Source: Pelagomonas calceolata
Taxonomy: Eukaryota; Sar; Pelagophyceae; Pelagomonadales; Pelagomonadaceae
Assembly (NCBI GenBank): GCA_918797485.1
Contig: CAKKNE010000004.1
Location: 2,418,001 to 2,482,000 of the forward strand
Length of the DNA: 64,000 nt
Reading direction: 5' to 3'
The notes beneath the pieces are model-generated. The model saw only the letters and a program-made list of their open reading frames with translations. It had not been told where the DNA came from and did no database searches. Below are positions 1 through 64,000 of the stretch, piece by piece (position 1 is the first letter of the stretch; every line of letters begins with the position of its first letter). Made by a program: the position numbers and the translations under genes.

Positions 1-1249
1 TATCTTTGCGCTCCTCAGCGAGCCGTCCGACGAGCGCCGCCAGAGGATCGCCGAGCGCGACGGCCGTGTGCCAGGACTCGAGCTGACCGCGCCGCCGGCG
101 GTTCCAATTCTGTGCCACCGTGGTGACGACCTTGGTCGAGAACGCCCTTGCGACGTTTTCGCACGTGACCTGGTCCTTGAGCGGCTCGTTCTTGAGAAGT
201 GCGGCTTCCAGCGCGAAGCGAATGCAGAACGGGAGTCCTTTCGATTTCGCGAGGCTTCGAAAGTCCTCGAGCAGTGCCGCGACGTTTAACGCGCGTAAAC
301 CTTCCCTCCGCGGCGGGTCTAGCTTGACCAAGTCGAGCATTTTACAAGCCATGCGTTGGCCCTGGAAGACGGAGAGCTGCGCGCGCCTCTCGTCTAATTC
401 CTGCTTAGCAGTCGCTCTCGACTCGTTGAGAGCACTCTGATACTCGGGGTTCTTGCTATTTGCGACGCACTCCTCCCATAATTTGCGGCTTGCTATATTC
501 TGAAGGTTTTCTACTATAGGAGTCGCTTCGTAAGCGGTTGGCGCGGCCGGCGTCGCGATCGCAATCTCCGGCGCGGGCGGAGCGATGCGCCGGGCGCCGC
601 CCACGCCATAGGGCCGCGAGCCGTACCTCGGGCACCGTCTACAGATAAAGGTGGGCTGCTTTAATGGTATCGGTGCGCCCTGGGCGTACATACCCTCGCC
701 GAACGTCATGTTGTAGTGAGGCTCGCCGATGCCATTGCTGAACGGCGTCTCGAGGTCAGTCGCCGGCCGCCCGTAGCCGCACCGTTCGCATAGGCAAATG
801 ACGACCGGCTCCGTCGTCGCGTGCCCGCCGAAGATCGCTCGATATAATCCGTCGTCGCCGGGTACTTCGAGTATTTTCGGTTTCGCGTAGCGCCGAACGT
901 GAATAGCCGCGTCCTGCTCGTGCGCGTCCTCAGCCGGCGTGGGCTGCGGTTCGACGTCTCGCGCGGCGGCTATGTCCTCCCTAAGGTCCAAACGGCGACG
1001 TAGCGCCGGCTGCGCCGGCTGCGCTGCGGACCGCTGCTGCGGTCGCTGCGGCTCGTCGGCCGTGTTCGCAAACGCTCCTCCGCTTCGCGGTTTTTTCGCT
1101 TCAACGCGCGGCGCTTGCTGCTGCGCTCGCAGCGCCTGCGCGACTGCGGCCGCTGCGTCGAGGTCTAATGCATGATCAACACGACGCGGCTGCGGCGCCT
1201 CGTCGGCAGCAGCCAGCGGTCTGAATTTAGTAGGAGTCCTGCGCGGCAT
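1..1249 (-). CDS. Hypothetical protein with zinc-ribbon-like cysteine pairs (3' part outside window)
   Basis: An open frame on the minus strand runs from an ATG at 1249 off the left edge of the window (416 codons seen, no stop). The first ~110 residues are Ala/Gln/Pro-rich and probably disordered. Around residues 145-225 two cysteine clusters stand out (CLCERCGYG and CRRCPRYG), about 50 residues apart, which together could bind one zinc ion. The remainder is a helical, charged region with no motif I recognise (for example SVFQGQRMACKMLDL). I cannot assign a function; a DNA-binding or transposon-derived protein is possible but unsupported. The start is the first ATG after in-frame stops. A degenerate copy of the recurrent promoter palindrome (CTAGTGTGTC, near 1434) lies about 185 bases upstream. 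Confidence 0.55.
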   Translation of the reverse strand, partial: MPRRTPTKFRPLAAADEAPQPRRVDHALDLDAAAAVAQALRAQQQAPRVEAKKPRSGGAFANTADEPQRPQQRSAAQPAQPALRRRLDLREDIAAARDVEPQPTPAEDAHEQDAAIHVRRYAKPKILEVPGDDGLYRAIFGGHATTEPVVICLCERCGYGRPATDLETPFSNGIGEPHYNMTFGEGMYAQGAPIPLKQPTFICRRCPRYGSRPYGVGGARRIAPPAPEIAIATPAAPTAYEATPIVENLQNIASRKLWEECVANSKNPEYQSALNESRATAKQELDERRAQLSVFQGQRMACKMLDLVKLDPPRREGLRALNVAALLEDFRSLAKSKGLPFCIRFALEAALLKNEPLKDQVTCENVARAFSTKVVTTVAQNWNRRRRGQLESWHTAVALGDPLAALVGRLAEERKD

Positions 1250-1480
1250 TGCTGCACTAATCCATGCCTTCTTGCTGAGTGGTTACAATTTTGCTGCGTT
1301 CGAGCAGTACGACCGTTTAGTCTCAAGGCTGCAAAAGAGTTGTGCGCTCTAGTTGTGCTGCGTTCGAAGTGAAACTCTCACGCTGCAAACGAGTGCTCTC
1401 CGCAAAAAAAGAGGGCTGCTCTTCGGGAATTCTAGTGTGTCTACACAAGCTCCTAATTTACGCACCGTAACAATAAGTAA

Positions 1481-2257
1481 TTAATTACCCCTCACCACGC
1501 TCGCCAGCGCATCATCATCGTCATCAAACCCCTTTGGAAACAACGCCTTCTCCAGCGCCGCGACGTCGGGCACGACGACGTCGAAGTGCCCCGACGCCTC
1601 CAATTTCGACGCGGCATGGCTGCCATAGCTGCAGCCAACGGCCGCTCCGTATCCAGCGGCCCGCGCCGCGGCTCCATCAGTAGGGGCGTCGCCCACGTAT
1701 ATGCATCCCTTCGGCTCGAGCCCCAAATCAGCAGCGACGCGGAGGCAGCCGTCCGGGAACGGCTTCGCGCGTTCGACGGAATCGGCGCCGTGGACCGACC
1801 CGAACGCGCCCCGCGCGTTGTTTACCAAGAGCACGGCCTCGGCGTACGCGACGGCTGCGTTCGTTAAAGCGCCGAGCACCGCGCCGCTGTCCCGCAGCCG
1901 TTCCAGTAGCGGCCTCAAGCCGGGATAGAAGCCCGCCGTCTCCGTCGATACCAACGCAATGTACTCCCGATCGAACTCAGCACCCAATCGCCGCCCGAGG
2001 TCCTCGTCGTGCTCGCCGACGGCGTGGCGCGCCATGCGCTCAGGCGTCACGTAGATACAATTGTCGTGATAGTCCGCCTCGCTGATGGGGGGGAAGGCGT
2101 TCCGTTGCAGCACCACGTTCGTGGCGTCGAAGCCGAGCCGGAAGCTGTCGGCTAATGTACCATCAATATCAAACACGACGCCTACGCGGTTCATCGCCGC
2201 GAGTCCGTCGGCGCAGCCAATTGCCGCGGCTGCGCACAACGCTGATATGCGCCGCAT
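1481..2257 (-). CDS. HAD-superfamily hydrolase (phosphoglycolate-phosphatase-like)
   Basis: The 258-residue protein has the full set of haloacid-dehalogenase phosphatase motifs. Motif I is FDIDGTLADS (residues ~29-38, catalytic Asp pair), motif II is the Thr in GALTNA, motif III is the Lys in AKPFPDG, and motif IV is YVGDAPTDGAAARAAG. The length and the alpha-helical cap between motifs I and II fit the Gph/PGP-like subfamily that cleaves small phosphate esters. The substrate cannot be read from sequence. Before the domain, MRRISALCAAAAIGCADGLA resembles a short signal or organelle presequence, although an internal Met at 22 could start a cytosolic form. No intron is needed. The gene is divergent from the lectin-like gene at 2688. 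Confidence 0.85.
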   Translation of the reverse strand: MRRISALCAAAAIGCADGLAAMNRVGVVFDIDGTLADSFRLGFDATNVVLQRNAFPPISEADYHDNCIYVTPERMARHAVGEHDEDLGRRLGAEFDREYIALVSTETAGFYPGLRPLLERLRDSGAVLGALTNAAVAYAEAVLLVNNARGAFGSVHGADSVERAKPFPDGCLRVAADLGLEPKGCIYVGDAPTDGAAARAAGYGAAVGCSYGSHAASKLEASGHFDVVVPDVAALEKALFPKGFDDDDDALASVVRGN

Positions 2258-2687
2258 TCACGCCGCGACTGCGTGCACTGCGTAAGCGTGTGGCAGGCAG
2301 CCTGAACCTGCACGCTAGTGCAGCAAGCGCGGCCGGTATAGCTGCAGCGTTGCACAAGTGGCTATTAGATGATAACGTAGCCTGTGCTGCGCCGTGCAGG
2401 ACGATAAAACCGATCGATACAGTCGACACAGCTGTACCTAGAGTGTCGAGACACACTAGCACGAACCCGAACGCATCCCTGCACGCGAACCCTCCGACGA
2501 CTAGCTCCAGACCGCTACCAGAGCGCGAGCAAAACGAGGCTGCCCCCGCACGCCAAGCCAAGCAGAGAGCCGCTGTGGAGGGCAGCAAATCGACTGCCTG
2601 GGAATCTCCTGGGACGGCTAGAATCGCATCGATGGTGAGCTCAAGACGACGACGATGAAGATGGAGAGCCCGGACGCCCGATAAAAC
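2258..2687. promoter_or_regulatory. Divergent intergenic region (HAD hydrolase / lectin-like gene)
   Basis: This 430-bp space separates two genes that face away from each other, so it should hold both promoters. A degenerate version of the recurrent palindrome is visible near 2445-2465 (GTGTCGAGACACACTAGC). No TATA box or other clear element was seen. The open frames crossing it are antisense shadows without domain similarity. Confidence 0.35.
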
Positions 2688-5600
2688 ATGCATCCGACGA
2701 CTACCATGCTGTGCTCCCTCCTCCTCCCACAGGTAGTAGGAGCAGCCACGGTCACCTGGCTCGGCGGGACTGGGAGGTGGAAGGAGCCCCGCTTCTGGGA
2801 CAGCGGCTCGGTCCCGACGTCGAGTGACACCGTCGTCATCCGACAGGGCACGGTCTACCTCACCGAGGACCGTTCGATCACGAATTTGGAGGTCACGGAC
2901 TCGGGACGCGTCGTCCTCGCGACCACAGAATGCCCGGAAGGCTGGGCCGTCCTCAGAAGAGACGGTAACGGCAACTCGGAAGGCTGCGCGAAGGCCTTTG
3001 CCGACGCAAGGAGCTGGAACGACGCTGAACTTGATTGTCGAGTGAGAGGAAGAGGCGGCGTCTGGCGCGCGAATTCCTCGGACACGCTGGCCGGAACGGG
3101 CTGCTACACCAATAGTCGGGGCGAGCGCGTGTGTCGAGTGGAAGACCGTGAAACGTCCGGCAAAATGGCAAGGGAGAAATACACGAGGTGGCTGTCGAAC
3201 GGGACTCAAGATGACGAGGGCGGGTCGATCCATGGTGGGTATCGCGGGCATTTAGCACTGATAGGGGACGAGGAGACCAATAGGATCGTGTCAATATTGT
3301 GTGCGGAGGCTTCCAATGCTTCGTCTCTGAGGTATGAAAATTCGCGAGCAGAGAGCATGGGCCAGCAAATGGCCGACGTCGACGCCTGCTGGATCGGATT
3401 AAGCATGGCTTTGGATGGGGATGCCATGACCCATGAAATGTTTGAGAACAGGGCGTTCCGCGACGGTGGCGCCTACGGCGAGCATCGCGCGTACGGGGCG
3501 AAGGGCTCTAATCCCGTGCCGGAGCAGCGCAGTCATCACACGCAGTGGTCTCTTGATGAACACGCGGACGTGGGCAACTGGGCCTGGGTCGACGAGGGCG
3601 CCGTCCCGCCCGCCGACGACGGCGTCGCGGGCTTCCACGGGAACTTGTACCGGAGCTGGGCGCGCCACGAGCCGCGATATCGACTGGCGGAGACGTGCGC
3701 GGCCACGTTACACCGGGGCTACGACCCGGCGTCGCAAGCCAGGGCGCGGTGGACGTCGGCCGACTGTACTTCTCATAAACCCTACGTCTGTACAAGAAGA
3801 GGGACCACGGAGCAGCACACGTTAATTGTGTCGAATACGTTGACGCTCAAGGATGGTGGTGTGTTAAGAGGCGGCGGCGTCGTGAAACCAGGTACCATAG
3901 TTTCCAATAGAGACGGCTACTTAGATGGTGCCGGTTTGGAAGCGTCTTCATTAACTACGGACCTGACGGGCGTCCACGGCGCCTGGCTTACCATATCAAG
4001 TACGTTCACGCTGAGCGGGCGATTACTGGGACATGGCGGCCGCGTGCTTGGAAACACGCTATCCCTGTCTAATGGACGGTGCGACTGGCCCGTCTACGCC
4101 GACAAGGTCACGGGTTCTGGTTCGCTAGGAGGCGGCGGCGATTTGAGTCGAGGCGAAGTAAGCGGCACCTCCATCGTAATAGACGGCCAGAGCCTTTCCC
4201 TGAGATCGCCTGTAATAGATGTGTTACGCTTAAAAGCGGACGCGCCGGTCATTCGCGAGGACTTCGAGTACGCTAAGGAGAAGGTCGTGACGGTGACCGA
4301 GCGGTCGTGGCGCGACTGGCCTTCCAGTGCAGTACGGGCGGCGGGCTACACCCACCTGCATTTCAGAAGTATCGAGAACGACTATTACGAGCGCGGGAAT
4401 GTTCGAGGTATTGGGAGTTATAGGGACTTCGACAGTAATTATGGGGAGCCCCAGACGAGTGGTCCGATGGCTGGTGTTGATGGCCTCAAGGGTCGACTCG
4501 AATCCGCACTCGGCGCGAAGGACGAGTTCATGACTTTAGAAAGGTCGGCCTTCGTCCTCGACGGTCGCGGGAATAATAGGTTGGGGCCGGCCCAAGGGAG
4601 TTATAGGTTATCGGTCGGTAGCGAGCGGTCGGAGTGCATCCCCTGGCACGCCTCGGCGAAGGAAGTCTCGGACGCCGTCAATGGTTTGACAGCAATCAGT
4701 TCCATTGGAGGCGCCACGGTCAACAGGAGGGGCGACGGGAGCCACCGCTGGGGCCATGCCTTTCATTACGAGATCGCGTATGATAGTGCCGAGACGGCGA
4801 CCGTACCTACGCTGCGGTTTGATTGTGAAGGGTCAAATGACTTCGGGACCGATTCTCTAGCAACTGGTGGTGACTGCGGCTGCGTGGATAATGTTGCCAG
4901 AGCTCATACGAAACCGGCCGGCACCTGCTCGTGGAGCGGCGACCCGACGTCCGCCTCGGACAACCAAGGAACACACCTCGTGGCGGTTCATGCAGCGAAG
5001 CACGGCGACCCCGGGGACTACTGCCTTTCTAGAGTGTTTGGGTCCGTCGATCGTATACAACAGGGCGGCGAGACCGCGGTCAGTACGACCCTAGACTTCC
5101 GCGAGGGCTGGCACCGGCTGTCCGCGACCGCTACGGACGTGAAGGTGTCCGGCCACCACGCGCGCGTCGACGTCGCCGCCGCGGCCGCCTCCTATTCTAC
5201 CTTGGAGGTGTCGGCGGGCACGGTCACGTTCGCCGGTCCGGGCTATCGGGGCGACGACGCCGCTGCCCTATTGTGGGCGCCCTACGACCGCGAGTGGCGC
5301 GCGGCCCTGGCGCTGCGCGAGGGGCCGTCCTTCGGCCACAAGGTCACTGGTGCTGTGACATTATCGGGCGGCGAAATACGCATGGCTTCGGAGCGGCTCA
5401 TCGACTCGTACTCGCGGGGACCGCCCCATGGTTCCGTCACCTTCGAGAGCACCTTATCCTGGACGGGCAATGGTGGTATAAGGGGCAACGGCCGGCTTGT
5501 GGTCGAGGGCGCGGCCACCATAAACACCTGCGTGAACCACACGGAGTGCGACCGGACGCTCTGGCCGGCGCACGTCCGGGACTGCGCGCGCGTCGTGCTG

Positions 5601-7088
5601 GCGGGGGCTTCTACCTTTCAAGGAGGTGATATTGTGACGGGCGAGGGCGCCGGCTTGGACGTCGCCGCCACCTTAACCATGAGCGGGTCGGCGAACGTCC
5701 TCGCCTCACCACGACCGGAACGCACGCCGGGCCGCCAGGAGGATCCATTGAACGACCGCGGCTGGTACAGCAACCCGGCCTGCGGCGACGCGTGCGCGCG
5801 GCCACCGCTCGTGAAGATCGAGAATGGCGGGACGCTGTCGGTGGAGGGCTCAAACGTCGTCGAGGCGACGCTCTTCGCGCGCGGGATTCTTGATGCGCAG
5901 GGGTCGCTGACGCTGGGCGACGGCGGCGGCGGCGACGGCACGTTCCAGATCGCGGCCGGCGGCCGCGTGTCCCAGCGCAACGGGCTCTTGGACCTCGAGC
6001 GGGTGAAGCTGCGGGGCGAGGGCGAGCTCGGCATCACGGGCGGGCGGCTCTTTTTACCGGGGCCGACGCTCATCGAACCGTCCCTCAACGTGTCGGGCGG
6101 CGAGGCGGCCTTTCGGGCGAGGCGCGTCCTCATGGCGTCGGCGGCTGTGTGTGAAATCAACCAGTGCGTCGGGTGCTCCAATAATTCTTCACAAAGTCAT
6201 TTCACGGCGAGGACGCGGCCACGCTGGCTCCATCGAGTGGTGATGGACCGGCAGCGCCACGCCATCGAGCAGGCGTCGCGTCGATGGCGTGGAGAACGCG
6301 CCGTAAAATTTGATTTCCACACAGGTCGGCAGACGTCACGGTCTCGAACGGCACTTTATCTTTTCTCGCGGACGCGACGAACGGCACGCTGCACGGCCGC
6401 TTCCACCTGTTGAATACCGGACGGGTCCGTTTTCCGGAGCGCGACTCGCTCGCGGAGCCGAGTAGGTTTCACCTGTCGTGTCCGTCGCGCGAACAGGCGC
6501 CGAACTGTGCATAAATCAAATTGTCGCGGCGCGTCTCCGCCACCGCTGAATCGTGACTTCCACGCCATCGACGCGACACCAGCTCGATGGCGTGGCAGTG
6601 TGGGTCTTGCACCACTCGATTCAGTCATCAAGATCGCAATTGTGCACCCGACTCACTGGTTGATTTACGCACAGGCGCCGAACCACCCCTGCCAGGGGCC
6701 CTACACGCTGGATCGGTCCCACGTCGATATTCGCGGCCAGACGACGTGGCGCGGCGGGACCGTGAGCGGTGGCGGCGACCTGCACCTGCGGGCGGCGTCC
6801 GTCGTCGCCGACGGCGAGCTCAAGATGTGGGCGCGCGTGGTCAACCACGGCGGCATGTTATTAGAGGACGGACAGATCATCGCCGACACCGAGGGCTACC
6901 TCGAGAACCGGGGGACGGTCGAGATGGTCGGCCCGCGGACGACCTACAACGGCGTCACAGCACGTAGACCCCGGTCGGAGACGGAGGTGACGCTGCTGCA
7001 CGACTGGGAGGACAACATGCTCCGCGAGGGGCGGCGCGTCATGGTCGTTGGCGACGACTCGGCGCGGGCGAGCACGCTGGGGGTGTAA
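2688..7088 (+). CDS. Large secreted C-type-lectin-like / repeat protein, three exons
   Basis: Exons 2688-6136, 6325-6496 and 6675-7088 give a 1344-residue protein. It starts with a signal peptide (MHPTTTMLCSLLLPQVVGAA), followed by a Trp/Gly-rich sheet region. A C-type-lectin-like domain spans residues ~82-369, opening with CPEGWAVLRRDG and closing with a DCTSHKPYVCTRR-type end, with large inserts. The remaining ~950 residues are Gly/Thr/Val-rich repeats (LTLKDGGVLRGGG, LTLSDGGG-like) that look like a parallel beta-helix or adhesin stalk. The likely place is the cell surface or the medium, in adhesion or glycan binding. Both introns are introner elements. The second uses a GC donor, and splicing restores VLMASADVTV and REQAPNHPCQ in frame. 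No transmembrane anchor is obvious at the C terminus. Confidence 0.7.
6145..6324 (+). mobile_element. Introner element 1 (intron 6137-6324)
   Basis: A 180-bp element begins CTGTGTGTGAAATCAA and ends TTGATTTCCACACAG, so the ends are inverted repeats. It is flanked by an 8-bp target duplication, GTCGGCGG on the left and GTCGGCAG on the right, one base diverged. The GT of the left duplication acts as donor and the CAG at the right end as acceptor. Removing 6137-6324 restores the reading frame. The middle holds a palindromic core, CACGCCATCGAGC...GTCGATGGCGTGG, shared with the other copies. This is a short non-autonomous DNA element of the kind described as introners in Aureococcus and Micromonas. 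Confidence 0.85.
6505..6674 (+). mobile_element. Introner element 2 (intron 6497-6674, GC donor)
   Basis: The element is 170 bp with inverted ends CTGTGCATAAATCAA and TTGATTTACGCACAG. It is flanked by a perfect 8-bp duplication, GCGCCGAA, at 6497-6504 and 6675-6682. The perfect duplication suggests a younger insertion than introner 1. The left duplication has no GT. A GC-AG intron beginning at the GC of GCGCCGAA restores the codons exactly, whereas a GT donor inside the element would shift the frame. The interior carries the CACGCCATCGACGCG core palindrome. Confidence 0.85.
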
Positions 7089-7130
7089 GGGCTTTTGTGA
7101 AATTGTGCTAGGACTGTGGCTTGTGAACTT

Positions 7131-7149
7131 GCTAGTGTCTTACCGCTAG
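7131..7149. promoter_or_regulatory. Recurrent promoter palindrome, copy 1
   Basis: GCTAGTGTCTTACCGCTAG sits 213 bases upstream of the start at 7362. It matches the inverse orientation of the core TAAGACACTAGC seen at eight other strong sites in the window. The role as a promoter element is inferred from position only. Confidence 0.5.
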
Positions 7150-7361
7150 TTATTAACGCGGGAAGGGTGCGGCTCGACCGGCTCGGGGCGCACCGAGCAC
7201 ATAGGCGTGCGCGGAGCACGTGGCACCGCTGGTTGCAGTAACTGAGGCCACCCAATTGTTCATCGGACAGCGCGCGCTGCGTCGCGACGCGCCGGACGGA
7301 CAGAGCACACGAAACGGCGGCTAGCGCTTTTGGTCGCAGCGGTGCGTACCGGTGGCTCGAC

Positions 7362-9497
7362 ATGGCTCACAGCCCGCTGAAAGAAGGCGACCGGCTGCTC
7401 TACAATGGCTCCGAGCCCGAGTGGCAGGGCGCGAGGGGCGAGATCGAAGAAATTGATACCGTCGGGGGACGACCCGTCGTCTCGGCGCGCTGGTCTTTGG
7501 CCAGGGACGACGACGACAGCGACGATGATCAGGGCGGTGTCCTGGCGCGCACCGCGGCCGTCCGCGGGTCGCGGGCGCCGCGGCGGACATGCCGTGCAGC
7601 GGCGCGCCCCGTCTCAGTTGATACCACGGAGGACCACTACTCCGTCCTGAGCGCCGCGGACGCGAGGATTTACCGCCAGGCGTGGCTCGACGCGAACCCA
7701 CGGAACGAGCTGGCACCCACGCGGTTCGCCGTCGGCGACAGAGTTCGGGGGATATGGGACGGGGAGTGGTGCGGCGCCACCGTCGACGAGGTCATCACCG
7801 ATGGTCGTGGCGGTCTCGCCTACATGGTAGATTGGGACGACGGCGGCGGGGTCAACCAGCTCTCCGCAGCCGACGTCCGGCTGGCGGCGGACGCCGAAAG
7901 CTCTTCGGAGGAGGACGAGGAGGAGGAGGAGGAGTCGAGCTCTTCGGAGGAGGAGGAGGAGGACGTGCAGGACGCCGCCGAAGATTTAGACGAGGCCGTC
8001 GGCGCCGCCGACGACGACGAGAGCTCCTCGAGCAGCGACGAGGACGAGGGGCTGAACCAGGCGTCGAACCTGCCGCCGCCGCCGACCGCGGTGTCAAGAT
8101 CGGAGACACCGGAGGCCGCCGTTGTCGAGGACGACTGGGACGAAGAATCCGACGAAGAAGATGACCGCCGCGTGGCCAACCTGTCGTCGCAAGTGGTCGA
8201 CCCGTCGCAGCACACGTCGCAGCACGCGTCGCAGGATTCACGGCTGTCTCTCCAAGGAGCCGCCGCCGTTGATGGCAGCGGCGCCATCGACGCCGCTGCG
8301 ATGCGGGCGCGGATTCTGGCGGCACGGCCGGAAAGTATAGTACCGCCCGCATCTGCGACGTCGGCGCCGAAGCTACGCATTGTCCATAGCCGCCATGGAG
8401 AGTGGTGGGGTCATGCGGGGAAGCTGAGAATCCCCGGATCGGACGAGCTACGGACGACGCTCCACGAGCTCGGCGGCGAATCGTCCTGGCTCGGTGATAA
8501 GCGCAAGTACTGCGACATCGACCTCAAGAGGCTGAACGCCGAAGGCTACGACATCATACTGGTAGATAGAGGTGCAAGCATTGCGTACCAACGCCAATTC
8601 AAGGACACGAAGCAAGACTTCGCGCGAACGGAGCTAGAGCGCAAGTACGGGCACACCGTCGTCCGCAAGCCGTGCGTCGTCGCCTATAGCACCGACAACG
8701 GTGTACCGCTCGACACGTATGAAGTCGTGGCCGTCGTCGCGATCAACACGGCGACCACGCGCGCGGCGTGGACCCCTGCTGCCGTCGACCAGGTCGAGGT
8801 GTTGTTGGATACGATGGAGCGCCATCATAATCCAGCGAAGCGCGGCTCGAACACCCGGAGGGGCAAAATGTTCATGGCCGGCGCGCTCGTGAGGCGCTGG
8901 ACCGCGGAAGAGCTAAAGAAGCGCAAGAAGCGCGGCAGCGGGCGGATCGACACTTACAGAATTAACCGCGCCGCCGCCGCGGAGGCTAATTATGACGGCT
9001 ACATTTCCCCGCTGGAAACGGTCCTGACGATCATGGCCGCACTCGAGGCTGCGGTTTCCCCGCGCCTCCATCGGGCGCGCCTGGCCGTCTCCGCGGCGAT
9101 CAACGCGCCGGCGATCGTCGGTGGCTTCCCGCGGGAGATCGGGCCGTCCGTGACGCTGGCGTTGTCCCAGGGCTACGTTTCGTCGCAGCACCTGGACAGC
9201 TCGGGCAAGTGGGCCTGGGAGTCGATCGCCTGGCCGCCGTGTCGCCGGGCGCCCTCGGACTGGACGTTCGCGATCCCCGGCGCGGGCCTACTGGTCGACC
9301 TGTCGGGCCCGGGCGGCGTCTACGTCACGTTGAATGCGTCTCGGACCGTCCACGGCACACTGCGGAGCGAGATCTCCCCGGACCACGACGGCATAGGCAT
9401 CGCGGATATTTTGAAGCACGACATGCTCTCGCGGAACGTGGTCGACGCCTTCGAGGGGGGCTGCAAAAAGCGCCCGGCGCTCGGGGCGCACAACTAA
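7362..9497 (+). CDS. Tudor/agenet-like, acidic protein with possible 2OG-Fe(II) oxygenase C-terminus
   Basis: The 711-residue single-exon protein opens with two small SH3-like barrels of Tudor or agenet type: LKEGDRLLYNGSEPEWQGAR near residue 6 and FAVGDRVRGIWDGEWCGATV near residue 122. Each is followed by a Trp/Asp-rich strand. A long Ser/Glu/Asp stretch (about 178-265) follows. The C-terminal 380 residues contain a conserved-looking block with an HxD pair (QHLDSS, His610/Asp612), a strand LLVDLSGPGGVYVTL, and a distal His (TVHGTLR, His664). That order fits a double-stranded beta-helix 2-oxoglutarate/Fe(II) oxygenase such as the Tet/JBP or AlkB groups, but similarity is weak by eye. A nuclear chromatin role is inferred from the reader-like N terminus. 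The ATG at 7362 follows the promoter palindrome. Confidence 0.5.
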   Translation: MAHSPLKEGDRLLYNGSEPEWQGARGEIEEIDTVGGRPVVSARWSLARDDDDSDDDQGGVLARTAAVRGSRAPRRTCRAAARPVSVDTTEDHYSVLSAADARIYRQAWLDANPRNELAPTRFAVGDRVRGIWDGEWCGATVDEVITDGRGGLAYMVDWDDGGGVNQLSAADVRLAADAESSSEEDEEEEEESSSSEEEEEDVQDAAEDLDEAVGAADDDESSSSSDEDEGLNQASNLPPPPTAVSRSETPEAAVVEDDWDEESDEEDDRRVANLSSQVVDPSQHTSQHASQDSRLSLQGAAAVDGSGAIDAAAMRARILAARPESIVPPASATSAPKLRIVHSRHGEWWGHAGKLRIPGSDELRTTLHELGGESSWLGDKRKYCDIDLKRLNAEGYDIILVDRGASIAYQRQFKDTKQDFARTELERKYGHTVVRKPCVVAYSTDNGVPLDTYEVVAVVAINTATTRAAWTPAAVDQVEVLLDTMERHHNPAKRGSNTRRGKMFMAGALVRRWTAEELKKRKKRGSGRIDTYRINRAAAAEANYDGYISPLETVLTIMAALEAAVSPRLHRARLAVSAAINAPAIVGGFPREIGPSVTLALSQGYVSSQHLDSSGKWAWESIAWPPCRRAPSDWTFAIPGAGLLVDLSGPGGVYVTLNASRTVHGTLRSEISPDHDGIGIADILKHDMLSRNVVDAFEGGCKKRPALGAHN

Positions 9498-9509
9498 GAA
9501 ATCGAATTA

Positions 9510-11963
9510 TTAGGCCCCACCGGCAGCAGTCGCCGCCGCCGCCGGGCCACGCGGTAGCGCACAGAACCTCGGGCACTGGTCTCTGTGCTGATGCTTCCAG
9601 TCGCGCCTCTGACATTCTTGGGAACAGTAGGTCGAAATGCGGCACCGACCGCAGCGCGAGAACGGACTCAGTCCGTCGCCGCCTTGGCGATTCGGGCAGC
9701 CCATCGCGCTGCACTCCCGGCGACCCGCGCCGTCGACGTCCGTCACAGCTACCACTGAGAAGGGAGTACGGCTCGGCCCTGGGCGGTCCATCGCTTCCAC
9801 GTCATCGCACGCCCCCCAATACGTAACCTTTCGTCCCCCTTCAAGATTCATCGTGACCGCGCAATGCGTCGCGGCGGCGAGACCTTCGGGCGCGCCCGTC
9901 GCAAACACTGGCGCCGTCGGCGGCGCCTGTCGAGCGCATCGCGGCAGCCGCGCGACCGCTCGCAGCGCGGTCAGTCCGTTCATTTGGCGGTTCATCATAC
10001 CCTTGAGATAATCATCGTCTCGGATGGCCTCGGCGAGGTCACTGGTCGTGGTCTCGTCCTGCATTTCAATTTCAACGACGCGCTCGCGGCAAAGCGGACA
10101 TTTTCCTAGTTTCCGGGCGCACGCGCCGCACACTTTGTGGCGACACGGCTTCAGGCAGGCGTCGAGGGGCGTCGTTTCTAGGCACACACAGCAAAGATCA
10201 CGGGCCGCCACAACAGGAGCGAGGACCCGCCCCTTGAGGTAGCGTTCGTCAGTCGTAGCATAGGTCAGGTGCACGCACGAAACTCGTCCGTTGGCAACGC
10301 GCGAGCACGCTTCTACCGCGACATCCAGAAAGGATAACCCCTTGCCCCCACCATCGTACGCCGTCATGGCCAGGACCTCATCCCAGGGCCGCGTCGCAAT
10401 ATAAGAATCGTCCACGTGCTCGGAGGCGCACTGGACGTTCTCGAGGCCCAGCACCCGCTTCACATAGTCGTGCGACTCGGCGAACGCAGCGTATACCGGC
10501 ACGGAGAAGAGGGCTCGCAGGCCACACGCCCACTCCATCAGCCGGGTCCCCGCCGCGGGGTCATCGGCGCGCCGGCGCTTCGCCTCGTCCGAGAGCGACG
10601 GCGCGTCCGATTCACCGAGCCACGAAGAGGCGCTGTGGCCGAAGACGGGGTCGCGCATGAGAGCATGCATCGCATCCGCCCCTCCAAAGATATCATCGAC
10701 GTCCTCCTCCGAAAACAACTGCAAAAGCATACTCCACGGCCAAGTCGCCGTACTGCGGCGGATAAAGCCCTTCGCCCCGAGATGCGACGCCGCCGCGCAG
10801 ATCTCGAGTGCGGAGCGGCTGGCCCTTAGGACAATTTCGAGCTCTTGGGCCCACGACTCGAACGTGGCGAAGTCGCCTTCCTCGCCCACGCCCAGGCGCA
10901 CGTCCTCGATGGCGTTGTGCGAGTACTGGACCGTGCTCATAAACCAACAGAGGCGCTTCGCGGGATGGAGCGAGCGCGCGATGGCGCGGATGCGCGCGCT
11001 CAGGGCCATTGCCGTGTCCGCGTGTCCAGCAATGTGCACGAGGAGATCTTCGCGTCGGAGGGCGTCCTGTTGCGACGCGGCTGGTGGCACCAGGTTTTGC
11101 TCTAGGCATTCCCAAGGCACATCGTCGGCGACAAACGGCGCGTATGCGTCGCGCAGGCTCGTCTTGTCGGCGGGCTGCTCGAGGATAACCTTATATGTAA
11201 ATTTGTGCCGGTCCAGCTGCTCGCGCTGGATCCGCTCCTGGATCGCGTCGCGCGCCGCGCTGATCGCGTTCTTCTCGGTCAAATCGTCGGGTGCAGAGTA
11301 ATACCACCAGAGAGCCCTCCGCGCGAGCGCGCGGGCCTCGGCGCGCAGAGTGAACGGCGCCAGCGACGGCTCAGCCAGGAGCTTGCCTTGTAGCGTCGCG
11401 ACGGCGGTCATGAACGTTCCACCACGCAGCCGCTCGGGTAATTCAATCCCCCGCGCCATCGGGCGCATGATGAGGTTCGTGACGTCCGGCATCATCCTCT
11501 CCGCGAAGGCCGCCGCATCGCCGCCGCCGCTCGGCAACAGAGTGGTCGCTTCATCGCCTAGGCCCAGCACGAATTCCGGGTAGAACTGCGTGATCGCCGT
11601 CATGAGTACCTCTTGGGCATGCGCGTCGACGTCAGGATCGTCGAAGGGCAGCTTCGCCATCAGCGCTTGGATGACGCTTTCGAAATCGCCCTTGCCCAGC
11701 AATGGCTTCGAGATCTCGCGGCAGCGCTCGATCAATTCATCGACAGTAGTGCACGCCGGCTGCGTGCCGCGCGCCCGAGTTATGACGGCGTTGATATTGT
11801 TCGGCGCGAGGGTGGCATATAACTCCGCGTAGCCGAGGCGCAGCCGCCAGCTTAAAACGCAGCAGTTGGGTGTGAAGCCTTCCGTGCCGACGGTGTCACC
11901 CATTATTCTGACGGCGTCCTCCATTATTCTGCCGCCGACGGTTTCATCATCGTTCTCGCTCAT
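9510..11963 (-). CDS. RING-MYND zinc-finger protein
   Basis: The 817-residue protein has a long helical N-terminal region (~600 residues, no motif recognised). A C3HC4-like RING follows (CCVCLETTPLDACLKPCRHK...CPLCRERV). At the extreme C terminus is a MYND finger (CSAMGCPNRQ...CGRCRISTYCSQECQRRDW...HRDQC). A RING suggests ubiquitin-ligase activity and a MYND finger suggests protein binding; the substrate is unknown. I chose ATG 11963 (MSENDDETVGG) because the frame extends upstream only through non-ATG codons. The gene ends 12 bases from the stop of the convergent gene at 7362-9497. A degenerate promoter palindrome lies 215 bases upstream. Confidence 0.75.
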   Translation of the reverse strand: MSENDDETVGGRIMEDAVRIMGDTVGTEGFTPNCCVLSWRLRLGYAELYATLAPNNINAVITRARGTQPACTTVDELIERCREISKPLLGKGDFESVIQALMAKLPFDDPDVDAHAQEVLMTAITQFYPEFVLGLGDEATTLLPSGGGDAAAFAERMMPDVTNLIMRPMARGIELPERLRGGTFMTAVATLQGKLLAEPSLAPFTLRAEARALARRALWWYYSAPDDLTEKNAISAARDAIQERIQREQLDRHKFTYKVILEQPADKTSLRDAYAPFVADDVPWECLEQNLVPPAASQQDALRREDLLVHIAGHADTAMALSARIRAIARSLHPAKRLCWFMSTVQYSHNAIEDVRLGVGEEGDFATFESWAQELEIVLRASRSALEICAAASHLGAKGFIRRSTATWPWSMLLQLFSEEDVDDIFGGADAMHALMRDPVFGHSASSWLGESDAPSLSDEAKRRRADDPAAGTRLMEWACGLRALFSVPVYAAFAESHDYVKRVLGLENVQCASEHVDDSYIATRPWDEVLAMTAYDGGGKGLSFLDVAVEACSRVANGRVSCVHLTYATTDERYLKGRVLAPVVAARDLCCVCLETTPLDACLKPCRHKVCGACARKLGKCPLCRERVVEIEMQDETTTSDLAEAIRDDDYLKGMMNRQMNGLTALRAVARLPRCARQAPPTAPVFATGAPEGLAAATHCAVTMNLEGGRKVTYWGACDDVEAMDRPGPSRTPFSVVAVTDVDGAGRRECSAMGCPNRQGGDGLSPFSRCGRCRISTYCSQECQRRDWKHQHRDQCPRFCALPRGPAAAATAAGGA

Positions 11964-12382
11964 TATAGTGTTATCGTCCTTGGACCGACTTCGGCGTGTC
12001 CCGACCTCGGCGTGTTCTGCAGGCAGGTTAGATGCTGCAGGTTGAACACTGCACTGCTGCTCTGAACGTTGCTTAATCCACAATGATCACTCCGGTGCTG
12101 ACGTGCTGGGTGCAAAACCAATCCTAGATTGATTCGCAGCCCGTAGATCAAGCCGTGCGGAGGTTGCTCGATCGAAACTAGCGTATAAGCATACTAGCCA
12201 ACCATCCCAAGCTCGCGGTGCACAACGGCTATTGCTGTGCAGGGCGGCGTAAGGAGCAAGAGAGCAGCTCGCGACCACCGCTTGCACTGCTAGTCGCAGC
12301 GCACAGCGTCCAGCTGCACCGCTGCCTCAATTGCTTGCATACAGCAGATCAGCTGCTGCGTGAGGCGAGCCCTACGCCATCG
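11964..12382. promoter_or_regulatory. Divergent intergenic region with degenerate palindrome
   Basis: This 419-bp space lies between divergent genes. CTAGCGTATAAGCATACTAGC at 12178-12198 is a symmetric relative of the recurrent palindrome, 215 bases from one start and 185 from the other. Nothing else was recognised. Confidence 0.4.
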
Positions 12383-13351
12383 ATGCCATCGATGCGCCAC
12401 TCATGGCTCCTCTGCTTGCCGCTGGCCGCGAGCCTCGCCCCGGTGGACCAGATCAAAACGCTGCTCAAACTGGGCCGCATCGATGGCGCCACGGGCTACC
12501 ATGAGCTCGACAGCGGCTTTTGCAACTCGGTCTATCGGGTCGACACGCACAAGAAACCGGTCGTCGTGAAGATCTATTCGGCCATGGCCAAAGCACGGTG
12601 CGCGCCGGCCTGCCGCGGCGTCGTCGACGAGGCCGTGGGCGCGGCGGGCCTCGGACCGCAAATACACGTCCGCACGGACGACGCGCTCGTGGCCGAGTTC
12701 GTCGACGGCGAGACGCTGACGGAGCGCGACTTGAAGGACGAAGAGACAGCGCTGACGATTGCGCCGAAGCTCGCCCAGCTCCACGCCTTGCCCATTCCGC
12801 CGCCGCTGCCGCAGAAGCCGGCGCTCTGGGTCGGCATCGACGCGATGCTCGCTTGCGAAGGCGACGCGCTCGACGCGAGCTTGCTGCGGCGAGAAGCCGC
12901 GCGGATGCGAGACGCCGTCGAGGCCTGCACGCACGCCGACGTGCTGGGCCACGGCGACCTCAAGCCGTCGAACGTCTTGCGATTAAGGCGCGGCGGGATT
13001 ACCTTTATCGACTTCGAGCTTGCGGGCCCAAATTATAGAGGATACGACATCTTTAAACTCTTTCGGACGTCAAAACTGCCGGCGGCGTCCGACGCTTCTC
13101 TACTGTCCTTCGTGGAGGCGTATCTTGGCGAAGGCGCGACGCAACGCGCCGCCGACGCGTGCCTCTTGGAAACGAAGCTCTTCGAGCCGCTCACGTGGCT
13201 CGAGGCGGCGATCTTCTTCTCCTTCGCCGCGGCGACGCTCCCGGAGAAGCGCTCGGAGATGGCGGCCCTCGCGCGGGACCGGTGGGCTGCATACGAGGAT
13301 TGTGCCGGCGCGGGATTTGATGCCGCGGTCAGGAATCTAAATAACACTTAG
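12383..13351 (+). CDS. Choline/ethanolamine-kinase-like protein (APH fold)
   Basis: The 322-residue protein has the catalytic loop of aminoglycoside-phosphotransferase-fold kinases, LGHGDLKPSNVL (HxDxxxxN). It is followed by ITFIDFELAGPNYRGYDI, which carries the metal-binding Asp and resembles the choline/ethanolamine kinase signature. An N-terminal segment SGFCNSVYRVD then VVVKIYS provides the nucleotide loop and Lys. Choline or ethanolamine phosphorylation (Kennedy pathway) is the best guess, but related small-molecule kinases cannot be excluded. The first 19 residues (SWLLCLPLAASLAP) look like a signal peptide, which is unusual for a cytosolic choline kinase and hints at a secretory-pathway or plastid location. 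The start was set at ATG 12383; a second ATG is at 12392. No intron. Confidence 0.7.
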   Translation: MPSMRHSWLLCLPLAASLAPVDQIKTLLKLGRIDGATGYHELDSGFCNSVYRVDTHKKPVVVKIYSAMAKARCAPACRGVVDEAVGAAGLGPQIHVRTDDALVAEFVDGETLTERDLKDEETALTIAPKLAQLHALPIPPPLPQKPALWVGIDAMLACEGDALDASLLRREAARMRDAVEACTHADVLGHGDLKPSNVLRLRRGGITFIDFELAGPNYRGYDIFKLFRTSKLPAASDASLLSFVEAYLGEGATQRAADACLLETKLFEPLTWLEAAIFFSFAAATLPEKRSEMAALARDRWAAYEDCAGAGFDAAVRNLNNT

Positions 13352-13478
13352 TTGTCGGACGATCACACATGCTCGAAGCCCCTCGCCGGATGACGACGGT
13401 GCCCTCGGAGCCCTGGCCGCCGCAGCCCGCCTCCGCCTCGCACCTGCGCCAGGGTCGTGAGGCGCCCCGAGGGCGCGC

Positions 13479-14032
13479 TCACAACTCTGCCGAGACCCCC
13501 TGGCAGCTCAGCATCTCCATCGTGAAGACCAGAACGGAATTGGCAGGAATATCCGAGCCCATCGCGCGGCCGCCGTACGCGATCTCGGGCGGGCAGACGA
13601 GCTCCCACTTCGAGCCGACCTTCATCTTCTGCATGGCCTCCGTCCAGGCCGCGATGACTTGCCGCGGCGCGAAGGTCGTCGGCTGGCCGCGCGCGTAGCT
13701 CGAGTCGAAGGTCTTGCCCGACGGGTAGTTCGTCGCCGTGCGGCCCTCGTAGTGGCACCTGCGCGAGCGGCGGGTCGCGGCGACGGCGTCGGGGGACGCT
13801 CGCATGTCGAAGGGACGAGGACGCCGCGCGCGCGCGAGCAGGGCGTCGCCAATTCGGGAGAGCCGCCGGAGCCGTCCTTGAGGACGCGGTACATGAGGCC
13901 CGAGTCCGTGACTTGGGTTCCTTCGCCCGTGGCGTACTCCTCGAGGAACGCCGTCTCCTTCGCGTTCGCGGCCGTCTTCTTGACCGCCGCTAGCGCACTC
14001 GGCAGGAGGAGCGCGATGAGAGCGAGCTTCAT
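13479..14032 (-). CDS. FKBP-type peptidyl-prolyl isomerase, secreted/organellar, two exons
   Basis: Exon 1 (14032-13845) encodes a signal peptide, MKLALIALLLPSALAAVKK, and the start of the domain (GLMYRVLKDGSGGSPELAT). Exon 2 (13758-13479) encodes CHYEGRT, GKTFDSSYARGQPTTF, VIAAWTEAMQKMKVGSKW, PPEIAYGGR and IPANSVLVFTMEML. These are the FKBP core, including the Phe-Asp, Trp and Tyr pocket positions. Length is 155 residues. The intron (13844-13759, 86 nt) fits only as a GC-AG intron: AC|GCCCTGC...CGCAG|GTGCC gives ELATCHYEGR in phase 2, whereas no GT donor restores the frame. The role is prolyl isomerisation during folding in the secretory system or plastid. The gene is divergent from the ABC-F gene, with a promoter palindrome between them. 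Confidence 0.85.
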
Positions 14033-14230
14033 CGTTGACCTGCGCGACGACGCTCTCCGCGACTGCACGTGGAAAATGTGCCGGCAGCCTATCTCTCAAA
14101 CTAGGCAGTGTCGCGCAGGACCGCTTGCAGCGAAGTAGCGTGGCAGCAAAAGGTGTGTGACCAGCGCCGGCGGCGTGCAATTTTAGCACTGCTTGGCACG
14201 TTTGCGGCTCCAGCTCCAGGTGTCGGATTA

Positions 14231-14255
14231 GCTAGCGGCCTTGTAAGACACTAGC
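14231..14255. promoter_or_regulatory. Recurrent promoter palindrome, copy 2
   Basis: GCTAGCGGCC then TTGTAAGACACTAGC lies in the 532-bp divergent space between the FKBP start (199 bases away) and the ABC-F start (310 bases away). The rest of the space (14033-14564) holds nothing recognisable. Confidence 0.5.
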
Positions 14256-14564
14256 AATCAGCAGCCGTCCTCTTTTCGATATGAGGAGCCTTGGAGGCCT
14301 CTTCAGAGCCGTATGATGCACCCTTTCGCGTTGCCTACTCCAGTCCTTTTGGCAGTCCTCAGCTGAGGCTGGCTGCAGTCAGTGTGTTGCGCTTGTGGGA
14401 GCATAGCAGTCATTTACACGTGCAGGACCACTGCTGCATAGCTACAGTAGCGCTGCAACCGGAACCGTCATCGGACAAGTACTTGGGAGAGCTGCTCTCA
14501 GAGCTGCACGCACTGCACTGCACACATCTCAAACGCGCGACGAACGACGCAATAAATCCGTGAA

Positions 14565-16559
<1,995 letters not shown>

Positions 16560-16605
16560 GTAAGTTGTTGAAAACTAGCGGTCTTTCGCGTGCGCAACGC
16601 GCTTT

Positions 16606-16628
16606 GCTAGTGTCTTACAGGTGCTAGC
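16606..16628. promoter_or_regulatory. Recurrent promoter palindrome, copy 3
   Basis: GCTAGTGTCTTACAG then GTGCTAGC lies 284 bases upstream of the cupredoxin-fasciclin start and just after the ABC-F stop. The remaining intergenic sequence to 16911 holds nothing else recognisable. Confidence 0.5.
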
Positions 16629-16911
16629 TATCAGGCCAAGCAAAGTCTTGGTGTCTGTGAGCACACGTCATATAAACAAGTCCTCTAAAACCGCCAGTAC
16701 GTGTCCAGTGTCGTGTCTCAAAACCGTATTAATCACCCTTGACTCGAAGCGCATTGCGTGTCGAAGTGTAAGACTTCAATTTTGTGTGTCAGAGTTGGTT
16801 AGACTGCGTTTTTGCGCCATCGCGGCCATAGAACACGACATCGCGGCCATCGTAATGGCTCACGTAGTTCGTGCCCGCTTAACCCTTCTCGCGCAGGTCA
16901 ATTTTGCAAGC

Positions 16912-17734
16912 ATGAAGTGTGTTGTCGCCCTCGCGCTCGCGCTCACGGCGCAAGCCATCGAAATTGACTGGCGCATTCCGGGCGCCGAGCAACTCCCACC
17001 CGTGACCGTGGACCCGTCGAATGACGTCGCCTCGACGATAACATTCAAGTGGAGCTTTACCCACAACGTCTACGAGATGCCTAGCGAGGCTGCAATGAAC
17101 TCGTGCGATTTCTCCGGCGCCAAGGAGATCGCGGGTTCGTCGTCCGGCGGCTCCGTCACCGTCGACGCGCCCGCCGCCGGCGAGACGAAGTACTACGCGT
17201 GCGAGGTCGGCAGCCACTGCAACGCGGGCCAGCGCGTGGCGATCACGAGCGAAGGCGCGCCGGTGGACCCGACGCCCGATGAGCCGACGATGAACATTGT
17301 CGAGACGGCCCAAAACACCGATATTTTGTCAACGCTCGTGCAAGCCGTCGTCGCCGCGGACCTCGTCGACACGCTGTCCGGCCCCGGCCCGTTCACGGTC
17401 TTCGCGCCCACGAACGATGCATTCGCCGCATTGGGTAGCACGGTCGACGACCTGCTCAAGCCCGAGAACAAGGATCAACTGGTGAATATCTGTGTGAAAA
17501 TCAACCAGTTTGTCGGGGTGCGGAGAATTCACGCCCACGATCAACGGCGACTCGGTCATCGGTCCGGCGGACGTGCTCGCGACGAACGGTGTAATCCACG
17601 TCATCGACACGGTCTTGATGCCCGGGAGTGACGACGAGCCGACGATGGGCCCGACGGCCATGGAGGAGTCGGACTCCGCGGGCCGCGCGAGCCTGGCGGT
17701 CGCCGCCGCGGCCGCGGTCGCCTACGTGCTCTAG
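16912..17734 (+). CDS. Cupredoxin-fasciclin (FAS1) secreted protein; coding sequence disrupted
   Basis: From ATG 16912 the protein has a signal peptide ([17 protein letters not shown]). A blue-copper-like domain follows (FTHNVYEMP, then [14 protein letters not shown], supplying His/Cys/His ligands). A FAS1 domain begins [11 protein letters not shown]-like and includes [14 protein letters not shown]. After KDQLVN the frame is lost at a short stretch resembling the left end of an introner. The FAS1 end ([14 protein letters not shown]) and a hydrophobic GPI-type tail ([15 protein letters not shown]) continue in another frame up to the stop at 17732-17734. About 30 residues expected in the middle of FAS1 are missing, and I found no splice pair that joins the halves. 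Either this allele is broken or the assembly lost part of an introner plus exon. The product would be a surface-anchored copper/adhesion protein. Confidence 0.6.
17490..17530 (+). mobile_element. Truncated introner left end
   Basis: CTGTGTGAAAATCAACCAGT followed by TGTCGGGGTGCGG...AGAATTC matches the first ~45 bp of introners 1 and 5, then stops abruptly in fasciclin coding sequence. No right inverted end, core palindrome or target duplication is present. Confidence 0.65.
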
Positions 17735-17823
17735 ACACATGTCCATACTCGGGAGTCGCCCCGCTCCCGAAAGACCCTCCCCGTTCCACTACCCCGCGCG
17801 TCCTACTCTGATGTTAACTCAAC

Positions 17824-18663
17824 TTAACTGGTAGACACGGCCACCGTGCCCTGCCCGACCCCCACAATGTTCTGCACGTGCGGCAGCCGGAGGACGCGAT
17901 CCCGTTCCGCGTCCGAGAGCCGGTACTCGCCGCGCGACTCGAGCGCTTCCTTGTACCAGCCCCGCGCGAGATTGAGGTGGTCCGGGATTCGCGGCGCGAC
18001 GCCCGCCTCATTCCCGGACGCCTTGCACAACACATCAAAGGCCTCCTGCGCGTCGAGGGCGTCGTAGTAGTGCAGCTGCCCAAGCGCCGCCGCCGCCGCC
18101 GCGACGCCGGCTCTAGCGGACAGCGTCAGCGTCTCTAAAGCTAATAATCGCTCCGGGTCGTCATCTTCACGCTCCGGCTTCTCGCGATACCGATCCAAAG
18201 CGTACTTGCCTACCAATGCTCTAGCTAACGACGCGTGGGGCCCCGTCGGTTTCTTTTTTAGTAGCTCGCGCAATCGCTGATGTTCTTGAATGGGGTCCCC
18301 CGTGCCCGTCTCGCCACAAACCCTACAAGGCGTGGAGGAACCCACCGCGACCAAGGCGTCGCAGTTCGCGACCTCAGACAAAGCGCCGCAGCAGGCACAC
18401 AGGCTCTTCGTACGCCGCGGCGGCGCGCAGCGCTTCTTGTGGTTCGGCCACGCTTTCCTCTGGCAGTCGACGCCGCAGTAGGCCACACTTTTACATTTCG
18501 AGCACCGCAGCACCCGCCGGCAGGCCTGCTCGCAGTAGCCACAGAATAAGACTTCTTTCTTGGGCGGCGGCTTCTTAGACGTCCCTTGGACCGGGTCCTT
18601 CTCGGGCAGGCCGCGGATGGGGACCTCGATGCCGGCTATGTTTACTGTGGGCTGCTGCTCCAT
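17824..18663 (-). CDS. MYND-finger protein with helical-repeat C-terminus
   Basis: The 279-residue protein carries a MYND zinc finger near residues 40-80 (CGYCEQACRRVLRCSKCKSV then YCGVDCQRKAWPNHKKRC). A second cysteine-rich patch follows (CACCGALSEVANC...CRVCGET). The C-terminal part (LGQLHYYDALDAQEAFD, LARGWYKEALES) looks like short Sel1/TPR-type helical repeats. Such MYND-repeat proteins are usually protein-interaction adaptors, and the partner is unknown. It is convergent with the fasciclin gene and divergent from the OTU gene. A degenerate palindrome core (GACACACTAGC) lies about 105 bases upstream. Confidence 0.75.
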   Translation of the reverse strand: MEQQPTVNIAGIEVPIRGLPEKDPVQGTSKKPPPKKEVLFCGYCEQACRRVLRCSKCKSVAYCGVDCQRKAWPNHKKRCAPPRRTKSLCACCGALSEVANCDALVAVGSSTPCRVCGETGTGDPIQEHQRLRELLKKKPTGPHASLARALVGKYALDRYREKPEREDDDPERLLALETLTLSARAGVAAAAAALGQLHYYDALDAQEAFDVLCKASGNEAGVAPRIPDHLNLARGWYKEALESRGEYRLSDAERDRVLRLPHVQNIVGVGQGTVAVSTS

Positions 18664-19132
18664 TGGGGCAGCCGCGTCGATGGCGTTTTGGTGTGGTTAT
18701 TGCCTTCCTTGCTTTGCACCGATGGCCGGAGAGGCAGGCGCGGCTTCGAGATCGAGGGCAGCTTGTAATGACACACTAGCCCGCCCGGCCGAAGTACGGT
18801 ACGGGTCCGGCAGGCGACTCAGCAGCCGGTGGGCGGGAGTAATCCTCGGTCGGCGGACGAATCGAGGCGCTCGGTCTCGGCCAAAGCGCCCACTGCACTT
18901 GGCAAAACGAGCCCTGGTTCACCGCCGTCGGAGGACCGGCCAGCTGCACTGGCACTTGAAAACTGCCAGAAAATATTCATAGAGCTGGGTGAGATCATAA
19001 ATTCACGGGGCAACGCTGTCTCGGACGTCAACACAGCCGGGTGAGGTCACCCCCACGAATAACTCAAATCACACAAAAACGAGGGGCGCGTGAAGCGCCG
19101 TCGAGGCCGCCTGCGCATCCGAAAGACCCAGA
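18664..19132. promoter_or_regulatory. Divergent intergenic region (MYND / OTU genes)
   Basis: This 469-bp space should contain both promoters. TAATGACACACTAGC near 18767 resembles the half-site of the recurrent palindrome. The short open frames crossing it have no family resemblance. Confidence 0.35.
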
Positions 19133-20623
19133 ATGGGCGCCGAGCCCCAACTAGACCTGCCCGCACCCCCGGACACGGCGACGGGCCGCAAGCGCGACGC
19201 GACCGGCCAGAGCAGACAAAAGCACGGCCCCTACCGCGCCGGCCAGCGCGTCGACGTCTTAGATACGGTGAACAAGTGGGCCGAGGCCGACGTTATTAAG
19301 GTCGATACGCAAGGACGGAGGATCAAAGTCGCCTACGTGGGCTGGAGCGCGCGCTGGGACGAGTGGCTCCAATGGGATGATGAACGTATATCACAACACC
19401 ACTCCCAGACTTATATTGCGGGCGCGAGACCACGGCCGGGCCAGCGCATCGAAGCTAAAGATGACAGAGGCCAGTGGTTGGAGGCGGAGGTCCTGGAGGT
19501 GCGAGACGATGCCGCGTTCTGCCACTACAAGGGCTTCCATCGAAAGTTCGACGAGTGGCTGCCGTTAGAAGGCAGTCGTTTGAGACCCTTCGGTTCTACG
19601 AAGCCTCGACGGGAAGTGGAGATCGATTCTCGAGACGTTGTCGCGCGAAGTTGTGATAGCGACGATCTGGTCGAGGTGTTAGGCGTGAAGGGCCCGAAAC
19701 TCAGGGAACGCCAGGTCCAGGGCGACGTGTTTGAAAGATACCGCAAGTCTCTGCAGCGAAGGGGTCTGAGAGTACATCGAGTCGAAGGTGACGGGAATTG
19801 TCTGTTCCGATCGGTGTCGCACCAAGTTTATGGGGATGACAAGCACCACGGTTTAGCTCGAAGGAGTGTGGCCGACTACATGAGTTTAGAAAGGCCCTTC
19901 TTCCAGTCGTTCGTCGAGGGCGACGGCGACGCCTTCGACAGATATATATCAGAAAAGCGGCGCGACGGCTCCTGGGGCGACGAGCCCGAGATCCAGGCGC
20001 TCTGCGAGTTGTACGATCGGCCATGCGAGGTCTGGGCCTACGACGCCGGCATGGACCCTCGGAAAGGAGGCGGCGCGCGAATTTTGCGGACTTTTCATGC
20101 TGCCGCGAAGGGTGGTTCCGTCATGCGCCTGTCGTACTACGGCGGCGGCCACTACGACTCGCTGGTCAATGATAGTGATGAGTTCGATCCGCTGGCCGAT
20201 CCTGGTTCACGCGAATTACTCGCGTTGCAGAAAGCTAGAGCGCGCAAGACCAATGCAGACGCTTCTTCGGCTCTTGCCGTGTCGGACGCGGAGGCTACGG
20301 AACGAGCAGCCGTGGAACAAGCCTTGAGTGCGTCTAGAGCGGCCTACGACGGCGCGGCGGACCTCGAGGCCGCCCTCCAAGCGTCGCTGAGCGCCCAGCG
20401 CGAGGCCGAGACGAGCGACCTGCAGAGCGAGCTCGACGCGGCGGCCCTGCGCCGGGCCGAGGACGACGATTTGGCAAGGGCCATCGCGCTGTCGTCCGAC
20501 GCGGCGCCGCAGCAGGGCGACGCCGACCTCGCGGCGGCGATCGACCTCTCCGCGGCCGACGCCGCGGCGGGCGACGACTTCCTCCTCGCGCAGGCGCTCG
20601 CGGCGTCGATCGAGGACACGTGA
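19133..20623 (+). CDS. OTU-family deubiquitinase with two Tudor-knot modules and ubiquitin-interacting motifs
   Basis: The 496-residue single-exon protein has two N-terminal chromo/Tudor-knot-like modules (RIKVAYVGWSARWDEWLQWD and CHYKGFHRKFDEWLPLE, residues ~60-155). An OTU cysteine-protease domain follows, with EGDGNCLFRSVSHQVYG (catalytic Cys after Asp-Gly-Asn), ARRSVADYM, and YYGGGHYDSL (catalytic His). This arrangement resembles OTUD5/OTUD6-type enzymes that remove ubiquitin. The Ala-rich C terminus has repeated acidic LAxAIxLS-like helices (DLARAIALSSD, DLAAAIDLSAA, LLAQALAASIE) that look like ubiquitin-interacting motifs. The last ~12 codons are part of an 81-bp direct duplication whose second copy lies downstream. 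Confidence 0.88.
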   Translation: MGAEPQLDLPAPPDTATGRKRDATGQSRQKHGPYRAGQRVDVLDTVNKWAEADVIKVDTQGRRIKVAYVGWSARWDEWLQWDDERISQHHSQTYIAGARPRPGQRIEAKDDRGQWLEAEVLEVRDDAAFCHYKGFHRKFDEWLPLEGSRLRPFGSTKPRREVEIDSRDVVARSCDSDDLVEVLGVKGPKLRERQVQGDVFERYRKSLQRRGLRVHRVEGDGNCLFRSVSHQVYGDDKHHGLARRSVADYMSLERPFFQSFVEGDGDAFDRYISEKRRDGSWGDEPEIQALCELYDRPCEVWAYDAGMDPRKGGGARILRTFHAAAKGGSVMRLSYYGGGHYDSLVNDSDEFDPLADPGSRELLALQKARARKTNADASSALAVSDAEATERAAVEQALSASRAAYDGAADLEAALQASLSAQREAETSDLQSELDAAALRRAEDDDLARAIALSSDAAPQQGDADLAAAIDLSAADAAAGDDFLLAQALAASIEDT

Positions 20624-20852
20624 CCGGTCGCTCCCTCCCCCATGTTTCCTAAGCCAGTTTCAAGACTACTAGTACTCGGCCCGGGCCCGCGGCGTCTACG
20701 GCGAGTCGGCGACTCGGACTCGGACTACTAGTACCGTACGCTTGCCGGAGGAACGGCCGAGGCCAAGAAAAGCGCAGGCCCTCGCGGCGTCGATCGAGGA
20801 CACGTGACCGGTCGCTCCCTCCCCCATGTTTCCTAAGCCAGTTTCAAGACTA
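20588..20852 (+). repeat. 81-bp direct duplication of the OTU gene 3' end
   Basis: The segment 20588-20668 (last codons, stop and 3' flank of the OTU gene) is repeated at 20772-20852 with one or two differences. The 103 bases between include a near-palindromic ACTAGTAC pair. The copy is non-coding in place. Further on, 20957-21004 and 21024-21062 form a second, smaller direct repeat (GAGTGAGCATGGG...GATGAATTGGGCGGCG). The whole 20624-21065 space separates convergent genes and holds no gene. Confidence 0.85.
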
Positions 20853-21065
20853 TTAAGGTTAGCGATCGCGCCGGCGGGCGGCGAGCGCGATCTGGAACGT
20901 GTGCGCGCTCTTGCGCAGCACACACAGTCTTCATAGGTCAGGCTGGTGAATTTGGCGTGTGAGTGAGCATGGGATAGATTGATGAATTGGGCGGCGGCGG
21001 CGGCGCGGCCGCACACAGGCGTAGGAGTGAGCATGGGTCAGCATGATGAATTGGGCGGCGCGGCT

Positions 21066-22187
21066 CTATCTCGGTCCGCGCCACGTCGTGATGCGTCTCC
21101 GCGGCGCGGCGTAGTCCCCGCGCGGCCGCAGGAAGATCCCGTCGAGCTCGCGCATCTCCGCGCGGCTCGGCGCGAAGTCACTGGAGGCGAGGTTGTCCTT
21201 CATATAAACCGTCGACGTCGTCCCGGAGAGGGGCTGCGCGCCCTGCTGGCGCAGGTAGCTGAACAGGACCTGCTCCGGATCGACGTGGTGCGCGAGGGCC
21301 GCGGCCGTCACGGCCGGCGATTTGAGCTGCTGGCCGTTCGCGGAGAGGACCCAGAAGGGCTGATAGATTATACCGTGCCTTTGACAGAAGATCCGGATCT
21401 CCGCGTCGTGGCCGAGCTGCGGCGAGAAGCGGTTCTGGAGCACGCGCGGCTTGACCGCGGCCTCCTGATAAATCCGCTCGAAGCGACGCACGTCGTGGAG
21501 GTTCGAAATCCCCAACTGCGTCACGAAGCCCAGTTCGACCTGCCGCTCCATGGCGCGCCAGGCCTCCATGGTCCGCTCGTGCGTCTCCAACGGCCCGTGG
21601 AGCAGCAGCGCGTCGACGGAAGTGACCTGGAGATTCTTGAGCGACACCTGGAGGCTCTGCGCGACCTGGTCTGACAGCGGCGCCGCGGGGTCGTACGGCA
21701 CGTCCTCTCCCTGGTGCAGCGCGGGCGTGAACTTCGTCTGGAGCCAGACCGCCTCGCGGCCGATGCCGTGCTTGGCGGCGAGCGTCCGCAGCGCCTCCCC
21801 TACTAAATCCTCGCGGTAGTGCTGCGGCTGGCAGGCCGTGTCGACGCCGCGGAAGCCCGCCAGGACGGCATCCACCACATTCGTCGCGGTCTGGTCCTCC
21901 TTCCAGGCCGACCCATAGAGCAGGGGCAGCCGGTTGCCCCAGTGCCGGTCCCGACCCAAGACGAGGCCGCTGCCGGGGCTCCTCGCGCGAGTTCCGGGCC
22001 ACGCCAGGCCGAGGACGACCAGCGTCATGGCTGCGACGATGAGTAGTTGCCGCGTGTTCGGCGCCGGCCGTCTCCGCGCCGGCGGCTGCGTGCCGTCGTC
22101 CCCGCGGAACGCCAGCGGCAGCGGGGGCCCGTCGAAGAACGCGCCCGCGCCGGCCGGCGGCGTGCCGTCGAAGGAGCGCCGCGACAT
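21066..22187 (-). CDS. Membrane-anchored aldo/keto reductase
   Basis: The 373-residue protein has a Pro-rich cytosolic N terminus, one membrane span (LLIVAAMTLVVLGLAW, ~48-63) and then an aldo/keto-reductase barrel. Visible family elements are GFRGVDTACQPQHYRED (Asp and Tyr of the active site), VWLQTKF (Lys), DALLLHGP (His), QLGISNLHDV and LQNRFSPQ, and a C-terminal YLRQQGAQPLSGTTS segment for NADPH. It would reduce aldehydes or ketones using NADPH, with the substrate unknown. The single N-terminal anchor is unusual in the family. The gene is convergent with the OTU gene, and its upstream 356 bp (22188-22543) contains no other gene. Confidence 0.8.
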   Translation of the reverse strand: MSRRSFDGTPPAGAGAFFDGPPLPLAFRGDDGTQPPARRRPAPNTRQLLIVAAMTLVVLGLAWPGTRARSPGSGLVLGRDRHWGNRLPLLYGSAWKEDQTATNVVDAVLAGFRGVDTACQPQHYREDLVGEALRTLAAKHGIGREAVWLQTKFTPALHQGEDVPYDPAAPLSDQVAQSLQVSLKNLQVTSVDALLLHGPLETHERTMEAWRAMERQVELGFVTQLGISNLHDVRRFERIYQEAAVKPRVLQNRFSPQLGHDAEIRIFCQRHGIIYQPFWVLSANGQQLKSPAVTAAALAHHVDPEQVLFSYLRQQGAQPLSGTTSTVYMKDNLASSDFAPSRAEMRELDGIFLRPRGDYAAPRRRITTWRGPR

Positions 22188-22543
22188 CCCGAGTCAGGGC
22201 AGCCTGCGCTCAGCGCAGGTGAGGGCAGCTTGTCCAAACGCCGCGCCGACGGCGTTTTGCGAGGGCCCGCGCCGTCTTGTCGGCCGGTGGCTTCTGACAC
22301 GAGCGACGCCCCGTGTCGTCCGCCGGGCGCGCGGCCGCGTTGGGTGAATCTCAGATTTGAGTCTGCCAAGCTGCTATTCGTTCAGCTCCACTAGGATCAC
22401 GGGGCAGCTCTCTGCGCGGCAGGAGTGGCCGTCGTAGAGCCCTGGCACTACGCTTCAGAGCGTAGGAAAAAAATTGGCACTTCGACGCCGTCGCCGCGGC
22501 ACGGACGTAAGGTACACACGTTAGTATGAGGGAGGGAGACGAC

Positions 22544-25500
22544 CTAGGAAGACGACGGCACGCGGGAAAGCAACTCGCCCTTCGCTGCATCGCCCTCGGC
22601 GCCCCAGTTCGTCTCCAGCATGGCCAGCGTCTCCTCGACGGCCGGCTCCATGTCGTCGCGCTCCGGCAGCTCCGCTGAAGCGACCAACGAAGCCCCGCGC
22701 TCGCGCACGTAGTAGACGAAGGGCTTCAGACGTAATTGACGAGGCTCCGGCTTCAGCAAGGACGGCCGCGGCGCACTTCGAGACGACAGGCCCCTAATTT
22801 CCTTCTCTAATTTCCGCCACTCATCAGTAGCCTGGGTCTCCTCCCGTTTCGCTTGCTTGAGTTTGGGCTCCAACGCCCTTAACTCGGCCTCGACGACGTG
22901 CGCCGGCCGCACGGCGCGCTTCTTCTCGAGTGCTTTTTGCGCCTGGCGCTCGCGCGAGGCCCGGACGCCTTCGCACTTCGACTTGAGGGCGACGCATCTC
23001 GATGCGAGGTCATTGTGCGACGCTCCTAGGATCCTACGATCGAATAGGAACCGGTCCGTCGATCTCATGGCCGCAGATAGGGCGTGACCGTCGGTATCCT
23101 TGAGGAGGTAGCACGCCGTGAGTAGGAAGCGGTCTTCGGAGCGAGTATAGGGCCGTTCATCATCTCTGATTTGAGTAGCAGGACCCCCACCGTCAATGGG
23201 CAACGCGTCCAACGCATTACCTTCTTCCACAGCACTCGACACAAGTTCTTCGAACGCACTGTCGTTCTTCTTGCTATCGATCGTCGCCTTCTCTCCTCGC
23301 TCGATCTGCCTGAGAGCGCGAGAATACTCCGCTTGATCTCTCCACTTCTCCGCCTTTTTCTGGTCAAAAAACGCTTCATGAAAAGCTTTGACCTCTGATA
23401 TTTCGATGCCGGGCGCCACAGCCTGTAAACCAGACGTGATCTTGTCGTGGGCGTGGCGGCCGTGCTGTGCCGACAACCGCCGCCACTGCATGAAGCGTTC
23501 TTTGGTCCACTGGCGGAACCCTGCTTCTAACAGCCGCTTCTTCTCCTCCGACACTGACGGTTCTAGGACACCACACTCGCTATTCCCTACTTCTTTGTAC
23601 TTCTGCGGATCCGACAACAACGCCGTAAACCCCTCCGTCTCGAGCTTCCCGATCTCCGACAACCGAGCCACGTCCAAAAACGCCCAGTCGTCGAGCCGCG
23701 GCATGCGGTGCTTGGGCGGGACCGGGTTCCTTTTTTTGGCCGCCTCCTTGGCCTGGTACTCTTGCGCATTCAAGACGGCCTGGGCGTTGTAGGCGGACTT
23801 TTTTCTTTCACCAGGACCCTCTAGAGCTGTGACCGCCGCGGCGGTCTTGAGCGCGTCCAAATCTTGTTTTTGTCTCTGAGCATAGTTCACGCCCTCGAAG
23901 GTCTGGGTGTACTGGCCCCCGTCGAGCTTGAAATCCAACATGTCGCCCTTGTCGTCCTGCTGGAACTTCTCATCTAAGAGTTTGGTGCGCTCCCGACCTC
24001 TTTCTAAGATAGCATCTAGGTCTTCATCCTTCACATCACCCTCGGCCCGGAAGATGGCAGAAGCGCCGAAAGTAACAGCCTCCAACATCTCGTCCTTCGA
24101 CGGTCCTTGTGGTTTCTTCTCCTGGTTTAATCGCCCTTGCTGCACGACCATGGCGTCCAATTTCAACTTCTTCTTGGCCCGTTCCACAATCTTCTCTTCT
24201 ATCGTGTCCGCCGTGACTAATCTGTACACATGTACGGGTTTGGTTTGACCTATTCTATGGCACCGATCCATGGCCTGCAAGTCGGCCTGCGGGTTCCAGT
24301 CCGAGTCGAACAAAATACAAGTATCCGCGGTCTGCAAGTTGATCCCCAAACCACCGGCTCGCGTCGATAGCAAAAAGACGAACTTCGAGCTATTGGGTTT
24401 GTTGTACTCCTCGATGAACTCGTCGCGCTCGTCGTAGGACGTGTTCCCATCAATTCTACAGTACTCGTACTTGCGCATCGCCATCACGTCCTCCAGCACG
24501 TCTAGTAAGTGCGTCATCTGCGAGAAGATCAGTACTCTGTGACCTTTTTCTTTCAGTCTACTCAGTAGCTTGTCCATCAACTTGAGCTTCCCACAAGCGT
24601 CGATGACGTGCTCGCCGAGCGGGTCTAGGGTTCTATCCTCGACGCCCTGGAACAGGTAGGGGTGGTTGCAGCACTTCCGGAGCTGCATGGCGATGTTCGC
24701 GATCGACGCCCTGGAGCAGGAACCGTCCTCCTTGCCTAGTAAGGAAGCGTCGCGTTTCAGCAGCGACTTGTACACGTCTCTCTGGCACTTCGTCAGCGAC
24801 GCAAACAGAATCGTTTCTGTTTTGGGAGGCATGCTCCGCTCGACGTCGGCCTTGAGCCGCCGCAGCACGAAGGGCCGCAGCAGTTTGTGCAATTGCGAGA
24901 TCATCGTCTTCTTCGCGTCGTCGTCATCAACATCAAGATCGAACCTGCGCGCGGTTTACGCCGTCGGCGCGCGTCGGCTCCGTCGGACGAGGTCGCGTGA
25001 TACGGACGCTGACGCACACCACTCGTCGAACTGGTCCGACGAGGCGAAGACGTCCGGTAATAGAAAATTCAGCAAAGCCCAGAGCTCGTGGAGGTTGTTC
25101 TGGAGGGGCGTGCCCGTCACGAGCAAGCGCCTTTCCGCTCGTAAGGACCGCGCCGTCCGCGCAAACAAGGAAGCTTCGTTCTTGATGCGGTGCGCTTCGT
25201 CGATGACGACGAAGCGCCACGAGACCTTCTCCAGGGACTTCTGCTCCGCGTTCGCGACTTCGTACGTCGTGACGACGACGTCATAGTCTCTTCTAGAAGC
25301 TCCAGGTTTGAGGACATCCCTCACGAAGGCGGCCCTATCAGGTTTAGGACCGTGGAACCGCACCGCGCGGATCTCGGGGCACCACCTTGCGAATTCATTC
25401 ATCCAGTTGCCTAATGTACTTTTAGGTACCAGTATCAAGTGAGGTCCTTCGATCTTCCTCCCTTCTCTCAGCCATGCTAACATAGAAATGCACTGCAGCG

Positions 25501-26373
25501 TCTTCCCTAAACCCATTTCATCAGCTAAAATGCCGTTCATGCCGTGGTCGTAGAGCCGGATCATCCAGTTCAGTCCTTCTAATTGATAAGGCCGCATCTG
25601 GCCGCCTTTTATGTTCGAGGGCTGCCTTGATAGTCGTGTGGTCGCTTCTGCCTCTTCTTTGGTCTCGAGGTCGTCCTCCTCGAGCGTTCTAGCGCGTCTT
25701 TTGACGGGCGACTTGACCTCCTGCGTCTCCTTCTTTTTTGAGGCGGCCGCGGCCGTCGCGCCGGCGCCGAAGTGGCCGAAGATGTCCGACTGCGACAGCA
25801 GGAACTTTAACCTAGCTTGCGCCGCGTCAGCTAACCTACCATCTAAGGCTTCGCGCTCCGCGTCCATGCGCGACTCGCGCGCCGAGCGCTCGCTTTGTTT
25901 CGCCGAGCGCTCGGCCTGCTGCTTCTCGGACAGCACGCGGGGCTTGCGCTCCTTCTTGGGCTTGGGCGCCTCCGAGACCGGCGCCGCCGCTCGTTTTGTG
26001 CCGCGGCCGCCGCCTTCTCTAGCTTTCCGCTTGGCCTCCTGCTCGGCCAGGACTTGCGCGTCGCGCGCCGCGGACGCCTCGTCGTAGCGCTTCTTGTCGG
26101 CCGCCGCTTGGGCCTCGTAGGGCGACTTGTCCGCGAGGGCCTTCCAGCGCGCCGAGATCTCCTGCATGCGCTCGCCTGCGGTCGGGGTCGCGTTTCTGTT
26201 GCGGTGGGCCCGCGGTCCGCCTTTGTTCGCCGGTTGAATTCAAACGAAGGCGCCGCGACGGTATCGAGACTCGACGCCGGTGTGATGCCGAGCGGCACGC
26301 CCACCATCTGCTTGTTCATGGCCGCCTGAAAGAAGGCGTAGGCGCTCTTCGCCTTCGGGATCGATTCCGCCAT
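22544..26373 (-). CDS. ISWI-type chromatin remodelling ATPase with N-terminal HMG box, three exons
   Basis: Exons 26373-26271, 26175-25020 and 24944-22544 give 1219 residues. The N terminus forms an HMG box across intron 1 (PKAKSAYAFFQAAM ... ISARWKALADKSPYEAQA). The SNF2 ATPase has LADEMGLGKTLQ, VVIDEAHRIKNE and TGTPLQNN. Intron 2 is bridged by FDEW|FDLDVDDDDAKKTM. The helicase C lobe has LIFSQMTHLLDVLEDV and STRAGGLGINLQTAD. The HAND-SANT-SLIDE module (GFRQWTKERFMQWRRL; PYTRSEDRFLLTACYLL) assigns it to ISWI (SMARCA5/Snf2h), which slides nucleosomes. The fused HMG box is unusual for ISWI. Both introns are GT-AG (95 and 75 nt). The exact donor of intron 1 is less certain, because a GC donor also fits the frame. 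Confidence 0.92.
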
Positions 26374-26727
26374 GGCTACGTCGAATTGACCCGGAGGGAC
26401 AGGAGGGGCCTGGCGCTGCGGTGCTGTCCGCGGCGCAGGTATTGCCACCCCTTCTGAGTCCTCTCACAGCCCTAGAGAGGCCGCTCGCCGACCCCCTCTG
26501 CCGGTACTGAGGCGCTAGTATGCAAACTCAGAGGGTGAATTACAAAGCGCGACCAGGCTGGAAATACTAGTATGTCTATGAACTAGGCCGACGGGACCAG
26601 GATTGATTGCGCCGGCAGAATAACGCTTCAGAGTCTCACAAGGACACCGCCCAGGGGCTGTGGACCGGCGCCGCAATACGCCGTCGGCGCGTGGTCCATT
26701 CGAGTACGTCCAACGCCATGAAGTCAA
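26374..26727. promoter_or_regulatory. Upstream region of the ISWI gene
   Basis: This 354-bp space lies between the ISWI start and the stop of the next minus-strand gene. A weak relative of the recurrent palindrome (ATACTAGTATGTCTATGAACTAGG) lies near 26564. Nothing else was recognised. Confidence 0.3.
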
Positions 26728-28035
26728 TTACTCCCCCAGAGAAGGCAGGCGGGGTTCGGGCAGCGGCACGTCGAAGAGGCCTCCGGACGCGACGCCGGCC
26801 GGGACCGTCACAGTCATGTCCTGGCCCGTCGTCGGCGCGCGGACGCGCAGGCGCGAGCCGGGGCCGGCGCCCTCCGGCACCGACACGGCAAAGGTCCTCT
26901 TCTTCTGCGGCGCTCCTCCGAACCACGAGTGACGAGACGGCGTCACGGTCGCCTCCTCGAGAGCGCGCTCGCGCTTCTGCTCGTCCAGAGCTACAAACAA
27001 GACGTCGCGCTCCGTGGATAGGTCGATGCCGTCCGCCGCGGAAAACTTGAACGTCGTCCTGACCGCAACGTGCATGAAGGACCGCTCGCCCGTGTCGTCG
27101 CAGCGCACCTCGCTTAGATGCGAGTAGGCCGTGCAGACGACGCGGCCGTCGACGAAGGCGTCGATCGTGGTCGGGGGCTCCGTCGGCCGCGAGACGAGCG
27201 CGTGGTCCTCGAGGTCGCTGTATTCATCATCATCAGAAGCCTGGACGGTCGAGCCGTCTCCACAAAGCGAGGGCGCGCGGGACGACGTCGACGACAACAC
27301 CTCGGCGACCTGGGCCTCGGTCGCCGCGTCGGCCGCGCGCCGCTGCTCGAGGTGCTTCCGCGCGCGGGCCCAGGCGTCCAACCCTACTCTCGTGCGCCAG
27401 ACCGCTCTCAAAGCAGCCGTCGCCAGCGCTTGGGCCGCCTCGGGCCGCTGCGGCGGGAAGACGTCGCTTTTGTCATCGATTGCTCTGAGACCAGAGCAGT
27501 GGTCGCGGACTTTGGCTTCGAGGTCGCCGCCCTGGACCTGTGTGGAAATCAACCAGTGAGTCGAGAGGCGACATTTGATTTCTACGCAGCCTTGGACCTC
27601 GACGCCGCCCACGATCACGGCCTCGCGCGCGAAGTCCTTGGCCATCTGGACGGCGTCGTCGGGCGGCGCGGTCCGGTCGAGCGGCGACGTCGGAGAACTC
27701 GGTTCCCGCGCGTGATCGTCGTCGCGGGAGACGTAGGTGCCGTGGCCGCCGCTGTCGCGGCTCAGCAGCCCCGGAAACCGCTCGTGCACGCGTTTTTCTA
27801 TTGCCCAGCGCGCTTCAGCCGCGGCGTCGACGGCGGCTTTCGGCGCGCCGGCCTCCCGCAGGGCTTCCGCCTCTCGACGAGCGTCGATGAGCGAAAAGAC
27901 GAGTTGACTGTACTCGGCGGTCCACGCTCTCCGCTTGGCGGCCGCCTGGCGCGCGGCCTTGGCGTTCTTGCGCGCCGGCGACAGGGCGCCGCGCAAGCTG
28001 TAGAGCAAGGGGTAGCGGTCGGCGTCGAGCTGCAT
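26728..28035 (-). CDS. Unknown protein with C-terminal VPxGxxPG repeat domain; one mini-introner
   Basis: Exons 28035-27598 and 27537-26728 give 415 residues from the first ATG (MQLDADRYPLLYSL). The same frame is open upstream to 28080 without an ATG, so a further 5' exon is possible. The N-terminal third is an Ala/Arg/Glu helical region. The middle (IDAFVDGRVVCTAYSHLSEV ... HVAVRTTFKFS) is unassigned. The C terminus has two copies of a motif common in algal proteins (VSVPEGAGPGSRLRV; VTVPAGVASGGLFDV). I do not recognise the function. The intron is a 52-bp introner plus its 8-bp duplication (60 nt). It is open in frame, so the unspliced message would encode 20 extra residues. Confidence 0.6.
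   Translation of the reverse strand: MQLDADRYPLLYSLRGALSPARKNAKAARQAAAKRRAWTAEYSQLVFSLIDARREAEALREAGAPKAAVDAAAEARWAIEKRVHERFPGLLSRDSGGHGTYVSRDDDHAREPSSPTSPLDRTAPPDDAVQMAKDFAREAVIVGGVEVQGCVEIKCRLSTHWLISTQVQGGDLEAKVRDHCSGLRAIDDKSDVFPPQRPEAAQALATAALRAVWRTRVGLDAWARARKHLEQRRAADAATEAQVAEVLSSTSSRAPSLCGDGSTVQASDDDEYSDLEDHALVSRPTEPPTTIDAFVDGRVVCTAYSHLSEVRCDDTGERSFMHVAVRTTFKFSAADGIDLSTERDVLFVALDEQKRERALEEATVTPSRHSWFGGAPQKKRTFAVSVPEGAGPGSRLRVRAPTTGQDMTVTVPAGVASGGLFDVPLPEPRLPSLGE
27538..27589 (-). mobile_element. Miniature introner (intron 27597-27538)
   Basis: Read on the minus strand, the element is only 52 bp: CTGCGTAGAAATCAA, 22 bp of middle, TTGATTTCCACACAG. The inverted ends are intact while the palindromic core is gone. 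The flanking duplication is GTCCAAGG/GTCCAGGG (one mismatch). Splicing from GT of the left duplication restores EVQGGD. It is probably a deletion derivative of the ~170-180-bp form. Confidence 0.85.
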
Positions 28036-28405
28036 CTCAAGTAGTTTTTGGCCTTCCAAGGCGCCTGAATAATGATACAAGGCGCCGCGGTACTGCGGGG
28101 AGTTCTAATCTCTTCCCGCGAGGCCGCGCGTCGCGGTGTATCCGGGATTTGTGTCGCTGATGAATCTCAGAGGAAAACGATTCCTGCGGCGCGACACCGC
28201 TTGGCCACCGTCTTGCGCAGTGAAACAGTGGTGAACTGTCCCTCTAAAAGGCCTAAACCGTCGCGTGGGCGACAATGCGCGTGGCTCCGATTTGTGGTGC
28301 ATGCCAGGCTAATTTAGCTCTGATTCCTTAGATCCCTCTGCAATGATCCGTAACTGCTACGGACACGATAGACAAGAATCAGCAAAAACTCCTTGTGTGA
28401 ATCCA

Positions 28406-28427
28406 GCTAGCGTAGTAAGACACTAGC
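28406..28427. promoter_or_regulatory. Recurrent promoter palindrome, copy 4
   Basis: GCTAGCGTAG then TAAGACACTAGC lies in a 606-bp divergent space, 215 bases before the start at 28642 and 371 from the start at 28035. Close to 28642 a short direct repeat (AAAATACGAATAGC, 28594 and 28627) is also present. The rest of 28036-28641 holds nothing recognised. Confidence 0.5.
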
Positions 28428-28641
28428 AAGCTGGACGGCCAAGGCGCGCTCACCGCCTAAACGAGCTCACTGTCCTGTACCGTAGCCAAGGACAAGCGCA
28501 GGAGTGGCCTATCACGCTGTCAAGGCTCACTTCTTAAGCCCGAGAGCGCGCGCCCACGAATCAAGCACTGCTGGACCATAAAGAGAGCGCGCTTAAAAAT
28601 ACGAATAGCGTCCGTGCGACATCGTCAAAATACGAATAGCC

Positions 28642-30186
28642 ATGCCATCGAGCAAAGCAAGAACGTACGCGGCCCCGCGCCTGCCGCTGAGCCAAGCCAC
28701 CACAACAAATCTGGGCCCGCCCGTACCCAGAAGGCCGCAGCCAACGCAAAGGACGGGCCCGCCGCCTGTTCTACGGCAGCCGCCGCGGCCGCCCCAGCGC
28801 ACAGCGGCGCGGTCCGACGACCTCGCGCGGCGCGAGGCGGCCATGGCGCAACGAGCCGCGGACGTAGCAAGGCGAGAAGCGGCTCTGGCCGCGTCCGAAG
28901 GCCCCGCGGCGGACCTCGCGGCGCGCTTACGAGCGGCCGACGAGCGCATCTTCGAGCAGCGCGCGGAAATGGCCACCATCGAATTGGACGCGCGCTACCA
29001 GGTCGAACGCGCCCGCGAGGCCGCGGCGTCGGAGGGCCGCTTCGCCCGCGACCGCTTGGAAAGGGAAGCTAGAGATTTGAGGAGGCGCGTCGCGCGGCTC
29101 GAGTCGCAACGGGCCGCGGCGAACCGCGCGGCAGCCTCGCCGACGCCGGACAACACGCCCATGGAAGACGTTTCTACATCAGAACCGCGGAATTCCACCG
29201 CGGACGACGCGCTGCGCGTCGTCTTCGGCGAGCGCCGCGACGAGGTCGCGAGTCTGTGCGTCGCGTCGCCGGCGTTGCGCGCGGCCTGCGCGGGCCTCGC
29301 GGGGTCCGGCGACCGCGGCGCGGCCGTCGAGGCGGCGCTCGCCGCGCTCGGCGCCGTCGCGGCGAAGGCGGCGTCGCGGCAGAGTTCCGAGGACGCTGTG
29401 GAGAGGGCCCGGGCGGCGTTAGGTGTCGCCGCGGACCTCTGCGCGGCCTGCGGCGGCGGCGCGGCGGCCGCGGCCGCCGCCGCGCCGGCGCGCGCGGGCA
29501 GCGGCCGCTGCGTCGCGATAGCGTTAGATATTGCTTCCAAAGCGGAGCACCCGCTGCGGACAACGGCGGCGGCGACGGCGGCGACCGCGGCGGCCTGTGC
29601 ATTACCGCCGGCCGACGCGCAGACCGCCGCGTGGTGGCGCGCGCGCGCCGCCGAGGCGTTGAATGCCGCATCACCAAACGACGGCGCCGCCGACGCGCTG
29701 GATCTGGCCGCGGCCGTGGCCCACAGCCAGGGTGACACGGAGATCGAGGTCGACGTCTGGCCGGCCGTCGCGGCGCTCGCGGCGCGCTGCGCGGAGAAAA
29801 GCGATGGCCCCGCGCTCGAGCGCGTCGCTGCGTTGTGCGGGAGCGCCGCGGGCCGCGACGTCCGGCGCGGCGCGGCGCGGCTCTCGTATCAAAGCGACGG
29901 CCGCGCGGTCGCGGCGATCCTCGCGCGCGCCGCAAATGATGTTGATGCGTCTTCTGTACTGGCGCGAGGCGTCGTGGCCGCGCTCGGCCACGTCGCCTTC
30001 TTCGCGCCGGACCTGGGTTTTGATGTGGTCCTGGGCGCGCGGGGCGACGCCCTGGCCGCGCACGAGGTCGCGGCGCTCTGCGAGCGGGCCGTCGCGCTCG
30101 GTGAAGGCGCGAGCGACGCGACCGCCGTCCTCGCGCGCGTGAAGAACCTGACGCGGCCCGCGCCGTCCCCCTCGCAATCACAGTAG
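28642..30186 (+). CDS. Coiled-coil and helical-repeat protein, unknown function
   Basis: The 514-residue single-exon protein begins with a Pro/Arg-rich disordered segment. A coiled coil follows at residues ~58-165 (ARREAAMAQRAADVARREAA; RLEREARDLRRRVARLESQR). The rest is a long Ala-rich helical region of armadillo/HEAT appearance (DALRVVFGERRDEVASLC ... FFAPDLGFDVVLGARG). An N-terminal coiled coil followed by helical repeats is reminiscent of checkpoint or trafficking adaptors, but no diagnostic motif is visible. GC content and Ala codon use are extreme, so the open antisense frames across it are shadows. It runs in the same direction as the next coiled-coil gene, with 178 bp between them. 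Confidence 0.6.
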   Translation: MPSSKARTYAAPRLPLSQATTTNLGPPVPRRPQPTQRTGPPPVLRQPPRPPQRTAARSDDLARREAAMAQRAADVARREAALAASEGPAADLAARLRAADERIFEQRAEMATIELDARYQVERAREAAASEGRFARDRLEREARDLRRRVARLESQRAAANRAAASPTPDNTPMEDVSTSEPRNSTADDALRVVFGERRDEVASLCVASPALRAACAGLAGSGDRGAAVEAALAALGAVAAKAASRQSSEDAVERARAALGVAADLCAACGGGAAAAAAAAPARAGSGRCVAIALDIASKAEHPLRTTAAATAATAAACALPPADAQTAAWWRARAAEALNAASPNDGAADALDLAAAVAHSQGDTEIEVDVWPAVAALAARCAEKSDGPALERVAALCGSAAGRDVRRGAARLSYQSDGRAVAAILARAANDVDASSVLARGVVAALGHVAFFAPDLGFDVVLGARGDALAAHEVAALCERAVALGEGASDATAVLARVKNLTRPAPSPSQSQ

Positions 30187-30364
30187 AATAAGAAGCATGT
30201 TCGTTCCTGAATTTTCCCCTACGCCGTCGACGCGAGATCAACTGCGATATCCTCTGATGACGTTCGGTCCGAATCGGGATGTTCGGGTTTGGAGGTTTGC
30301 TTGCCCATGCGAACCGCAGGCTGCCCAATCGCACCGCACGCGTCGCGAGGCAGCCCAAGACATC

Positions 30365-31390
30365 ATGGCCTCGTTCGCCGGCGACGACTACGCGCTCGAG
30401 CGCCGGAAACTGCGGGAGCTCCAGGCCTCGGTGAGCCGGAGCACAAACCGGCCCCCATCAGAGCCACGCAAAAAGGCGCCGACGCCGACCAGCGATGGAA
30501 CCGCCGCCGCCGCGGTGGCGGCGAAGCGGTTGCGAGCGGCTCTCAAGGTCGCGGGCATGCGCCGGGCGGCGGAGCTCGAGGTGATTGGTCTCCTCGACGC
30601 GCTCGAGTCCGCGCACGCGCGCTGCGCTGATGCGGCGGCGTCGAATGCGGCGGCGGAGCGTGCTGTTCTTGAAGAATCCCTGACGGCGGCGCGGGCGGAC
30701 GCGGAGGCTGCCCGAGCTGATGCGGCGGAAGCCGTTTCTCGCGCGCTGGAGGCCGAGCGCTCGCGGAGCGCCGGGGCCGTCGCCTGCGTAGACGCGCGCG
30801 GAGCGGAGTGCGTCGCTAGTGCTGCGCGCGCGGCTGACTCAATCCGCGAGGAGCTCAAAACCACGCGCCGAGCGATGCGGCGCGAGTCCGACGCGCGGCG
30901 CGACGCCGAGGCGGCGCGGAACTGCGCCGAGGCGAATCTCGAGAAGGCGTGCCAAGAATGCGCGGCCGCGGAGGCGCGGCAAAAGGAGGCCGAGCGGAGC
31001 GCGCAGGCCGCACGCGACGCGGCGGGCGACGCGGCCGCGGCCGGCGAGGCGGCGCGGCGCGCGGAGCGGGAACGGGACGCGGCGATAGCCTCGCGGAACG
31101 CTGCCCGCGGCGAGTTGGCCGCGGCGCAGCGCGTCCGCAAGGCCGACCGCGCCGCGCACGAGGCCGAGAAAAACAGCTGGAAGGCGCGGACGGAGGCCGA
31201 GATGGACGCCCTCGACGGTAAAATACGGCGGCTCCTGCGGACGCGGGACGCCGAGATCGCGTCCTTGCGGGAGGCGCTCTCGGCGGCGCGCGGTGAACGG
31301 GACCGCGCGCGGGGGTACCTGGAGGAGCTCGGGAACGAGCTGCCTGTTTCCGAGCGAGTGGTGGCGGGGGCGGCGGGGGAAAGTTACTAA
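30365..31390 (+). CDS. Long coiled-coil protein, unknown function
   Basis: The frame from ATG 30365 (MASFAGDDYALERRKLRELQ) encodes 341 residues, nearly all heptad-patterned Ala/Arg/Glu helix (AERDAAIASRNAARGELAAA; RLLRTRDAEIASLREALSAA). It is therefore a rod-like structural or scaffold protein. An in-frame ATG at 30197 would add 56 residues lacking the coiled-coil pattern, and I prefer the later one. No catalytic motif. The stop lies 6 bases before the ATG of the MYND-TPR gene at 31396, so the promoter of that gene would have to lie inside this coding region, or the two are co-transcribed. Confidence 0.6.
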   Translation: MASFAGDDYALERRKLRELQASVSRSTNRPPSEPRKKAPTPTSDGTAAAAVAAKRLRAALKVAGMRRAAELEVIGLLDALESAHARCADAAASNAAAERAVLEESLTAARADAEAARADAAEAVSRALEAERSRSAGAVACVDARGAECVASAARAADSIREELKTTRRAMRRESDARRDAEAARNCAEANLEKACQECAAAEARQKEAERSAQAARDAAGDAAAAGEAARRAERERDAAIASRNAARGELAAAQRVRKADRAAHEAEKNSWKARTEAEMDALDGKIRRLLRTRDAEIASLREALSAARGERDRARGYLEELGNELPVSERVVAGAAGESY

Positions 31391-31395
31391 AAAAG

Positions 31396-32205
31396 ATGTC
31401 GAGAAAACCCGTTGTGAGGGCACCGCGCGCACGCCGATTCGCCTCTAGCCTCGCCTCCAGACCAAAAATGATCCTCACAATATGCGCCGCCTGCGCCGCC
31501 CCACTGGCCCACGACGCGCCGCGATGCATTAGATGTAAAATGAGGTATTGTGACCAGACCTGCCAGCATGACCACTGGCGCCGCGGCCACAAGCAGATGT
31601 GTAAGAAAATACACCGCGGCGGCAACGCAGAACAGTATAATGCAGACAAAAAATACAAGGAGGCCGTCGCGGAGGCCGTCGAGGCGTGCGCCGAGGACAC
31701 GAAGGGCCAGACGTGCTACATCTGCACGCAGGCCCTCCACTGGAAGACGAAGGAGGGCCTCGTGCGCGGGTGTGCGTGCCGCGGGACGGCGGGATTCGCG
31801 CACGTGTCGTGCTTGGCGGAGCAGGCGAAGATTTTGGTCGCGGAGGCCGAGGAGAACAATTTAGCAGCCAACAACTACGCGGTGTCCCTTCGTGATCTAG
31901 AGCGCTTCGAAGACGCTAAGGCGCTGCTGCGCAAACCGATGCCTGTGGCACGACGCGTTCTCGGAGAGAATCATCATCTCACGCTCAGAATGCGGTTGAA
32001 TTACGCGGAGGCGCTATACAAGGACCCCGGCGCCACGCTCGACGATCTCCGCGAGGCCAAGACGAGGCTCGAAGAGTTGGCACCGTACGCGCGGCGCGTG
32101 CTCGGCGGCGCGCACCCGATCACAACGGGGATTGAGCGATCCCTGAGTTTGTTGCAAGCAACTTTCCGCGTCTGCGAAACGCCGCCGCCGCCGGGGAGTG
32201 CATAA
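31396..32205 (+). CDS. MYND / RING-variant / TPR adaptor protein
   Basis: The 269-residue protein has a MYND finger at about residues 30-70 (CAACAAPLAHDAPRC, CKMRYCDQTCQHDHWRRGHK, C). A second zinc patch of RING-CH type follows (CYICTQALHWKTKEGLVRGC then CRGTAGFAHVSCL). The kinesin-light-chain-like TPR region (NNYAVSLRDLERFEDAKALL, ARRVLGENHHLTLRMRLNYA) completes it. This combination is a recognisable, highly expanded family in algae such as pelagophytes. The biochemical role is unknown, and protein-protein adaptor or ubiquitin-ligase-like activity is possible. ATG 31396 is used; Met25 (MILTICAACAAPL) at 31468 is an alternative that removes a basic leader. It is convergent with the sulfotransferase gene, 52 bp apart. 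Confidence 0.8.
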   Translation: MSRKPVVRAPRARRFASSLASRPKMILTICAACAAPLAHDAPRCIRCKMRYCDQTCQHDHWRRGHKQMCKKIHRGGNAEQYNADKKYKEAVAEAVEACAEDTKGQTCYICTQALHWKTKEGLVRGCACRGTAGFAHVSCLAEQAKILVAEAEENNLAANNYAVSLRDLERFEDAKALLRKPMPVARRVLGENHHLTLRMRLNYAEALYKDPGATLDDLREAKTRLEELAPYARRVLGGAHPITTGIERSLSLLQATFRVCETPPPPGSA

Positions 32206-32257
32206 ATTGTTAGACCGACCGTCGCCCACTTACGTTGCAACACTACACAGTGACACA

Positions 32258-33286
32258 TTAGTCCACCCGCCCCCCGCACGAATTCAGCAGCTTCCACCGC
32301 CGCCGCTCCGGCGGCCCCGTGTTCGGCTGCTGGCAGTTGATCGGGTACTTCGACGCGAAGGGCGGCGCGTTGCGCGCGGGCGCCGCGACGACGGCTCGCC
32401 TGTTCGCGCGGAAGCGCTCGTCGCCGGCGCGGCGCGCGATCTCCGCGTCGAAGCGCCGCTCGTACGTCTCGTAGAGCTGCGAGTCCGCGGCGTTGCACGC
32501 GAGGACGGCGTTCCTGCACGCGGCGTCCTCGCAGCGCGCGGCGCCGCGGCGGCCCCGCGCGACTCGCGCCGAGCGGAGCCTCGCCGGCGACGCCGCGAGG
32601 TCCCAGTTCAGCGACGACGCGAGCAATGCGAGAGACGCGGACATGTCCTTCTGCATCAGCACGAGCGTCTCGTGCGCGTCGAGGCGCGCCGTGATGGCGG
32701 CCGCGGCCGCGAGCTGCTCCTCGCGGGATACGCCGTAGGCGAGCGTGCGCTGTTCTCCGCTTAAAACCCACGCGACGTTGTTGCAGAATGTGTTCGCGTC
32801 GCCGTCGGGGAGGCGCTTCTTCTGGATCGAGTCGACCAACGCGGCGGCGTTGCCGCGGAAGCGCTCGTCCAGGCGCCGCACGAAGCGCATCGTCGAGACG
32901 AAGCGCGACACGGGCTCGCGCATGATCGTGCACCACCGCGCGTTCGGCACGAGGCGGCCCAAACTCAAAACGTCGAGCGTCGGCGTCGGGTGGCGGAACG
33001 ACAAGTCGAAGCGCTCGCCCCGGTCCGCGCGGCGCTTCAGCTCGCCGGCCTTGAAGTGGCCGCTCTCCGACGGGTGCAGCGCGTGCAGCCCGCGCTCGTA
33101 GCCGATCTGCGCGAGGAACTCGCTTACGGTGGTGGAGCCCGTCTTATACGTCTTCACGAAGACAACGCGGTCCGACGCCGGGGCCGTTGGCGCGCCGGCC
33201 GCGGCGTCGACGAATGCTTCGAGCTCCGAGGCGATGTTGGCTGCATGGGCTGTGAGAAGGGTGAGGGCGGCGAGGGCGCGACGCAT
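32258..33286 (-). CDS. Golgi-type carbohydrate sulfotransferase (Gal-3-O-sulfotransferase-like)
   Basis: The 342-residue protein begins with a hydrophobic leader (MRRALAALTLLTAHAANIAS). It contains VVFVKTYKTGSTTVSEFL, the 5'-phosphosulfate-binding loop of PAPS-dependent sulfotransferases, and CTIMREPVSRFVSTM, the 3'-phosphate-binding segment. Spacing and the KTxKTGSTT form are closest to galactosylceramide/Gal-3-O-sulfotransferases. It would transfer sulfate from PAPS to a glycan or glycolipid in the Golgi, fitting the sulfated polysaccharides of marine algae. ATG 33286 starts at the leader; an in-frame ATG at 33409 would add 41 basic residues, making a longer cytosolic tail. The stop of the upstream METTL16-like gene is at 33441. 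Confidence 0.8.
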   Translation of the reverse strand: MRRALAALTLLTAHAANIASELEAFVDAAAGAPTAPASDRVVFVKTYKTGSTTVSEFLAQIGYERGLHALHPSESGHFKAGELKRRADRGERFDLSFRHPTPTLDVLSLGRLVPNARWCTIMREPVSRFVSTMRFVRRLDERFRGNAAALVDSIQKKRLPDGDANTFCNNVAWVLSGEQRTLAYGVSREEQLAAAAAITARLDAHETLVLMQKDMSASLALLASSLNWDLAASPARLRSARVARGRRGAARCEDAACRNAVLACNAADSQLYETYERRFDAEIARRAGDERFRANRRAVVAAPARNAPPFASKYPINCQQPNTGPPERRRWKLLNSCGGRVD

Positions 33287-33440
33287 GCTGCCCGGAGCGG
33301 TGATACGTAAGATTTTGCTATTCTTGCGCTTGGTGCGGCTGCCCCAGATGCGTATCTGTGCTCGAGCCGCCTGTTTTGCGCGCTGCGAGATGCTTTTTAC
33401 GGGTTTCATGAGAAACCCGCCATGCTACGAGCACAACAGA

Positions 33441-34658
33441 TCACTTAGCCAGCTTCCGCCGCCACCGCCGATTCGTCCGCGCGAGGTCGCCCGGCAATCC
33501 ATCACAAAATCGGGCGAGCGCGTCGGCGGCGCCCTGCGGCACGGCGCGGAGCCGGTACGCGCCGCGTGCGCCGGTGGCAGAAACGACGGCGTCGAGGCGC
33601 GCGCCGCGGGACACGACGCGGACGCGCCAGAGGGCGCCGTCCGCGTCTACGTCAGAAACCGTGGCGTCGGCATGCAACGCGACGGCGCGGGCGGCGAGGC
33701 GGTCGCGGAGCTCCGGAACCGAGCAGTCCGCGGGCACGGCCACGTCGCGGGCCGGGTCGCGCTTCTTGGCGAACACGCGCGCGTCGCCCCGTGGCGCCGG
33801 GCCCGCGGCCACCGAAAAGGCGACGGCCCAGCGCGTCGTCCGGCCCAGATCGATCGTCGTCGTCGCGACGCGAGAAATGCCTCGTTCCCGGAGCAGCGCC
33901 AGGACGCGCCGCAGCGACTGCTTCCGGCCCAGGAGCGCCGAGTGCCACGCCACGCGACTCTGTAAGCGCAGCGCGTCCTCGATGAGCGCCGCGCAGAAGC
34001 CGACCTCGCCGTCGTCCCGGACGGTCTCCGCCGCCGTCGCCTCGGCGGCGCCGTCGCGGCGCGGCGCGCCGCCGCAGGCGTTGCGCCGCTCGTCGTCGCT
34101 CTCGAACCACGGCGGGTTCGCCAGAACGACGTCGACGCCCGCGCGGCCGGCCGCGTCGAGCGCCGCCGAGACGGGCCGTTGAGAGGCGGCCGTTGCACAG
34201 ACGCGGAAGACGTCGACGAGCGCGCCGGCGTTCCAGTCCGAATTCTTCGCCACGAGCGCCGCCGCCTCGGCGCAGGCCTTGTCGTCGCTCTCGGACGCGA
34301 CGACGCGCCAGCCCCGGCACCGCGCCGCCAACAGCGCAATTATACACGACGCGCCGCAGCCGACGTCGAGGGCGTTCGTCACGCCGTCGCCGGCGACCTT
34401 GGCGGCCCAGGCCACGTAGCGGACCCGGTTCGGCACGCAGGGCACTAGATGCCCGGGCGCCGCCTGATACGTGATGCCGAAGTCGTGGCGCAGCAGCGCT
34501 TCGGCGACGACGGCCCGCGCTTCCGGGCGCGTCCAGTCGACGCCGGTTTCGCCTTTGAAGGTCGCAGTGCAGGCTGCCAATTTCGGGTCTGTGGCGGCCA
34601 GCGATGCCCAATCCGTGCGCGCGCCGTAGGACTCGAGCGCTGCTAGGTCTTGCGCCAT
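33441..34658 (-). CDS. METTL16: METTL16/RlmF-type N6-adenosine RNA methyltransferase
   Basis: The 405-residue protein has the METTL16 family order. RHDFGITYQAAPGHLVPCVP and NRVRYVAW come first. The SAM-binding ALDVGCGASCIIALLAAR follows, then acidic VVASESDD. The catalytic VVLANPPWF is an NPPF-type motif for adenine N6, here with Trp in place of the usual Phe. The conserved ALLGRKQSLRRVLALLRE and LGRTTRWAVAFS complete the signature. In animals METTL16 methylates U6 snRNA and a hairpin in a SAM-synthetase mRNA. U6 modification is the likely ancestral role. The C-terminal 110 residues resemble the second half of the family. No intron. A degenerate promoter palindrome is only 58 bases upstream. 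Confidence 0.88.
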   Translation of the reverse strand: MAQDLAALESYGARTDWASLAATDPKLAACTATFKGETGVDWTRPEARAVVAEALLRHDFGITYQAAPGHLVPCVPNRVRYVAWAAKVAGDGVTNALDVGCGASCIIALLAARCRGWRVVASESDDKACAEAAALVAKNSDWNAGALVDVFRVCATAASQRPVSAALDAAGRAGVDVVLANPPWFESDDERRNACGGAPRRDGAAEATAAETVRDDGEVGFCAALIEDALRLQSRVAWHSALLGRKQSLRRVLALLRERGISRVATTTIDLGRTTRWAVAFSVAAGPAPRGDARVFAKKRDPARDVAVPADCSVPELRDRLAARAVALHADATVSDVDADGALWRVRVVSRGARLDAVVSATGARGAYRLRAVPQGAADALARFCDGLPGDLARTNRRWRRKLAK

Positions 34659-34715
34659 GTGGCGCCGTCTGGATGCAGCTCTAAGCGTCCAACAACTAAG
34701 GGCTGTGCGGCCAAA

Positions 34716-34737
34716 GCTAGTGTGTCGTTTCGCTAGC
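34716..34737. promoter_or_regulatory. Degenerate promoter palindrome upstream of METTL16 gene
   Basis: GCTAGTGTGTCG then TTTCGCTAGC keeps both outer half-sites but not the TAAGAC core. It lies 58 bases before the start at 34658, closer than the strong copies. Confidence 0.35.
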
Positions 34738-34857
34738 TCAGAGTGTTTGCAGGCGCCAACACCTAGTAAGTTTTTGGTTTTGATCCTACGCGGGTTGCCT
34801 GTATCGGTGCATTTTCAAGGCCTTTCTTTGCTGGACTAAGATAAACAAGTCTGGAAA

Positions 34858-37800
34858 TTATTCACTCACATTACCTACTCTCGGACTCCTCCTCGGACCG
34901 CTCCTCGGACTTCTCCTCCTCTCGCACTCCTCCGACCCTACAGCCTTCTTTCTCTTCAACTGGGCCCGCTTTCGCTTCTTCGCGGCGTCCGGTCGCGGCG
35001 CGCCGCGCTGCGATCGCATGTCCACTATGGCACCTCTAGGAACCTCTTGCCCACTCGGCGCCGGACGACGCGCGAGGGCTGCATTGATGGCCGGTGCCAT
35101 GTGGCGATAGAACTCAATCACCACGTCCATGGTATGCATCTCGCCGAGCAACTCCATCAGTTCTGAGATGGTAGTGTCCGACGGAAGCTTATAGTTGCGC
35201 AGCCCCATCAGATCGAGTATCTCCATGATCGTCGGCGTGCGGACCAGCATGGTTCCGGTGCTCGGATCCAGGACGCGCAGCTCCTCAGAACCGAAGTCAC
35301 TATCCCGCATATAACCGTCGTGGGCCTTGGCCAACGCTACGAGGTCCTCCCCCACGCCGGTTCCGGCACGTTGCAGCGCCGAATTCACTGGTCCACGACA
35401 AAATGTTCGCAGTCCACCCTTGAGTTTGCCAGTACTGAACGAGGAGACGAGCGGTTTGTCCACAGGAATGATGACGCTCGTGCCGTTCTTATACCCCCTT
35501 TCTCCTCTTTCATGTCGATCGTTGTACCACATAATACTCGGCCCGTCTATACCAGCATCCCTCAACGTCGCCTCCCACCTCGTGAATCGCGGGCGTCGCT
35601 CGCACAAACCTGTGTTCGAGGGATGTTTGTCCCCACCCGGCCAGCGGCGCGCGCAGTCGTCCACGGTCGAAGGCACTACTCAGTCACGCCGCTGCGCACG
35701 CACAACCTCGCTTTCGATATCCTTTGCGTCGCCGTCGCCGACTTTGAGAAAGATGGCCTGACATTGCGTCTTCATGTAAAAAACAGGACTGGCGTCGGCG
35801 ACGTCGCGGGCGTCGAGCTCCACCAACAATACGACGTAGCCCAAGTCCACGGCCATCTTGAAGAGCCTCGTGTACAACTCGCCATTAAACGCGTTCTTAG
35901 AGTTTTCAACAATGATGACTTTCCTGTCCGACTCGAGCGCGGCTTCGATCAACTCTTCTGACACGAGGGCCTGGGCGCAGATCGAATCGTTTTCGTATGG
36001 AGACGCGCGTTCTCCGTCCGCTCGGGCGGTGACGCTCTGCTTGCCCACGTCCTGTCACAGATGTCCTCAAGTAAGAAGGCGCCGTCGAATGATCACACCG
36101 AGTAAGACGTCATCGCACTTGTCGCCGTCGCCTGTGACAGGAATCCACGGCTGGCAAGGAGGTTCGAGAGCAATGATTTCGGCCTGCGGGTTGTTCCTAA
36201 GGAACCGGCGGAAGCTGTCGCCGTCCACCTTCTCGGCACGCGCCCGCCCCTTGCCGAAATTGGCGAGAGCGAGCTTGATCTTGCCCGCCTGCTTGTCGAA
36301 GCACATGCACACGTGGCATCCGAGGGCCAATGCCAGCGCGGCGCCTTGGACACCGCCACCACCACAGCATTCGACGATACCGACGCCTTTGGACGACGCC
36401 CTCGGCATAGTCCCGGCGTCGACGATCCTGTTCCCGCGGAGCGACACTCCGATCTGCTCTTGTTCCAAATCCTCGAGCGTGCGGCCACCGTGGCCGCTCC
36501 GGCCGTGGTTCGGCACGTTCCCGTCCAATTTCCTCCCCACGGCAGCTTGAGATTTGAAGATCTCGCCGTCTGCTTCATAATACCAATCGATATGATCTCG
36601 CCCGGTTGGCGTCTTTCTCTGACTATGGCGGTGCACACGGAGGTTGGCTTCTTCAACCCGTTCGTCGCTTACGCCCCACTTGCGGAGGCTCAGCTTAAGG
36701 GTCGCCTGCGCGGACGCCCACATCACAGCACCGAAGGCATCTGCGGATAAGGACGCGGGCAGCGACGAGCTGTGCGCAGTAGTCCGCCGGGAAGTCGCTC
36801 AGGACGACGTCGCGGCGCGGTCGGTCCTCGTCAATCAATTCATCCTGAGCGCGCCGTTCTGCTCGTGCTTCGTCCAGGGCCTCCTCTGCTTTCTTCGCGG
36901 CCTTCCGCTGTGCCGGCCGTGTCTTGGGACTCATTTTGTTCACCGCCTTCTTCGGTTTCGCTTTCTTGGGAGCCTTCTTCTTCTTCTTCTTCTTCTTCTT
37001 CTTCTTGGGGGGCTTCTTCCAGGCGGCAGGCATCCGCGCTTCGTTGGCCAGCTCGGCAGGCGGCTTCAGCGTGCCGCCGCTCTTCAGGGTGTCCCTGAGC
37101 GCGGCCACGACGAGCTCCCGCGTCTTGTACTCATAGGGTCTGCCTTCGGTCTTCGTGACGCCTTTGTGATCCAGCGGGTAAGATCCGAAATTCTTCTGGA
37201 CCATCACAATCCTATTTCGCTGCGAGCTGGCGGCATCGGACACCACTTCGCGTACCGGGCGCTGCAGGACGAGAATCTCGTCGATGGGCACCTGTGTGGA
37301 AATCAACCAGTGCGTCGGGTGCACCCGGTAATTCTTCGAGAAGTCATATCTCGGCGATGACGGCCGTGTTGGCTGGAAATGAGCGGCGATGGACCACATC
37401 GCCACGCCGTCGAGCGGGCGTCGCGTCGACGGCGTGGAGGTCACGATTCAGCACCACATCGCCACGCCATCGAGCAGGCGTCGCGTCGATGGCGTGGAGG
37501 CCATGTTCAGCAGTGTTGGAGACGCGCCGCGACAATTTGATTTCTACACGGATAGGGACCACCCACCCTTTCCCTTTATACGCCCACGTGTCGTCCTTCA
37601 AGTTGCTAGATTTTCGCGCCGAGCCGAAAACGTATAGCACGCAGATATGCCCTTCCAAGTGTTTGATCTTCGAGACCGCCTCTTGTAGTTTCTCTTCGCC
37701 CACTTCCCGCGCACCGCGACACGCCTCCATGACGTCCTTTATTTCCACGTCACCTTGCGGAGTAAGGCGCACAGACTGCACCGTATTCTCGAACTTTCGC

Positions 37801-40004
37801 GCGGTCTCTTCTTTTATTTCGTTCTCGATATTTTTACCGAAAAAACGGGCATATGCGAAGTGTACTATATTTCTATTCAAGCCATGAGTGGTAAATTTCT
37901 CCAAGTGAGGTAGTAGTGCGTCTCCCCGTAGAGATGTCCTCTCGGCCGTTGGAGGATCTTCGTAAACTTGTGGTTCAGAATGATTGTTTGCTGGTTGGCG
38001 CGGCCGCAGTCGTTGGGACAGCCCCGGCTCCCATGGCGTGTCCTCGTCGTCGTCGTCGTCGGCCGGGGAGGCAAGAGGTTCAAACCCGTCGTCGCTGTCA
38101 GCATGAGCATCTGGTCCTTGCACCAGCGCGCGGCGCTGCGTTTCGGCAATAGCTTCGGCGCGGATAACCTTGTCCCAGTCAATTTGTTTACGTTTCGATG
38201 TACTTCGTGGAGGAACAGTCGCCGTCGGGGCCCGGGTCTCGCTGCGTGTCTCCTTTTCTAATTCCTGTCTTCGTCGACGCATGTCCCTGACCGCATCTTT
38301 CCAGGTGTCGTACTCACCGATGTATGTCTTGTAGTCGTATTTACCGCAGCGGTGCCAGCCTTTTTTATATACTTTAACTTTGATTGCATGCTTTCCTTCG
38401 TAGTAGTGTCCCGGACCGTACTGAATAACGTACGCCGGCATTTCATCGATTCCGAGGGGGCGCGTGGGCAATGGGTAGAGCAGGGTACATAAATAGGGGG
38501 GTGTGTCCGAGCCCACGTCGTCTGCGGGCGGCATGCCGCCCAGGAACTCATCGTGCTTGAGACAGATCCTCCCGAAACACCCCCCAGAGAACGGCGCGTC
38601 GTCGTCGTCGTCGTCGAGTCCTTCCTCGCCCGGCGAAGGCCTATTCCAGCAGCTCATTGCCCACCGTGCGGCCGCAGCGAGGCTGGAGCACGTGCAGAGA
38701 GCAAAGCGCGCGGCGCGGGCTGCCATCGCCGGGCTGACGCGGTCGGGCGCCGCGTCGTCTTCAACGAGCGTCTCGACGCGCTCCTGGTCGTCCTCGTCGT
38801 TGCATTCTGAGTCCGAGGGGGTTGCCGCGAGCGCTGTAAGGCCGTAGACGTCGTCGTCTAACGAGTGGGCCTCGTTCAGGGCGTCGCACGCGTGTGCAAT
38901 ACGCGCACGCGGAAGCTCGGTCTCGCGCATCGACGCGGCCACGATGCCCGCCATTTTCAACGGCCGACGAAGAGGGAGGCGGTTGATCGCGAGGATCTTG
39001 TCCTGTATCGACGTGGCGGCGTTGCCGAGGATGGCGTCGACCTCGTCCATAGGCGACCAGGGCACGCGTGGCGGCAGCAGCGCGTCGGCGCCAGGCGACG
39101 TCGGTGTCGTCGGCGGCGACTGCAGCGGCGCGCACGTCGCCGGGGGCCTTGGCGAGCTCGCGACGACGGCCGGCGCCTCCGAGCGCCGGTCGCGCCGCGC
39201 GGCCGTCGCGACCTCGGCGGCGCGCGCGTGCGCCGCCGCCGCGTCCTCGTGCGCGCGCGCCGCCGCGTCCTCGCGCGCCATTGCCGCCGCGGCGTCCTCG
39301 CGCGCGCGCAACGCGGCGTCCTCGCGCGCCGCCGCGTCCTCGCGCGCCATCGCCGCTGCGTCCTCGGACGCGTCCGACGCCGCGTCCTCACGCCCGTGCG
39401 TCGCCACGTCCTCGTGCGCCATGGCCTCGAGCTCGCGCGCCCCGCGCTGCCGCTCTCTGCGCCGTCTCTTTTTTTCGCGGCGGCGGGCCGTCTCCCGCGC
39501 GGCCGCCAACCGCCGCGCGCACTCGCGAGCCGCTTCGCGAGCAAGGGCGCGAGCGGCCTTCTGCTGGGCCTTGCGAGCCGAGATCGTGCGCAGGCCCAGC
39601 TCTGCGCACTGCTTGGCCCGCAACGCGCTCTCCTCGCGGAACGCCCGCCGCCACCGCTCCGCGATCTTGGCGTCGTGCTTGGCCTTGGCCTCGGCCTTCT
39701 CCTTAGCCGCCGCCTTGCGCTTGGCTGCCTCAGCCTCGCGCTCTCGCAGGCGTTCCTCGCGCTCCGCCGCCTCGGCGGCCCTGTCGTTCGCCGAAGGACG
39801 GGCTTTGGCCTTCGCGCGCGCTGCAAGCACAGCCGCCTTTCTTTCGGCCTCGGCGGCCTCGGCGTAGATCTCGGCGGCGACGAAGGGAATGTTTCTCCCG
39901 TGCTCACTGCTGAAAACACTAACGCCAAGACGCGTAAAAGCCGCATCGAGCGTGTCGGCATTGTAACGGGAGCCGTACTCGTCACACTTTTCTTCCTCTG
40001 CCAT
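34858..40004 (-). CDS. Giant cytosine-C5 DNA methyltransferase gene, five exons
   Basis: Exons 40004-37560, 37291-36767, 36705-36139, 36051-35688 and 35609-34858 join in frame to 1550 residues. The N terminus has RLGVSVFSSEHG and VAAEIYA, shared with the gene at 43903-48472. A long Ala/Arg/Glu coiled coil and acidic linkers follow, then a small AP2-like segment (YKTYIGEYDTWKDAVRDM) and a run of lysines. The C-terminal third is a C5-MTase: motif I VECCGGGGVQGAALALALG, motif II CFDKQAGK, motif IV PPCQPW with the catalytic Cys, motif VI VIIVENSK, and motif IX RTPTIMEILDLMGL followed by LLGEMHTMDVV. Intron 1 is an introner. Intron 3 (87 nt) and intron 4 (78 nt, GTGACT...CACAG) fit well. Intron 2 (61 nt) is the least certain junction. 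It probably methylates DNA cytosine in the nucleus. Confidence 0.72.
36974..37006 (-). repeat. (CTT)n trinucleotide run coding for lysines
   Basis: About eleven CTT triplets on the plus strand give a run of lysines in exon 2 of the methyltransferase gene. Such runs slip easily, so length may vary between strains. The run may serve as a nuclear localisation or nucleic-acid-binding patch. Confidence 0.9.
37292..37551 (-). mobile_element. Introner element with duplicated core (intron 37559-37292)
   Basis: Read on the minus strand, the element runs CCGTGTAGAAATCAA ... TTGATTTCCACACAG (260 bp). It is flanked by GTCCCTAT/GTGCCCAT (two mismatches). Splicing at GT of the left copy restores GWVVPIDEI. 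The interior has two tandem copies of the palindromic core unit (CACATCGCCACGCC(A/G)TCGAGC...), explaining why it is ~80 bp longer than introners 1 and 2. One core is the GCCGTCGAC form and the other the GCCATCGAT form. Confidence 0.85.
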
Positions 40005-40474
40005 TTCCTGTCAAGTAGGCATTAACTGGCTGCTGAAATGCGCCCGGGCTTCCGGGGCGCACGCAGCCGTTACCCTCGTGCCCCGCAAGGCATATCTCCG
40101 ATTTGGGCTGCCTGAAGACCGTGGGCAGCGCGGGACTGGCGTTGCCGCTGGCTGCAATGCCAAGCGCTGGCGGCCTGGCAGTGTCGGGTTTTTACTTTCA
40201 GTTTTTGGACTCGTGTCCACGTGCATGACCTCATCAAGCCAAGAATCCTATGAGCGAGTTTATTCTTAGGACTCGTCCCGTCGAATGTTGGTGAGTGAAC
40301 ATCGGTTGATGCATTTGTAGGAGTGGTGCGGCGACAACTTGAGGCCAAAGACCTGTGGGTATTGATGCAAATAATTCTCCAAATTCAGAATTCATCCTAG
40401 TCGTTTGCCAAGACCAAATATTTCGCAGTAGCGGCCGAGGAACATACCCTCGCGGCACCGCGACATTCGCGGAT
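40005..40474. other. Non-coding stretch upstream of the methyltransferase gene
   Basis: Nothing recognised as a gene. It should include the promoter of the minus-strand methyltransferase gene starting at 40004. No strong copy of the recurrent palindrome was found here. Confidence 0.4.
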
Positions 40475-40865
40475 GACACTTACGGCTCGCCAAAATACAC
40501 CAGCGATGGACGCCGCCATCTACTATCCAAATAGTACATCATATCAACTCCAGCCCGGTTTTCATACAAGTTGGACGGAACCGGAGCCGCCTGCCCGCGC
40601 TCGGAGGGCGGGAAAAGAATTCTACTAGACAACTCCCGATTTTATGTTCGTTTCCTTCCGTTTGGTAGTGGTAGAGTCCATCCTGACCGCCTGGACATCG
40701 GCCAGCATGATCATGTACTCCGTTAGAGCCGCGTGATTCGTCGAGTTCGCGACCTCGCGTTTATATAAAACAGAGCTCAAGACCTCAACCCGCGACTATC
40801 AGCGACGCCACCATCCAGGTGGACCATAACGCCATCGTTCTATTCACGATCGACCGACTTGGCCG
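40475..40865 (+). repeat. Diverged copy of the 300-bp repeat, interrupted
   Basis: 40475-40600 (CTTACGGCTCGCC, GACGCCGCCATCTAC, ATCAACTCCAGCCCGGTTTT, TACAAGTTGGACGGAAC) and 40785-40865 (ACTATCAGCGACGCCACCATC, GATCGACCGACTTGGC) match the tandem unit at 42645-43683 at roughly 80 percent by eye. An unrelated segment of about 180 bp sits between the two parts. Together with the tandem array it brackets the gene at 41455-42504. Confidence 0.7.
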
Positions 40866-41454
40866 TTCTCTGCGGACGACGGTGCGTACGCGGGGCACTG
40901 GAAAGGCCCCAGACCGGTGAGTTGTAAAATAAATTCGCGTTTGAGGCGCTTCGGTTCCGGGACAGGCCAGCTAACCGGCTTGACTGTGTACTACATTGCT
41001 CCGAGACCCGACGATCGTCCATCTCGGGACCCAGATCGAGTGTTGTACAATGCTTCCAGCACCTTGATTGATAGGATGGACTCAAAGGCTTCGTAGCCGG
41101 TCGCCGACAGAGCGACTCGTCGAGATGACCCGAGAACATACTAATTTGAGAGTCGTCAGCAAGTCTGCAGCGCTGCGCGACGGGTAGGAGGGTACGTGAC
41201 TTGTATACGAGATAAGACCGAGGACTGCCGTACCTAATCTTGCCCAAGTCAGCACTACGCCAGGTGAAAAACACAGAACGTTTTTTCACCTAGTGTCTTA
41301 CTGCCGCTAGCAGCGAGTTTGGGGAGCAAGCACACAAAGAAGCACACGCCCGCAAGTGCACGCTGCGTAAGGGTTTTGAAGGAGGGCACAGCCCCCATTT
41401 GCCAGCCCGTAGAGCGCTAGGCGTTCCTCCGGCTAGCGATCAGGACAACATTCC
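40866..41454. other. Intergenic stretch with promoter palindrome copy 5
   Basis: CCTAGTGTCTTACTG then CCGCTAGC at 41289-41311 is the fifth strong palindrome, 144 bases before the ATG at 41455. An open frame on the minus strand at 40840-41289 (149 codons) shows no family resemblance and overlaps the repeat, so it was not accepted as a gene. Confidence 0.45.
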
Positions 41455-42504
41455 ATGGCGGAGAGGCAGGTGCCGAGCGCGACCTTAGAGAAACGAGTAG
41501 CTCGCTGCGGGGCAGGCAACAAAGCTAAAACACGACGCGGCGGTCTACAATTCGAAGCATCAAATCGCGCCGAGCGTGGTCCAGGTCGTCCGCCACACGG
41601 GCGGCCTGAAGCGGAGCTTGGCCCGTACGCAGAAGGTCTTGTCGGTCATGAAGGTCGATCAATTGAACAGTATCAACTCCAGGACCACGGGTCTCCAGAA
41701 CCCCCCAAAGAACAGGAGATGGATGCTACAGCAGCCCGAGAGAAGGGCGTATTGAGAGGCCGATTAGGAAACAGCCTATTTAAAGTGGTACTTGCATGGC
41801 TAGCTGGAGCTGCAAGAAATTTCCTCTCGTCAAGGACCGGGCGCTGGATAGCTGAATTTAAAGGCTCGGGCCGATTCGCCGACACATATTTCAGCGTTGT
41901 GCGGTATTGGAAGACTCCAGGACGCCATCCGCCTCTAGCGGTTTGTGACGAGTTGGAAAATGGGCTTCATACGTCGGCCGCAGGGACGGATAAACGTCAA
42001 TTCTGTAGTCATGCATCGAGAATGCTCGGTGCCTCTACGCTCACCAGCGATGAACGGATGCATCAAATAGTAGATGCAATCCTGGAGAATATTGTAGCCG
42101 ATGAAAATCTGGGCAGCTCAGTGCTCAGACGCAATGGTGGCACCTATGTCATGGAATTGATGAAGCACAAGAAGGGCGTTGGAGGGTTGCACGCTGACTG
42201 TGCTTGCTTGAGGAATGTTATCATCGTTGTGAAGCTGTCGGGTGAAAGCTATGCAAGGATCCTGGTCCCTAACTACGACGATGGCCGATCTGGTGCCAGA
42301 GAGGATGGCGAGTTTATCTTCAAGCAAAGTCCAGGGACGTACTACATTATGCGGGGCGCGGCTCGCAAGAGCAAGCACGAGATTACTTACACGGAGGAGG
42401 GCTGGACTCTATTGATTCGTACGGATTGCGGCGAAGAGGAGGCCCCGCTGACACGGGCCCAACGCGCGGAGCGAAGGAACAAATCCCGTCGAATTGACGC
42501 GTAG
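41455..42504 (+). CDS. Putative 2-oxoglutarate/Fe(II) oxygenase (AlkB- or Tet/JBP-like)
   Basis: The 349-residue protein has a basic, low-complexity first 90 residues and a C-terminal double-stranded beta-helix pattern. This shows an HxD pair in GGLHADCACL (His246, Asp248), a strand VIIVVKLSG, ARILVPNYDD, then FKQSPGTYYIMRG, a distal His (SKHEITY, His308) and an Arg (TLLIRTD, Arg322) suited to bind 2-oxoglutarate. The order HxD...H...R, with ~60 residues between the first and distal His and ~14 to the Arg, is that of AlkB/Tet-like nucleic-acid oxygenases. The family is inferred from this pattern, not from overall similarity. The LHAD motif is shared with the gene at 43903-48472. It lies beside a cytosine methyltransferase and is bracketed by related repeats, so it may act on modified bases. 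Confidence 0.5.
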   Translation: MAERQVPSATLEKRVARCGAGNKAKTRRGGLQFEASNRAERGPGRPPHGRPEAELGPYAEGLVGHEGRSIEQYQLQDHGSPEPPKEQEMDATAAREKGVLRGRLGNSLFKVVLAWLAGAARNFLSSRTGRWIAEFKGSGRFADTYFSVVRYWKTPGRHPPLAVCDELENGLHTSAAGTDKRQFCSHASRMLGASTLTSDERMHQIVDAILENIVADENLGSSVLRRNGGTYVMELMKHKKGVGGLHADCACLRNVIIVVKLSGESYARILVPNYDDGRSGAREDGEFIFKQSPGTYYIMRGAARKSKHEITYTEEGWTLLIRTDCGEEEAPLTRAQRAERRNKSRRIDA

Positions 42505-42644
42505 GAGGGCGTGTAAGAGGAGTGTAAGGTTTAGGTCGAAAGAGAGTAGGTGGTCCTAGACCGCCACCAACCCCTCGACAGCCCGCGCTCCGAGGGCAAG
42601 AGGAGAATTCTACGAGTCTGATACAAGTTGGACGGGAGCCGACA
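42505..42644. other. Degenerate edge of the repeat array
   Basis: Short stretch after the oxygenase-like gene with fragments resembling the repeat (GCCCGCGCTCCGAGGGCAAG, GAATTCTACGAG) that also occur near 40600. It looks like the decayed first unit of the array. Confidence 0.4.
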
Positions 42645-43760
42645 AGAGCATTTCCGAGTTTTTACCAGACGTGGCAGGAGCAATCGTGGAATGAGTCTTA
42701 CGGCTCGCCAAAGTAGACCGGCGATTGACGCCGCCATCTACCGTCCAAATGGTACATTATATCAACTCCAGCCCAGTTTTCATACAAGTTGGACGGAACT
42801 GGAGCCGACGGTCGACCCCCGCGACCCCCGCGAAGCCCAGGTTTTTCACACAAACGACTTAGAACCTGAACCTGCGAGTATCAGCGACGCGACCATCCGG
42901 ATGGACCACAACGCTGTTGCTTTCTTCACGATCGACCGACTCGCCAGACATTTCCGAGTTTTTACCAGACGTGGCAGGAGCAATCGTGGAATGAGTCTTA
43001 CGGCTCGCCAAAGTAGACCGGCGATTGACGCCGCCATCTACCGTCCAAATGGTACATTATATCAACTCCAGCCCAGTTTTCATACAAGTTGGACGGAACT
43101 GGAGCCGACGGTCGACCCCCGCGACCCCCGCGAAGCCCAGGTTTTTCACACAAACGACTTAGAACCTGAACCTGCGAGTATCAGCGACGCGACCATCCGG
43201 ATGGACCACAACGCTGTTGCTTTCTTCACGATCGACCGACTCGCCAGAGCATTTCCGAGTTTTTACCAGACGTGGCAGGAGCAATCGTGGAATGAGTCTT
43301 ACGGCTCGCCAAAGTAGACCGGCGATTGACGCCGCCATCTACCGTCCAAATGGTACATTATATCAACTCCAGCCCAGTTTTCATACAAGTTGGACGGAAC
43401 TGGAGCCGACGGTCGACCCCCGCGACCCCCGCGAAGCCCAGGTTTTTCACACAAACGACTTAGAACCTGAACCTGCGAGTATCAGCGACGCGACCATCCG
43501 GATGGACCACAACGCTGTTGCTTTCTTCACGATCGACCGACTCGCCAGAGCATTTCCGAGTTTTTACCAGACGTGGCAGGAGCAATCGTGGAATGAGTCT
43601 TACGGCTCGCCAAAGTAGACCGGCGATTGACGCCGCCATCTACCGTCCAAATGGTACATTATATCAACTCCAGCCCAGTTTTCATCGACAATCGACGGAA
43701 CCGGAGCCACGGCCCGCGCTCGCGACCCGACGTTTTCACACAATCGACGACCAGACGATG
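42645..43760 (+). repeat. Tandem array of a 300/301-bp unit, ~3.5 near-identical copies
   Basis: Units start near 42645, 42945, 43246 and 43547 (spacing 300, 301, 301; the one-base change is AGACATTT versus AGAGCATTT). The first three copies are almost identical, so the amplification is recent. The last copy is partial and decays after 43683. The unit has long open frames (for example residues SQRRFHT-like and NAVAFFTIDRLAR), but the frame shifts between copies and no domain is recognisable, so I treat it as satellite-like DNA. Up to 43902 nothing else is seen. Confidence 0.9.
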
Positions 43761-43902
43761 TTCTAGCTGCCAAAGCTCGACCACTATTCCATTTTCGTCG
43801 TACACAAACAGCGTACCCATAACGTGTTGATAGAGTACATCATCGGCCGTGAGGCCGTCGCTCGCGGGCCAAGATACTAGTAAAAATAACACTTGCAACA
43901 AC

Positions 43903-46900
43903 TTACCTCGCTGGCGGCGAAGCTCGATGTTTCGCAAGTCGCTCATAGCGGTCCCTCAAGCCTTCGTCGAAGTCGCCGTCGAGGACCTCCTGCCATAGTT
44001 CCGGGTCATTCTCGACCGCGTCGGCGAATTCCTTGATTCCACCGAGCGTGTAGGGGACGATGCGTAGGAGGGTGTGGCCGGGCGTCCTCGGCTCAGGCGA
44101 GTTCGGAAAAACATTGCAGTGGAGACGCGTGGCGCTCGAGAAGATAGCAATGCACACGTGGTTTGGACACGCGGTCTGAATACGGATGCATCGACCTCCA
44201 GACTCGTCTTCGAAGATCATGAGATCATTCTTTTTGAGTGGCCGCCCTTTGACTCGCGCCGCGCCTTCCTCCTTCACGTACGCATAGATCAGGGGCGAGC
44301 CCCTAGGGTGACGTACGTCCCCGCTGTCGGCGTGCAGCCCGCAGGGCTGAAATGACCTCTCCTTCACATGACGGGAGCCAGCTTCCAGACCGAGAGGCTC
44401 GCCGGCCACGCGGACTACGACCTGGTTCACAGATAGGGAGTGCTTCGAGCGCGCGTCGTCGTCCGGGTGCTGCATGTCGTGGGTTGGGAACATGAGCGTG
44501 TCGTGCATGACCGGATGATTTGCGACCTGGGACATAGCCTCGAGTACGTCGGGAACCTCACGGTGTATAATCTCGGCGCACTGTCCGATTACCGGAGCCA
44601 CGGCCGCCATCACCGACTCCACGACTGGCTTGTGCGTGTCCGCGCGTATCCAGGGAACGACAACAGTGCCCGTTCCGGTGTTGATGGTGCGCGTGGGGTT
44701 CGGCCCCGTGGTACTTGAAACAAAGCTGCCTGCAACTCCGGCGGGCCAGTAAGAACCGCCCGTCTTCTGGTCATTCTTGAGCCCTTTCTGGCGCAGCGCC
44801 TCATCGACCTTTTTAAACGCCGTGTCAATTAAGGCCCGTAACTGCGACGAATCTACTGTTCTGCCGTCGGAGGGCGCGAAGATTACAGTGGCCATCTCGT
44901 CTCCAGATGCGGCGTAGGCGTGCACCGTCCGCTTCTTTCCACGGGCGGGCGGCTGGATCAGGAACGGTTCGAAAAGGGCGACATCCTTTTCTGTCAGGAC
45001 CTTGACCTGACTCTCGGGATAACCGTTATTCCCCGCCCTCGGGTCCGGGTGTCCGGTGAGGCCGGTGCCTTCGATTATGACACCGTTTCCGTCCCTTCTC
45101 ACGCCCGCGACTAAAACGCCCTCCTTATCATAGATCGAGGCATCCTTGAAACTCTTCGTCTCACCATACTCAAGCTGACTAGCATCCTGCGCCAGCTGAA
45201 AGTGGACCACGTCGCCGCCGTCCCGACGAATCACGACCTTTCGTCCCGCCGGTAAAACAGTCGCCACGGCGCCTTTTGGAAAATTGCCAGGCCACGTAGG
45301 TGGCCCGGACGTGTCGAGCGGTGCCGCGGCGTCGGTCATCACCACGTCTGACTCGATGACCCTGACACTGGCGAGTGGACGTTCGAGCCTGAGATGTTCA
45401 AAGGCCCGATAGCACGCACGGTGAAGATATAGCTTTCTCACACCATTGTCGATCATCCATTCGCCCGCCAGCTCTAGTTTCGCAGCCCGTCGCCGTTTTA
45501 GAGGGGTCAGGCTGTCCCACGCCGCCTCCGCTTTGGCGCACGTGCGCACAATGGTATCGATCGTAATGTGGCGTTCAGGTCTCAAAAGCCGTCGTCCTTC
45601 GATGGTTGCACAGCAAGCCGACGCCATTCTTCCGCAGGCGAGCCGCTTGACCGCGTCGGCGTTGGACGACGGTTTTGTGGGCCACTCGCCGCCTGTGCGG
45701 AAATCGACACCTGAGACGCATGCAATGCGCGGCGCCGACGCGGCGCTGCGGCGGCAGTGCTGTCTGAGTCGAGCGGTGACGTGCGCAGCGACGCCGTCGA
45801 GTCTACGGACGCGACGATTTTGACGAAGGCCACGGGAATTTGATGTCCGCGCAGTTTCACCACCGCAAGGGTTGTTCCGGCTTGGGCCGCCGCGCGGTGC
45901 GGCGTCCGTAGTTAACGAGTTCCGCCTGTTGGACACGTCGTCGTTACCAACCGTCTCAGGCTCCTCATCCCGAGGCGACCCTGGCGGCTCGTCTGCGGTG
46001 CCGAGGTACTTGTTGTTGAAGAAGCCCTCGTTCTTGACAATAAAATGAGCCCCGTCAGCGATAGCAGCTTGTATAACGTGCATGAGACGGCCAGACCCAG
46101 TGGTAAATAGACACAGAAAATTGCCGCGCGACGCATCTCCGAGGATGGTCGTCGCGCCAGTATCACTGAACACGACAACAGCGCGCTCGTCGAGCGCTTT
46201 GCCAATCCTTTCGAGTGCGTCTCCGTTGATGGGGACCGGGAGGCCCGCGGAGACGCCCGCCACGTCCCGCAAGGCTCCAGTGTTGGACGCAAGTGCTAGC
46301 CGTAGATTGGCATCGGGCGCTTTCTTCGCGAGCTCTTTGATGGCGTCGAAGACGCAATCATTACCCAGGCCTTCAATAGCACAAGTCAAGAAGGCCTCTG
46401 TGAGGGCGGGAAGTGGTCCCTCGCCGTCGTCTCTTGCGGTCTCAAGGGCGTAGATCTCGGCCGCGACCTCGGCGACCTCTTCACTGAAACAAGTAACGCC
46501 AAGACGCTCCAAAGAATTCAGAGACTGGTCTTGCAAAGGGAGGTGCATTGGGGGGCAACGCAGCATCTACCACACGTGGGTCAAGCGGCCTCCTGTTATT
46601 TCTGTCATCAGCACCCCAACCTCTGACTGACGAGAGCATCTTCCCGGGTGGCTTGATCCCTTCCTTCTCGAGGGGCAGGTCGACGCCGGTGTCGGCGAGC
46701 CTGATCGCTTTCTCGAGGTAGCTAACGAGGTCTCGGGGCGTCGAGAAAGTTTTATGACGACCTGGGTCAGCCCTCTTCTTGTCCTTCCCCCAGAGCTTCC
46801 AGTAGTTCGGGAAGCCGTCCGGCACATGGATGGTGCAATGACTATTTGTCCATTCGAAGGTAGAACCGTAGAAGCCGTAGCCCTTCAGCAGGTCCTTGAG

Positions 46901-48472
46901 GTATTCGAGCGGATTGGCTATCTTCTTGCTCTGCGCCTCCTCCAACGCTCTAAGAATTGCTTTCGCCGGTAATTGCCAGGGCACAGCCGACGACAGCGCG
47001 TCGGCGCCGCGCGTCGGCGCCGCCAACTGCTCCTTCTCCTCCTCCTCCTCCTCGGAATCGGACTCTACCTCGTCCTCGTCCTGGTCCCGCGACCGCCCCC
47101 ACTGGTTCTCGTCGTCGTCGTCGTCGTCGTCGTCATTGTCGGTTCCTAGCACGCCGCGCATGTCGTTCAAGTCCGCCTCGGGCGCCGGCGTCGCCGCGCC
47201 GCCCGCCTCCCGGCGCTGCTCGTCCGCCTCGAGCGACTTCAGCGACGCCGCGAACGCCGCCTTGAGCTCCTCGTCATCAGCGGACGCGATGCGCCGCCGC
47301 GTCCTCGGCGGCCCCCGGCGGCGCGACGGCGGCTGCCGGGGGTCCGCCACGAGCGCCAGCTGCGACGCCGCGACTGCCGTCGCGCGGTCATCGTCATCAT
47401 CCTCGGACTCGATGCGCCGCACCCTCGACTCCCGCCGGGGCGGCGGCGACGCGGCGCACTCGCGCGGCCGCGCGACGCGCTCGCGCGGCGGCGCGGCGCG
47501 CTCGCGCGGCGGCGCGACGCGCCGCTGCTCGTCCGTCTTCCGCGCGGCGGACTTGGGCCGCGGCGGCGGCCAGATCCGCTTGTCGCCGTTCAGAATCGCG
47601 CGCAGCACGCGCTCCGGCACGTGCTCGCGGCACCAGTAGCACTTCCAGTCTCGTTCTTTGAGCTTCCCAAGGCACGACGCGCAGGCCTTGTTGCCGCAGC
47701 ACGTGACCGTCGCCAGCTTCACGCCGTCGTCGTAGCAAATGGTGCACTCGCCCGTCTCGTAGCAAATGGTGCACGCCGAGGACAGGGGCGGCGGCCGGTC
47801 CTCCTCATCCAACGACTGGCAAGCCGCCACGTCGGCCGGGCCCTCCATGTCCTCGTCCGAGGAGCGGCCCGCGCTTGAAGCCGGCGGCGGCGGCGGCGGC
47901 CGGAAGGGCGGCGGCGGCGGCGGCCGGAAGGGCGCCGGCCGCGGCGGCGGCGGCGCCGCGGGCTGCGGCGGGCCCTCGGTCATCGCGAGGTAGGCTTCTA
48001 AGGCTTCTAAGTCCCGCCCCGGGGCCCTCCTATGCTTCTTCTTCTTCTTCTTCTGCCGACCGCGCGGCGGCGTCTCCAACGTCCGTCGCCGGCGTGTGTC
48101 GTCGTCGTCGTCGTCCGGCGTCCGTCGCCTTCCCGACGACGGCGGCGGCGCGTCCTCGGGGTTTGTGCTGCTCAACGAGTCCATGATTTGTAGCAGGTGC
48201 GTATCCCGTCGGTCGAACATGTCTTTGCGTTCGCGCGCCTTTGTGCATGTCGCCAGATCTCCCATGAACATAGTCATGGCCCTTCTTTCCCTCACGTGCT
48301 CCCGATTCAAAGCCTCGGCCGCGGCGGCCCGCTCGCGCAGCCGGTCGTTGTCTTTTTTTAGGCTAGCATTCTCTTCCTCGACGATTGCCAGCCTGTCCGT
48401 CAATGTAATCTGACCGACGACGCTTAAAGGTACGGACTCCTCGCTGTTCGGCGGCGGCGCAGCGGCGCTCAT
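43903..48472 (-). CDS. Giant RING / oxygenase-like nuclear protein, three exons
   Basis: Exons 48472-46571, 46524-45864 and 45692-43903 join to 1450 residues. Order: a coiled coil; a Pro-rich linker; a RING-like zinc finger (CTICYETGECTICYDDGV, CCGNKACASCLGKL, CYWCREHV); acidic runs; a small domain (TFEWTNSHCTIHVPDG); then SLERLGVTCFSEE...VAAEIYA shared with the methyltransferase gene; and near the C terminus an oxygenase-like block with HxD (CGLHADSGDV), LKKNDLMIFEDE, and His/Arg in PNHVCIAIFSSATRLHC. This suggests a chromatin-bound ubiquitin ligase fused to a 2OG-Fe(II) oxygenase, possibly acting on bases. Intron 1 (46570-46525, 46 nt) is short and uncertain; without it there would be two overlapping frames. 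Intron 2 is an old introner. It is divergent from the gene at 48923. Confidence 0.55.
45693..45854 (-). mobile_element. Old introner element (intron 45863-45693)
   Basis: On the minus strand the ends are CTGCGCGGACATCAA and GTCGATTTCCGCACAG, diverged inverted repeats of 162 bp in all. The flanking duplication GTGGTGAA/GCGGCGAG has three transitions, all at third codon positions (Gly-Gly-Glu both sides). Splicing from the left GT gives PCG|GEWPTKP. The 171-nt intron is a multiple of three and free of in-frame stops, so retention would insert 57 residues. Confidence 0.7.
47110..47137 (-). repeat. GTC/GAC trinucleotide run coding for aspartates
   Basis: A run of GTC triplets on the plus strand gives about nine consecutive Asp residues in the acidic linker of the RING/oxygenase-like protein. 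It is a slippage-prone microsatellite. Confidence 0.9.
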
Positions 48473-48922
48473 CGTGCGCTGGCCTCCTTCGATTGATGCA
48501 GTAGGCTTGTGCGCGCGGCCGCACGCAGTTGTGCTGTTTTCAACGGTCGATGTAGGTCAGTAAACGATGCTACAACTGTTGCCAAAACGTTTTGCGACGG
48601 AGCAATCGCCTATGCAGCTGCCACTCTCGCCCTTTCGGACGGGTTTTATCCGGATCTCCGCGAGGCCCTTGGAGAACTCTTTAGCGACGTTGTAGAGGTG
48701 CGAGAATGTGCTGCGAGGGTAAGTCTATTTTTGCTGGTCTCTCATCGCTGTGCTATGGCGACATTATCCTGCTTTTGTTGTAGGAAGCGAATTTGCCGCG
48801 CCGCAAAACGAGACTCACGATCGCTACGTACTTCGTGTCCTCCACTTTCGTCGTACCTGCGCGCGCCGCGACAACGCGCGCTCTAACGGTCATTTTTCAC
48901 AGTATCTTGCCACAGGCCAAAG
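48473..48922. promoter_or_regulatory. Divergent intergenic region
   Basis: 450 bp between the RING/oxygenase-like gene and the small gene at 48923. No strong palindrome copy is present. The open frames crossing it (for example 48509-48886) have no recognisable similarity. Nothing else was seen. Confidence 0.35.
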
Positions 48923-49335
48923 ATGGCAGGTGTAGGTGGAGGTGGAGCCCCCCCCGCCCTGCTCCCGGGCATCGCGCAGCAGAAGAACGCGCTCCTCCAA
49001 AATTTTCTGCTCAGCGCGGCGAACCGCGCGCACCTCACGTCGACGGCGTTCGCGAACGCGACACCGGTCGACCAGCAATCCACGCTTGATGCTTTCGCCA
49101 ATCAGGTGGCGGCGGCGGCGGCGCCGGCGCCGGCGCCGGCTCCCGCTCTGACCGCCGCGGAGCTCCACCAGCAGCGTGTAGACAGGGCCCAAGCCGCGGC
49201 CAACGCTGCGCGGCAAGCCCTCGGTATGCCGCAGTGTCAAATGTTGTTATTTTCCTCGTTTCGCGTTTACTAATCATCCACACAGAGGAAAACAAGCAGA
49301 TCAACCGGATCCACCGCAGCGCGTACCACGATTAA
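48923..49335 (+). CDS. Small conserved-looking protein, two exons, unknown function
   Basis: Exon 1 (48923-49223) and exon 2 (49286-49335) give 116 residues: a Gly/Pro N terminus (MAGVGGGGAPPALLPGIAQQ), a helical segment (NALLQNFLLSAANRAHLTST), an Ala/Pro linker, and a helical C terminus (ELHQQRVDRAQAAANAARQA then LEENKQINRIHRSAYHD). The 62-nt intron is the most canonical in the window: donor GTATGC, a TACTAAT branch-point-like sequence, and acceptor CACAG. This gives confidence that the gene is real. Size and composition would fit a small subunit of a nuclear complex, but I cannot name it. It is convergent with RPB1, and the 286 bp between them holds nothing recognised. Confidence 0.6.
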
Positions 49336-49621
49336 ACGGATATGCACGCGCGTCGCGGCCGCGCTCGGCGATGGTCGCGGCCGCGTCAGTCCCCCCCCTC
49401 CTAAGGCTTGTCCTTGAGTATGGCTTCGCTCCTAGAGTATCACGCCGGGCCACGGCATGTACCACATCAGGTTCTTCGACGGCAGCGAAGACGACTCTGT
49501 CTCTCCTCATCACGTCCGCCGCGCGCCGTGACCATTGACCAACGCGGTGGCCCGGCGGGACTCATGGCCTCGTGTAACTAGGTGTTAGGCGCCAACCTAC
49601 TATGGGTGTGGGAGGTGAGGT

Positions 49622-52600
49622 TCAGCTCTCCTTCTTCGGCTCCTTCTCGTCGGGCGGAGGAGCGGACGGCTCGTACGCGGCCTGGCCGGGGGAATACGCT
49701 CCCGTGGAGGGCGTCGAGTCCGCCCCGAAGCTGCTCGGCGAGGATGACGCTTGCCCGGCGCCGTCGAAGCTCGTAGGTGAGTACTGCGTAGGGGGGCGCA
49801 GGGTTAGGTTTCGGAGCGCCGCGCGCGAGACGTCTCCCGAACAACAACTCGTAGCGCCGAGCGTACTGTCGCGAAGCGATCGGCAAACGATCGGCGAAGG
49901 AAAGCCATGTAGCGACGCTGCCACACGCCGCAGGCGAAGAAGGGCTGTAGGCCGGGCTCCTGTGTGGCAACGAAACGGTGATCGCGCGGCAAAGCATTGT
50001 CGTAGGTCGTCCTGGCGCAAAACACGGCGGGCCTCGGTCGTCGGATCCGAGGTCGGCTCCGAGGACCGCTAGAGGCGGTTCCGACGATCAGCAGTGGCCT
50101 TGGCGCAATGGCCGCGGCCGCCGCCTCGGCCATCGCCTCGGCCACTGGTTCCTCAGGCCACTTCGTAGGTCGTCTGGATTCATTATAAGACACCGAAACA
50201 CGTGCGTCGGAGAGTACTGTGTAGAAACAAGATGGGTGAGCTGTGGAACCGATAAAGAGGCGTAACGTCCCTTTTCGGGCTCGAACGAAGTGCTAAGTCT
50301 CACAACGAAGTCGAAGTGCTGTGTAGGGCGCTGGAAACGCACTGCGGGACTCGATGGACTGTAGGCGGGACTCGTAGGCCTGCGTGGAGAACGAACAGTC
50401 AGGGACCCGATCCGAGGCTCTTGGTTGATTCACGACGCCGCGGCGCACGAGTAGGCCGGTGATGTAGGCCTGCGGAGAGAACGAAAGGTTAGCGACCCGA
50501 CCCGAGGCGCTCGATTGAGGACCCGAGGCGCTTGATTGAGTTAGGACGCCGCGACGCACGAGTACGCGGGACTCGTAGGACCTGCGCGGAAACCGAACAA
50601 TCAGGGAATCGGCCCGAGGATATTGGTTGATTCCAGACGCCAGTGCGGCACTGTACGCGGGTGACGTAGGCCTACGTAGAAAAGAAACGGTCAGCACGAA
50701 CGAACGATAAACGTGATGAGAATCGCGAGTCCGGACGCCGGGACGCACGAGTACGCCGGTGACGTAGGCCTGCGTAGAAAAAAAACGGTGAGGGACCCGA
50801 TTCGAGGCGCTTGATTGAGTTAGGACGCCGCGACGCACGAGTACGCGGGACTCGTAGGACCTGCGCGGAAACCGAACAATCAGGGAATCGGCCCGAGGAT
50901 ATTGGTTGATTCCAGACGCCAGTGCGGCACTGTACGCGGGTGACGTAGGCCTACGTAGAAAAGAAACGGTCAGCACGAACGAACGATAAACGTGATGAGA
51001 ATCGCGAGTCCGGACGCCGGGACGCACGAGTACGCCGGCGATGTAGGCCTGGGTGGAAAAGGAACGGTCAGCAAAGCAACCAGGCTCCGTCCGGACGCCG
51101 TGACGCCACGAGTACGCGGGGCTTGTAGGACCTGCGAGGGATACGAACAATCAGGGAATCGGCCCGAGGTTGTTGGTTGATTCCAGACGCCCGGACGGCA
51201 CTGTAAGCGGGTGATGTAGGCCTGCGAGGGATACGAACGGTGAGGGACCCGACCCGCGGCTCGCATGACAGTCAGCACGTACGAACGATAAACGTGACGA
51301 GAATCGCGGACGCCGGAACGCACGAATAGGCCGGACTCGCAACCCCCCCGCCGTACACCGGCGACGCCACGCCGCCATACGCCGGCGACGCCCCGTAGAT
51401 GGGCGACGCGCCGTGCACCGGCGACAAGACGGAAGAAATTCCACCAACAGTAGGAGAAAACGCCGCGTCGCCCCAGCCCGGCGTCGCGCCGCCGCGCGCG
51501 GGAGACGCCCCGTACAAGCCGGCCGGAGACGACGCGTAGGGCGTCATCGCCGGCGCCTGGCCAGGCACCGCGTCGGGCGACGCGTCGCCCCACTCCCTCA
51601 GGGAAGCGTTCTGCTGCTGGTCCGGGGCTTCCAATTCCACGGCGTGTTCCAATTGCGCGGAATCCAGCAATAAGTCAGAAACACCAGTGCCCACATGTGC
51701 GAGCTGCCCGAGCATGATATTCGGCGTGACGCCGTCGACGTCGTCTTTTCTCGCGAAGATCGCGCTTTTGAACAAGACCTCGACGGTCTCCTCGAAGGAA
51801 GCCGACAGGAGCGGCCCCGAGTCGCCCCGGTTGATGCCGTGCCTTGAAATGGCCATCAAGCTACCTCGAAAGCACATCGTATCACAGAGCACCGCCAAAT
51901 GCCGATAGTTCACGTAGGCGCCGTCGAACGAAATGACCTCCCTTAACATCTGCAGCAGGGCCTGCCGCGTGCCCTCGATGCCCATGACCTGTGTTGAAAG
52001 ATCGTTCGCGACGGTAGCTCGAGGCGCTCTCGCATCCAGGGGCGCCGCGTCGACGGCGTACCGGGTGTAGGTCGCGTCGGCGGCGTGGGCGCGGCCGCGG
52101 GCTCTGCCGTAGGCCCAGCCGTCGGCGCGGCCGTGGGCTGGCCCGGCGGCTCGGCCGTGGGCTCCGCAGTAAGCGCGGCCGCGGGCTCGACAGCCGCAGG
52201 GCGAAGCAGAAGAAACGACATGGGACGCCGCAAGACGCACGCTACAAATCTCCACGATGTCGTTCGAGACCGTTCTCGTACAGTCGACGTCGGGATCCGC
52301 TAGGACCGTAGCTAGGTTCGTGCCGTCCGTCTCCAGCACCCATTCTTCCCCGTTGCCCAGCGCGCCCGTGGACGCCCAGATATTTGTTTTTTGTTTTTTG
52401 ATGTAGACCTTCGTCACTCTCGGGATGCCTCTTAGTCTCAAATCAGCCAACATCGACTGCTCGACCCTTCTGAGCAGTTGCCACTCATCGTCGTCGTCCT
52501 CGTCCTGCGGCTGATCTCCACCAGTACGTATACGAACTCTCAGTACCAATTGGTCGGCGTTATCATCAGCGTAAATACAGTGCAAGTCCGCCCCATATTC

Positions 52601-55600
52601 GTCGGCCACCGTAGCGGCGACATCAGCCATCCTCAGTTTTTTGTCAGCGACCACTTCCCGATTCAACACAAACCGCAGCACCCAAGGAGACATAGCCTTC
52701 GCATCAAAATCTTCGTCGGGCACCTCGCAGTAGGCTTGCACGAACTCGCGGTCCTCAGATACCACAGAGTCAGTAGCGTCGGGGTCGTACACGATCTGCG
52801 TCTTCACGGTCACGTCGCCGAGCGTCGTATGTTCGAGTTTGGCCTGGACGCCTCGCGCCTTCGCCTCGTCCTCCTTGCAGTGGTCCGCGAGATAAATTGT
52901 GAGCGATGGAGTTCGGACCGTTTTCGCGACGTTGAGGATCTCATTGAGTCGAGGCACACCGAGCGTGACGTTCTTCGCACTCACTCCGGCAAAGTGGAAG
53001 GTGTTGAGCGTCATCTGCGTGGCGGGCTCGCCCATGGACTGGGCCGCGAGCACGCCGCACATCTCGCCGGCGTGCGCGCGCGCCTGGACGAAGCGCGCCT
53101 CGACCTCTCCCACCAACCTGCGTTGACAACGGGTCGGCGGTTGTCGCGTCGATGGCGTATTGTGGAGTCTAGGCCGGGCCGCGGGCTTCGCTGTGGGCTC
53201 GGCCATTGGCTCGGCCGTAGGCTCGGCCCTGCGCTAGGCAAGGCCCGGCCCAGGCACACAGGTCCCGGCGGAGGTACGGGCCGGCGATGTGTGTGTAGAA
53301 TCGTCCCTCGTGCGGAGGCGACGGCCGGAGGCCAGGCGCGCCGCGGCGCCGCGCTCGGGACGCGCCAAGGCCGGGCTCACAGGGACAACATCGCGTCGAC
53401 GGCGCGGCGGCCGCGTGATCATATGACGCCATCGAGCCGACACGACGCCGCAAAGAAGTAAAAAGCAAAGGACGCCGCAAACAGCACCAGTCGAAGGCCG
53501 CCCGGTTCAGCCGGTGCTCGAACACCACCTTCCGAGCCGCCAGCGTGGACCTAACTAGAATCACAAATAATTGAGTAGCGTCGTCGGCCTCGGCGGCCGC
53601 CGCTGCGGTAGCTTCGGGCGATTGCTCATTCGATTCGCCGACGTCCCGTCGGCAAGTCCTGATGCGGACACACAAGCGCGTGACGCCCTCTAGAACCACG
53701 CGAGGATCTAGGACGGCCGTATCCAACCGCTCGCCGCACTCGAACTGCTTTTGGGCTGCCCACACTAACCGTTCCAAGTTCACAGGTAGCTGCGCAAAAG
53801 GATCCGCGTCGCGGTCCGGCTCGCGGCAAGCGAAGATCGCCCGCAACGCATCGCGATCGCCCTTCAACCTGTCTAACTCCGCCTCGAGCAACGTCTCGAG
53901 GTCCGGATCGGCCCGGCAAGCGGCCGCAACGTCCACATCTAGAGGAACGCCTTGCGTCACGGGACCCTGCTTGTCTCTCCCCTCCGCAAGGTTGATGGAG
54001 TAGGCCTTTCTCAGTTGATCATCCCCCAACAAAAGAGAGGGAAACTTTTGCTTCTCGACCCAGGCGCCGTCGCCGCCGTCCTCGCCGTACAGAAACTGCA
54101 CGACGTGGCCTTGGTTCGTTCGGACCGTGCCATCGTACTGGACAGCTGTCGACTCCATGGACTTGACCAATCTACGTTGTAAGTAACCGGTCTGGGCCGT
54201 TTTACAGGCCGTATCGATGAGACCCTCCCGACCGCCCATGGCATGGAAGAAGAACTCCTGCGGGCTGAGACCTCTCAGATACGAGTTCTCCACAAACCCT
54301 CTCGATTCGGGCCCCAGATCATCTTTCGCGAAATGAGGTAGGGTCCTTCTCCGGAAGCCGTAGGGTATTCTCTTACCCTCGACGTTCTGTTGGCCCACAC
54401 ACGCAATAATCTGACTGATGTTGATGTCGTTACCTTTGGACCCGGCCATGGCCATGGATTTCACGTTATTTGCCTCACTGATACTATCCTGGACAGATAA
54501 ACCCGCAGACGTCCGCGCCGCGTTCAGCACGCGGTTCACCATCGCTTCAAAGGACTCGATCATCGTCCGCCCGGGCTGGCACTCGAGTTCTCCTCTCTGC
54601 CCTCGTTGTACCAGTTGTTTGACCTTGTCCTTGGCCTCATCAATGATCGACTCAATATTTCGCATCGTCGACTGGTCCGCGACCGCATCCCCAATGCCGA
54701 TACTGAATGATACCGTCACCAACCAATTGTTCGTTAATGTCTGCACGCGATTAATCAAGTACATGGTCGCTTCCGAACCTTTTTCCAACCAGGTCACATG
54801 AATCAAACTTCCACCACTTGTCCCAAGGATCTTCTTGTCCATGACGCCCGTCAGCAGCTTGCCCTGATGAATGAGTACGGTCCCGTCGGACCAGTTCAGC
54901 GTGTCGGCGCCCTTCTTCGGGAACCGGTTGCCCTTGCCCTTGAAGTTTAGTTTGGGTATGATGAGGGAAAAGACCTGTTTCCCGGTCCACAACGGCTTCG
55001 GTTTGAGGATGGCCGGCGGCGGGATCACGCCGTCCCAGTCGTCGCCGACCCACATCAGTAAATTGAAGAGTAAATCCTGTTCGATGAACGTGTCTCGGGA
55101 CGTCATTCTCGCAGAGGCTAGTAGCGAATCTTGCACGATGCCCATGACCGGTTTATTGGATTGGGGCGACACGATATTCCTCGGCACCATCATGATCTGC
55201 TCGAGTTCCGCTTTCGCGGCGACCGACTGCGGGACGTGCCTGTGTTGGAAACAAAGGGTCGATGGCGTCCACGGCGATGGCGTGCCCGCGGCGTCGGAGT
55301 CTCGTGGCGCCCCTACGCCGTCGCCGCGACGCATGAAAAGTACAACAGACGCCGCTACGCACAAGTTCATCTCGTCGCCGTCGAAGTCGGCGTTGTACGG
55401 CGACGTGACGGAGAGGTTCAGTCGGAACGTCGAGTGGTCCAGCACCTTGACGCGGTGCGCCATGATCGACATCTTGTGGAGCGACGGCTGGCGGTTGAAC
55501 ACGATGAGGTCGTCGTCGCGCAGATGCCTTTCGACGACGAACCCCGTGTGTAACGCCAGATCATTCAAATGCTTCACGAAGCGGAGGTCTACGCGTCGCC

Positions 55601-57115
55601 CGTCGGCGTGGACGACGTAGCGCGCCCCCGGCCAGACCTCCGGGCCATTTCTTACGAGAGCTGAGAGTTCGTGGACGTTGTACGGCGCTACTCTTTCAGG
55701 CACCGTTAAGGTCTTCGCTATGGACCGAGGAACGCCGACCTGGTCCACACTTAGGTTCGGATCGGCCGTGATCACGGTTCTCGCCGAGAAGTCGACGCGC
55801 TTCCCCATCAAATTACCTCTTATACGACCTTCTTTACCTTTGAGCCGTTGTCTAATAGTCTTCAACGGTTTCCCGCCGCGCTGCTTTTCTTGCACTCCAT
55901 CTTTAGCGTTGGCCTCGTTGTCGAACAACGCGTTGACCTTGTACTGGAGCAATTCCTCGAACTGGGACACGATGTGGGGCGCCTCGCCCGCGCGACACAA
56001 TTGCTCCAAAGTTCTATTGGCTTTCACGATGTTCACGAGCTGGTGCGTCAGGTCGTCTTCGGACCGCTGGTTCGAGTCGCCGAGTTGTACACTGGGACGG
56101 ACGTGGGGCGGCGGCACCGGTAATACCGTGAGTAGGAGCCACTCGGGCCGCGCGTGTCGCGGGTCCAGGCCTAGCAGTCTCGCGTCGCGGTCGGACACGT
56201 TCCGCAGCACCTCGTGCGCCTTGTGCGCGCTCAGGATCTGCTTGCGGTCGCCGGAGCCTGCGTTGTTTCGAGGGTGAGCGTCTCGCGTCGACGGCGGTTC
56301 CCTCTCGCGACGCCAGCGACGCGCTGTCGACGCGTGCTCTCGACGCACGGCGCGCCGGCGGCGTCTCTGTGCGGCTCCAGCGCTCGACGCCATCGACGCG
56401 CAGGCGGCGCCGCGCCGATGGCGTCCACCACGAGAAGCCGTCGACGCGACGATGGCGTCGCGACGCGTGGCGCTCGCGCGAGGGACGCGACGCCGTCCAC
56501 CGGAAGGTCACAACCAGGACGCCGCCACAAACCGGGCACGTGCTCATCATCAGCTGAAAACTCGACCTCGATGCTCTGCGCGTTCCTTTTCCGGAACTGG
56601 GGCTGCAACGCGCCGCAGCCGTAGGACGCCTGCTCCGGGTCGCCGCCTTCTAAGATAGCGGCGTCCAACTCCTCCTTCGTCGCGAACTCGCAGCGCTTCT
56701 GCGTCCGACACAGCGCGTGCATAGCTTCTAACCTTCGCTGAGATTTCAACTTCTGCGCCGCCTGGACTCGATAATCGCTGGGATCGGCCATCAGTCTAGA
56801 ACAATGAAAACAGACGCACCGCAGGACCATCAAGGTCTCTTTCAGGTAACCGAGGTGGTAGCACGGCCTCGCTAATTCTATATGGCCGAAGTGCCCGGGG
56901 TCCTCCTTGTCATCTAGCGACCCCATTCTAGGATCATTCACGCCGCCGTAAACGCCCTTGCCGTCCAAGTACGTCTCATACTTTGAAATTCCCGCGTCGA
57001 CGGCGCGTTCGCGCGCGTTCGTTTTTTGGGTCACGGACATGTTCCGGATCTCATCGGGCCCCAGGATCCCGAACTGGACCCTTTTAATGGCGTGCGTGCG
57101 GCCCGTGAAGACCAT
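49622..57115 (-). CDS. RPB1: RNA polymerase II largest subunit, about 18 exons with a microexon-encoded CTD
   Basis: Exons 57115-56540, 56237-55363, 55239-53488, 53117-52241 and 51988-51324, twelve short CTD exons, and 49783-49622 join in frame to 1724 residues, a normal RPB1 length. Landmarks are NDPRMGSLDD, PGHFGHIELARP, LRCVCFHCSRL, RPEWLLLTVLPVPPPHVRPS, GKRVDFSARTVITADPNL, the active-site NADFDGDEMN, NRAAFDW|LVGEVEARF, QSMGEPATQMTLNTFHFAGV and VNYRHLAVLCDTMCFRG. The subunit forms the catalytic cleft that synthesises mRNA. The CTD starts with degenerate GGxASPxY repeats, then runs of YSPTSPA from microexons, and ends YSPTSFDGAG...PPPDEKEPKKES. The N-terminal zinc site seems to lack its usual CxxC. 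The last two introns are GC-AG. The exon 1/2 junction is the least certain. Confidence 0.93.
49784..51323 (-). repeat. RPB1: CTD microexon array of RPB1
   Basis: Exons (minus strand): 51221-51202, 51131-51110, 51048-51028, 50950-50931, 50860-50839, 50769-50749, 50671-50652, 50581-50560, 50469-50449, then 50379-50343, 50216-50206 and 49959-49929. The first nine are 20, 22 or 21 nt and each encodes one heptad. Type A starts CAG|G CCT and ends TAC A|GTGCC. Type B starts CAG|GT CCT and ends TAC TC|GTGCG. Type C starts CAG|G CCT and ends TC|GTGCG. Phases alternate so that every junction restores Ser. The repeat period is 279 bp (C-A-B triplet), nearly identical between 50560-50838 and 50839-51117. 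Introns between the nine microexons are 61-90 nt, and the first of the array is 102 nt. Confidence 0.88.
52085..52200 (-). repeat. GC-rich minisatellite inside RPB1 intron 4
   Basis: Within the intron 52240-51989, degenerate 8-12-bp units of the form GGCCGTGGGCTCGGC are strung together. A related string occurs in intron 3 (53118-53487) at about 53170-53235. They are non-coding after splicing and probably arose by slippage. Confidence 0.6.
55240..55362 (-). mobile_element. Probable decayed introner forming RPB1 intron 2
   Basis: The 123-nt intron TT|GTGCGTAG...CAACACAG|GCACGTCC ends with TTTGTTTCCAACACAG, close to the introner end TTTGATTTCCACACAG. It contains CACGCCATCGCCGTGGACGC, close to the introner core. 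Splicing gives MNL|HVPQSVAAK at the conserved active-site region. The left end is not recognisable. Confidence 0.55.
56238..56539 (-). mobile_element. RPB1 intron 1 with introner-like core
   Basis: The 302-nt intron (donor CAC|GTGCCC, acceptor AAGCAG|ATCC, phase 0) contains GACGCCATCGGCGCG and GCGTCGATGGCGTCG, the two arms of the introner core palindrome. The inverted ends are not recognisable. Exact splice sites are my best fit to the RPB1 family. Confidence 0.4.
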
Positions 57116-57454
57116 CTTGGCTTACCTTTGTCTTCTCTTCTCGTGGGGAGCGCTGTGATGTTATTGCGTCTGCGCGGCTGCTTTTGGGAGGAGCGCGTGG
57201 GCGCTCGTGTGGTGCGCGTCGCTGACCGTGTAGCACAGCTCTCGGAGCGGTGCGTCGCGCGGGCGGCGGGCCGCGGCGCCTGTTATATCAGCCGGCTGGA
57301 GAGGCAGGGCTGGGGGCGACGCTGCTGCGCCAGTGATCGAGCTGCGTACCGCGCCGTTTCGTTCCACCTCTGAGACGGCTTCCGGACAGTTCGTTCGGAG
57401 TAACTAGTGTTCCTTTGGCGCAATTAGGCGGCCGCGATGGAGACGCCGCTTGTT

Positions 57455-57478
57455 TCTAGTGTCTTTACAGACGCTAGC
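57455..57478. promoter_or_regulatory. Recurrent promoter palindrome, copy 6
   Basis: TCTAGTGTCTTTACAG then ACGCTAGC lies in the divergent space between RPB1 (start 340 bases away) and uL15 (start 151 bases away). One extra T in the core distinguishes it from other copies. The rest of 57116-57628 holds nothing recognised. Confidence 0.5.
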
Positions 57479-57628
57479 TCGAATCGCCAACTTCCGTTTG
57501 CGGTCTGCAGAGCGGTGCGTCTAGCTGTCCAGCTTAGCGGAACGGCGTCTGAGACGGGTCCAGCTCCTAGCACCCAAACTATTGTCGCCGAGCGCGAGCG
57601 CATAGACAGGAGCTGTACAGACGCAACC

Positions 57629-58410
57629 ATGGCATGAATCGGCGTCCGCAGACGAAAGGAAGCACATTCATAGATGGGTGGTGGCTCTCGCTCAGCGATT
57701 TCGTGCTCGCGGCCGCCAAAAACGCGAGAGCCAGCCCTGCTACTGCAAAGCCCTGCCGAGCGCTCGAGCGCCGCGCGCGCCTGCCTAGCAGGCCGTCGCC
57801 GCCGACGCCAGCCGCCGCGGGAAGCAGCGGAGCGAGCGCTGGACGCGGGACGGCTCCCAAATACACACCGCGCCCGCCGAGACGACTCCGAACGCGAGCC
57901 GCAAACACCGACGCTCGGCCGCGCGGCGCGCACACCCCCAGAGAGAGAGCGCGCGCGTAACTAACCCCGCCTCCCCCAACGCAGCCGCTCACTCGGTTAA
58001 GCAAGAACCGCAAGAAGCGCGGCTCCGTGTCCGCGGGCCACGGCCGCATCGGCAAGCACCGCAAGCACCCCGGCGGCCGCGGCAACGCCGGCGGCCAGCA
58101 CCACATGCGAACGTTGTTTGATCAGTTCCACCCGGGTTATTTCGGTAAGGTCGGCATGCGCCAGTTCCACCGGACGAAGGCGCGCTACCACTGCCCCATG
58201 ATCAACGTCGAGATGCTCTGGAGCACGCTGCCCGAGGGCACGGTCGCGCCCGCCGGCCAGGCGCCGGTCGTCGACGTGACGCAGCACGGCTTCTTCAAGG
58301 TCGGCGGCAAGGGCCTCGTCGCGAAACCGATGGTCGTGAAGGCCAAATTATTTACCGCGGTGGCGGAGAAGAAGATCAAGGCCGCGGGCGGCGCGTGCAT
58401 CCTTGTCTAA
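57629..58410 (+). CDS. RPL27A: Ribosomal protein uL15 (L27a/L28), intron directly after ATG
   Basis: Exon 2 (57985-58410) encodes [51 protein letters not shown] and the C-terminal [15 protein letters not shown]. This is unmistakably the cytosolic large-subunit protein uL15 (142 residues, usual ~148). The family starts MP(T/S)R..., so only Met is missing from exon 2. The best initiator is the ATG at 57629 in AACCATGG context, followed directly by a GC donor (ATG|GCATGA). The acceptor is CCAACGCAG at 57984, with TAACTAAC upstream as a likely branch point. This gives a 353-nt GC-AG intron immediately after the start codon, a common intron place in ribosomal protein genes. It sits at the base of the large-subunit stalk region and is essential for assembly. 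It is divergent from RPB1 with a palindrome between. Confidence 0.88.
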
Positions 58411-58443
58411 GTTGGTCTCGTTAATTCTCGCGTCGACCGTGAC

Positions 58444-58828
58444 CTAGGTTGCCATTTACCTGAGGGGTTATTTACCCCAGGCGCCGCCCGGGGGTAATTA
58501 CCCGGGTAATTACCGGTTAGTACGGGTTATTTACCTCAGGATCTTATAGAGGGGTAGGGGAGGGGGCCTCACGGGCCACTGGCGCGGGCCTGGGCGGCCG
58601 CGCCGGGCCACATGACTTGGTACTTGCCTTGGCGCACCTGTACGTATACAAAAGCTCAACGGGCTGCTTGCGCCCATCCGCTCGTCCGGGAGGGGACTTC
58701 GCTAATCTCACAAAACGGGGTTTAGTCGAAAACCCGTCGGGTAATTGAGCGGGTTATTTACCCCAGATCCCCTCCGAGGAGTAATAATGGGTAAATTACC
58801 GGTTATTAACCGGTTAATGGCAACCTAG
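58444..58828 (+). mobile_element. 385-bp MITE with 17-bp inverted ends and 8-bp target duplication
   Basis: Ends are CTAGGTTGCCATTTACC and GGTTAATGGCAACCTAG, inverted repeats with one mismatch. The flanking duplication ACCGTGAC is perfect (58436-58443 and 58829-58836). The interior is full of TTACC/GGTAA palindromes (GGGTAATTACCCGGGTAATT), with no coding capacity. An 8-bp duplication fits the hAT superfamily, though the ends are not diagnostic. The perfect duplication suggests recent movement. It lies just 3' of uL15. After it, 58860-58910 has two GCGTCGACGGCGTCGAG units resembling the introner core. Confidence 0.85.
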
Positions 58829-58923
58829 ACCGTGACGACGTCTCGAGTCTGAGTCGAGAGGGGATGCGTCGACGGCGTCGAGAGGGGGCGCGTCGACGGC
58901 GTCGAGGGGAGAAATACACAAAG

Positions 58924-59226
58924 CTACTTAGCGTCGGGCGCCTGCCCCTCGTGGAAGGCGATCAAACTATCCAACGAGTTCGTCTTCTGGACGGCCTGCG
59001 AGTGCGACGTGAGCGCGAGGAAGTAGGGTTGCGCCTCCTTGCGCTGCGGCTTCCAGCCCGCCGGCGTGTGCTGCGCCTCGGTCCAGGACTGGCGCATGCG
59101 GAGGCAGCCCGCGTGGAGCCGCAGCGTGTGGTCGATCATGCGCTTCTCCGTCGCGTCGTTGTTCTCCATCCAGCTCGCGATGAAGTGTGTAATGAAGTTC
59201 CCGCCGGGCGCTTGGACGGGGGGCAT
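58924..59226 (-). CDS. Small hypothetical protein
   Basis: From ATG 59226 the frame encodes 100 residues: MPPVQAPGGNFITHFIASWM, then ENNDATEKRMIDHTLRLHAG, CLRMRQSWTEAQHTP and a C terminus ending LIAFHEGQAPDAK. Composition is that of a real globular protein, unlike the neighbouring shadows. A strong promoter palindrome lies 190 bases upstream, as expected for a gene start. The frame stays open upstream to 59406 through non-ATG codons. I do not recognise the family; a small mitochondrial or cytosolic accessory protein would fit the size. Confidence 0.55.
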   Translation of the reverse strand: MPPVQAPGGNFITHFIASWMENNDATEKRMIDHTLRLHAGCLRMRQSWTEAQHTPAGWKPQRKEAQPYFLALTSHSQAVQKTNSLDSLIAFHEGQAPDAK

Positions 59227-59415
59227 GGTTGCTCGGCGCGGCAGCGGCGCGGCGGCTTGCGTGAGGGTGGGCAACAACAACCGGCGGCGGCGCGTCGGGG
59301 GGACCAGCGGCGGCCTGGCTGCGCTGTGGCAGTCCTCTGGAGACAAGCGCGCTGTGATCAGCCCGGTAGGGGCGGCGCGCGGCCGTGCGAGGTTGGGCAA
59401 GCGCAAAAACTAATA

Positions 59416-59439
59416 GCTAGCGGCCTATAAGACACTAGT
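59416..59439. promoter_or_regulatory. Recurrent promoter palindrome, copy 7
   Basis: GCTAGCGGCC then TATAAGACACTAGT lies 190 bases upstream of the small gene starting at 59226. It sits in a 335-bp space between two minus-strand genes with nothing else recognised. Confidence 0.5.
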
Positions 59440-59561
59440 AATCACGCGATCTCCGCGACGAGTCCCCTGGGGCGGGCAGGGGTCCGCAAAACCCGTTCTG
59501 GTTGGTTAAGAAAGGCTAGGCTAGGTTAGGCAGAGTGAAGTATTCATAGTGATAATGGCAT

Positions 59562-60217
59562 TTATACGTGCACATGCCCCCGTTGTTCCTGCGACGGCGT
59601 CTTCGGGAGGGTAGGCTGGAGCGTGATGTGGCGTCGCTCGACGGCCTCGGGGTCGGTCCAGGAGACCTCCCGCGGTGTCGACGCGTTCGTCCGCGAGCCG
59701 GGCGGGGAATTGGCCCAGAGGTCGTCGGCGGGCGCGGGCGCCAGGCTGATGGACTCCGCCGTCCCACCGCCCGTCGAGTCGCTCACCGTGGTGCGAGTCG
59801 ACAGGCCCCGCAGGACCGCGGACGGCGACCGGAAGAGGTCCAGGCGCGACCGCGACCGCGCGCCCGACGACGGCGGCGAGTGCCGCTGCGTCGCCGTCCG
59901 CGCGAGGCGGTGATCGACGCGCCGCGCTCGACGGCCAGGCCGAAGACAGAAGAGCCGAAGATGGCCATGTCGAGGTCGCCGCCCTCCAATTTCTCAAGAG
60001 CGCGCTGGCCCGTTTGGTGCCGATAGAACGCGAAGCAGGCGCCCTCGCCGTCGAGCCACCGCGTCGGCGCCGCGACGGCGTAGGGCGCGAGGCCCTCGGG
60101 GTAGCCGATGCGGACGATGATGTCGCATGTCTCTGAGGCGTTCGTCGCGTTGCGCGCCTGGGCGCCGCTCACAGCGAGTAACCATAGCAGTGCTTTTTCG
60201 ATTATTGGCCCTCTCAT
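59562..60217 (-). CDS. TauA/NMT1-like secreted substrate-binding protein, gene model unresolved
   Basis: From ATG 60217 the first ~100 residues read as a signal peptide (ALLWLLAVSGAQARNATNAS) and the front of a periplasmic-binding fold (VRIGYPEGLAPYAVAAPTRW, LEKLEGGDLDMAIFGSSVFG). These resemble taurine/nitrate-type binding proteins of bacterial ABC transporters. After GASI this frame becomes Arg-rich and ends at 59783. A second frame ending at 59562 looks like real Ser/Pro-rich protein (RSPSAVLRGLSTRTTVSDST; WANSPPGSRTNASTPREVSW). I could not find a convincing splice pair, so the 3' structure is open: truncated, or joined by an intron I missed. Eukaryotic TauA-like proteins occur in algae and may be of bacterial origin. 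Confidence 0.45.
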
Positions 60218-60431
60218 CGTCTCGCGTCGGAGGTCGTCTCTTCAAATCAATGCGACCGCATACATTTGCGCGATGCGAGGCGCACCGCGGACACTTTGAG
60301 TTTGAAAGTGTGCGGATGGTGTGCGGAGTTTGATGCCAAGTCTGGCCAAAAAATCGGGACGTGGGGGGGGGCGTTTTGGAAGGTACCGCTGGGCGGGGAC
60401 AAATGATTAGACTTATGTGTCTCCGTATGCC

Positions 60432-60453
60432 ACTAGTGTCTTAGCACGCTAGC
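60432..60453. promoter_or_regulatory. Recurrent promoter palindrome, copy 8
   Basis: ACTAGTGTCTTAGC then ACGCTAGC lies in a 372-bp divergent space, 215 bases from the start at 60217 and 137 bases before the F-box gene at 60590. Nothing else was recognised in 60218-60589. Confidence 0.5.
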
Positions 60454-60589
60454 GCGTTCCCTTGGGGACAAAAAGGCGCCAAGCACCAGCATTCATTGCA
60501 CATTATACACCCGACGGCGCGCGTGAGCTCGCGCAGCTGTGCTGCTGCGCTGCAGAAGCTCAAACAATAAATAGCTGTGGCAAACTCAT

Positions 60590-61876
60590 ATGATGCTAAG
60601 CAGAGTCTACCGCAGCCTACGCGCATCGCTGGGCAAGCTCCGGCGGCTATTGCCTGGCAGCACTCGATATGAGCACGAACCAGCCACGCCCTCGGCTGCG
60701 GTATTGGAGACGCATCTCGTCGAGGCGGTCGCCGCGCACCTCGAGCTCGGCGACATGGCGCGCCTTGCGCTCGCGAGCACGCGCTGCCGGCGCGAGACGC
60801 TGTCGACCCTGAGCCGCGTGGATTTCGGCTGGCCGGTGCAGCGCGACCCGAAGCCAATCGTCAAGGCGCTGGCTCGGTCGTGGACGGCCCTCCGGTCGGC
60901 TTCGTTCGGAAACCTAAGCAGCCACTTGGTCACCGACGACCTCGCGGTCTACTTGCTCCGGAAATGCCGAACGCTGCGCGTCGTGGAGTTCTGGGGCTGC
61001 GACTACGTGACGGACGCGGTCGCGAAGGCCATCGCCCGCTACCTGCCGCGGATGGAGCAGGTGGCGTTCTGCGAGTGTAAATTAATCGGCGACCCTGCCG
61101 CCCATGCCCTCGCGCGCCGCTGCTCTAAGCTGCGGGAGCTGGAACTGGAATCATGCGCGGTAACGGACGACGGCCTCCGGGCGTTCAAAGGTAAGCGCAT
61201 GACTGATCTCGAGAGTCTCGGTTTGAACAATCTAGGGTCTTATGCTAATCGCATTTCTGACGTGTCCGTCGTGCCTATAATTCAAGGAACGTCGGGTCTT
61301 CTGCACACTGTCCATTTGTTTCGTTCTGCAGTCGGCGACGCGACGGTCGAGGCCATCGCCCGCAACTGCCCCGCCTTGGAGTACCTCGGCCTGTTCGGCT
61401 GCGATGCGGTCACGGACGCGTCCGTCATCCTGCTGGCTTCGGGGTGCCCCCGCCTTGAGAACCTGTTTTTGACCTCGCGACGCGTTTCCGATCGGTCCAT
61501 CATTCCTATGCTGCAGAGCTGTCCAGAACTGAAGTTCTTGGATTTGCGGGGTCCTGAACTGACCGACGCCTTCGTGGAACAGCTTATTCGCCAGCCCCCG
61601 CGGCGCATGGTAGCAAGAGAATATTCGCGGATTTCTATTCATAACGGCCCGTCGAGGGAACGTCTATTCGCGTTTCACCAGCTCTGCCACAGAAATGTCA
61701 CGATATTTGTGGGCGAGTGGGAACTTAACCGCGATGAGAACGAATGGCGTTGCGCGAGATATGCCAGCAACGTCTTTCAGCCGGCGCCCGCGCCCGCACC
61801 GCCTACCCCGGGCGGTTTCTCGAGCGACGAGTCCGAGTCGTCCGACGAGGACGATGTTGTCACTGTCAGTGAGTAA
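60590..61876 (+). CDS. F-box/LRR protein (AMN1/FBXL-like)
   Basis: The 428-residue single-exon protein has an F-box-like helical segment (VLETHLVEAVAAHLELGDMA then RLALASTRCRRETLS, residues ~38-72). At least seven cysteine-containing leucine-rich repeats follow (LRVVEFWGCDYVTDAVAKAI; LRELELESCAVTDDGLRAF; LEYLGLFGCDAVTDASVILL; LKFLDLRGPELTDAFVEQLI). A Pro/Ser/Asp-rich acidic tail ends it. Such proteins are substrate receptors of SCF ubiquitin ligases: the F-box would bind Skp1 and the repeats the target. The start ATG is doubled (60590 and 60593). It is convergent with the kelch-BTB gene, with only 28 bp between stops. Confidence 0.85.
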   Translation: MMLSRVYRSLRASLGKLRRLLPGSTRYEHEPATPSAAVLETHLVEAVAAHLELGDMARLALASTRCRRETLSTLSRVDFGWPVQRDPKPIVKALARSWTALRSASFGNLSSHLVTDDLAVYLLRKCRTLRVVEFWGCDYVTDAVAKAIARYLPRMEQVAFCECKLIGDPAAHALARRCSKLRELELESCAVTDDGLRAFKGKRMTDLESLGLNNLGSYANRISDVSVVPIIQGTSGLLHTVHLFRSAVGDATVEAIARNCPALEYLGLFGCDAVTDASVILLASGCPRLENLFLTSRRVSDRSIIPMLQSCPELKFLDLRGPELTDAFVEQLIRQPPRRMVAREYSRISIHNGPSRERLFAFHQLCHRNVTIFVGEWELNRDENEWRCARYASNVFQPAPAPAPPTPGGFSSDESESSDEDDVVTVSE

Positions 61877-61904
61877 CTATGTCTTGTATACTAGCTAGTG
61901 CGGC

Positions 61905-63470
61905 CTAGCCGTTCCGCGCCTTGAGGATCTCGAAGACCAGGTCCACGTTCACCCGCCCCATCTCCTCGAAGGCCGAAGTCCTAGTGACCGCGTCGAAGTT
62001 CGCGAGCACGAAGGCCAGACACTTCTCCCGCAAGGAAGCCGCCGCGTGCTGGTCCGCCGCGTGGAAGATGGTGGCCGCGTTCTCGACGTGGATGCTTCCC
62101 AACATTCTGGATTCGCACATTCTTTTGAGCCGTTCCACCCCAAATTGGTCTGCGGCCTGGAAAAGCTCCATGGCCATATCTAAGTCCACCTCGACATCAT
62201 CCGTGTACAGGTACTCGAGCAGCCGCAGGAAGATGTCCTTGCGCACGTCATTTATCGCGATCCTATCCATCAGCGACTCTCGCATGTCTCCAGTGAGCAA
62301 AGCCCGGAAGTAGGGGCACCGCAAACACAGAACCTTGTGGGCCGGGACCTCCTGGCCCTCGACGACGAAGGTGACATCTGACAACAACTCGGAATTGACC
62401 AGTTGTTTGAGGTCAGTCACGAGCGACGAAGCCGGAATGTCCGCGCCACCGAAACCAAACCGAAACTCCAGGAAGTCGTTCAGTCTATTGGAACCATCAT
62501 ACCCACCGAAGACATACAACGAGTCCTTGTGTGTCACAGCAACATGGCAGAACCGATGCCCCGGCGCGTACCCAGAAGCCTGCACGGGCGCCCAGCACTT
62601 CGCCTCGAGTCTCAATTCGTGGAAGTCGTTCATCGCGCTACCGGTAGACCCGCCAAAAACGAACATGCTCCCGCCGTGCGCGACCGCGACGTGCGAATCT
62701 CTCGGAATAGGTGCAGGGCCATCCGCTTGCATGGCAGACCAAGCTCTAGCTGAAAAGTCGAAGACGTGCACATCATTTAAGTGCCTTGTCCCATCGTGGC
62801 CGCCAAACAAGTACATGGCCTGGTCGTGGACGACGCATGTGGCTCTATAACGCGCTCTCGGTACTCGACCCTCACCAGTAATGGGCGCCCAGGCCCGCGT
62901 CACGAAATTGAACTCGTGGAAGTCGCATCTATAACTCCCATCATACCCTCCAAACACGTAGAACGAATCTCGGTGCACGACCGCCGCGTGCGAGTGTCTC
63001 GGGGATGGGGGCAGTCCTGACAACGCTCTAACGGGACTCCAAGCTCGCTCCGCGACGGCGAACTCGTGGAAGTCGTTGACGCGAGAGGTACCGTCAAACC
63101 CGGCAAACACATAAAACGACCCGCCCCAGACAACTGCCACGTGGCGATCCCGCGGCGACGGCGGCGTGCCCGACGACGGCCGCACCGTCGACCAGGCCCG
63201 TTTACCAAAATCAAATTCCCAGCAGTCGTTGACTCGGTGCGAGCCATCGTATCCCCCGAAGCAGAGCATGCGGTCGCGCCAGACCGCGGCGACGTGCAAC
63301 GACCGCTGGCACGGGCCGGCCCCATCCGGAGCGTTCGCGTCGGTCTGGACTCTAAGCCAAGCGCGCATCGCGTCCTGCTCATTCGACGGGGGCGGCGGCG
63401 GTCTTACAGAGGGTGGCGGGGGCGGCCGCGGCGGCGTCGTGGCCTCCTCTCCATCTAACTCGAGGGCCAT
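61905..63470 (-). CDS. Kelch-BTB-BACK protein (LZTR1-like)
   Basis: The 521-residue single-exon protein has a Pro-rich N terminus, six kelch blades and a C-terminal BTB domain plus BACK-like helices. The blades show repeated FGGYDGS / FGGHDGT turns and paired W residues, for example MLCFGGYDGSHRVNDCWEFD and LYVFGGYDGSNRLNDFLEF. The BTB domain includes LLSDVTFVVEGQEVPAHKVL, CPYFRALLTGDMRES and LLEYLYTDDVEVDLDMAMEL. Kelch before BTB is the order of LZTR1 and related substrate adaptors for Cullin-3 ubiquitin ligases. The kelch propeller binds the target and the BTB domain binds Cullin-3. A strong promoter palindrome lies 218 bases upstream. Confidence 0.88.
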   Translation of the reverse strand: MALELDGEEATTPPRPPPPPSVRPPPPPSNEQDAMRAWLRVQTDANAPDGAGPCQRSLHVAAVWRDRMLCFGGYDGSHRVNDCWEFDFGKRAWSTVRPSSGTPPSPRDRHVAVVWGGSFYVFAGFDGTSRVNDFHEFAVAERAWSPVRALSGLPPSPRHSHAAVVHRDSFYVFGGYDGSYRCDFHEFNFVTRAWAPITGEGRVPRARYRATCVVHDQAMYLFGGHDGTRHLNDVHVFDFSARAWSAMQADGPAPIPRDSHVAVAHGGSMFVFGGSTGSAMNDFHELRLEAKCWAPVQASGYAPGHRFCHVAVTHKDSLYVFGGYDGSNRLNDFLEFRFGFGGADIPASSLVTDLKQLVNSELLSDVTFVVEGQEVPAHKVLCLRCPYFRALLTGDMRESLMDRIAINDVRKDIFLRLLEYLYTDDVEVDLDMAMELFQAADQFGVERLKRMCESRMLGSIHVENAATIFHAADQHAAASLREKCLAFVLANFDAVTRTSAFEEMGRVNVDLVFEILKARNG

Positions 63471-63687
63471 GGCTTTGTGCGATTCTCGGCTGGCCGCGTG
63501 TCGCGGCGGCGTGCGCTTTTTCCCCTCGGCGTGCTGCGCTGTGTTCGGCTCGTGGAGGCCGGAGCGTCCGGCGCGCCTCGTCGCAGCGCTGTCGTACAGT
63601 GTTAGACCGCTGTCGTCGGTCTGTCGGCTCTGGGGATAGCCCAGTATTACAGCCGCAGCTCGAGTAAGCCGCCGCCGCTGTGAGCTT
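63471..63687. promoter_or_regulatory. Upstream region of the kelch-BTB gene
   Basis: Space between the kelch-BTB start and the palindrome at 63688. It is GC-rich, with no gene or other motif recognised. Confidence 0.35.
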
Positions 63688-63710
63688 GCTAGCGTCTGTA
63701 AGACACTAGC
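63688..63710. promoter_or_regulatory. Recurrent promoter palindrome, copy 9
   Basis: GCTAGCGTCTG then TAAGACACTAGC is the most symmetric copy in the window: CTAGCGTCT pairs with AGACACTAG apart from one G-T type mismatch. It lies 218 bases upstream of the kelch-BTB start and just after the stop of the next gene. Confidence 0.55.
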
Positions 63711-63783
63711 GCAAAGTGCGACGTAACTAGCCTCAGCCTCAAAAGCCTCCGCGACGCTTCAAGGAAACACAAAAACGAGCACA

Positions 63784-64000
63784 TTAGGTCATCACAACTC
63801 GCACGCTATCTCCAAATACGGGCGCGAACGACAGGCACGGCACGCCGCCGCCGAAAACCACGACGCCGTCGCCGGAAAACGCCGCGGCCGCGTGGACGGG
63901 GTAGGCCCGCATCACGTCGAGCGGCGCCTCGGCGACGCACTTTACGTCCTCTCCGATGCGGAGCACCGCGACGCCGCCGACCTCGCCCTCGTCCGCCGGG
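63784..64000 (-). CDS. Partial kelch-like protein, C-terminal end
   Basis: The last 71 codons of a gene entering from the right edge read PADEGEVGGVAVLRIGEDVK and end FSGDGVVVFGGGVPCLSFAP then VFGDSVRVVMT. The strand-turn FGGG followed by CLSFxPxFG resembles the final kelch blade of the LCMT2/TYW4 family (wybutosine synthesis on tRNA-Phe), which has a GGGxxCFSFG end. With so little sequence this is a tentative match; any kelch protein would do. Confidence 0.45.
   Translation of the reverse strand, partial: PADEGEVGGVAVLRIGEDVKCVAEAPLDVMRAYPVHAAAAFSGDGVVVFGGGVPCLSFAPVFGDSVRVVMT

Follow-up and report, generated by a model that had tools for sequence, protein, structure and literature searches.

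In the general view, the heptad tail (CTD) at the C terminus of RPB1 assists in recruiting the splicing machinery, and slippage in coding DNA is usually seen as the way in which the number of its heptads drifts. Yeast has 26 heptads and mammals have 52, according to an excerpt of a published account (PMC6548728). In the micro-exon genes (MEGs) of Schistosoma, the exons are mostly multiples of three in length and the introns measure from 100 to almost 5000 bp, and the same excerpt cites a paper on S. mansoni exons that recur in tandem and encode repeats of 81 bases (PMC10526429); MEG proteins are described as secreted. For human UBC, another paper states that the number of repeats varies by splicing and that AGGT sites serve both splice roles (PMC10809524). 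The genome of Pelagomonas calceolata has 0.45 introns per gene on average, according to an excerpt of its genome paper (PMC9481584), compared with 17 in our model of its RPB1 gene. We describe here this gene, in which the tail is cut mostly into single heptads by predicted introns.

The window, i.e., the whole stretch of 64,000 nucleotides that was analyzed, carries the gene on its minus strand (Table 1). A Pfam search with the gene model detected the CTD repeat PF05001 in addition to seven Rpb1 domains, as in an RPB1 with a heptad CTD. When the 583-residue stretch encoded by body exon 3 was compared with PDB sequences, Pol II RPB1 chains gave the best matches, with E values down to 2.9e-160, and RPC1 (5e-89) and RPA1 (4e-55) ranked well below. 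A scan of genome contigs with the same exon gave 36 pattern matches, 16 of which encode a relative, all from archaea according to their titles. The 17 introns of the model comprise 4 in the body, whose edges were set by inspection, guided by conserved RPB1 sequence, and 13 predicted ones in the CTD. Our model has 1733 codons, and the total of 1724 codons given by the first-pass annotation was not reproduced; since the CTD is parsed in the same way in both models, the difference should come from the body introns. In the genome (8 contigs, 32,445,274 bases), PF04997 was matched at four loci, the one in the window lying on contig C4. The nearest solved chains of the other three were RPC1 (contig C3), RPA1 (C6) and a plastid-type gamma subunit (C7). 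Therefore, of these four loci, only the RPB1 described here encodes a largest subunit of the Pol II type, and no second one was found among the PF04997 loci of the genome. The interior of body intron 4 (51989-52240) had 30 partial matches elsewhere in the genome at 72-85% identity, several of them grouped on contig C1 at 1225575-1226245, and thus holds a dispersed repeat.

Table 1. Features of the RPB1 locus (positions in the window) and WD40-like arrays in the same genome (positions in the stretches L042 to L045). "Both" stands for the joined heptad reading plus the search without preset exons.
Feature	Position	Strand	Basis or remark
RPB1 gene	49622..57115	-	ATG at 57115, TGA ends at 49622; 1733 codons (model)
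Last body exon	51324..51988	-	Body end, linker, first Tyr-Ser of heptad 1 (TAT TC)
Exon A1, 20 nt	51202..51221	-	Both
Exon B1, 22 nt	51110..51131	-	Both
Exon C1, 21 nt, frame-neutral	51028..51048	-	Both
Exon A2, 20 nt	50931..50950	-	Both
Exon B2, 22 nt	50839..50860	-	Both
Exon C2, 21 nt, frame-neutral	50749..50769	-	Both
Exon A3, 20 nt	50652..50671	-	Both
Exon B3, 22 nt	50560..50581	-	Both
Exon C3, 21 nt, frame-neutral	50449..50469	-	Both
Exon 10, 37 nt, PTSPA YSPSSPA	50343..50379	-	Both
Exon 11, 11 nt, then GC donor	50206..50216	-	Both
Exon 12, 31 nt, then GC donor	49929..49959	-	Both
Last exon	49622..49783	-	YSPTSFDGAG, C-terminal tip EPKKES, stop
Predicted introns 1-10, 61-102 nt	50380..51323	-	Both ends alignable among them; all in Ser2 codon
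Predicted introns 11-13 region (126, 246, 145 nt)	49784..50342	-	At heptad boundaries or in Thr4
Predicted intron 11, 126 nt	50217-50342	-	Stop-free, in frame
Predicted intron 12, 246 nt, GC donor	49960-50205	-	Matches only itself in genome
Predicted intron 13, 145 nt, GC donor	49784-49928	-	GC donor
Tandem array of 279-bp unit (three heptads, three introns)	50524..51223	-	TRF: 2.5 copies, 90% matches
WD40-like repeat arrays	L042 2692-3927 and 6437-7640 (contig C3)		Intron-motif clusters
WD40-like repeat array	L043 1777-2815		Intron-motif cluster
WD40-like repeat array	L044 2892-4066		Intron-motif cluster
WD40-like repeat array	L045 2281-3493		Intron-motif cluster

The CTD array extends from a first donor at 51323 to a last acceptor at 49784. 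Once joined, its exons read 13 YSP[TS]SPA heptads followed by a degenerate YSPTSFDGAG, and 11 of the 13 heptads are cut internally by an intron, with introns 1 to 10 lying in the Ser2 codon of heptads 1 to 10. The lengths of the nine small exons are, in order, 20, 22, 21, 20, 22, 21, 20, 22 and 21 nt. The introns in the Ser2 codon interrupt it as TC/G or A/GT, and every donor is paired with an acceptor of the right phase. We also parsed the minus strand from 49700 to 51400 by a dynamic-programming search in which strict heptad residues (YSP[TS]SP[AS]) were imposed and the exons were not preset; introns of 50-300 nt with GT or GC donors and AG acceptors were allowed, and exons between introns had to be at least 10 nt long. 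The results showed the identical 13 introns and 99 consecutive heptad residues, compared with 4.5 heptad residues on average, and never more than 7, when the same search was run on 100 dinucleotide shuffles. The nine exons of 20-22 nt and the three other short ones (37, 11 and 31 nt) proposed by the first-pass annotation were therefore recovered by a search that did not preset them, and the joined reading confirmed the AG and GT/GC bounds, the alternating phases and the unbroken run of YSPTSPA and YSPSSPA up to YSPTSFDGAG that it had claimed. The pattern CCNWSNWSNCCNGCNTAYNNGTG had six matches in the genome, all within the CTD array, and the reversed control had none. At the level of the sequence, the observation of single-heptad exons in the RPB1 tail is confirmed.

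Four lines of support suggest that the 13 predicted introns would be removed from the RNA: the phase agreement of donors and acceptors described above, the branch-site-like signals, the kind of changes seen in the exons, and the need for a heptad tail. The intron ends are those of U2-type introns, with AG at all 13 acceptors, GT at the donors of introns 1 to 11 and GC at those of introns 12 and 13. The motif CTNAY corresponds to the U2-type branch consensus. It was present with its A located 20-21 nt from the intron end in 12 of the 13 introns (10 of 11 when identical introns are counted once), whereas 5000 shuffling runs gave 0.20 on average and never more than 3; because the CTD introns are related by descent, these 12 matches are not independent. 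Each of introns 1 to 10 carries the motif, with its A in 20th position counted from the intron end. Two points speak against removal: none of the four RPB1 body introns passed the same branch test, and introns 12 and 13 depend on GC donors. The nine small exons, in which each of the lengths 20, 22 and 21 nt occurs three times, vary at seven sites, and every one of these is a third codon position. Using an exact pattern, we found no uninterrupted coding from a YSPxSPA heptad to a further heptad in the 32.4-Mb genome, so a heptad tail would have to arise by splicing at this locus. A scan of viral contigs for uninterrupted heptads found none either. The comparison of exons and introns between the three units of the array was less uniform: units 1 and 2 differ about equally in exons (6 of 63 sites) and introns (21 of 203), and exon divergence is below intron divergence only in the two other pairs (2/63 and 26/205 for units 2 and 3; 6/63 and 41/196 for units 1 and 3). 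Intron 11 is the sole one of the 13 that is both stop-free and in frame. Its retention would insert 42 residues in the tail without a frameshift, and it could be retained or coding. In the mechanism that we propose, the short introns would be spliced out constitutively, one by one through intron definition, and the main product would be a single tail with 13 heptads and the degenerate one.

Near-identical tandem repeats are places where assemblies err, and the CTD locus is a site of this kind. The region could be decayed or mis-assembled, with the working CTD located elsewhere. We consider this scarcely credible, because the heptad frame is unbroken over 13 junctions, the changes in the exons concern third positions only, and the genome contains neither uninterrupted heptad coding of the form tested nor a second Pol II-type subunit among the four loci. 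Moreover, the assembly was based on long reads and polished with long and short reads, according to an excerpt of the genome paper (PMC9481584). An intact CTD elsewhere in the genome was rejected as a candidate, none being found with the exact pattern running from YSPxSPA to a heptad.

To describe how the array is built, we cut it into its repeated units. The 279-bp unit consists of 63 coding nt (exons A, B and C, 20+22+21) and 216 intron nt, and the three units as cut measure 271, 279 and 292 nt. Exons and introns are repeated jointly, as in tandem exon-intron duplication, and 236 nt are identical at an offset of 279 (first copy 51038-50803), an identity that points to a recent event or to homogenization. 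Introns 4/7, 10 and 12 and the 700-bp array were then used as queries in a genome search that skips very common words, and all introns other than 1, 11 and 13 were thereby covered, as queries of their own or by lying within or mostly within the queried array. The 77-nt sequence shared by the identical introns 4 and 7 gave three matches, all in the array (introns 4 and 7, and intron 1 at 84%). Introns 10 and 12 each matched itself alone, and the 700-bp array matched the CTD locus alone. Because exons and introns repeat jointly and the searched introns are found only locally, local tandem duplication best explains introns 1 to 10. The idea that heptads come as exon-intron units, already put forward in the first-pass annotation, is thus upheld by the 279-bp tandem block and by introns that, where searched, match only the CTD locus. 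Introns 11 to 13 differ in place and length and likely have an origin separate from that of introns 1 to 10.

Two other origins of the introns were considered. Each heptad could have received its own insertion of a mobile intron, or introner. Such elements have been described in Aureococcus (PMC9860276, in excerpt), and the Pelagomonas genome paper, also in excerpt, reports that intron lengths peak at ~210 bp, which it describes as typical of Introner Elements (PMC9481584). The 5' motif GTGCGTNGCGGCGTC had 64 matches in the genome versus 3 for the reversed pattern, and by coordinates two of the matches are CTD introns 6 and 9, and another is the second body intron of RPB1; the GTGCGTT form accounts for 39 of the 64 matches, and most of these 39 are clustered. 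However, introns 4/7, 10 and 12 have no match outside the locus, introns and exons repeat together in 279-bp blocks, and introns 1 to 10 share one codon of the repeat. Many similar dispersed copies, which would mark an introner, were not found, and what is shared elsewhere is a short 5' motif only. Independent introner insertion is therefore disfavored, with the searched introns (4/7, 10 and 12) unmatched outside the CTD locus, and we regard it as highly improbable. The seed intron itself may have descended from an introner-like element. The second origin is the birth of introns from the repeats by expansion of AGGT-bearing units, following the dual-specific splice-site model published for tandem-repeat genes (PMC10809524, in excerpt). 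AGGT is indeed present at the acceptors of the three B exons, but these are only 3 of the 12 internal exons, and none of introns 1 to 10 is a multiple of the 21-nt unit. Intron 11, with its 126 nt, is a multiple of 21 nt, yet when retained it reads without heptads. Such an origin appears very unlikely to us.

We therefore return to local tandem duplication. According to this mechanism, one intron in the Ser2 codon of one heptad would have been copied along with its heptad, and the most recent growth step would have involved 279-bp blocks, each with three heptads and their three introns. CTD length would then shift mainly in DNA through unequal exchange of blocks. Since a block corresponds to exactly three heptads and has the same phase at both ends, the gain or loss of whole blocks keeps the frame, and the CTD length is likely tuned in DNA in this way. 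We give a probability of roughly 80% to this reading as a whole, namely, that a tail cut mostly to single heptads by 13 predicted introns grew by local tandem duplication of a heptad with its Ser2-codon intron, latest as 279-bp blocks, that it is spliced constitutively, and that its length changes mainly in DNA.

Repeats of a coding unit with its intron were also found elsewhere in this genome. Four stretches (L042 to L045) include five clusters of GTGCGTNGCGGCGTC matches, and all four contain tandem repeats with periods of 175-176 bp. Their coding repeats of about 126 nt each have an intron of 49-52 nt opening with GTGCGTTGCGGCGTCC. After removal of the 49-52-nt introns by pattern, WD40-like repeats were clean in one L042 gene and partial in L043 and L044; in L045, there was no WD40-like reading and the frame breaks. 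The coding sequence between neighboring pattern introns is 120-141 nt long, once 180 nt, and each is a multiple of three. Larger gaps of 302-490 nt were judged to contain introns missed by the pattern, and a gap of 2607 nt separates the two L042 arrays. We call the repeats WD40-like from a reading of their translations, and in L042 an apparent protein kinase domain is read before them. Near-parallel arrays of the same intron motif occur on contig C1 (about 264358-265482) and contig C5 (about 264270-265395). Contigs 1 and 5 have >99% duplicated ends according to an excerpt of the genome paper (PMC9481584), and the two arrays near 264,000 probably fall within these ends. The WD40-like arrays resemble the RPB1 tail in that a coding repeat and a short intron are repeated in tandem, and they differ from it in their longer coding part (mostly 120-141 nt, a multiple of three) and their introns of 49-52 nt. 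This genome thus has a tendency to repeat protein units along with their introns, and the Pol II tail, with mostly one heptad per exon, is an extreme case.

The first-pass annotation had also suggested that heptad exons are skipped or included so as to vary CTD length and that, with Pol II driving splicing through its CTD, a feedback loop is formed. Some skips would indeed keep the reading frame. Among the 12 internal exons, 3 can be dropped singly, namely, exons 3, 6 and 9, those of 21 nt; among contiguous skips, 32 of 78 keep the frame for all twelve internal exons and 24 of 45 for the nine small ones. Exons 11 and 12 (42 nt together, each before a GC donor) can be dropped as a frame-neutral pair. 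GC donors are generally weaker, and these two exons are the best candidates for a regulated splice choice. On the other hand, 9 of the 12 single skips and 46 of the 78 contiguous ones shift the frame, and tuning of CTD length by alternative splicing is therefore not supported. An erroneous skip of a 20- or 22-nt exon would be selected against, we infer, because the frame shifts. The frame is likewise lost when all 12 internal exons, 268 nt in total, are dropped, so an isoform spliced directly from 51324 to 49783 would lack the normal C terminus. The UBC gene offers a precedent for a repeat number that varies by splicing, but the excerpt of that work states that its authors sought feedback and tissue-specific regulation and reports none (PMC10809524). 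Taken together, length variation by exon skipping with a feedback loop is unlikely.

A further version of this idea is that Pol II gauges its own splicing capacity. The full tail would be made only when a dozen phase-locked short exons are spliced accurately, misjoined messages would lose the frame, and the skips permitted by phase (one, two or three heptads; exons 11 and 12) would determine the length of the CTD, so that transcription coupled to splicing would receive a graded feedback. We hold this to be quite unlikely. As for the preferred reading, the gain of heptads by tandem duplication is well supported.

If the predicted introns are spliced, splicing would be required to make the very Pol II tail that is believed to assist it. 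A heptad is an exon here, and the number of heptads likely changes by whole exon-intron blocks. With nine consecutive exons of 20-22 nt and introns of 61-102 nt between them, there is not much space for exon definition, which makes the locus a stringent test of microexon splicing. It also provides a natural system to test how CTD length evolves and whether the output of Pol II is tied to the splicing of its own transcript.

Fibrillar collagen genes share with this locus an exon length that tracks the protein repeat, their 54-bp exons encoding Gly-X-Y repeats; they differ in that each exon holds several repeats and is frame-neutral. The first-pass annotation had stated that it knew of no described case. 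This holds for an RPB1 tail in single-heptad exons, none of which was among the matches listed from the open-licence literature, subscription journals being mostly outside it, and no stramenopile or Aureococcus CTDs were found in the open-licence literature. It does not hold for the elements taken separately, as the short-exon MEGs and repeat splicing in UBC have already been published. Compared with the canonical Pol II CTD, the tail is alike in its YSPTSPx heptads at the RPB1 C terminus (PF05001), but it has 13 of them, with Ala at position 7. Like MEGs, the gene has runs of very short exons between introns; unlike them, it has CTD introns of 61-246 nt, and for 9 of its 12 internal exons the length is not divisible by three. 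The exon symmetry of schistosome MEGs is accordingly absent, with multiples of three in only 3 of the 12 internal exons. Human UBC is likewise a tandem-repeat protein, with a number of units that differs between its RNAs (PMC10809524, in excerpt), but in UBC it is the coding repeat that acts as the optional intron, whereas RPB1 has separate predicted introns between the repeats. What is new here is that tandem exon-intron duplication, already known, is found at its single-heptad limit in Pol II itself.
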